From positions 1,395 to 33,684 of the forward strand of contig JAFEEB010000071.1 in the NCBI GenBank assembly GCA_018241325.1: 32,290 bases of DNA, given 5' to 3'. This document shows positions 1 through 32,290 of this stretch, piece by piece (the stretch's first letter is position 1; each line of letters starts with the position of its first letter). Made by a program: the position numbers and the translations under genes. Below the pieces are notes generated by a model that ran no database searches, was not told the origin of the DNA, and saw only the letters and a list, made by a program, of their open reading frames with translations. Source of the stretch: Pseudomonadota bacterium (GTDB lineage Bacteria > Pseudomonadota > Gammaproteobacteria > Burkholderiales > Burkholderiaceae_C).

Positions 1-1299
1 AACCAGAAGTACTTCCCGCTGCTCGACGCCGCGGGCCGCCTGACCCACCGCTTCCTCGTGGTCAGCAACATCCGCCCCGAAGACCCGAGCCGCGTGATCG
101 AAGGCAACGAGCGCGTGGTGCGCCCGCGGCTGGCCGACGCGCGCTTCTTCTTCGACCAGGACCGCAGGCGCACGCTCGCGTCGCGCGTGCCGCAGCTCGA
201 CCAGGTGGTCTACCACGGCAAGCTCGGCACGCAGGGCCAGCGGGTGCAGCGGGTGCGCGCGCTCGCGGCGCGCATCGGCGGCGCGATCGGCGGGCCGGCG
301 CTGGCCCAGGCCGCCGAGCGCGCCGCGCTGCTGGCCAAGGCCGACCTGCTGACCGACATGGTCGGCGAGTTTCCCGAGCTGCAAGGCGTCATGGGCGGCT
401 ACTACGCGCGCCACGACGGTTTGAGCGAAGACATCGCGCTGGCCATCGAAGACCACTACAAGCCGCGCTTTGCCGGCGACGCATTGCCGCGCGGGCGCGT
501 GGGCACCGTGGTGGCGCTGGCCGACAAGCTGGAGACGCTGGTCGGACTGTTCGGCATCGGCGCCCTGCCCACCGGCGACCGCGATCCATTTGCGCTGCGC
601 CGGCATGCGCTGGGGGTGATTCGGATGCTGCTCGAAAAGCAGTTGCCGATTGATCTGCTGGGAATAGTACATGCGGCACGTCAGATCCATGATGACTCCG
701 CATTGAGGGTTCTGCACGTTTTGGACACCATCAGCCAAGGCACCGGTGCGCAAGCACAGATGCAACGGCAGATGGCACCGGACACCGAAGACGCCGTGAT
801 GGGTTTCTTTTTCGATCGGCTGGCGGTGATGCTGAAGGACAGTGGTCACAGTCCGCAGGCGGTGGATGCAGTTCTCAGCCTCAAGCCAACCTTGTTGCGC
901 GATGTTCCAACACGGCTCGACGCCGTCCGCGCCTTTACCGCTCTGCCCGAAGCGCCCGCCTTGGCCGCTGCCAACAAGCGCATCGGCAACATCCTCAAGA
1001 AGTCCGAAGGCGACGCCGGTGCGGCCCTCAATCCCACCCTGCTGCACGAGAGCGCCGAGCAGGCCCTGCACGCCGCCATGCAAGCCGTGCTGCCGCAGGC
1101 CGACGCGCAGTTTGCCGCGGGCGACTACACCGCCAGCCTGCAAACCCTGGCCGCGCTGCGCGCGCCAGTCGATGCTTTTTTTGACGGCGTGATGGTCAAC
1201 GCCGACGATGCGGCGCTCAAGGCCAACCGCCTGGCGCTGCTGCACCAGTTGCACCAGGCCATGAACCGCGTGGCCGACCTATCTCGCCTGGCGGCGTGA
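1..1299 (+). CDS. glyS: Glycine--tRNA ligase beta subunit, C-terminal part (cut by window edge)
   Basis: Reading is open from base 1; the first residues ([14 protein letters not shown]) match the beta-subunit region usually read as HQKYF, followed by the strongly conserved [16 protein letters not shown] block. 432 residues are visible of a family length near 690-720. The beta subunit works with GlyQ in the alpha2beta2 enzyme that charges tRNA-Gly in the cytoplasm. The visible part covers the central HD-like domain (around RHAL in [14 protein letters not shown]) and the C-terminal DALR-like anticodon-binding region. The stop TGA (1297-1299) overlaps the GTG start of the next gene, so the downstream genes are probably co-transcribed. 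glyQ should lie just left of the window. Identification is secure; the start is not visible. Confidence 0.97.
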
Positions 1300-1889
1300 G
1301 CACGCGACCCACGCCCATCGCCTGGCGCACGCTGGCCTGGGCCATCGGCCCGGTCATTGCCGTGCTGCTGCTGCGCGCCGCGCTGCAGGCCAGCGGGGGT
1401 GCCCATCTGGGCGACTTGCACGCCTTGCACGCCGCCACGCTGGTGAGCGACCCCGCGCAAGCGCTGTGGGTGGCGGCGCGGCCATTTGTCTTTACCGTGC
1501 TGGCGCTGGTCGCCCTCGCGCTGGCCCTGCGCCTGGCCTTGCGCCGCCTGGGCTGGGCGCGCGCCAAACCGTGGTTGGCAAGGCTGTGGGTGCTGCTCTG
1601 GCTGGCGTTGGGCGGGTGGCTGCTGGCCGATCACCTCAACCGCAGCGCGCGCCAGCCGCTGCCGGAGCAAACCGTGCGCGTGCTGCTGGCGCGCGCCGTG
1701 CCCGCCAGCGAGCGCAGCGTGGGCGGCACCGAGGTTTATTTTGAAGCGCCGAGCACACCCGCCGAGCCCCAGCGCCTGCTGGCCGAGGGCTTGGCGCTGG
1801 AGCGCTTCAAGCCCGGCAGCAGCGCGCAGCTGCACGCCGAGGCGGGGCGCTGGTGGGGGCGCTGGGGGCGCTTGGCGCCGCGCGGATAA
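1296..1889 (+). CDS. Small integral membrane protein of unknown function
   Basis: A 197-residue protein starting at a GTG that overlaps the glyS stop (GTGA). Hydrophobic segments lie at roughly residues 13-30, 60-82 and 92-112, the last followed by a soluble C-terminal part of about 85 residues. It has a high Ala/Leu/Arg content and no motif I recognise. The overlap with glyS and the 8-base gap to the gmhB-like gene place it in the glyS-gmhB-plsC operon. Alternative-frame readings here are weaker: this frame gives clean alternation of hydrophobic helices and charged loops. Function unknown; the gene call itself is reasonably supported by context and composition. Confidence 0.75.
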
Positions 1890-1897
1890 TCGCCGCC

Positions 1898-2488
1898 ATG
1901 AGACTGGTCATCATCGAGCGCGACGGCGTCCTGTGCGTGGAGCGCGAGGGCTACCTGCGCTCGCCCGACGACTGGCAGGCGCAGCCTGGCGCGCTGGAGG
2001 CCATCGCCCAGCTCAACCACGCCGGCTACCAGGTGGCGGTCTCGGCCATCTGGCCGGGCCTGGGTCAGGGGCAATTCGACATGGCCACCGTCAACGCCAT
2101 CCAGGCGCGCATGAGCAAGCAACTGGCGGCCGTGGGCGGGCGCGTGGACGCAGTGTTCTTCTGTCCGCACGCGCCCGACGAAGCCTGCGATTGCCGCAAG
2201 CCCCAGCCGGGCTTGTTGCGCCAGATCGGCGAGCGCTACAAGACGAACCTGGCGCAGGTGCACGCCGTGGGCGCCAGCGCGCGCGACGTGCAGGCCGCGC
2301 ACGCGGCGGGCTGCATCGCGCATCTGGTGCTCACCGGCAAGGGCGCGCCCGCGCACACCGAGCCGCTGCCGCCCGAGTTTCCACCCGGCGTGCAGGTGCA
2401 TGCCGACTTGGCTGCCTTCGCCGCCGCCCGCATCGCCGCCGACGAAGCCGCCGCCGCGCTCGCCGCGCTCCCGACGCCCGCCCCATGA
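1898..2488 (+). CDS. GmhB-like HAD-family protein with altered catalytic motifs
   Basis: 196 residues from the ATG at 1898; overall it matches D-glycero-D-manno-heptose-1,7-bisphosphate 7-phosphatase (GmhB), a step in making the LPS inner-core heptose. The zinc loop is intact (CPHAPDEACDCRKP, near residues 89-102) and the GLGQGQFDMATVN segment is typical. Key HAD residues are changed: the usual DRDG nucleophile motif reads ERDG (residues 8-11), the motif II TNQSG region reads SAIWPG, and the motif IV Asp (VGDS) is Ala (VGASARD). By family knowledge loss of the nucleophilic Asp should abolish phosphoryl transfer, so this may be a catalytically dead or repurposed paralogue. Its stop overlaps the plsC start by three bases, so the two are coupled. 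Confidence 0.85.
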   Translation: MRLVIIERDGVLCVEREGYLRSPDDWQAQPGALEAIAQLNHAGYQVAVSAIWPGLGQGQFDMATVNAIQARMSKQLAAVGGRVDAVFFCPHAPDEACDCRKPQPGLLRQIGERYKTNLAQVHAVGASARDVQAAHAAGCIAHLVLTGKGAPAHTEPLPPEFPPGVQVHADLAAFAAARIAADEAAAALAALPTPAP

Positions 2489-3258
2489 ACGCCATCCGCT
2501 CCTTCTTGCACCTGCTGTGGATGGGCCTGACGGTGATCCCGTATGCCACGGTGGTGGTGCTCATGGCGCCGTTTGCCAGCAAGGCCGCCGTGTACCGCGT
2601 GTGCCGCGCCTGGCTGGGGCTGACCATGCGCTCGGGCGGCTGGATCATGGGCATCCACAACCGCGTGAGCGGCATGCAGCACCTGCCCCAGGGCGATCGC
2701 GCGCCGGCCGTGCTGCTGGTCAAGCACCAGTCGGCCTGGGAGACTTTCTGCATGCCCCCGCTGATGCCGCGCCCGCTGGCCTACGTGTTCAAGCGCGAGC
2801 TCTTGCGCATTCCGTTCTTCGGCTGGGCCATCGGCCGCATGGACATGATCTACATCGACCGCGGCCAGCGCACCGAATCGCTGCGCAAGGTCATCGAGCA
2901 GGGCCAGCGCCTGCTGGGCGAGGGCGCGTGGGTCATCATGTTCCCCGAGGGCACGCGCATCCCGCGCGGCGAGAAGGGCGCCTACATGAGCAGCGGCGCG
3001 CGCCTGGCCATCGACTGCGGCGCGCCGGTGATCCCGATCGCCGTCACCTCGGCGCGCTGCTGGCCGCGCAAGGCCTTCGTCAAGAAGCCCGGCATCGTGG
3101 ACATCTCCATCGGCCCGCCGATTGCCACCACCGGGCGCAAGGCGCACGAGGTCATGCGCGAGGTCGAGACCTGGATCGAGACCGAGATGCGCCGCCTGGA
3201 CCCCGAGGCCTATCCCACGCCCGAAACCCCGCGCTCCACCGTGCGGCCCAGCCAGTAG
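2485..3258 (+). CDS. plsC: 1-acyl-sn-glycerol-3-phosphate acyltransferase (PlsC family)
   Basis: 257 residues; the ATG at 2485 overlaps the preceding stop (ATGA). It transfers a second acyl chain to lysophosphatidate at the inner membrane. Visible features: an N-terminal hydrophobic segment (about 5-30), the acyltransferase block KHQSAWETF (about 80-88), where the canonical H-x4-D reads H-x4-E, then FKRELLRIPFFGWAIG, the YIDRGQR block, FPEGTRIPRGE (about 152-162) and a late APVIPIAVTS block. The H-x4-E form is, as far as I know, a common beta-proteobacterial subclass and not a defect. The C-terminal tail is Pro/Thr-rich. It sits in the glyS operon, an arrangement common in Burkholderiales. 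Confidence 0.93.
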   Translation: MNAIRSFLHLLWMGLTVIPYATVVVLMAPFASKAAVYRVCRAWLGLTMRSGGWIMGIHNRVSGMQHLPQGDRAPAVLLVKHQSAWETFCMPPLMPRPLAYVFKRELLRIPFFGWAIGRMDMIYIDRGQRTESLRKVIEQGQRLLGEGAWVIMFPEGTRIPRGEKGAYMSSGARLAIDCGAPVIPIAVTSARCWPRKAFVKKPGIVDISIGPPIATTGRKAHEVMREVETWIETEMRRLDPEAYPTPETPRSTVRPSQ

Positions 3259-3271
3259 GGTGCGTGCCGTG

Positions 3272-4174
3272 ATGCAGCAGCTCTTGTTCGACTGGCTCGG
3301 CATCGGTGACACCGCTGCAAATACAAAGCCAAACAAGCCGGCAGCGCCCGTCCCACCGGCGCAAAGCGCTCCTGAAACAGAAGCGCTTTTGCTTGCGCCC
3401 CCGCTCGATCTGCGCCAGGCGCTGCCCCCCGCCACCTTCAGCCACCCGCAGGCCAGCCGCCACATCGTGCTGGGCGATGCCCACGTGGCCTACGCCTTTC
3501 GGCGCGGCGCGCGGCGCACCATCGGCCTGAGCGTGGGGCCCGAAGGCCTGACGGTGGCCGCGCCGCGCTGGACCCCGCTGGCCGAGGTGGAGGCCCTGCT
3601 GCGCCAAAAAAGCCGCTGGGTGCTGGACAAGCTGACGCAGTCCCGCGAGCGCCAGGCCGCCGAAACCCTGACGCGCATCGACTGGCGCGCGGGCGCCCCC
3701 GTGCCCTACCTGGGCCAGCCCCTGGCGCTGCAACTGGACCCGCGCCAGCGCCACGGGCGCGGCGGCGCAGGCGCGGTGCTGGAAGGCAGCACCCTGTGGC
3801 TGGGCCTGCCCCAGGACGCCGCCCCCGAGCGCCTGCGCGACACCACCCAGGCTTGGCTGATCGGCCAGGCGCGCCGCCTGTTCGCCGCGCGGCTGGACCA
3901 CTTTGCCCCGCAGCTGGGCGTGCGCTGGCAGCGCCTGACGCTCACGGCCGCGCGCACGCGCTGGGGCAGCGCCAGCGCCGACGGCTCGATCCGCCTGAAC
4001 TGGCGCCTGATCCACCTGAGCGAAGCGCTGATCGACTACGTGGTGGTGCACGAGCTGGCCCACCTGCGCGAGATGAACCACAGCGCGCGCTTTTGGCAGC
4101 ACGTGGGCGAGGTGCTGCCCGACTACGCCCAGCGGCGCGGCACGCTCAAGCACGAGCGCGTGCCGGCCTGGTAG
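3272..4174 (+). CDS. YgjP/SprT-like zinc metallopeptidase (WLM/DUF45, M48-type)
   Basis: 300 residues from the ATG at 3272, 13 bases after the plsC stop. The zinc-protease motif HELAHLREMNHSARFW (about residues 267-282) contains HExxH plus a downstream His, as in the YgjP family. Upstream, TAARTRWGSASADGSIRLNW is the family's conserved R-W-G-S block. The N-terminal 60 residues are Pro/Ala-rich and probably disordered. YgjP-like proteins are cytoplasmic, with poorly known substrates. An in-frame GTG a few codons upstream is also possible. It probably continues the operon. Family membership is confident; substrate unknown. Confidence 0.9.
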   Translation: MQQLLFDWLGIGDTAANTKPNKPAAPVPPAQSAPETEALLLAPPLDLRQALPPATFSHPQASRHIVLGDAHVAYAFRRGARRTIGLSVGPEGLTVAAPRWTPLAEVEALLRQKSRWVLDKLTQSRERQAAETLTRIDWRAGAPVPYLGQPLALQLDPRQRHGRGGAGAVLEGSTLWLGLPQDAAPERLRDTTQAWLIGQARRLFAARLDHFAPQLGVRWQRLTLTAARTRWGSASADGSIRLNWRLIHLSEALIDYVVVHELAHLREMNHSARFWQHVGEVLPDYAQRRGTLKHERVPAW

Positions 4175-4253
4175 TGCCGGTGCCGCGCCGGCGCGCGAAT
4201 TGCAGCGCAAGCCGCGGGATGCAGCGCACGCGCGGGCGGCCTACAGTGGCGCC

Positions 4254-5312
4254 ATGACCCCACCTGCCGCGCTCCCCATCCCCGCCGACCCGCGCTGGAC
4301 CGCCGTGCTGGCGCGCGACGCCCGCGCCGACGGCCGCTTTGTGTATGCCGTGCGCACCACCGGCGTGTGGTGCCACCCCAGCAGCCCCACGCGCCGCCCG
4401 CGCCCCGGCAACGTCGAGTTCTTCGACACCCCCGCCGCCGCCGAGGCCGCCGGCTACCGACCCAGCCGCCGCGCCGCGCCCGCGGGCGAGCATGCCGCGC
4501 GCATTGCGGCCGCCTGCCACCGCATCGAGGCCTGCGTGCAAGCCGGCGAGCCCGCGCCCGCGCTGGATGAACTGGCGCACGCCAGCGGCCTGAGCCCGTT
4601 TCACTTTCACCGCCTGTTCAAGGCCGCCACCGGCCTGACGCCCGCCGCCTGGGCGCGCGCACGCCGGGCCGACGCGCTGCGCCAGGCCCTGCCCCGCAGC
4701 GCCCGCGTGACGGACGCCGTGTACGACGCCGGCTTTGGCGCCCCCAGCCGCTTCTACGCCCAGGCCGACGCGGCCCTGGGCATGGCCCCGGGCGCCTTTC
4801 GCGCCGGCGGGCGCGGGCAGAGCATCCGCTTTGCCGTCGGCCAGTGCACGCTGGGCGCCATCCTGGTGGCCGAAAGCGCGCGTGGCATTTGCGCCATTGC
4901 GCTGGGCGACGATGCGCAGGCGCTGGTGCGGCAGTTGCAGGACCAGTTTCCCAACGCGCAGTTGACGGGCGGCGATGCCGCCTTCGAGCAGCACGTGGCG
5001 CGCGTGATCGGCTTTGTCGAGCAACCCGGCTTGGGCCTGGACTTGCCGCTGGACGTGCGCGGCACCGCTTTTCAGCAGCGCGTGTGGCAGGCCTTGCGCG
5101 CCGTGCCCGCGGGGCAGACCGTGAGCTACGCCGAGATCGCCCAGCGCATCGGCCAGCCCCGCGCCGTGCGCGCCGTGGCGCAAGCCTGCGCCGCCAACGC
5201 GCTGGCGGTGGCCATCCCCTGCCACCGCGTGGTGCGCAGCGACGGGGCGCTGTCGGGCTACCGCTGGGGCGTGGAGCGCAAGGCCGCGTTGCTGGTGCGC
5301 GAGCAGGCCTGA
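4254..5312 (+). CDS. ada: Ada-type O6-alkylguanine-DNA methyltransferase with degenerate N-terminal zinc domain
   Basis: 352 residues with the Ada layout: N-terminal Ada_Zn_binding region (about 12-78), AraC-type HTH (about 85-180, with LDELAHASGLSPFHFHRLFKAATG), then the methyltransferase domain (about 190-350) with the active-site motif IPCHRVVRSDGALSGYRWG. The C-terminal domain looks fully active for O6-methylguanine repair. In the N-terminal domain only Cys40 (VWCHPSS) survives of the four zinc cysteines: the second reads Ser44, and the usual PCKRC pair reads P-S-R-R-A (Ser71, Ala74). By Ada knowledge the zinc-Cys4 site is required for methylphosphotriester repair, which switches Ada into an activator, so the sensing half is probably lost. 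The ATG at 4254 was chosen because the reading matches the family from about residue 12. Confidence 0.93.
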   Translation: MTPPAALPIPADPRWTAVLARDARADGRFVYAVRTTGVWCHPSSPTRRPRPGNVEFFDTPAAAEAAGYRPSRRAAPAGEHAARIAAACHRIEACVQAGEPAPALDELAHASGLSPFHFHRLFKAATGLTPAAWARARRADALRQALPRSARVTDAVYDAGFGAPSRFYAQADAALGMAPGAFRAGGRGQSIRFAVGQCTLGAILVAESARGICAIALGDDAQALVRQLQDQFPNAQLTGGDAAFEQHVARVIGFVEQPGLGLDLPLDVRGTAFQQRVWQALRAVPAGQTVSYAEIAQRIGQPRAVRAVAQACAANALAVAIPCHRVVRSDGALSGYRWGVERKAALLVREQA

Positions 5313-5383
5313 GACGCGTCGGTAACCGGCCGCCTGAGGTCTTGCTTACACACCTCCTTGGGGCGGGGGCTGGGATGAGGTCT

Positions 5384-6213
5384 TGCTCCCTCGCCCCTTT
5401 GGGGAGGGTTGGGGTGAAGGGCTGCGGTGCTGGATGTGTTTTCTGTGGTTCGATGGGTGGCTGACCCTGCGAGCTCCCGCTGGCCGGGATGCGCGCCCGG
5501 CGGCGCACCTACTTTTCTTTGCGTCGCCAAAGAAGAGTAGGCAAAAGAAAGGCGACCCCACTGGCCGTGTCCCTTCGCTGCGCTGCGGGCAGCCTGCGAT
5601 GCTCGCGCCTGGGGCGGTGCTGCGGAACTCGCTGCGTTCGCTGCGCTCTCTTCGCTCAAACAGCCGCAGCAAGTCAGTCCACGAAGCATGGGCATGCTGC
5701 GCTGCCCATGCCCGCCCCACGCCCTGCGCTTCTCGGCACGGCCAGAGGGGAGTTCAACTCCAACCCGGGCCATCGCTGCGCTCGGCCCCAGTGTTGGCTT
5801 TTGCCCGGGCCGAGCGCAGCGATGGCCCGTGTGGGTTTTCCACCCCCTTGAGGCTGCGCCTGCGGCGCGGCGCTTGCGGGGTGGCGCGTGCAGCGCAGCA
5901 TGCACGCGCTTCGTCAACTGGCTCGCGGGGGTTGTTTGAGCGAAGAGAGCGCAGCGAACGCAGCGAGTTCCACCGCGCACCCCGCAAGCGTTGCGGCGCA
6001 GGTCTGCCCCGAAGCGAAGCGCAGGGGTCGCAGACGTGGGGGCGCTTTCTTTTGCCTCCTTTTCTTGTGCGTACAAGAAAAGGAGGTGCGCCGCCGGGCG
6101 CACATCCCGGCCAGCGGGGGCTTGCAGAGTCAGCGATGAAGCAAACGACGTCAACGATTCCAACGCCAGAAAGCCCCTCACCCCAACCCTCTTCCCACAG
6201 GGGCAAGGGAGAA
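5384..6213. repeat. Large imperfect palindrome of about 830 bp filling a gene-free interval
   Basis: The 5313-6465 interval has no convincing gene; its open frames exist on both strands only because of repeat composition. The two halves mirror each other around about 5798. The core arms 5767-5788 and 5807-5828 are 22 bases each and perfectly complementary. Further out, the stretch 5461-5560 (GCTGGCCGGGATG..., CCCGGCGGCGCACCT) matches the complement of 6030-6135, and CTCGCTGCGTTCGCTGCGCT (5628-5647) recurs inverted near 5947-5966. Outermost, a CCCCAACCCTC-type box lies inverted at about 5384-5421 and direct at about 6175-6213. Similar sequences recur in intergenic regions of Comamonadaceae, so this is a genomic repeat. 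Its function is unknown. Confidence 0.85.
6055..6086. repeat. Perfect 14-bp inverted repeat with 4-base loop
   Basis: CCTCCTTTTCTTGT at 6055-6068 is followed by GCGT and its exact complement at 6073-6086. It lies inside the right half of the large palindrome. A decayed counterpart (ACTTTTCTTTGCGTCGCCAAAGAAGAGT) sits at about 5511-5538 in the left half. RNA from either strand would form a very stable hairpin, but there is no U-run typical of a terminator. Confidence 0.9.
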
Positions 6214-6465
6214 AGAAAGGCGCACATTGCCGGTGGCGGACGGATTGCTCGCCGCAGCTTCTTGCCCCATGGTCTCCTCGAGCCTGGGCAATAGACGTGC
6301 GACCTCTCGGCACATGCCCCAACGCCCTCGAATCATCTGTGCAAAAAAGTCACTGGTTTCGCAGCAAATAACCCATTTGTCACCCAAAACAAATCGAATA
6401 CAGTGTGCTTTTTTGAACGCCGTCCGTGCCGGGCGGCGCGTTTGCATTCTTCAAGCGGATTCGAC

Positions 6466-8685
6466 ATGACCCAACGCATCAACGTGGGCGACCTGCAGGT
6501 CGCCGCCGAGCTCCACGACTTCGTCAACCGCGAGGTGCTGCCTGACGTCGGCATCGACTCCGGCCGCTTCTGGAAGGGCTTTTCGTCCATCGTCACCGAG
6601 CTGGCGCCCAAGAACGCCGCCCTGCTGGCCGAGCGCGATCGCCTGCAGACCGAGCTGGACACCTGGCACCGCGCCAACCCCGGCCCGATCAAGGACATGC
6701 GCGCCTACCGCGCCTTTCTGGAAGGCATCGGCTACCTGGTGCCGGTGCCGGCCAAGGTCAAGGTCAGCACCCGCAAGGTCGATGCCGAGCTGGCGCGCCA
6801 GGCCGGCCCGCAGCTGGTGGTGCCCATCACCAATGCGCGCTACGCGCTGAACGCCGCCAACGCGCGCTGGGGCAGCCTGTACGACGCGCTGTACGGCACC
6901 GACGTGATCGCCGAAGCCAAGGGCCTGGAGCGCGGCAAGGGCTACAACGCCCGGCGCGGCGCCAAGGTGGTCGAGTGGGCGCGCCACGTGCTGGACCGCA
7001 CCGCGCCGCTCAAGAAGGGCTCGCACGTCGATTCGGTGGGCTACCAGATCAAGGACGGCAAGCTGGTCGTCAAGCTGGCCGGCGGCAAGCGCGGCAAGCT
7101 GCTGGACAAGGACCAGCTGGTGGGCTATCAGGGCGATGCCAAGGCGCCCACGAGCATCCTGCTGGTGCACAACGGCCTGCACCTGGACATCCGCATCGAC
7201 CCCGCCTCGCCCATCGGCCGGGCCGACCCGGCTGGCGTGGCCGACCTGGTGGTCGAGGCCGCCGTCTCCACCATCCTCGACCTGGAAGACTCGGTGGCCT
7301 GCGTGGACGCCCAGGACAAGGTGCTGGCCTATCGCAACTGGCTGGGCATCCTGCGCGGCACGCTGACCGAGAGCTTCGACAAGGGCGGCCACACCGTCAC
7401 GCGCGGCCTGAACCCCGACCGCCTCTACACCAAGCCGGCCGGCAAGGGCAGCGTCAAGTTGCACGGGCGCTCGCTGATGTTCCTGCGCAACGTGGGCCAT
7501 CTGATGACCAACCCGGCCATCCTGTACCGCGCGGCCGACGGCAGCGCGCGCGAGATTCCCGAGGGCATCCTGGACGCGGTCGTCACCACCGCCATCGCCC
7601 TGCACGACCTGCAAGGCAAGGGCGCGGACGGCATTCGCAACTCACGCACCGGCAGCGTCTACATCGTCAAGCCCAAGATGCACGGCCCCGCCGAGGTGGC
7701 CTTTGCCAGCGAGCTGTTCACGCGGGTCGAAGAGCTGCTGGGCCTGGAAGGCAGCACCGTCAAGCTGGGCATCATGGACGAGGAGCGCCGCACCAGCGTC
7801 AACCTCAAGGCCTGCATCGCCGCCGCCAAGAGCCGCGTGGCCTTCATCAACACCGGCTTCCTGGACCGCACCGGCGACGAGATGCACAGCTGCATGCAGG
7901 CCGGCCCCGTGTACCGCAAGGGCGACATGAAGACCAGCGCCTGGATCGCCGCGTATGAGCGCAACAACGTGCTGGTGGGCCTGGACTGCGGCCTGCGTGG
8001 CAAGGCGCAGATCGGCAAGGGCATGTGGGCCATGCCCGACCTGATGGCCGCCATGCTCGAGCAGAAGATCGGCCACCCCAAGGCCGGCGCCAACACCGCC
8101 TGGGTGCCCAGCCCCACCGGCGCCACGTTGCACGCCATGCACTACCACCAGGTGCTGGTCAGCGACGTGCAAAAAACCATGGAGGCCAAGCTGGCCAAGG
8201 CCGACGTCCGCGCGCTGCGCGACGAACTGCTGAGCGACCTGCTCACCATTCCGGTGGTGCCCGAGGCGAAGTGGAGCGCCGACGAGCGCCAGCAGGAGCT
8301 GGACAACAACTGCCAGGGCATTCTGGGCTACGTGGTGCGCTGGGTGGACCAGGGCGTGGGCTGCTCCAAGGTGCCCGACATCCACGGCGTGGGCCTGATG
8401 GAAGACCGCGCCACGCTGCGCATCAGCAGCCAGCACATCGCCAACTGGCTGCTGCACGGCGTCGTGAGTGAAGGCCAGGTGCGCGCCACGCTGCAGCGCA
8501 TGGCCGCCCTGGTGGACCAGCAAAACGCCGGCGACCCGCTGTACCGCCCCATGCACGGCCACTTCGACACTTCCGCCGCCTTCCAGGCCGCCAGCGACCT
8601 GATCTTCAAGGGCATCGAGCAGCCCAGCGGCTACACCGAGCCGCTGCTGCACGCCTGGCGGCAGAAGGTCAAGGCGGGGGCTTGA
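6466..8685 (+). CDS. glcB: Malate synthase G
   Basis: 739 residues, close to the usual ~720-730 of malate synthase G. It condenses glyoxylate with acetyl-CoA to malate in the cytoplasm (glyoxylate bypass or glycolate use). Conserved segments visible: [11 protein letters not shown] (metal-binding Glu/Asp region), [69 protein letters not shown] and the late [20 protein letters not shown] catalytic segment. The ATG at 6466 ([13 protein letters not shown]) starts where family members start; the frame is open 63 bases further upstream but that extension is not family-like. It stands alone behind the large palindrome and converges with the CsgG-like locus, with a 24-base gap to that locus's last gene. 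Confidence 0.97.
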
Positions 8686-8709
8686 GCGGGCCGGGTCGCG
8701 CCGTGGGCC

Positions 8710-9318
8710 TCACCGCCGGCGGTCCCAGATCATGCCGGCGGTCACCGCTTCGCTGACGTCGGTGTTGACCAGGCGCGCGCCGGTCAGGTTGGCGCGGCTC
8801 AGGTTGGCACCGGTCAGGTCGACGTTGGTGAGCACGGCGCCGCGCAGGTCGGCGCCTTCCAGGTTGGCGTGACTCAGATCGACGTTGGTGAAGCTGCGGC
8901 CGGCCAGGTTGGCACCTGCGAAGTTGCGGCCCGACAGGTCGGCATTGACGAAGTCGCGACCGCCCGCGCCAGCGCGGCCGCGCGGCGCGGCGGTGCCGGT
9001 GCTGCTGCTGGTGGTGACGGTGGTCGTCGTGCCGTTGCCGTCGATGGTGACGGTGGAGCTCTGGTCACCCTTGCCGCGCGAGGTGATGGTGCGCGAGCCG
9101 ATGTTGGTCTCGGCCACGGCGCCTGGGCCCGAGGCCGAATTGATGACCTTGCCGTTCAGGCGGACGGTCGAGCCTTCGCCCGCGTCGGCGCGCACCGAGG
9201 TGCCGTTGCCCAGGTCGATGCGGCTGGTCTGCGCCAGCGCCAGCGCGCCTGCGGACAGCAGGGCCAGCGCGGCCAGATGGTGCAGCCGGGGGCGAATGGG
9301 GGTGCGAAGGGGTTTCAT
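8710..9318 (-). CDS. Secreted hybrid protein: fibre-type repeat plus pentapeptide-repeat beta-helix
   Basis: 202 residues. I chose the ATG at 9318 because AAAGGAG lies seven bases upstream and it begins a signal peptide (about 1-29, cleavage near ALA-Q30); the frame is open 54 bases further upstream. Residues 50-75 carry one copy of the locus repeat (NGKVINSASGPGAVAETNIG). A Ser/Thr/Gly linker follows (about 76-120, TTTTVTTSSSTG). Residues about 122-190 are pentapeptide repeats of the A(D/N)LxG type (FVNADLSGRNFAGANLAG...), predicted to fold as a right-handed quadrilateral beta-helix. It is the last gene of the CsgG-like locus, 43 bases after the Sel1 gene. A surface anchor or nucleator role is inference. 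Confidence 0.85.
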   Translation of the reverse strand: MKPLRTPIRPRLHHLAALALLSAGALALAQTSRIDLGNGTSVRADAGEGSTVRLNGKVINSASGPGAVAETNIGSRTITSRGKGDQSSTVTIDGNGTTTTVTTSSSTGTAAPRGRAGAGGRDFVNADLSGRNFAGANLAGRSFTNVDLSHANLEGADLRGAVLTNVDLTGANLSRANLTGARLVNTDVSEAVTAGMIWDRRR

Positions 9319-9361
9319 GGTCGGGCTCCTTTGAACGTTGAAGGCGCGCAGGGCGGCCTTG

Positions 9362-10435
9362 CTACTTGCCAATGGTCGGGGTATTCAGGGGTTTGATCCA
9401 GTCGGCCAGCGGATCGCTCACGCGCGTGGGCCTGCTCAGGGCCGGCGCGCGGCGCGCCTGGCCCCAGTCGGAGGCGACGCTGATGCGCCCCGCCAGCTGT
9501 TCCATCCACGCGCCGCTGACATCGCTGCCGCTGCTGGACTGGCTGAAGATCAGGCCCAGGATCTCGCGGGCGCGGGAAGAGCCGGCGTCGGCCGCACGCT
9601 GGTACAGCGTGATGGCGCGCGCGTAGTCGCGTGGCACGCCGTCGCCGCGGTGGTAGCGCTGGGCCAGCGCCAGCAGCGCGTCGGCGTCACCCTCGTTGGC
9701 CAGCGTGCGCAGACGCGCCACGGCGTCGCCGGACGGCTGCTCGCGGCGCTCCAGCCGGGTCAGGTTCTGGCGCGCCACATCCAGCCCGGCTTGCGCGGCG
9801 CGCCGGTACAGATCGATGGCGGCGCCGGTGTTGCCGGCGAGTTCGCGCTCCACGCCCAGGTCGTTGAGCGCCATGACGTCGCCCTCGCGCGCCGCCTGCT
9901 CCAGCAGCGCCGTGGCCTGTTGCGCCGCGCGCGGGCCCGTGCTGCGGCGCTCGACCACGCTGCGCAGGTACAGCGCGCGCGTCAGGCCCAGCGCCGACGC
10001 GCGCTCCAGCCACTGGCGCGCCAGCGGCATGTTGCTGGTGCCGCCGCCGCGCGTGGCCAGAAAATAGCCCAGGGCCGCCATGCCGCGCGCGTCGCCTGCC
10101 TGCGCCGCCTGCTGCCACCAGCGCTGCGTCAGCGCCGCGGCCTGCGGCTCGCTCGGATGGCGGTAGTGGTAGTAGCCCAGCGCCACCATGGCGCCCACGT
10201 CGCCGGCTTGCGCGCGCTGCGTCAGCTCCGCCGGCGCGCCGCCTTCGTCGGCGCTGGGCTCGGGTATCACGATGGAGCGGGCCGGGGGTGCGTCCGCGTC
10301 TGGCGCCGAAGGCTCGGGCGCGGCGGCCCGCGGCGGCAACACGATGGCGGCGGCGGCCGGGCGCAGCCAGCCGGCCAGCAGCAGCGTCGCAGCGACGCGA
10401 CGGCGCCGCGGGGCGATCGGGGCGCCCACGGGCAT
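9362..10435 (-). CDS. Periplasmic Sel1-repeat protein coupled to the CsgG-like gene
   Basis: 357 residues. Its ATG (10435-10433) shares one base with the TGA of the CsgG-like gene (TGATG), a classic translational-coupling overlap. The N-terminus is an Arg-rich, then hydrophobic signal segment (about 1-30, ending PAAAA), followed by a Pro/Ala-rich stretch. From about residue 60 to 310 there are five to six Sel1/TPR-like repeats, for example GDVGAMVALGYYHY, GDARGMAALGYFLA and GDADALLALAQRYHRGDGV with DYARAITLYQRAADAG. Sel1 proteins scaffold protein-protein contacts. The coupling suggests it works at fixed ratio with the channel, perhaps as a periplasmic chaperone or assembly platform; that role is inferred. 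Confidence 0.88.
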   Translation of the reverse strand: MPVGAPIAPRRRRVAATLLLAGWLRPAAAAIVLPPRAAAPEPSAPDADAPPARSIVIPEPSADEGGAPAELTQRAQAGDVGAMVALGYYHYRHPSEPQAAALTQRWWQQAAQAGDARGMAALGYFLATRGGGTSNMPLARQWLERASALGLTRALYLRSVVERRSTGPRAAQQATALLEQAAREGDVMALNDLGVERELAGNTGAAIDLYRRAAQAGLDVARQNLTRLERREQPSGDAVARLRTLANEGDADALLALAQRYHRGDGVPRDYARAITLYQRAADAGSSRAREILGLIFSQSSSGSDVSGAWMEQLAGRISVASDWGQARRAPALSRPTRVSDPLADWIKPLNTPTIGK

Positions 10436-12090
10436 CACGATCTCGTGCCTTTCGCGCCGCTGCTCGCGGCGCTTGCCGGAGCGTTCACCTGCCAAGACAG
10501 CGCCTGGCTGGCCACCACCAGGCCGCTGCCTTCCAGGGCCTGCCGCACGGCGCCGATGTCGGCGTAGTCCGCCAGCGGCGAGAGCTTGGCCGCGGTCAGG
10601 GCCTCGGGCACCTTGCCCACCAGGGGCTGCTGCGTGCTGGCGCACCAAGCCTGCTCGGCGCCGGGCTTGGCCGCCTGGATGAGGAAGCTGTCGGCCTGGC
10701 CGATGTCCGGCACCAGCAGCGCGGTCTTGCCCTGCACCGCGGGTGCGGTCTGCTGCGGATTGGGGTAGATCTGCGTGACGGCGCCTCCGGCATCCTGGTA
10801 GTAGCAGTACAGATAGCCGGTGCGCGCCGACGCAATGCGCAGCACGATGTTGTCGCCCACGTTCAGCGCCGGATCGCGGTGGCCGACGATGCCCATCGCG
10901 ATGCTGCGCGCGCCGGGCTCGTTGTCGGGCAGGCCGGCGGGGCGCGGTGCTAGGTCGGCGCCCGGCGCGCGCGCCTGCTGCGGTTCGAGCCGGTCGGCCG
11001 CCGACATGCCCACGTAGCCGCTCATCAGCCGGGCATAGGTCTCGAAGCTGACGGTGCCGATGGGGGTGAGGTCCATGGCCGACTGGTAGCCTGCCAGCGC
11101 CCGGCGCAGCGCGGGGCTGTCCTGGCCGTCGACCGCGCCGCCCCACAGGCCTTGCGAGGCCAGCACGCGCTGCGCCAGCGTGATGCGCTCGGCCGGCGCG
11201 AGGTCGTCGTACCACGTACGCAACTGGCGCTTGAACTCGGGGTGGTTCTGCTCGTAGTCCACGCAGTTCCAATACGGCAGCTTGGCCCACTTGCCGACCA
11301 GCTCGATGGTGGCCAGGTCCACCAGCAGCCGCACGGCCGCGCCGGCGCCCTGGTTGTTGTCGGCCGCGCGCTCGAACTGCACGCCCAGTTGGTAGATGTG
11401 ACGCGGCAGGCCGGTGGCGCGTCCGCCCAGCTCGATGGCCTTGCCGCCCGAGGCCACCACCAGCTCGTTGGCCGAATCGACGCCGGGCAGAAGCGTGCGC
11501 GAGTTCATGTCGCCCAGGTGCAGGTCCATGCCCACCATGGTGCCCAGCACGTCCCAACTGAAGGCCGCGTCGGTGTTGGCCGTGGACACGCCGATGTTGC
11601 TGCGCTTGCTCACCACCGTCTTGTCGCCGAAGCTGATGGCGCCGGAGACATAGATCTGCGGCTTGCGCAACTCGAGCTGGCCGTTGTTGAGCAGCAAGGT
11701 GGTGAGCGTCTGTACCGTGTCCTGCTTGAGCACGTCGATCTCGTAGTCGACCACCCGAAACGCCTGACTGGTGCGCGACATGCGCGAGAGCGCGGTGATG
11801 ATCATCTCCTTGGTGCCGGTGGCGAACAGCCCCGATGGGTCGGGGATGGTCTTGACGGCGACCAGGGTGCTGGGCACCTGCTCGGCGCTCAGCATGCGGT
11901 CCATGCAGGCCAGCGCTTCGCGCATGGCCGAGGCGGACTTGGTTGGCGTCACCAGCGGCGTCTGTTCGGTCGGCGCCAGGTCGATGACATCCTTGTGCTC
12001 CACCACCGTGGGCTTGATGGCACAGGCAGACAGCAGAGTGCACAGCGCGAGCAGCGCCGAGATTCTTCGATTTGTTGTTGTGGGGAGCAT
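10435..12090 (-). CDS. CsgG/HfaB-like outer-membrane lipoprotein with peptidoglycan-binding and DUF4384-like domains
   Basis: 551 residues. A lipobox LSAC (20-23) follows a short hydrophobic signal. Residues about 50-280 resemble CsgG/HfaB, the nonameric curli or holdfast-anchor export channel: a VAVKTIPDPSGLF start, LSRMSRTSQAFRVVDYE, QIYVSGAISFGDKT and SWDVLGTMVGMDLHLGD blocks. Residues about 300-358 look like a PG_binding_1 domain (AQRVLASQGLWGGAVDG, ALAGYQS, TVSFETYARLM). Residues about 408-495 look like DUF4384 (LNVGDNIVLRIASARTGYLY, YYQDAGGAVTQIYPNP). E. coli CsgG (about 277 residues) has neither extra domain. Upstream lie three small secreted proteins, two of them repeat proteins, likely its cargo. 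No strong Shine-Dalgarno is visible before this ATG, and a U-tailed hairpin lies 28 bases upstream. Confidence 0.87.
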   Translation of the reverse strand: MLPTTTNRRISALLALCTLLSACAIKPTVVEHKDVIDLAPTEQTPLVTPTKSASAMREALACMDRMLSAEQVPSTLVAVKTIPDPSGLFATGTKEMIITALSRMSRTSQAFRVVDYEIDVLKQDTVQTLTTLLLNNGQLELRKPQIYVSGAISFGDKTVVSKRSNIGVSTANTDAAFSWDVLGTMVGMDLHLGDMNSRTLLPGVDSANELVVASGGKAIELGGRATGLPRHIYQLGVQFERAADNNQGAGAAVRLLVDLATIELVGKWAKLPYWNCVDYEQNHPEFKRQLRTWYDDLAPAERITLAQRVLASQGLWGGAVDGQDSPALRRALAGYQSAMDLTPIGTVSFETYARLMSGYVGMSAADRLEPQQARAPGADLAPRPAGLPDNEPGARSIAMGIVGHRDPALNVGDNIVLRIASARTGYLYCYYQDAGGAVTQIYPNPQQTAPAVQGKTALLVPDIGQADSFLIQAAKPGAEQAWCASTQQPLVGKVPEALTAAKLSPLADYADIGAVRQALEGSGLVVASQALSWQVNAPASAASSGAKGTRS

Positions 12091-12117
12091 GCGGGGTGGT
12101 CGGAGCGGAGCCCGAGG

Positions 12118-12149
12118 AAAAAAGCACGGCCGATGCGTGCGGCCGCGCG
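12118..12149 (-). terminator. Rho-independent terminator or attenuator before the CsgG-like gene
   Basis: On the - strand a nine-pair stem (GCGCGGCCG with CGGCCGTGC, one G-U pair) and a seven-base loop (12134-12140) are followed directly by seven T residues (12124-12118). It starts 11 bases after the stop of the 113-residue protein and ends 28 bases before the CsgG-like ATG. It should stop most transcription coming from the small subunit genes while letting some pass into the channel gene. Confidence 0.85.
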
Positions 12150-12159
12150 GAGGTTCTTG

Positions 12160-12501
12160 TTATTTGCAGACGTTGACCACAGGCCCCTTGACCACGATGA
12201 CCTGGTCGTTGTTGCCGGCGCCAAAGCGGTTGCCGATGCGTTCGGTGCCGCTGGTGACCGGAGGGGTGCCGATGTTGGTGACACAGCCACCCTGGCCGCC
12301 CGGCGTGGTGACGCGCTGGCGCTCCACCGTCGCGCGGGCTGCGGGTTCCTCGATCTGGCTGCGCGCCAGCACGCTGGTGACCTTGTTGCGTGAGGCCGGA
12401 TCCATGCCGGCGCGCTCGGCCGGCGGCTTTTGCGCCGCGCCGGCTGCAGCGCACAAGGCCAGACACCCTGCTGCCGCGAGAAGTTGAAGGGCGTTTGCCA
12501 T
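12160..12501 (-). CDS. Small secreted protein with swapped repeat halves (candidate fibre partner)
   Basis: 113 residues; GGGAGG lies five bases before the ATG. A signal peptide spans about 1-23 (ends AGAA); the cysteines in it do not form a proper lipobox. The middle (about 25-65) is polar with no known motif. The C-terminal half contains the two halves of the locus repeat in reverse order: GGQGGCVTNIGT (68-79) then DQVIVVKGPVVNVCK (99-113), compared with QVISINGPVVN followed by NIGS in the 128-residue protein. The only mature cysteines, Cys73 and Cys112, lie within these halves and could be joined by a disulfide. It could cap or pair with an incomplete repeat; that is inference. Confidence 0.8.
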   Translation of the reverse strand: MANALQLLAAAGCLALCAAAGAAQKPPAERAGMDPASRNKVTSVLARSQIEEPAARATVERQRVTTPGGQGGCVTNIGTPPVTSGTERIGNRFGAGNNDQVIVVKGPVVNVCK

Positions 12502-12531
12502 GTGGGCCTCCCGATTGATTGCAGAAAGAAC

Positions 12532-12563
12532 GCACGCGCCCGACGCGGACGCCGGGCGCGTGC
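12532..12563 (-). terminator. Strong hairpin between subunit genes
   Basis: A perfect 11-bp stem (12532-12542 with 12553-12563, GCACGCGCCCG) with a ten-base loop, 15 bases after the stop of the 101-residue repeat protein. On the - strand it is followed by GTTCTTTCTG, only moderately T-rich, so it may be a weak terminator or a 3' stabilising hairpin that enriches the upstream subunit mRNA. Confidence 0.65.
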
Positions 12564-12577
12564 TGCCGGACGCGCCC

Positions 12578-12883
12578 TTACTTGGTGCCGTCGTTGGAGG
12601 CCAGGTTCTGCTCGGCCTTGGTCAGGCCGCCGTTGGCCATGTTGACCACGGCGCCGTTCTTCACGTCGACGCTTTGCTGGTTGTTGCCGCCGATCTTGAC
12701 GTTGCCCTTGTTGGACGCCAGGTTCTGCTTGGCGGTGGCCAGGCCGCCGTTGGCCATGTTGACCACGGCGCCGTTTTCGACCTTGACGGACTGCTTGTTG
12801 TTGCCGCCAATCTTGATGTCGGCCTGTGCGCCGAGCGTGTAGGCCGCGAGCGTGCACGCGATCAGCAGGGAAGATTTTTTCAT
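12578..12883 (-). CDS. Small secreted protein with two 39-residue tandem repeats (candidate fibre subunit)
   Basis: 101 residues; AAAGGA lies upstream of the ATG at good spacing. A signal peptide (about 1-21, ending GAQA) is followed almost entirely by two tandem repeats of 39 residues, starting at Lys24 and Lys63, which I count as 30/39 identical. Each reads KIGGNN-x-QSV-x-V-x-NGAVVNMANGG then A-x-QNLASN. The DNA copies are also close to identical. The Asn/Gln/Gly/Val-rich strand-turn-strand pattern resembles, in style only, curlin repeats. The next gene but one encodes a CsgG-like channel. I propose this as the main or nucleating subunit of an extracellular fibre; no homology to CsgA is claimed. 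Confidence 0.85.
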   Translation of the reverse strand: MKKSSLLIACTLAAYTLGAQADIKIGGNNKQSVKVENGAVVNMANGGLATAKQNLASNKGNVKIGGNNQQSVDVKNGAVVNMANGGLTKAEQNLASNDGTK

Positions 12884-12981
12884 GATGGTTCCTTTCGGTT
12901 GTCAATGCACAATCGCCCTCCCCATGAGGGCACGCATTCCCGGTCCCGGTGCGGGGCTGGAAATTCCTGACGCCCACGCCG

Positions 12982-13368
12982 TCAGCGCGAGCTGCCGATG
13001 TTCATGACGCTGGCGCGACCGCCAAACGCCTGGTTGACCACCGGCCCGTTGATCGAGATCACCTGCGAACCGGAGGAGCCCGCGGGCGTCTTGGACGCAA
13101 TGTTCAATTCGGCATAGCCGCCAGCGCCGGCTGCGTTGATCACCGCGCCCTTGACGTCGGTGATCTGCCGGTTGCCGGGTGGCACGGGAATGCCCTTGGT
13201 CGACGAGATGTTCATGACGGCGGCGCCGCCGGTCACGGCACTGTTGACGATGCCGCCGCTGGCCCGCACGACCTGCTGGTTGTCGGCCAGCGCCCATGGC
13301 GCGCAAAGGCCGATGGCGGCCAGCGCGGCGAGACGGAAAAATGCGTGAACGTTGAGGGTCGGTTTCAT
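12982..13368 (-). CDS. Small secreted protein with three 26-residue repeats (candidate fibre subunit)
   Basis: 128 residues; signal peptide about 1-28 (ends PWALA). The mature part holds three 26-residue repeats at 31-56, 67-92 and 101-126, spaced 36 and 34 apart. Pattern: x-Q-(V/I)-x3-x-G-x-(V/I)-(V/I)-N-x-A, then GG-x-A-x-(V/L)-(M/L)-N-I-x-S. Examples are GGIVNSAVTGGAAVMNISS and GPVVNQAFGGRASVMNIGS. It is the first gene of the locus. No good Shine-Dalgarno is obvious before the ATG. The pattern is shared with the 101-residue protein and the pentapeptide hybrid, which ties the locus together. Confidence 0.85.
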   Translation of the reverse strand: MKPTLNVHAFFRLAALAAIGLCAPWALADNQQVVRASGGIVNSAVTGGAAVMNISSTKGIPVPPGNRQITDVKGAVINAAGAGGYAELNIASKTPAGSSGSQVISINGPVVNQAFGGRASVMNIGSSR

Positions 13369-13816
13369 GGTCGAGTGGTTCGTGCGCCGCCAACACGGGT
13401 TGTGCGTTCGGCGCCTGGAACAAAGCCATCCATGCGCCGAACTCTAGGGGCCTGCCCCGTGCTTACCTGTGGGTGAATGTGACTTCACGGGCTGTTGCAA
13501 TTACCCGTGCGCGCGAGCGGCAAACCGGCGTTTCCCCGTGGCGGATCGGTGCTTGTCCAAATGCAAGCGCTGGCGCGGCATGCACGATCCAGAGTTACCT
13601 CGATGGTCGATTTGGCACGTTCGCAGACGCGATGTGCCAATCAATTACATCGATTTGTTGTTTATTGCCAGCGGGCGCGTGGCCACGGCGTGCCGCAGCG
13701 CCAATGCCTGAATGCTACGCAATAAATAGCATTCAAGCCAATGAATGCAGCGGCGCTGGGCGCTCTTTGGTGAAGTCGGCCGAAATGCGATCGGATCGCG
13801 TCCGCGCGACGCGCCC
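13369..13816. promoter_or_regulatory. Intergenic region upstream of the CsgG-like locus
   Basis: 448 bases between the first fibre gene and the dksA-like gene; I see no credible gene. It contains a 16-base inverted repeat GTGAA-N6-TTCAC at 13473-13488, about 105 bases upstream of the first fibre gene and a plausible operator. A 9-bp stem (TGAATGCTA, 13709-13717 with 13727-13735, nine-base loop) lies nearer the dksA-like stop and could end transcription from that side, although a U-run is lacking. No convincing -35/-10 pair was found on the - strand, which hints at activator-dependent expression. Confidence 0.4.
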
Positions 13817-14197
13817 TCAGCCGCGTGCGCGCTGCGCCTGCTCGAAGCGCGACTTGCAGGCCACGCAGTGGCGCGTCATGGGCTCGGCCTTCAGGCGCTC
13901 GAAGGGGATCGGGCAGCCGCATTCGTCGCACTGGCCGTAGGTGTCGTCGGCCATGCGCTCCAGGGCACGCTTGATGCGGGCGAGCTCGTCCGCATCAAGC
14001 GTGGTCAGTGCGGCGTCCACCTCGCGCGTCTGGTTGGCCAGGCGTCCGCTTTCGTCCTGCGACACGCTGCCCGCGGTGTTCTCCGCCGGCGCCAGGTTGG
14101 CGCGGTTTTGCGTCATCTGCGCCTGCAACTCGTCGCGCCGGGCCAGCAACAGGGTTTTGAGTTCTTGCCGCTCGGCGGCAGTCAGTGCGTGGCTCAT
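13817..14197 (-). CDS. TraR/DksA-family zinc-finger transcription regulator
   Basis: 126 residues; GGAGAT precedes the ATG at 14197. The DksA-like zinc finger is CDECGCPIPFERL (Cys90, Cys93) with CVACKSRFE (Cys111, Cys114), preceded by a coiled-coil region (about 6-80) containing DADELARIKRALERMADDTYG. Such proteins enter the RNA polymerase secondary channel and modulate initiation. At 126 residues it is shorter than classical DksA (about 150), so it is probably one of the DksA-like paralogues found in Burkholderiales. It is divergent from the CWC/efflux pair. Confidence 0.92.
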   Translation of the reverse strand: MSHALTAAERQELKTLLLARRDELQAQMTQNRANLAPAENTAGSVSQDESGRLANQTREVDAALTTLDADELARIKRALERMADDTYGQCDECGCPIPFERLKAEPMTRHCVACKSRFEQAQRARG

Positions 14198-14273
14198 GGG
14201 GGATCTCCGACGGACGATGGGGCGGCGCCAGCGGCCAACGGCCGGGCGCCCTGTGCCGCAGAATAGCACCGCC

Positions 14274-14504
14274 ATGACGCCCGCGCCCGCCCCGATCGAC
14301 CCCACCCGCTGCCCGCTCTGCGGCGGGGCCAATGCGTGCGCGATGGAGGCTGAGCGCGCCAGCGGCCAGCCGCAGGCGCCGTGCTGGTGCACGCAGGCCA
14401 CATTTGCGCCGGCGCTGCGGGCGCAGGTGCCGGCGGCGGCCCGGGGCCGCGCCTGCATCTGCCGGGCCTGCGCGCAACCGGCCGCCGAAGGCGCGGCGCC
14501 GTGA
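14274..14504 (+). CDS. Cysteine-rich CWC-family small protein
   Basis: 76 residues with nine cysteines in the CWC pattern: CPLCGGANACAM near the start, APCWCTQ in the middle and ACICRACA at the end. The spacing suggests metal binding. The family has no firm function that I know of. Its TGA overlaps the GTG of the efflux gene (GTGA), so the two are translationally coupled. Confidence 0.85.
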   Translation: MTPAPAPIDPTRCPLCGGANACAMEAERASGQPQAPCWCTQATFAPALRAQVPAAARGRACICRACAQPAAEGAAP

Positions 14505-15979
14505 GCGCATCGGCACCGCAGGGGCCCGCCGACTCGGGCGCCGCGCTGAGCGCACGCCACGGGCCCAACTACCGCTGGTGGCTGCTGCTGTCCGTGATGG
14601 TGGGCACCATGGCCTCGATCATGTCCTCCACCGTGGTCAACGTGGCCATTCCGGGGCTGTCGCACCAGTTCGCGCTGGGGCAGGCGCGCGCGCAGTGGGT
14701 GACCAGCGGCTTCATGGTGGCGATGACGGTGTCGATGCTGACCACGCCCTGGCTGCTGGCGCGCTTCGGTTATCGCGCCACCTACGACGGCTGCATGGGG
14801 CTGCTGCTGGCCGGCGGCGCGCTGGGCGGCCTGGCGCAAAACTACCCGCTGGTGCTGAGCGCGCGCGTGCTGGAGGGCCTGGCCGCCGGCGTGGTGCAGC
14901 CCATTCCGGCCATCATCATCATGCGTGCCTTCGCGCCGCACGAGCAGGGCCGCGCCAGCGGCATGTTCGGCATGGGCGTGGTGCTGGCGCCGGCGCTGGG
15001 GCCGTCCATCGGCGGGGTGCTGGTGGATTGGTTCGGCTGGCGCTCGATCTTCTTCATGGTCGGCCCGTTCTGCGCGGCCGCCCTGTGGATGGCGCACCGC
15101 TACGTGCCCACCAGCGCGCCCGGTGGCGGGGCGGCGCAGCGCGGCGAGGCGCTGGACGCGCTGGGGCTGCTTTTGACCAGCGCGGGCACGCTCAGCCTGC
15201 TCAACGGCCTGGTGTCGGTGCGCAGCGGCCCAGGCTGGGAGGCGGCGGGCCTGCTGGCGCTGGCCGGCGCCTGCTTTGCCGCCTTTGCCCTGTGGCAGCA
15301 CCGGCGCGCGCGGCGCGGCCAGGCACCGCTGATGAACCTGCGCCTGTTTGCCTGGCGGCCGTTTGCCATGGGCGCGCTGGTGGCGCTGATCTACGGCACG
15401 GCGCTGTTTGGCTCCACCTACCTGCTGCCGGTGTACATGCAGATGGGCCTGGGCCTGTCGGCCTCCAGCGTGGGCGGCATCCTGATGCCCTCGGGCCTGG
15501 TGCTGGCCGGCGCCATTGCCGTGGTGGCGCGCCTGGCCGACCGCACGCCCGCCAGCGGCCTGGTGATGATGGGGCTGTCGCTGCTGGCGCTGTCGTTTGC
15601 GGCCATGGTCACCATTGGCCTGTCGGCCAGCCTGTGGCTGCTCATGACCTGGAGCATCGTCGGGCGCATCGGCCTGGGCTTCATCCTGCCCTCGCTCAAC
15701 CTGGGGGCCATGCGCGGGCTGCAGAAGGACTTGATCTCGCAAGGCTCCAGCGTCATCAACTTCGTGCGCACCCTGGGCGGTGCGGCCGGCGTGGGCCTGT
15801 GCGGCATCGCGCTGGAGTGGCGCCTGGCCGCGCACGGCGTGACGCTGGGCAGCGGGCCGCCCAGCGCGGCGCGGCTGGCGGCGTTCGACGAGGTGTTCTT
15901 GATGCTGGCCGTGCTGTGCGCCGTGGCCATGCTGGCGGCGCGCCACCTGGGCGCGCAGAGTCCGCCGCCGCCGCCCTGA
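14501..15979 (+). CDS. DHA2-family MFS multidrug efflux protein (EmrB/QacA-like)
   Basis: 492 residues from a GTG that overlaps the preceding stop. About 14 hydrophobic helices are predicted, as expected for DHA2 drug:H+ antiporters of the inner membrane. Recognisable parts: helix 1 end STVVNVAIPGLSHQF, WVTSGFMVAMTVSMLTTPWLLARFGYR (motif A-like), RVLEGLAAGVVQPIPAII and GPSIGGVLVDWFGWRSIFF (motif C-like, helix 5). No EmrA-type membrane-fusion partner lies nearby, so it may work alone. Substrate unknown. Confidence 0.9.
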   Translation: MSASAPQGPADSGAALSARHGPNYRWWLLLSVMVGTMASIMSSTVVNVAIPGLSHQFALGQARAQWVTSGFMVAMTVSMLTTPWLLARFGYRATYDGCMGLLLAGGALGGLAQNYPLVLSARVLEGLAAGVVQPIPAIIIMRAFAPHEQGRASGMFGMGVVLAPALGPSIGGVLVDWFGWRSIFFMVGPFCAAALWMAHRYVPTSAPGGGAAQRGEALDALGLLLTSAGTLSLLNGLVSVRSGPGWEAAGLLALAGACFAAFALWQHRRARRGQAPLMNLRLFAWRPFAMGALVALIYGTALFGSTYLLPVYMQMGLGLSASSVGGILMPSGLVLAGAIAVVARLADRTPASGLVMMGLSLLALSFAAMVTIGLSASLWLLMTWSIVGRIGLGFILPSLNLGAMRGLQKDLISQGSSVINFVRTLGGAAGVGLCGIALEWRLAAHGVTLGSGPPSAARLAAFDEVFLMLAVLCAVAMLAARHLGAQSPPPPP

Positions 15980-15985
15980 GCGGGC

Positions 15986-16044
15986 GGTGTCGGCAACGGC
16001 CGTCGATCGGCCGAAAGACCCTGTTGTTGGAATGAACCGACACC
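15986..16044. repeat. Nested inverted repeat between efflux gene and tryptophanase gene
   Basis: GGTGTCGG (15986-15993) pairs with CCGACACC (16037-16044); inside it GGCCG (15998-16002) pairs with CGGCC (16008-16012). It could be a structured leader or a weak terminator for the efflux gene. No U-run follows. Confidence 0.35.
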
Positions 16045-16101
16045 ACGGCCCGCAGCTTGGTGCCACCCTTGCGGCTTGTGCAAAAACCCGAGGATCACCC
16101 C

Positions 16102-17472
16102 ATGCCCAAGACCCTGATCGAGCCCTTTCGCATCAAGAGCATCGAGCCCATCCGCGTGACCACGCGCGCCGACCGCGAGCAGCTGTTGGCCGCCGCGCAC
16201 CTCAACGTCTTCCTGCTGCACGCCGAGGACGTGCTGATCGATTGGCTGACCGACTCGGGCACCGGCGCCATGTCCAGCCGCCAGTGGGGCGCCATCATGG
16301 AGGGCGACGAGAGCTACGCCGGCGCGCGCAGCTTTTATCGGCTGGAAAAAGTCATCCAGGACATCACCGGCATGCCCCACTTCGTGCCCACGCACCAGGG
16401 CCGCGCGGCCGAGAAGGTGCTGTTCTCGGCCGTCTGCAAGGCGGGCGACGTGGTGCCCAACAACTGCCACTTCGACACCACGCGCGGCAACCTCGAATCC
16501 ATGGGCGTGCAGGCGCTGGACCTGGTGGCCGCCGTGGGCCTGCAGCCGGCCACCCTGCACCCCTTCAAGGGCAACATCGACCTGGAGCGGCTGGAGGCCG
16601 TGCTGCGCCAGGACGGCGCGCGCATCCCCTTCGGCATGCTCACCGTGACCAACAACACCGGCGGCGGCCAGCCCGTGTCGATGGCCAACATCCGCGCCTG
16701 CGCCGCGCTGCTGAAAAAACACGGCAAGCCCTTCATCATGGACGTGTGCCGCTTTGCCGAGAACGCCATGTTCATCAAGATGCGCGAGCCGGGTTACGAG
16801 AACACCTCCGTCAAAGCCATTGCGCAGGAGATGTTCAGCTACGCCGACGGCGCCACCATGAGCGCCAAGAAGGACGGCATGGTCAACATCGGCGGCTTCA
16901 TCGTGCTGCGCAGCGATGAATGGCTGGACGCGGTGCGCAGCGGCCTGATCATGATGGAGGGCTTTCCCACCTACGGCGGCATGGCCGGGCGCGACCTGGA
17001 GGCGCTGGCCGTGGGCCTGGAAGAAGGCCTGGACGAAGACTATCTGCGCTACCGCCTGCGCACCGCCGAATACCTGGGCGAGCGCCTGGATGCGGCCGGT
17101 GTCGGCTTCGTCAAGCCCACGGGCGGGCACGCCGTCTACATCGACGCGCGCACCGTGCTGCCCGACATGCCGGTGGCGCACTACCCGGCCTGGGCGCTGT
17201 GCAACGCGCTGTACCTGGAGGGCGGCATTCGCGGCGTCGAGATCGGCTCGGTCATGTTCGGCAAGCGCGGCGACGACGGCGTGGAGACGTATCACAGCAT
17301 GGAGCTGGTGCGCCTGGCCTTTCCGCGCCGCATGTACACGCAAAGCCATTTCGACTACGCCGCCGAGGTGATTGCCGAAGTCAAGCAAAAGGCCGCCCAC
17401 ATTCGCGGCGTGAAGATCACCAAGCAGCCGAAGTTTCTGCGCCATTTCACCGCGCAATTCGACTGGGCTTGA
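16102..17472 (+). CDS. tnaA: Beta-eliminating lyase, tryptophanase type
   Basis: 456 residues; GAGGAT lies just upstream of the ATG. It is a PLP enzyme of the tryptophanase/tyrosine phenol-lyase family. Visible: EPFRIKSIEPI start, LLTDSGTGAMS-like (WLTDSGTGAMS), THQGR, FDTTRG, GGQPVSMAN, the PLP-lysine region TMSAKKDGMVNIGG, EGFPTYGGMAGRDLEA and FPRRMYTQSH. The specificity segment reads GVEIGSVMFGK, as in E. coli TnaA (AVEIGS), whereas tyrosine phenol-lyase has MERG there with the phenol-binding Arg. That favours tryptophan to indole, pyruvate and ammonia, but substrate is inference. There is no TnaC-like leader and no TnaB permease next to it. Confidence 0.88.
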   Translation: MPKTLIEPFRIKSIEPIRVTTRADREQLLAAAHLNVFLLHAEDVLIDWLTDSGTGAMSSRQWGAIMEGDESYAGARSFYRLEKVIQDITGMPHFVPTHQGRAAEKVLFSAVCKAGDVVPNNCHFDTTRGNLESMGVQALDLVAAVGLQPATLHPFKGNIDLERLEAVLRQDGARIPFGMLTVTNNTGGGQPVSMANIRACAALLKKHGKPFIMDVCRFAENAMFIKMREPGYENTSVKAIAQEMFSYADGATMSAKKDGMVNIGGFIVLRSDEWLDAVRSGLIMMEGFPTYGGMAGRDLEALAVGLEEGLDEDYLRYRLRTAEYLGERLDAAGVGFVKPTGGHAVYIDARTVLPDMPVAHYPAWALCNALYLEGGIRGVEIGSVMFGKRGDDGVETYHSMELVRLAFPRRMYTQSHFDYAAEVIAEVKQKAAHIRGVKITKQPKFLRHFTAQFDWA

Positions 17473-17494
17473 AATGAAGCACACCCCCAGTCTC

Positions 17495-17625
17495 CACTCG
17501 CTGCGCGATGTTTCGCCCACCCCCTTGCAGGGGGCATCGCCAGCGGGCGGGCCAAGCCCTTGCACGGCGATCGCTGGCTTGGCCTGCTCCGCGGCCTCTC
17601 GGCTCCTTGGGTTTCATGCGCTGCG
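17495..17625 (+). repeat. Dispersed intergenic repeat, copy 1
   Basis: Sequence of the type CTCGCTGCGCG...CCCCCTTGCAGGGGG...CGCCAGCGGG...GGCGATCGCTGGCTTGGCCTGCTCCGCGGCC. An inverted relative occupies 30365-30486. Such elements recur between genes in Comamonadaceae. No gene is seen between the lyase and the amidotransferase. Confidence 0.7.
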
Positions 17626-17689
17626 GGTGGCGGGCAGCGCCATGGATCACTGATTTGTGGGTTGACGCCGCCGTTGCATACTGATGCCC

Positions 17690-18469
17690 ATGTGCCAGCT
17701 GCTCGGGATGAACTGCAACACGCCCACCGACGTGAGCTTCAGCTTTGCCGGTTTCGCGCAGCGCGGCGGGCGCACCGACCACCATTCGGACGGCTGGGGC
17801 ATCGCGTTTTTCGAGGGGCGTGGCGCGCGCGTGTTCCTCGACCCCGGCGCGGCGGCCGACTCGCCGATCGCCGAGCTGATCCGCCGCTATCCGATCAAGA
17901 GCAGGAACGTCATCGCCCACATCCGCAAGGCCACCGTGGGCCCCGTGCTGCTGGAAAACTGCCACCCCTTCCAGCGCGAGCTGTGGGGCCGCACCTGGGT
18001 GTTCGCGCACAACGGCGACCTGAAGGACTACCACCCGCGCCTGCACGGGCACTTTCATCCGGTGGGCGACACCGACAGCGAGCGGGCCTTCTGCTGGCTG
18101 ATGCAGGAGCTGGCCAAGTCCCACGCCAGCGTGCCGCCCGTCGATGAGCTGACGCGCACCCTGGCCGAGCTGCTGCCCCGCGTGGCACGCCATGGCACGT
18201 TCAACATGCTGCTGTCCAACGGCCAGGCGCTGTGGGCCCACGCCTCCACCAAGCTGTGCTGGATCGTGCGCCAGCACCCCTTTGCCCGCGCGCGGCTGCA
18301 CGACGAAGACCTGGCCATCAACTTCGCCGAGCACACCACGCCGCACGACCGCGTGGCCGTGGTGGCCACCACGCCGCTGACCTGTGACGAGGCCTGGACC
18401 GCGTTTGCGCCGGGGGAGTTGAAGGTGTTCGTGGATGGGGCGCCGGCGGGTGCTGGCGACGGACGCTGA
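17690..18469 (+). CDS. Class II glutamine amidotransferase (YafJ-like)
   Basis: 259 residues. The ATG at 17690 is chosen over one six bases upstream because it puts the catalytic cysteine at position 2 (MCQLLGMNC), as needed for an N-terminal nucleophile enzyme. Conserved blocks: GGRTDHHSDGWGIAFFEG, VIAHIRKATVG, NCHPFQRELWGRTWVFAHNGDL and DTDSERAFCWLM. Family members hydrolyse glutamine or related gamma-glutamyl compounds; the acceptor is unknown. It is a stand-alone domain with no fused synthase. Confidence 0.9.
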   Translation: MCQLLGMNCNTPTDVSFSFAGFAQRGGRTDHHSDGWGIAFFEGRGARVFLDPGAAADSPIAELIRRYPIKSRNVIAHIRKATVGPVLLENCHPFQRELWGRTWVFAHNGDLKDYHPRLHGHFHPVGDTDSERAFCWLMQELAKSHASVPPVDELTRTLAELLPRVARHGTFNMLLSNGQALWAHASTKLCWIVRQHPFARARLHDEDLAINFAEHTTPHDRVAVVATTPLTCDEAWTAFAPGELKVFVDGAPAGAGDGR

Positions 18470-18482
18470 CTTGAAGTGCTAT

Positions 18483-18533
18483 TGATATCGGAGCTGCTTG
18501 CGCTTGGTGGGCGGGCGCTGGAGGCCGATATCA
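18483..18533. repeat. Hairpin-forming intergenic repeat (TGATATCGG arms)
   Basis: TGATATCGG (18483-18491) pairs perfectly with CCGATATCA (18525-18533) around a GCTGCTTGCGCTTG...GGCGCTGGAG core. A relative (AATAGCTGTCTGCGCTTGATTGGCAAGGGCTACAGCC) lies at 20299-20339. The GCTTGCGCTTGAT...GCGCTAGAGCC pattern is a frequent element in Comamonadaceae intergenic DNA. Here it may serve as a bidirectional terminator between converging genes. Confidence 0.7.
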
Positions 18534-18567
18534 TCTAAAAATCTGTGTGCTTTGGGGTCGGCCGCTG

Positions 18568-18604
18568 GCCCTTACCCCAACCCTCTCCCAGGGGGAGAGG
18601 GGGT
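18568..18604. repeat. CCCCAACCCTCTCCC palindromic repeat overlapping an MFS gene end
   Basis: CTTACCCCAACCCTCTCCCAGGGGGAGAGGGGG contains a short palindrome (CTCTCCC with GGGAGAG). Related boxes lie at about 5384-5421 and 6175-6213. It supplies the last codons (TPSPPGRGLG) and the stop of the - strand MFS gene, so the element probably inserted at that gene's 3' end. Confidence 0.75.
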
Positions 18605-20236
18605 CAACGCGGGCGCGGCGCGCACCGTGCTTTCGCGCAGCGCGCGGCGCACCCGCGGTGGCTCGGCGCCGATGTGATACGCCAGCTTGCGCTCGCGCAG
18701 CGCCACGTCGGCGGCGGTGGTGCGCTCGAAGCGGCGCAGGTGCTCGGTCCACGAGGCGTCCTCGATCACCTCGATGAAGCGGCCCGGCTCGTTGATGTCG
18801 GACAGCAGCTCCCAGGCCAGCGCGCCCACGCGCAGGCGCGAGCGGCGGCTTTCCTCCATCAGCGCGCGAAAGGCGGGTGCGCGCGCCGGGTCGATCTGGT
18901 ATTCGACCGTGACGACCACGCGGCCCTCGGGCGGCGGTGTGTGGACCTGCGGGCGCGGCAGCGGGCCGGCCGGGGTCGGGTCGTCGATCATGCCGCGGTC
19001 GGGCCAGCGCCAGGTGGCGATCACCATGGTGAGGATGCCGCTGGCCGCGCCCAGCCCCAGCGTGATGGGCACGCTGCTCCAGGTGGCCACCTGGCCCCAC
19101 ACGGCGGCGCCCAGGGCGGTGGCGCCCATGATGGCCATCTGGTACATCGACATGCCGCGCGCGCGCACCCAGTCGGGCAGGCTCACCTGCGCCGACACGG
19201 ACAGCGAGTTGGCCGTAGTCAGCCAGGCCGCGCCGCACAGCAGCATGGCCGGCACGGCCAGCCACAGGCTGCGCGTGACGGCCATCAGCGCCATCATCAG
19301 TGCCTGCGTGATGGCGCCGGCCAGCACCAGCCGGTCGCGCGGGAAGGCCTGGCGCAGCCGCGGCAGCGCGAAGGTGGACGCAATGGCACCCGCGCCCATG
19401 GCAGCCAGCAGCACGGTGAAGGTGCCGGCGTTGCCGCCCTCCACCTCGCGCGCCACCAGCGGCAGCAGCGCGATCAGTGCGGTGGAGTGAAAGAAGAACA
19501 GCCCGATGCGCAGCAGCACGCCCTTGAGGTGATAGGACTGCATCACGTACTGCAGGCCCACGCGCATGGCGCCGCGCAGGCTCTCGCGCCCCAGCGGGTG
19601 CGGCGTGTGCGGGCGCCGCCAGCGCGAGATGACGATGGCCGCCGCCACCGACAGCACGGCGTTGAGCAGGAACACCCAGGCGCTGCCCAGGCTGGCGATC
19701 AGCGCGCCGGCGATCAGCGGGCCCAGAATGCGCGCCGCGTTCATCGACACGCCGTTGAGCGCCAGCGCCGCCGGCAGCTGGGCGCGCGGCACCAGCTCGG
19801 GCACGATGGCCGCGAACACCGGCCATCGCAGCGCCAGCCCCACGCCATTGCAAAACAGCAGGAGCAGCAGCAAGGACGGCGTGATGACCCCGGCAAACGC
19901 CGCCAGCGCCAGCAGCGCGCCCACCACCGCCACCCACAGCTGGGTAAAGAACAGGAAGTGCTTGCGGTTGAGAATGTCGGCCAGCGCGCCCGAAGGCAGG
20001 CCCAGCAAAAACACCGGCAGCGTGGCCGCCGTTTGCACCAGCGCCACCCAGTTGGGCTGGTCGGTCAACGTGGTCATCAGCCAGGCGGCCGCCACGTCGT
20101 TCATCCACATGCACAGGTTGGCGATCAGCCAGGTGCTCCACAGCAGGGTGAAGACGCGGTGGCGAAACGGCGCCAGCGGGTCCAGGTCTTCGTCGGCGAT
20201 CGGCGCGGCGGGTGGGTGCGGCTGGGAGTCGGGCAT
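18572..20236 (-). CDS. MFS transporter (MFS_3/EntS-like) with extra C-terminal domain
   Basis: 554 residues; the ATG at 20236 (MPDSQPHPPAAP) is preferred over the upstream in-frame extension, which is Arg-rich and not family-like. About 12 helices span residues 30-420, e.g. RVFTLLWSTWLIANLCMWMNDVAAAW and GLPSGALADILNRKHFL. After the helices, from about 445, a soluble domain (VVVTVEYQIDPARAPAFRAL, GALAWELLSDI, RFIEVIEDASWTEHLRRFERTT) resembles a ferredoxin-like antibiotic-biosynthesis-monooxygenase fold, as occurs in some MFS_3 exporters. The final ten or so residues are encoded by an intergenic repeat. Substrate unknown. Confidence 0.88.
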   Translation of the reverse strand: MPDSQPHPPAAPIADEDLDPLAPFRHRVFTLLWSTWLIANLCMWMNDVAAAWLMTTLTDQPNWVALVQTAATLPVFLLGLPSGALADILNRKHFLFFTQLWVAVVGALLALAAFAGVITPSLLLLLLFCNGVGLALRWPVFAAIVPELVPRAQLPAALALNGVSMNAARILGPLIAGALIASLGSAWVFLLNAVLSVAAAIVISRWRRPHTPHPLGRESLRGAMRVGLQYVMQSYHLKGVLLRIGLFFFHSTALIALLPLVAREVEGGNAGTFTVLLAAMGAGAIASTFALPRLRQAFPRDRLVLAGAITQALMMALMAVTRSLWLAVPAMLLCGAAWLTTANSLSVSAQVSLPDWVRARGMSMYQMAIMGATALGAAVWGQVATWSSVPITLGLGAASGILTMVIATWRWPDRGMIDDPTPAGPLPRPQVHTPPPEGRVVVTVEYQIDPARAPAFRALMEESRRSRLRVGALAWELLSDINEPGRFIEVIEDASWTEHLRRFERTTAADVALRERKLAYHIGAEPPRVRRALRESTVRAAPALTPSPPGRGLG

Positions 20237-20298
20237 GGCCCGCCGATCATAGTGGCGCGGCGGCGCGTGGCGTGCGCCGCCGCTCCGGCCACTATGCA

Positions 20299-20352
20299 AT
20301 CAATAGCTGTCTGCGCTTGATTGGCAAGGGCTACAGCCCGATTTGTCTTGAA
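20299..20352. repeat. Comamonadaceae-type GCTTGATTGGCAAG hairpin repeat
   Basis: AATAGCTGTCTGCGCTTGATTGGCAAGGGCTACAGCCCGATTTGTCTTGAAAT; GCTGT pairs with ACAGC. It is related to 18483-18533. It lies between the start of the MFS gene and the stop of the acyltransferase gene, where it could act as a terminator. Confidence 0.65.
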
Positions 20353-20377
20353 ATCGTGCGCTGCGACCCAGCGCCGC

Positions 20378-21457
20378 TCAGTGCGCCGGCGCCGACACCG
20401 GCGGGCGCTTGTGCGCCGGTGCCCGGTGGCCGTCGCGCCAGCGCAGCGCCCAGCGCTCGATGCTGTAGTAGGACAGCGCCGCCAGCGCCACCGAGATGGC
20501 GCCGCCCAGCACCACCACCCACGGCCAGGGCAGGTCGGCGCGCAGCCAGCGCACCACGGGGTAGTGCCACAGGTACACGCCGTAGGACAGCTGCCCCAGC
20601 TTGACCAGCGCCGGCGCGCTCAACATCTGCCAGACCACGCCGCGCTGGCGTTGCACGGCCACCAGCACCACCACGGCCGCGCCTTCGACGGCGGGAATGC
20701 CCCAGGAGAGCGCGTCGCTGCTGTCCCAGCCCAGTCCCATCAGCAGCGGCACCGCCAGCGGCAGCCACAGCGCGTGGTGCAGGTGGCGGCGCGCGCGGGC
20801 GATGAGCTCGGGCTGCTCGTGCAGCAAGGCCGCCAGCAGCGCGCCAGCCAGCAGGCCCGAGGCGCGCGTGTCGAAGCGGAAGAACACCTGGTAGAACGCC
20901 TGATCGGCCGCCACGCACGCCACGCGCCACAGCGTGTCCAGCAGCCACAGCACCGCAATGGCCTGCCACAAGCGGCCGCGTTTGCAGCGCGTCACCAGCA
21001 GCGCGAGCAGCGGCGGCCAGATCAGGTAGAAGTGCTCCTCCACCGACAGCGACCACATGTGCAGCAAGGTGGAGGGCTTGTCGAAAAAGGCGATGCCGTA
21101 GTCGGCCAGGTACAGCCCCGACACCAGCGCGTCCGAGAGCGCGTCGTCGATGCCCGGCCACAGCAGCGGCGCCACCGCCACGTACACCCCCAGGAACAAC
21201 AGCAGCGCCGGCATCAGCCGCAGCAGCCGGCGGCGATAAAAGCGCCAGTAGTCGATCCGGCCCTGCGCTTGCAGTTCCATCAGCAGCAGCGAGGTGATCA
21301 GGAACCCGCTGAGCACGAAGAACAGATCGACGCCGAAGAACGCGCCGTCGAACAAGGGCACGTGGGCGTGCGACAGAATCACCAGCGCGATGGCCACGCC
21401 ACGCAAGCCATCCAGCGCGGGGTTGTAGCGCAAGGCGAACCCGTGGGTCTTCAACAT
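20378..21457 (-). CDS. Acyltransferase 3 family membrane protein (OafA/YrhL type)
   Basis: 359 residues; a perfect AGGAGGT lies just before the ATG at 21457, so the longer upstream frame is rejected. About ten membrane helices. Motifs: LDGLRGVAIALVILSHA (catalytic-type R-x10-H), FFGVDLFFVLSGFLIT, RFYRRRLLRLMPAL, LLHMWSLSVEEHFYLIWP and a late LGQLSYGVYLWHYPVV. Such proteins O-acylate LPS O-antigen, peptidoglycan or exopolysaccharide at the inner membrane. There is no fused SGNH domain. The carbohydrate target cannot be told from context. Confidence 0.92.
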   Translation of the reverse strand: MLKTHGFALRYNPALDGLRGVAIALVILSHAHVPLFDGAFFGVDLFFVLSGFLITSLLLMELQAQGRIDYWRFYRRRLLRLMPALLLFLGVYVAVAPLLWPGIDDALSDALVSGLYLADYGIAFFDKPSTLLHMWSLSVEEHFYLIWPPLLALLVTRCKRGRLWQAIAVLWLLDTLWRVACVAADQAFYQVFFRFDTRASGLLAGALLAALLHEQPELIARARRHLHHALWLPLAVPLLMGLGWDSSDALSWGIPAVEGAAVVVLVAVQRQRGVVWQMLSAPALVKLGQLSYGVYLWHYPVVRWLRADLPWPWVVVLGGAISVALAALSYYSIERWALRWRDGHRAPAHKRPPVSAPAH

Positions 21458-21670
21458 CGGACCTCCTATGACTTCACTGGGGGCGCGGGTTGCGACACGT
21501 CGCCCATGGGCCCGGCGCGCCGCAACGCGGCCGGGCGTCGCAGTATCGACGCGATGGTTCGGCCGCAGGTTACAAGAGGTTGGCCTTGCGGCCGATCCAC
21601 AACCTCGGCTCACGTGCGCCAACAACTCCAAACACTTCAGCCGCTGCGCGGGCGCGCGGGCGCCGGCCGA

Positions 21671-22621
21671 TCACCGGCGGGCGACGGCGCGCTCCAGCGC
21701 ATCGACGAACAGCGCCGGCACGTCGCAACCGGTCTGCTCGTGAATCTCCTGAAAGCAGGTGGGGCTGGTGACGTTGATCTCGGTCACGTGCGTGCCGATG
21801 ATGTCCAGCCCGATCAGCAGCAGCCCGCGCGGCGCCAGCGCAGCGCCGATGGCGGTGGCCGTGGCGCGGTCGCTGTCGGTGATGGACTGGGCCACCCCCA
21901 GGCCGCCGGCCGCCAGGTTGCCGCGCACCTCGGTGCCCTGCGGAATGCGCGCCAGCACGAAGGGCACGGGCGCGCCGTCGATGATCAGGATGCGCTTGTC
22001 GCCGGCGGCGATCTCGGGCAGAAAGCGCTGCACCATCAGCGTCTGCGTGCCGCCGGCGTTCAGCGTCTCGATGATCGAGCCCAGGTTGAGCGCGTCGGCC
22101 TTGACGCGGAAGATGCCCATGCCGCCCATGCCGTCCAGGGGCTTGAGGATGATGTCCTGGTGCTCGGCGTGAAAGCGGCGGACCTCGTCTTCGGAGCGCG
22201 TCACCAGCGTCGGCCCGATGAACTGCGGCCACTCCATGACGGCCAGCTTCTCGGGGTGGTTGCGCAGCGCCGCGGGCCGGTTGATGACGTGCGCGCCCTC
22301 GCGCTCGGCCTGCTCCAGCAGGTGGGTGGCGTAGATGTACTCGGCGTCGAAGGGCGGGTCCTTGCGCATCAGCACGGCGCCGAAATCCGCCAGCGCCACG
22401 TCCTGCGCGGCGTCTTCGGCAAACCAGTCGGGCGTGCGTCCGGTCAGCGTGATCGGGCGCACCTGCGCGCGCACCACGCCGCCGCTTTGCCAATGCACAT
22501 CCTGCGGACCGCAGGCCGCGATGCGGTGGCCGCGCCGCTGGGCCTCGCGCATCATCGAGAAGGTGGTGTCCTTGTGGACCTTGAAGTGTTCGAGCGGGTC
22601 GGCGATGAACAGCAGGTTCAT
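21671..22621 (-). CDS. gshB: Glutathione synthetase
   Basis: 316 residues, the usual length. ATP-grasp enzyme joining gamma-glutamylcysteine and glycine. Visible: MNLLFIADPLEHFKVHKDTT start, MRKDPPFDAEYIYATHLLE, INRPAALRNHPEKL, ILKPLDGMGGMGIF (ATP-binding loop), VRGNLAAGGLGVA and LDIIGTHVTEINVTSPTC. It lies 39 bases after the stop of the BenE-type gene's neighbour region and is on the same strand, so co-transcription is possible. Secure call. Confidence 0.96.
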   Translation of the reverse strand: MNLLFIADPLEHFKVHKDTTFSMMREAQRRGHRIAACGPQDVHWQSGGVVRAQVRPITLTGRTPDWFAEDAAQDVALADFGAVLMRKDPPFDAEYIYATHLLEQAEREGAHVINRPAALRNHPEKLAVMEWPQFIGPTLVTRSEDEVRRFHAEHQDIILKPLDGMGGMGIFRVKADALNLGSIIETLNAGGTQTLMVQRFLPEIAAGDKRILIIDGAPVPFVLARIPQGTEVRGNLAAGGLGVAQSITDSDRATATAIGAALAPRGLLLIGLDIIGTHVTEINVTSPTCFQEIHEQTGCDVPALFVDALERAVARR

Positions 22622-22660
22622 GATGGGCAGGGGTTCAACGGTGGCGGGTTCGATGGTGCC

Positions 22661-23854
22661 TTATCGCGCGCCATCCTGCTTGGGGCCGGGCTTTCGTCCT
22701 GCCTGCGTCACCAGCAGCGCCAGTGCGCCGGCCACCACGCCCCAGAAGGCCGAGCCGATGCCGCCCAGCGTGACGCCGGAGGCGGTGACCAGGAAGGTGA
22801 TCAGCGCCGCCTCGCGGTGCGCCTCGTTTTGCAGCGCCGCGACCAGGCCGCCGCCGATGGTCGACAGCAGCGCCAGCCCGGCAATGGCCGCCACCAGCTC
22901 CTTCGGAAAGGCCACCAGCAGCCCCGCCACGGCGGCGCCAAACAGGCCGATTCCCACGTAGATCACGCCGTTGACCACGGCCGCCGTGTAGCGCCGCGCC
23001 GGGTCGGGGTGCGCCTCGGGGCCCATGCAGATGGCGGCGGTGATGGCCGCCAGGTTGAGCGCGTAGCCACCAAAGGGCGCCAGCACCAGGGTGGCCAGTC
23101 CGGTCAGGCTGATCAGGCGGCTCACGGGCATCTGGTAGCCCGTGGCGCGCATCACCGCCACGCCCGGGACGTTTTGTGAGGCCATGGTCACCACGAACAG
23201 GGGCAGCGCCACGCTGACGGTGGCCTGCCAGGTGAAATGCGGCGTGGTCCACACCGGCCGCGCCCATTCCCACTGCACCTGCGACCAGGCAATGTGGCCC
23301 TGCGCGGCGGCAACCGCGATGGATACCAGCAGCGTGAGCGGCACCGCGTAGCGCGGCAGCCAGCGCTTGCCCAGCAGATAGGTGGCCAGCATGGCCAGCA
23401 CCAGCGGCAGCGCCGTGTGCGCCGCGCTGAAGGCCGCCATGCCGAAGTTGACCAGCACGCCGGCCAGCAGGCCGGAGGCAATCGCCATCGGGATGCGGTT
23501 CATCACGCGCTCGAACCAGCCCGTCACGCCACACAGCAGGATCAGCCCCGCGCAGACGATGAAGGCGCCCGTGGCCTGGCCCAGATCAAACCCCAGCCCC
23601 GCGCTGGCCAGCACCGCCGCACCTGGCGTGCTCCAGGCAATCATCACGGGCTGGCGCAGGATCAGCGAGGGAATGGCGCTGGTCAGCCCCATGCCGAGGC
23701 CCAGCGCCCACATCCAGGAGCTGATGACCTCTTGCGAGGCGCCAAAGGCCTGCGCCGCCTGAAACACCAGCGCCACCGAGCTGGTAAAGCCCACCAGCAC
23801 CGCCACAAAGCCGGCGCTGGCGGCCGACAGGCTCAAGTCCTTGAAAAATCGCAT
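22661..23854 (-). CDS. benE: BenE-family benzoate/H+ symporter-like transporter
   Basis: 397 residues, about 12 helices, typical BenE length. Recognisable: AGFVAVLVGFTSSVALVFQAA near the start, SSWMWALGLGMGLTSAIPS, MIAWSTPGAAVLA, ASQNVPGVAVMRATGY and APFGGYALNLAAITAAIC. BenE proteins import benzoate, but no benzoate catabolic genes are nearby, so the substrate is uncertain. gshB follows 39 bases downstream on the same strand. Confidence 0.9.
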   Translation of the reverse strand: MRFFKDLSLSAASAGFVAVLVGFTSSVALVFQAAQAFGASQEVISSWMWALGLGMGLTSAIPSLILRQPVMIAWSTPGAAVLASAGLGFDLGQATGAFIVCAGLILLCGVTGWFERVMNRIPMAIASGLLAGVLVNFGMAAFSAAHTALPLVLAMLATYLLGKRWLPRYAVPLTLLVSIAVAAAQGHIAWSQVQWEWARPVWTTPHFTWQATVSVALPLFVVTMASQNVPGVAVMRATGYQMPVSRLISLTGLATLVLAPFGGYALNLAAITAAICMGPEAHPDPARRYTAAVVNGVIYVGIGLFGAAVAGLLVAFPKELVAAIAGLALLSTIGGGLVAALQNEAHREAALITFLVTASGVTLGGIGSAFWGVVAGALALLVTQAGRKPGPKQDGAR

Positions 23855-23919
23855 CGGGCGATTGTGCGCGCGCAGGCGTGGGCACGGCGGGAGTCCATGG
23901 CCAACGTGATTTGCCGTGC

Positions 23920-23953
23920 TTGACGAATTTATTTATGTACGTACAATAATGAA
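23920..23953 (+). promoter_or_regulatory. Promoter and palindromic operator of the BrnT/BrnA pair
   Basis: TTGACG (23920-23925), 16 bases, then TACAAT (23942-23947) makes a good sigma-70 promoter. The perfect palindrome TGTACGTACA (23936-23945) overlaps the -10 box and is a likely BrnA operator, since BrnTA pairs repress themselves. The expected start point falls at or near the A of the BrnT ATG (23954), which would make the mRNA leaderless. Confidence 0.65.
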
Positions 23954-24223
23954 ATGGACATCGAGTTCGACCCGGTCAAGGACGCAGCCAACGTCGCCAA
24001 ACACGGCGTTTCCATGGCCTTGGCCGAGCGCATTTGCTGGCCCGATGTCCTGTGCATGCCCGACAGCCGGTGCGACTATGGCGAGTTGCGAGAAATCGGC
24101 TTTGCCGTGATCGACGAGCGGTTGTACGTGGTGGTGTTCGTGCAGCGCGGCGAGATGATGCGCATCATCAGCCTGCGCAAGGCCAACCGACGTGAGGTGA
24201 AGCTGTATGACGAAGCGATCTAA
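23954..24223 (+). CDS. brnT: BrnT-family ribonuclease toxin
   Basis: 89 residues, usual BrnT length. The N-terminus reads FDPVKDAANVAKHGVSMALAE (the usual WDPxKAxxNxxKHGVSF pattern), then a strand-rich centre, and the C-terminus MRIISLRKANRREVKLYDEAI matches the conserved RIISARKAxxxExxxYE block. BrnT is a RelE-fold RNase that inhibits translation. It overlaps the antitoxin gene by 17 bases. There is no clear Shine-Dalgarno; see the promoter entry. Confidence 0.92.
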   Translation: MDIEFDPVKDAANVAKHGVSMALAERICWPDVLCMPDSRCDYGELREIGFAVIDERLYVVVFVQRGEMMRIISLRKANRREVKLYDEAI

Positions 24224-24503
24224 AAATTTGGGCCTGCTGCTGCCCACGGCCGACGAGGACGCCGCCATTGCCGCCGGCCTGGCGCAGGACGCCGACACAA
24301 TGGAGATCACCCGTGCTGACCTGCCGCGCCTGGCGCCGCTGCGCCGGCCCGGCCGGCCACCCGTCGCACACCCCAAGGTTCCCATGACGATGCGCGTGGA
24401 CGCCGACGTGCTGGCTGCCATCAAGGCCAGTGGCAGCGGCTGGCAAACCCGCGTCAACCGCGTGCTGCGCGAGGCCGTGCGCCGGGGCAAGCTGGCCGCG
24501 TGA
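24207..24503 (+). CDS. brnA: BrnA-family antitoxin
   Basis: 98 residues, starting 17 bases inside brnT. The C-terminal part has a ribbon-helix-helix: PMTMRVDADVLAAIKASGSGWQTRVNRVLREAV, matching the (V)xLRxDxDVLxxFKxxGxGYQTRINxxLR pattern of BrnA. The N-terminal half (residues 5-50) should wrap the toxin. It neutralises BrnT and represses the operon, probably via the TGTACGTACA palindrome. Confidence 0.92.
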   Translation: MTKRSKNLGLLLPTADEDAAIAAGLAQDADTMEITRADLPRLAPLRRPGRPPVAHPKVPMTMRVDADVLAAIKASGSGWQTRVNRVLREAVRRGKLAA

Positions 24504-24574
24504 CCGGGCCGGCGCGGCCGGTCAACCATGCGGCGGGCTGAAATTCAATTCCCGCCCAAACGCGCCAGCGGCGC

Positions 24575-25062
24575 TCAGTTCATTGGTTTCGCGCCCTGCA
24601 GCAGGCCCTCCAACTGCCGCTTGGCAATCGGGTGCCCCAGCGCCGCCGCCTTGGCGATCCACATCACCGCCAGTTGCTCGTCGCGCTCGGTGCCACCTGC
24701 CGCATGGGCCGTGCCCAGCCACTGCATGGCCTCGGCGCTGCCCTGCTCGGCCGCCGCCCGCAGCCAGTAGAGCGCGGCCTCTCGACCCCCCCCCCCGCGT
24801 GGACATACAGCAGCGCGCCGATGTCGGCCTGTGCCTCGGCGTCGCCGGCGTCGGCCTGCAGCAGCACGGCCACATCGTCGTCGCTGAATGGCACGCCGGT
24901 GCTGTCACAAATCAAGCCCAGCACATCGCTCAGGGCCAGCGTGGCGCGTCCGCGCGCGTCCTTGTCGCCCTTGGCCAGCACGCCGTCGGCCGCCTTGCGC
25001 CACAGGGTGCTGCGGCCCATGCCCGTGAGGGCCGCCACGGCATCCAGACTGATCGAGTTCAC
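24575..25062 (-). pseudogene. HTH plus Sel1-repeat protein, frame broken at a G11 tract
   Basis: The GTG at 25062 has AAAGGA eight bases upstream. The first part reads MNSISLDAVAALTGMGRSTL..., a small helix-turn-helix-like N-terminus, then DAGDAEAQADIGALLYVHAGGG, the start of a Sel1 repeat. At 24796-24786 the - strand has 11 consecutive G. After it the family-like reading (REAALYWLRAAAEQGSAEAM, IAKAAALGHPIAKRQLEG, stop at 24577-24575) is in another frame; 9 or 12 G would join them into a protein of about 162 residues. This is either phase variation, a recent mutation or a sequencing error. Without the shift, the first frame would continue into Arg/Pro-rich nonsense to 24664. Confidence 0.75.
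24786..24796. repeat. 11-base C (G on - strand) homopolymer inside a gene
   Basis: Eleven consecutive C on the + strand. Tracts of this length slip during replication and are typical switches in phase-variable genes. They are also error-prone in sequencing. Confidence 0.95.
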
Positions 25063-25092
25063 GGTGTTCGTCCTTTCATCGCCGGCCCGATT

Positions 25093-25181
25093 CTAAGGAG
25101 CCGCTGAACAATTCTCCGCGGATGCAGGCGCTCGAGATCGGGATGCACGTGCCACGATGGAATTGTTCAGCGGTTTCCTAA
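25093..25181. mobile_element. 81-bp MITE-like element with CTAA target duplication
   Basis: The element 25097-25177 has 18-bp ends matching at 16 positions (GGAGCCGCTGAACAATTC and, on the other strand, GAAACCGCTGAACAATTC), including a perfect 14-bp core at 25101-25114 and 25160-25173. Both sides are flanked by CTAA (25093-25096 and 25178-25181), fitting the YTAR target duplication of IS5-group transposases. With no room for a transposase it would be moved in trans. Family assignment is inference. Confidence 0.6.
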
Positions 25182-25336
25182 AAGCCGCCGCACCCCACGC
25201 GGCGGGACATCGCCCGCCCTCTCAAACACCCGCTTGAGACGTAGAGAGGCGTCCCGCCGGGACGCGGGACAGCCTTTGCCGTCCCGCCGGCGGCGCCGAT
25301 CCGTGCAAATTGACACAAAAGCGCCCAGCGACCGCT

Positions 25337-25352
25337 TGGCACGCCCCCTGCA
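25337..25352 (+). promoter_or_regulatory. Sigma-54 promoter of the pilin gene
   Basis: TGGCACG-CCCC-CTGCA has the -24 GG (25338-25339) and -12 GC (25350-25351) separated by ten bases, the defining sigma-54 spacing. It lies about 95 bases upstream of pilA, as expected for PilS/PilR-controlled major pilin genes. Confidence 0.85.
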
Positions 25353-25446
25353 ACAGACAGGGTGTGCGCTGACGCACGAGGCTCCACTCAGGGAGTGTCT
25401 CCGAGGGTTCTCCAAGGTTCAACTCACTTTTTACGAGGAAATGGCA

Positions 25447-25941
25447 ATGAAACAAATGAAGAAACTGCAACAAGGCTTCACCCTGATCGAACTGATGATC
25501 GTGGTGGCCATCATCGGCATTTTGGCTGCTGTCGCGCTGCCGGCGTACAAGGACTACACGGTGCGCGCCAAGGTGTCAGAAATCGTTCTGGCGGCTTCTT
25601 CCTGCCGCACCAGCATCACCGAAACCATCCAAAGCACGACCAAGTCCACGTTGCCGGCTGCTGGCGCCTGGGGCTGCGAGGTCGCCACTGGCGCTGGCAC
25701 AAAATATGTCGATGTCATCGGCACGGACAGCGCCGGGGTCGTCACGGTGACGTCCACCAGCGCCGCCGACTTGCCCACTGATGCCCGGGCCAAAACCATC
25801 ACGCTCACGCCGTATGCGACCGCCTCAACGGCGATTGCTAATACGAACGTCGGCGTCCTCATCCACCATTGGGTGTGTGCTCCTGGCCCCGCCGCTACCG
25901 CCATGCCCGAAAAGTACCTGCCCGGCTCTTGCCGCGGTTGA
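25447..25941 (+). CDS. pilA: Type IV major pilin
   Basis: 164 residues. The prepilin signal is [10 protein letters not shown] followed by [20 protein letters not shown], with PilD cleavage after Gly10 and the essential Glu5 of the mature protein. I chose the ATG at 25447 because GAGGAA lies at proper spacing; the ATG at 25441 is too close to it. Cysteines in WVCAPG and PGSCRG near the C-terminus form the expected D-region disulfide; two more (SSCRTS, WGCEVA) may form a second. It is preceded by a sigma-54 promoter and followed by a terminator, so expressed as a single gene. The pilus supports twitching, adhesion and DNA uptake. Confidence 0.96.
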
Positions 25942-25965
25942 TTGCCTGATTCAGCTGTTCCCCAG

Positions 25966-25989
25966 CCCCCTCATTCAAGAGGGGGTTTT
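25966..25989 (+). terminator. Rho-independent terminator of pilA
   Basis: CCCCCTC (25966-25972), a six-base loop, GAGGGGG (25979-25985), then TTTTCGTTT. It begins 24 bases after the pilA stop. Confidence 0.9.
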
Positions 25990-26083
25990 CGTTTCTCCAG
26001 CCGCAGTCATGCTCGATGTTTGTCGCAACCATCGGTGGCGGCGCAGCCACGGGTAGCTGGGCTGCGTTTTTGCGCCTGACCGC

Positions 26084-27577
26084 ATGTCCAAGTGGACTGG
26101 TGCTGACGCCATGTACCTGGCCATCCTGTTCCTCACGTTTGTTTTTTGTGCCACATGGCCGCACACGCTGCGGCAGTTGGCGGCGACATCGACCATCGTG
26201 GTAGCTGCCTGCCTCTTGACCGTTTTTTATGCCATTGCCGACCACTTCACGGGCGAAGGTGTCACGCTGGCGGTGCTGATGCACCTGCGCTACGCGGAAC
26301 AAAACCAGCTTGGCGTGGCGCGCTTTCCGTGGGCAATGGCGGCGGTCGCGGCTACTGTGCTGCTGCTCGCAGCCTTCTTCTTCCTGTGCTGGCGCTTGAT
26401 GCTCAAGCGTCGCCTGACGGGTATCCGACGGCCCTTCCTGGGCTGGCTGGTTCTGCCACTTGGCCTGGTGGCGCTGGCCGCCAACCCGGCAACGCGCGAT
26501 TTGTGGTCACTCAGGGAAGCCACTAGCGTTGTGGACGACACACTTACCGCCGAGATGCAATGGCGGGTCGGCGCACCGCGAGAAAAACTCAAATCGTTTG
26601 TTTACATTTACCTGGAAAGCCTGGAGCGCACGTTCCTGGATCAAAACGAATTTCCGAGTGTTGCCCCTGGGCTGGCGGCATTGGAAGCCAGCCACTTGTC
26701 CATTCACGGCATCCAAACCGCGCCGTTCATGAATTGGACGGTGGCCGGCATGACGGCCAGCCAGTGCGGCGTGCCTTACGAACCCTTGAAAGTAGCGACC
26801 CCAGGGGGCGCGTACATCCCCGGCGCGTCGTGCATTGGCAACTTGCTTGCCAACCACGGATACAACCTGAGCTATGTTGGCGGTGCCGACCTTGGGTTTG
26901 GCGGGAAAGGAAAGCTCTACCAAGTGCACGGATTTTCCAGCGTGATCGGTTCGGATGATTTTGATAGCCCATCCTCCGATCGCAATCTGTGGGGTGTCAA
27001 CGACGATGTTTTGATCCGGCGAGTCAAGGACGAATTCATCAAGCTCAAAAATCACGGCGGTCCTTTTGGCCTAGTGACCTTGACCTTGACCACGCACCCA
27101 CCGGATGGATTTCCAAGCGCCGGCTGCGCGGCGCAGCAACCGTTCGACAATCCGATACTGAATGCGGTGCACTGTTCCGATCGGCAGATTGTTGAGCTGA
27201 TTGAATGGCTGCAACGCAACGCGCCGGAAGATCTGTTGATTTTTGTCGGCTCCGACCATTATCAAGTTGCCGGCGCTGCGCACGATTTACTCAATCAGGC
27301 GCCTCGTCGCGAAAATCTCTGGTTCGTCATCGGGGACGGCGCTGGCGTCATCGACCGGCCTGCCACCATGGTCGATGTGGCACCCACGTTTGCACACCTG
27401 CTTGGGTTTGACGCGCACGCGATTGGACTGGGGCGGAATCTGTTGCTGGACGAACCGACCATGGTTGAAAAATACGGATATGGATCGTTCATCGGCATGC
27501 TGCCCGGATGGACATTGAAATTATGGAAAGAAATTAATTCCATGAGCATCGTTATGGATGCCAAGAGTATTGATTGA
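26084..27577 (+). CDS. OpgB/MdoB-like phosphoglycerol transferase, alkaline-phosphatase superfamily
   Basis: 497 residues: three to four N-terminal helices (about 9-25, 32-52, 83-105 and 116-135), then a periplasmic hydrolase domain. The catalytic region FVYIYLESLERTFLDQNEFP and NWTVAGMTASQCGVP match OpgB's ESLERTYFD and DYTIAGMVASQCG, with the nucleophilic Thr in N-W-T. Later blocks TLTTHPPDGFPS, CSDRQIVELIEWL and IFVGSDHYQ supply metal ligands. OpgB moves phosphoglycerol from phosphatidylglycerol to periplasmic glucans. Its place between pilA and a TfpZ-type accessory gene suggests the acceptor may be pilin (inference). The DNA is visibly less GC-rich than its neighbours, consistent with transfer. 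The start is uncertain: no clear Shine-Dalgarno precedes 26084, and 26111 is an alternative. Confidence 0.82.
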   Translation: MSKWTGADAMYLAILFLTFVFCATWPHTLRQLAATSTIVVAACLLTVFYAIADHFTGEGVTLAVLMHLRYAEQNQLGVARFPWAMAAVAATVLLLAAFFFLCWRLMLKRRLTGIRRPFLGWLVLPLGLVALAANPATRDLWSLREATSVVDDTLTAEMQWRVGAPREKLKSFVYIYLESLERTFLDQNEFPSVAPGLAALEASHLSIHGIQTAPFMNWTVAGMTASQCGVPYEPLKVATPGGAYIPGASCIGNLLANHGYNLSYVGGADLGFGGKGKLYQVHGFSSVIGSDDFDSPSSDRNLWGVNDDVLIRRVKDEFIKLKNHGGPFGLVTLTLTTHPPDGFPSAGCAAQQPFDNPILNAVHCSDRQIVELIEWLQRNAPEDLLIFVGSDHYQVAGAAHDLLNQAPRRENLWFVIGDGAGVIDRPATMVDVAPTFAHLLGFDAHAIGLGRNLLLDEPTMVEKYGYGSFIGMLPGWTLKLWKEINSMSIVMDAKSID

Positions 27578-27675
27578 CGGGGCAGATAAAAATCCCACGA
27601 TTTCCAGAATTTTCTGCCGTCAGGCAGCTTTTTCGCCTCTGTGACCGAGCACTCGGTTACTCGCAAGCACGACCG

Positions 27676-28443
27676 ATGATTTCCCGCTCACGATTGAACT
27701 TCGCCGCGCGCTACGCTGGCCGCCATCTGCTGATTTCCCTGCTGATCGCACTGACCTCAGCGGCCGTGGTGTTCGGCCTGTGGTATCTGTCGCTCTACCG
27801 GCAGTTGCTTCAAGTCGAACACATCTATCTGCTGGTGCTGGCGGTGGACGTGGTGTGCGGCCCCTTGCTGACCCTGGTTTTGGCCAGCCCCAAGAAGTCG
27901 CGGCGCGAGCGCTGGCTGGATTTTTCGCTGATCGGCGTGATTCAGCTGGCGGCCCTGGCCTATGGCATGCACAGCGTGTGGGTGGCGCGGCCGGTGGCGC
28001 TGGTGTTCGAGGTGGATCGGTTGGTGGTGGTGACGGCCAATGAGCTTCAGCTAGATGCGCTGCCCAAGGCGCCGCCTGGTCTGCGCCAGTTGCCTTGGGC
28101 GGGGGTGCTGAAGGCGGGCACGCGCAAGGCGGCCAGCAACGAAGAGTTCATGCGCAATGTGGAGCGGGGCCTGGCGGGCTTTTCGACGGCGATGCAGCCC
28201 GACTGGTGGACGCCATGGAGCGATGCAGGTGCTGCGATGCGCGCACGGGCCAAGCCGCTGGCCGAGCTGATCGCCCGCCGTCCGCAGGCGGCGCAGAAGC
28301 TGCAGGACGCCGCCCGAAGCACTGGGCACGCGGTGGCCGGCTTGCGCTACATGCCCTTGGTCAGCAGCAAGACGCTGGACTGGGTGGCGCTGCTGGACGC
28401 CCAGATGAACATGGTGGGCTGGGCGCCGGTGGATGGGTTTTGA
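27676..28443 (+). CDS. TfpX/TfpZ-type type IV pilin accessory protein
   Basis: 255 residues from the ATG at 27676 (MISRSRLNFAARYAGRHLLISLLIA); the frame is open back to a TTG at 27574 but that stretch is not family-like. Two or three N-terminal helices (about 16-40, 48-70 and 84-100; YLLVLAVDVVCGPLLTLVLASPKKSRRE) precede a soluble domain of about 150 residues. TfpX/Z proteins in Pseudomonas and relatives are encoded beside specific pilin alleles and help their assembly. The position near pilA supports this. The gene is back to high GC, unlike the preceding OpgB-like gene. Confidence 0.85.
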   Translation: MISRSRLNFAARYAGRHLLISLLIALTSAAVVFGLWYLSLYRQLLQVEHIYLLVLAVDVVCGPLLTLVLASPKKSRRERWLDFSLIGVIQLAALAYGMHSVWVARPVALVFEVDRLVVVTANELQLDALPKAPPGLRQLPWAGVLKAGTRKAASNEEFMRNVERGLAGFSTAMQPDWWTPWSDAGAAMRARAKPLAELIARRPQAAQKLQDAARSTGHAVAGLRYMPLVSSKTLDWVALLDAQMNMVGWAPVDGF

Positions 28444-28446
28444 CTC

Positions 28447-29019
28447 TCAGGACTCGAGGCGCACGTCCTCATACAGCTCGGCCATCGGCACACTCAGGCC
28501 CACGCTGGCGCACTGCACCTCGTCGCCGGCGACAAAGGGGTAGAGCACCCAGTGGCCCGAGTCGCTGTCGCGGCGAAACAGGTCCACGCTCAGGCGCTCG
28601 GGGTCGATGACGGCGTATTCGCGCAGGCTGGGCAGTTTGCGGTAGGCGGCAAACTTGGCCCCGCGGTCGAAGGCGCTGGTGCTGGGCGAGAGCACTTCGG
28701 CCACCAGCGTGGGGGCGCTCTTGTAGTGGCTTTGCGCGCGGTCGGCCTCGGCGCAGGTGACGAACACGTCGGGGTAGAAAAAAGCGTTGTCCTCGGCCAC
28801 CTGCAGCTTCATGTCGGAGATGAAGACGCTGCATGGCCCGCCGCGCAGGTGGCGGCGCAGGGCCATGGCCAGGTTGAGGCTGATGGTGACGTGCGCGTCG
28901 GACGCGCCGGCCATGGCGAAGACTTCGCCATCGACGTATTCGTGCTTGTCGGCCTGCCCAGCCTCCCAGGCCAGGTACGCAGGTGCGTTAAAACGGGGTT
29001 GGGGCAGAGGCAGCGACAT
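28447..29019 (-). CDS. Uma2-family putative restriction endonuclease
   Basis: 190 residues from the ATG at 29019 (MSLPLPQPRFNAPAYLAWEAGQ). The Uma2 PD-(D/E)xK fold is shown by DKHEYVDGEVFAMAGAS, FYPDVFVTC, APTLVAEVLSPSTSAFDRGAKFAAYRKL and the YAVIDPE block. These proteins are abundant in cyanobacteria and sporadic in proteobacteria; activity is mostly untested. It has no partner methylase here. It ends three bases after the converging pilin accessory gene. Confidence 0.9.
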   Translation of the reverse strand: MSLPLPQPRFNAPAYLAWEAGQADKHEYVDGEVFAMAGASDAHVTISLNLAMALRRHLRGGPCSVFISDMKLQVAEDNAFFYPDVFVTCAEADRAQSHYKSAPTLVAEVLSPSTSAFDRGAKFAAYRKLPSLREYAVIDPERLSVDLFRRDSDSGHWVLYPFVAGDEVQCASVGLSVPMAELYEDVRLES

Positions 29020-29150
29020 GGCGGCGTTGAGAGCTGGAGGAATCACTCCAAAGCTTACAGGAGATGGTGCGGCGTGGCGAGCCGCAGCCTTGCCCAACGA
29101 CGCATAAGCCTGAAGGAGATGGTGGCGGCGGCCGAATGCACAATGACCGC

Positions 29151-30353
29151 ATGAGTGTCCACCAAACCACCCCGCTCGCCGGGCTGCGCGTGATCGAGAT
29201 GGGCCAGCTCATCGCCGGCCCCTTTGCCGGCAAGACGCTGGGCGACTTCGGTGCCGACGTGGTCAAGATCGAGCCGCCGGGCACGGGCGACCCGCTGCGC
29301 AACTGGCGCTTGCTGCAGCACGGCACCTCGGTGTGGTGGCAGGTGCAGTCGCGCAACAAGCGCTCGGTGGCCATCGACCTGCGCGAAGCCGAGGGCCAGG
29401 ACATTGCGCGCCGGCTGATTGCCGAGGCCGACGTGCTGATCGAGAACTTCAAGCCCGGCACGCTGGAGGGCTGGGGCCTGGCGCCTGAGCAGTTGCACGC
29501 GCTCAACCCGGGCCTCGTCATCCTGCGCATCTCGGGCTATGGCCAGACCGGGCCGTACCGCGACCGGCCGGGCTTTGGCGTGGTGGGCGAGGCCATGGGC
29601 GGCCTGCGGCACCTGACGGCCGAGCCGGGCCGCGTGCCGGTGCGCGTGGGCGTGTCCATCGGCGACACGCTGGCGGCGCTGCACGGCGTGATCGGCGTGC
29701 TGCTGGCGCTGCACCACCGCGCGGCGCACGGCGGCGCGGGGCAGGTGATCGACGTGGCGCTGCACGAGGCGGTGTTCAACTGCATGGAAAGCCTGATCCC
29801 CGAGTACAGCGCCTTTGGCGCCGTGCGCGAGCCCGCGGGCAGCGCGCTGCCCGGCATCGCCCCCAGCAACGCCTACCCCTGCCAGGACGGCTGGGTGCTG
29901 GTGGCCGGCAATGGCGACAGCATCTTCAAGCGGCTGATGCAGGCGATTGGCCGCGACGACCTGGGCCAAGCGCCCGACTTGGCAAGCAACGCCGGCCGCG
30001 TGGCGCGCGTGGCCGAGATCGACGCCGCCATTGGCGCGTGGACGCAGGCGCGCACGGTGCAGGCGGTGCTGGATGCGCTCACGGCCGCGCGCGTGCCCGC
30101 CGGCAAGGTCTACACCGCGCGCGACATCGCCGAGGATGCGCACTACCAGGCGCGCGACATGCTGCTGGCGCAAGCCACGCGCGACGGCGACACCGTGACC
30201 GTGCCCGGCATCGTGCCCAAGCTGTCGGCCACGCCCGGTGGCGTGCGATCCAGCGCGCCGCACCTGGGCGAGGACACCGACGCGGTGCTGCGCGAGATGG
30301 GCCTGGGCGCCGAGCAGATCGCGCAGTTGCGCCAGCGCCAGATCATTGGATAA
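29151..30353 (+). CDS. CaiB/BaiF family (class III) CoA-transferase
   Basis: 400 residues, the typical length. Motifs: LAGLRVIEMGQLIAGPFAGKTLGDFGADVVKIEPPGTGD, NKRSVAIDLR, ADVLIENFKPGTLEGWGL (catalytic Asp region), LRISGYGQTGPYRDRPGFG and GGAGQVIDVALHEAVFN. It moves CoA between carboxylic acids (formyl-, crotonobetainyl-, succinyl-type). Neither partner enzymes nor an acyl-CoA dehydrogenase are nearby, so the substrate cannot be told. The ATG at 29151 was chosen by family start; it diverges from the Uma2 gene with 131 bases between. Confidence 0.93.
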   Translation: MSVHQTTPLAGLRVIEMGQLIAGPFAGKTLGDFGADVVKIEPPGTGDPLRNWRLLQHGTSVWWQVQSRNKRSVAIDLREAEGQDIARRLIAEADVLIENFKPGTLEGWGLAPEQLHALNPGLVILRISGYGQTGPYRDRPGFGVVGEAMGGLRHLTAEPGRVPVRVGVSIGDTLAALHGVIGVLLALHHRAAHGGAGQVIDVALHEAVFNCMESLIPEYSAFGAVREPAGSALPGIAPSNAYPCQDGWVLVAGNGDSIFKRLMQAIGRDDLGQAPDLASNAGRVARVAEIDAAIGAWTQARTVQAVLDALTAARVPAGKVYTARDIAEDAHYQARDMLLAQATRDGDTVTVPGIVPKLSATPGGVRSSAPHLGEDTDAVLREMGLGAEQIAQLRQRQIIG

Positions 30354-30364
30354 GGAAGCGCGGC

Positions 30365-30486
30365 GGGCTGACCGGCCCCAAACTGACGGCCTGCGGAGCA
30401 GGCCAGGCCAGCGAACGCCGTGCCCGGACCTGCGCCGGGCACTGGCGTTGTCCCCTCGGGGGAAGGCGCGCAGCGACGCAGGGGGG
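30365..30486 (-). repeat. Dispersed intergenic repeat, copy 2 (inverted)
   Basis: The complement of this stretch (CCCCCTGCGTCGCTGCGCGC, CCCCGAGGGG, GGCGTTCGCTGGCCTGGCCTGCTCCGCAGGCC) matches the repeat at 17495-17625 in order and spacing. It fills the gap between the converging CoA-transferase and kup genes. Confidence 0.7.
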
Positions 30487-32290
30487 TCAAATCTCGATTT
30501 GCGCGCCCAGCTCCACCACCGCGTTGACCGGCAAGCGCAGGAACTCGGCCATCGGGCTGGCGTTGAGGTGCAGCCGGGTGTAGAGCTTCTCGCGCCACAG
30601 CGCCATGCCGCCGCCGGAGTGCGGCACGATGGTGGTGGCCGACAGGAAGTAGCTGGTCCGCATCGGGTCGATCGGGCCCACCTGCTCGACGGCGCCGCTC
30701 AGTGCGCCCGGCAGGTCGATGTGGTCCTTGAAGCCATAGTGCAGCGTGATGCGCCAGCAGTCGTTGCCCAGATCGACGATTTCCAGGCGCTGATCGGGCG
30801 CCACCCACGGCACCTCATGGTTGCGCACGCTCACGAACAGGTTGCGCGCGTGCAGCACCTTGTAGTGCTTGAGGCTGTGCAGCAGCGCATTGGGCGTGAT
30901 GCCGGCCACCGCGCACAGGAACACGGCGGTGCCGCCCACGCGCTGCGGCGGGTGCACGAAGACGGCCTCCAGGAACAGCGGCAACTCGACCGCGTGGGCG
31001 CGGTTGTGCTGGCGGATCAGCTCGCGCCCGCGCTGCCAGGTGGCCATCACGGTGAAGACCAGCGCCGCGATCAAGAGCGGATACCAGCCGCCGTCGGCGA
31101 TCTTGAGCGCGTTGGAACCGAAGAACACCAGATCGACGGCCAAAAAGACCCCGGTGGCCGCCAGCGCCAAGGGCAGCGGGTAGTGCCAGCCGTGACGCAC
31201 CACGAAGAAGGTCAGGCCCGTGGTGATGACCATCAGCAGGCTGACCGACACGCCGTAGGCCGCGGCCATGGCCGATGAGCTGCGAAACAGGCCCACCGTC
31301 AGCACCACGCCCACCAGCAGCATCCCGTTGACGGCGCGGATGTAGATTTGCCCGATCTCGTCCTCGGAGGTGTGGTCGATGCGCATGCGCGGCAAAAAGT
31401 CCAGCTGCATCGACTGCTTGGCCGCCGAGTATGCGCCCGAGATCAGCGCTTGCGAGGCGATCACCGTGGCCGCCGTGGCCAGCACCACCAGGCCGATCAG
31501 CGCCCAGGGCGGCGCCAGCAGGTAAAACGGGTTCTCGACCGCCTTGGGCTGGGCCAGCACCAGCGCGCCCTGGCCCAGGTAGTTGAGCATCAGCGCCGGC
31601 ATCACCAGCGCGAACCAGGCCAGCCGGATGGGGCGCTTGCCGAAGTGGCCCATGTCGGCGTACAGCGCCTCGGCGCCGGTCAGGCACAAGAACACCGCAC
31701 CCAGCGCGATGAAGGCGATGTGCGGCTGCTCCCACACGAAGCGCAGCGCGTGGTGCGGCGAGAGCGCGGCCAGCACCTGCGGCTGCAGCAGGATCTGCCG
31801 CGCGCCGATCGCCGCGAGGATCAAAAACCACAGCACCATCACCGGCCCGAAAAAGCGCCCGATGCGATCGGTGCCGTGCTTTTGCACCATGAACAGCAGG
31901 GCCAGCACGCCGAGCGTGATCGGCAGCACGTAGGGCTTGGCGGCGGGCGTGGCCACCTCCATGCCCTCGACGGCCGACAGCACCGAAATGGCCGGCGTGA
32001 TCACGCCGTCGCCAAAGAACAGCGCCACGCCGAACGCGCCCACCGCCAGCATGCCGGCGCGCAGGCGCGGGCGCTCGCCCACCGACCGCGAGGCCAGCGC
32101 CAGCAGGGCCATCATGCCGCCCTCGCCGTCGTTGTCGGCGCGCATCACCAGGCCCACGTACTTGAACGCCACGACGACGATCAGCGCCCAGATGAACATC
32201 GAGGTGGCGCTCAGCACGTGGTCGTGCGAGAAGGGCACGCGCCCATCGGCGAAGACTTCGCGAAACGCATACAGCGGGCTGGTGCCGATG
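30487..32290 (-). CDS. kup: Kup-family low-affinity potassium transporter (N-terminus beyond window)
   Basis: Reading is open to the right edge; the edge bases encode [16 protein letters not shown], the hallmark near the N-terminus of Kup, so only a short first part is missing. About 600 residues are visible. Other blocks: [74 protein letters not shown] and LNYLGQGAL. About 12 helices are followed by a cytoplasmic C-terminal domain ending LGAQIEI. It imports K+ with H+ at the inner membrane. An ATG at 32238 would be internal. Confidence 0.96.

Follow-up and report, generated by a model that had tools for sequence, protein, structure and literature searches.

Six genes lie side by side on the minus strand of the window (the whole 32,290-nucleotide stretch of DNA analyzed here) between positions 8710 and 13368, in the order given by the initial annotation. 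Intergenic gaps are at most 98 bases, and the translational coupling proposed for the channel and Sel1 genes can be read in the DNA, where the channel stop codon and the Sel1 ATG overlap as TGATG. Signal peptides and Sec-type N-termini were judged by eye. A dksA/traR zinc-finger gene is found upstream of the unit, and downstream is a convergent gene identified by eye as malate-synthase-like. The features are as follows.

12982..13368, minus strand: c1, a 128-aa secreted protein with diverged repeat copies (open reading frame, match to the c2 family)
12578..12883, minus strand: c2, a 101-aa secreted protein with two 39-residue repeats (open reading frame, repeat shuffle test, model)
12532..12563, minus strand: terminator-like hairpin in the c2/c3 gap (14-pair stem, T-rich tail)
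12160..12501, minus strand: c3, a 113-aa secreted protein with one phase-shifted repeat and two cysteines (profile, shifted-repeat test)
12124..12148, minus strand: terminator-like hairpin in the c3/channel gap (9-pair stem, T run)
10435..12090, minus strand: channel gene, a 551-aa lipoprotein with CsgG-fold, peptidoglycan-binding and DUF4384 domains
11254..11940, minus strand: channel residues 51-279, CsgG-fold domain (range 51..279 against 7brm_A, VIA)
11026..11190, minus strand: channel residues 301-355, PG_binding_1 (Pfam PF01471, E 1.7e-5)
10627..10866, minus strand: channel residues 409-488, DUF4384 (Pfam PF14326, E 2.3e-12)
9362..10435, minus strand: Sel1-repeat protein, coupled to the channel gene (Pfam PF08238)
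8710..9318, minus strand: pentapeptide hybrid, a 202-aa secreted protein, repeat-like at about residues 42-95 and with pentapeptide repeats at about 123-191 (hhalign, Pfam Pentapeptide, 10 of 10 nearest loci)

In Pfam and NCBIfam, the six proteins exceeded the cut-offs of no models other than those for Sel1, Pentapeptide (two models), PG_binding_1 and DUF4384. Hairpins fitting a loose pattern occur in the c2/c3 gap of five of 11 relatives, with one of comparable strength only in locus L087, and the c3/channel hairpin shows no consistent conservation among the relatives compared. The operon region has six terminator-like sites against 3.4 (sd 2.0) in shuffled sequence; this is weak evidence and we make little of these hairpins.

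Relatives of the channel gene come from scanning a single genome for each species, using the best 80 of 113 loci. The order c1, c2, c3, channel, Sel1 and pentapeptide hybrid is kept in all ten of the nearest loci (61-68% identity; five Comamonas, four Acidovorax and one Ottowia beijingensis), and the flanks vary between genera. Such conservation of gene order indicates that the unit is more than a chance arrangement. The malate-synthase-like gene was also seen at four of the five Comamonas loci, but on the opposite side of the operon. A match to the c3 profile, which was trained on 73 of the same loci, lies just upstream of the channel gene in the window and in 78 of the best 80 loci; the other two, L086 and L115, have no upstream DNA. 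The next gene after the channel is Sel1-like in 71 of the 77 loci with enough DNA.

The initial annotation asked whether the small genes accompany the channel gene in other genomes, and they do so both in the ten nearest loci and in the family as a whole. Among 200 genomes of the same family, a close channel (E<1e-80) was found in 24, at 26 places. Exactly these 24 genomes contain c3 (26 places), and exactly these contain the repeat protein, with c3 located 33-264 bases upstream of the channel at all 26 places. Neither c3 nor the repeat protein was found in the other 176 genomes at E<=1e-5, absences that rest on the candidates scored per genome (at most 19-20 for c3 and the repeat protein, up to seven for the channel); 18 of the 176 have weaker channel matches, at 1e-46 or worse. 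The alignments used, A6 and A9, have 26 and 35 members picked from about 72 and 73 recognized. Since some of their rows come from the 200 searched genomes, the positives are partly circular and the absences are not. A class-wide search of 369 genomes, scoring at most three candidates in each, gave six matches including the genome itself and says little about spread. Genera in which the system recurs include Comamonas, Acidovorax, Polaromonas, Hydrogenophaga, Ottowia, Variovorax, Limnohabitans and Lysobacter, among others.

The small secreted proteins share a repeat and are rich in Asn, Gln and Gly, as in curli. The description of c2 as a two-repeat protein is well founded: its two copies, at an offset of 39, have 30 identities, while the best of 3000 shuffles had 17. 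The c1 protein had been called a three-repeat protein, and here only the relationship stood; the c1 family (A7) and the c2 family align with each other (hhalign E 4e-14), but the threefold repeat visible by eye is not significant in an ungapped test (859 of 3000 shuffles were as good). The pentapeptide hybrid does carry the same repeat, as had been stated, with its N-terminal part aligning to the c1 family (hhalign E 2e-8) and to the repeat family A9 (9e-8) in addition to its Pfam Pentapeptide match. When repeat marks were located in 73 repeat proteins, 134 of the 149 spacings between them came to 38-41 residues. In the predicted model of c2 (pLDDT 72.4) strands recur with each repeat, which may be read as a beta-solenoid; the model matched no solved structure. 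A PDB sequence search with the repeat family gave nothing convincing, the best hit (E 0.016) being an archaeal pilin aligned largely over the signal-peptide region. We propose that c2 is the main exported subunit.

By sequence, this repeat belongs to neither the curlin nor the Fap class. Curlin repeats are given as about 23 residues long in the cited part of PMC10192328, compared with 38-41 here, and the cited part of PMC3521004 gives their core motif as QXGX2N. This core occurs in two of the 73 cargo proteins, less often than expected by chance (shuffled mean 6.6), while another published curlin pattern, X6QX10Q, was counted in 10 of the 73 without a shuffled control. Curlin_rpt (PF07012) is absent from the 11 Pfam families matched by 35 cargo proteins at E<=0.05, and none was found in the whole genome. 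Profile alignment of the repeat with E. coli CsgA paired signal peptides only, and with CsgB it gave nothing. CsgE and CsgF (PF10627, PF10614) had no match at E<=0.001 in the whole genome, which is 96% complete, with a positive E. coli control. The initial observation that no CsgA, CsgB, CsgE or CsgF relative can be recognized was right. Fap proteins were also considered, as FapB and FapC repeats share a length of about 39 residues and the minimal repeat is X15GX4NX3GX6NX7, according to the cited part of PMC3792158. This candidate was rejected, with the minimal Fap core in only one of 73 cargo proteins, as in shuffled sequences (mean 1.3). Fap export also proceeds through another outer-membrane protein, FapF.

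The c3 protein had been described as secreted cargo with swapped repeat halves. The swap is supported in the form of one phase-shifted repeat: the core of c3 aligns to a single repeat with the QN.ASN half placed before the Q...V.N half, scoring 18.9 (hhalign probability 41%), and none of 150 column-shuffled controls scored as high (best 14.6). Segments for this test were picked by eye, and unselected whole-profile comparisons miss the alignment, finding the signal peptide only or 14 C-terminal columns (E 4e-4). There is no Pfam family for c3, and a PDB sequence search gave nothing convincing. Exactly two cysteines follow residue 35 in all 72 members recognized by their end motif, which itself includes one of the two; both are invariant in the 26-member alignment and are located at the two ends of the repeat. 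A disulfide between them would close the single repeat, and for this reason we propose a cap or nucleator. Considering the strict pairing with the channel along with the two conserved cysteines, a role as nucleator, cap or gate is at least as likely for c3 as the cargo role first assigned to it.

The channel protein has the lipobox LLSAC, ending at Cys23. The aligned cysteine is invariant in alignment A4, for which a lipobox pattern was itself a condition of entry: 70 of the 81 channel loci passed this filter, three had no pattern, three ran off the contig and five had a wrong short frame. A4 comprises 67 of the 81, after 11 failed the start, lipobox or length filter and three with other start codons were omitted. 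The predicted structure of the channel domain matches CsgG over 201 residues, compared with 119-134 for PelC and FlgT. Of the earlier description as a CsgG/HfaB-like channel, the CsgG resemblance therefore holds by predicted structure, but it is not accompanied by a Pfam CsgG match, and no match to HfaB was obtained for the window protein. Pfam CsgG (PF03783) matched none of 67 channel proteins at E<=0.01, and the hhalign link of the family to CsgG is borderline (E 0.002, probability 14%). Model confidence (pLDDT) in the predicted membrane strands is middling to low. An amphipathic beta-strand test was not distinctive and gave no support, nor did pairwise alignment to E. coli CsgG, whose score exceeded the shuffles by 2.4 sd but was itself far exceeded by one of them. 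PDB sequence searches with the channel or with the HfaB-like group described below gave nothing convincing. Judging from the predicted fold, the protein may assemble into an outer-membrane pore and act in export.

PelC and FlgT are periplasmic rings with a related core fold that are part of other machines. Because this fold is shared, another possibility is that the channel protein forms a peptidoglycan-linked periplasmic ring and the repeat proteins are periplasmic structural or stress proteins. We consider such a scaffold improbable, as the match to CsgG is clearly the better one and repeat-protein cargo is always found beside a close channel. The one Pfam CsgG hit in this genome, on contig C11, was examined as a candidate and proved to be a different lipoprotein, with CsgG and PG_binding_1 domains, beside a BON-domain gene. 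No repeat cargo was seen next to it, and its hhalign match to the channel family runs only through the peptidoglycan-binding domain.

Among named families, the nearest is HfaB of the Caulobacter holdfast anchor, below cut-off. Like the present unit, the Hfa system combines a CsgG-like lipoprotein with small secreted proteins. One alternative is accordingly an anchor in which the channel places repeat proteins on the surface to tether exopolysaccharide, as HfaA, HfaB and HfaD do. Weak NCBIfam matches to HfaB were obtained for type A relatives (E 0.018 and 2.8e-4; type A is defined below) and for the distant loci L068 (1.5e-5) and L058 (4.6e-4), and an HfaB-like group, L068-L071, aligns with the channel family over 316 columns (E 6e-19). 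The small size of the subunits, with only two repeats in c2, would also suit an anchor. Every score is nevertheless far below the 300-bit cut-off of the HfaB model (NF037935); the best relative scanned reached 24.4 bits and the window protein had no match at E<=10. No NCBIfam match to HfaA or HfaD was found in the six window proteins, in a library not confirmed to contain such models, and the present channel has extra domains. We regard this anchor as rather unlikely, though it is the nearest alternative to a surface fibre and differs from it mainly in the job of the surface protein.

Not all channel relatives have visible cargo, which counts against the export reading. In five distant loci neighboring genes were scored with the c3 profile, and the gene just before the channel came 1st, 2nd, 3rd, 4th and 7th, with one clear score (5e-8), two near 0.01 and two not significant. 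The channel homolog of Azospirillum lipoferum 4B has nearby a two-repeat protein of 98 aa and another resembling c3 (E 7e-4), and neither kind was seen in A. ramasamyi. Visible cargo is lacking, by eye, beside L060, L063, L065, L066 and L072. Some distant homologs lie beside ECF-sigma-like genes (by eye). The homolog at L058 adjoins a TagF gene (TagF_N E 1.3e-41) and a caspase-domain gene, and a TagF-like neighbor was recognized by eye at L059 and L061. This neighborhood could suggest that the lipoprotein and small proteins service a type VI secretion (T6SS) envelope complex. We find this highly improbable for the present unit, given that the TagF-adjacent relatives branch off as a clade of their own in the channel tree, and that inspection by eye of the genes called in the window revealed none belonging to a T6SS.

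The channel tree separates two subtypes, type B (14 rows, including the window), chosen from gene layout before the tree was built, and type A (54 rows). The type B branch has support of 93/91 in the full tree, where long branches, L102 among them, were flagged. Type A cargo mostly has 3-5 repeats, and a CxxC near the C-terminus is present in 46 of 57 cargo proteins outside the type B-like set. Type B cargo has mostly two repeats and no cysteine (0 of 16 proteins), and a core group of type B also has c1 and the pentapeptide hybrid. A divergent LuxR-type response regulator, a feature shared with curli, was found at 49 of the 71 loci with 3 kb of upstream DNA, often in type A relatives; it is absent from all 15 type B-like loci and from seven others of the 71. 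The genome studied here has both types, L033 being its type A locus, as do Ottowia beijingensis (L082, L124), Acidovorax sp. A1169 (L079, L094) and Variovorax sp. PCZ-1 (L084, L138). Their presence in the same genomes points to an old duplication or exchange. Type B is also present in Lysobacter, which suggests transfer between orders.

Sequence and model together show a conserved operon, a lipoprotein with a CsgG fold, a shared 39-residue repeat and strict co-occurrence. The unit most likely works like the Csg and Hfa systems yet fails their defining sequence features. It resembles curli in having an outer-membrane lipoprotein of CsgG fold, by predicted structure, and differs in a channel lacking a Pfam CsgG match, cargo lacking Curlin_rpt, additional peptidoglycan-binding and DUF4384 domains, and a c3 protein of its own. 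Export of repeat proteins by a Csg/Hfa-like system is, in our view, probable. In such a system, c1, c2 and the pentapeptide hybrid would reach the periplasm by Sec. The lipoprotein would form a ring, anchored to the wall through its peptidoglycan-binding domain, and let the unfolded repeat proteins pass the outer membrane. Once outside they may fold into beta-solenoids and stack as a surface fibre, coat or anchor layer. The c3 protein, as a single repeat closed by a disulfide, could cap, nucleate or gate the polymer, the Sel1 protein could be a periplasmic partner or chaperone, and the pentapeptide hybrid could be a minor or terminal subunit.

We give a probability of about 45% to the full reading, a third kind of CsgG-fold export with a wall-tethered channel, a new beta-solenoid repeat of about 39 residues, c3 as nucleator or cap, two old subtypes in Burkholderiales, Lysobacter and relatives, and an as yet unknown surface fibre. 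That the fibre is of amyloid type in particular is slightly more tentative. We found no description of this system in the literature searched, most subscription papers and all bioRxiv preprints being outside its scope. The cited part of Dueholm et al. 2012 (PMC3521004) reports two betaproteobacterial curli systems, both in Burkholderiales, either of which may be the present system, although its profiles were built from Csg proteins. Surveys of curli using Csg profiles would be expected to miss the system, since its channel and cargo do not match Pfam CsgG or curlin, c3 has no Pfam family and annotated plasmid relatives are named only 'DUF4384 domain-containing protein' and 'hypothetical protein'. 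If the surface fibre is real, it would represent a new class of polymer in environmental biofilms, exported through a CsgG-fold pore of a new kind that carries its own tether to the cell wall. With two repeats, one cap and one channel, the system would also offer a small set of parts for studying subunit recognition and nucleation.

A second copy of the system, of type A, was found in the window's own genome (locus L033, G000:C93:30000-46500), with a 260-aa regulator-like gene lying divergent to it. The copy comprises the following genes:

L033, 6189-10595: 262-aa repeat protein, c3 (the small secreted protein encoded just upstream of the channel), channel and downstream gene

The same genome carries a lipoprotein of a different kind, which is adjoined by a BON-domain gene; no repeat cargo was seen beside it:

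L067 (G000:C11:33000-47000), 5706-7333: lipoprotein distinct from the channel, with Pfam CsgG and PG_binding_1 domains

Within the window, two adjacent small genes at 23954-24503 were recognized by eye as a putative BrnT/BrnA toxin-antitoxin pair, and a type IV pilin-like gene, also named by eye (25447-25941), is followed by a 488-aa gene (26111-27577).

Distant channel homologues were detected in clusters with TagF, a gene linked to type VI secretion, at L058 (4216-15057), L059 and L061, the TagF-like genes of the latter two being assigned by eye. These clusters also hold a caspase-domain gene, OmpA-like genes and small repeat proteins, one of which, in L058, contains QxGxxN three times. HfaB-like proteins of 380-400 aa were found in a conserved cluster with these partners:

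L068-L071: giant secreted protein (~1190 aa); 140-150-aa protein; small proteins with a 'VNSVNI' motif

On plasmid AZO_p4 of Azospirillum lipoferum (L155, 2909-6479), an alphaproteobacterial channel homologue lies near a 98-aa two-repeat protein and a c3-like protein.
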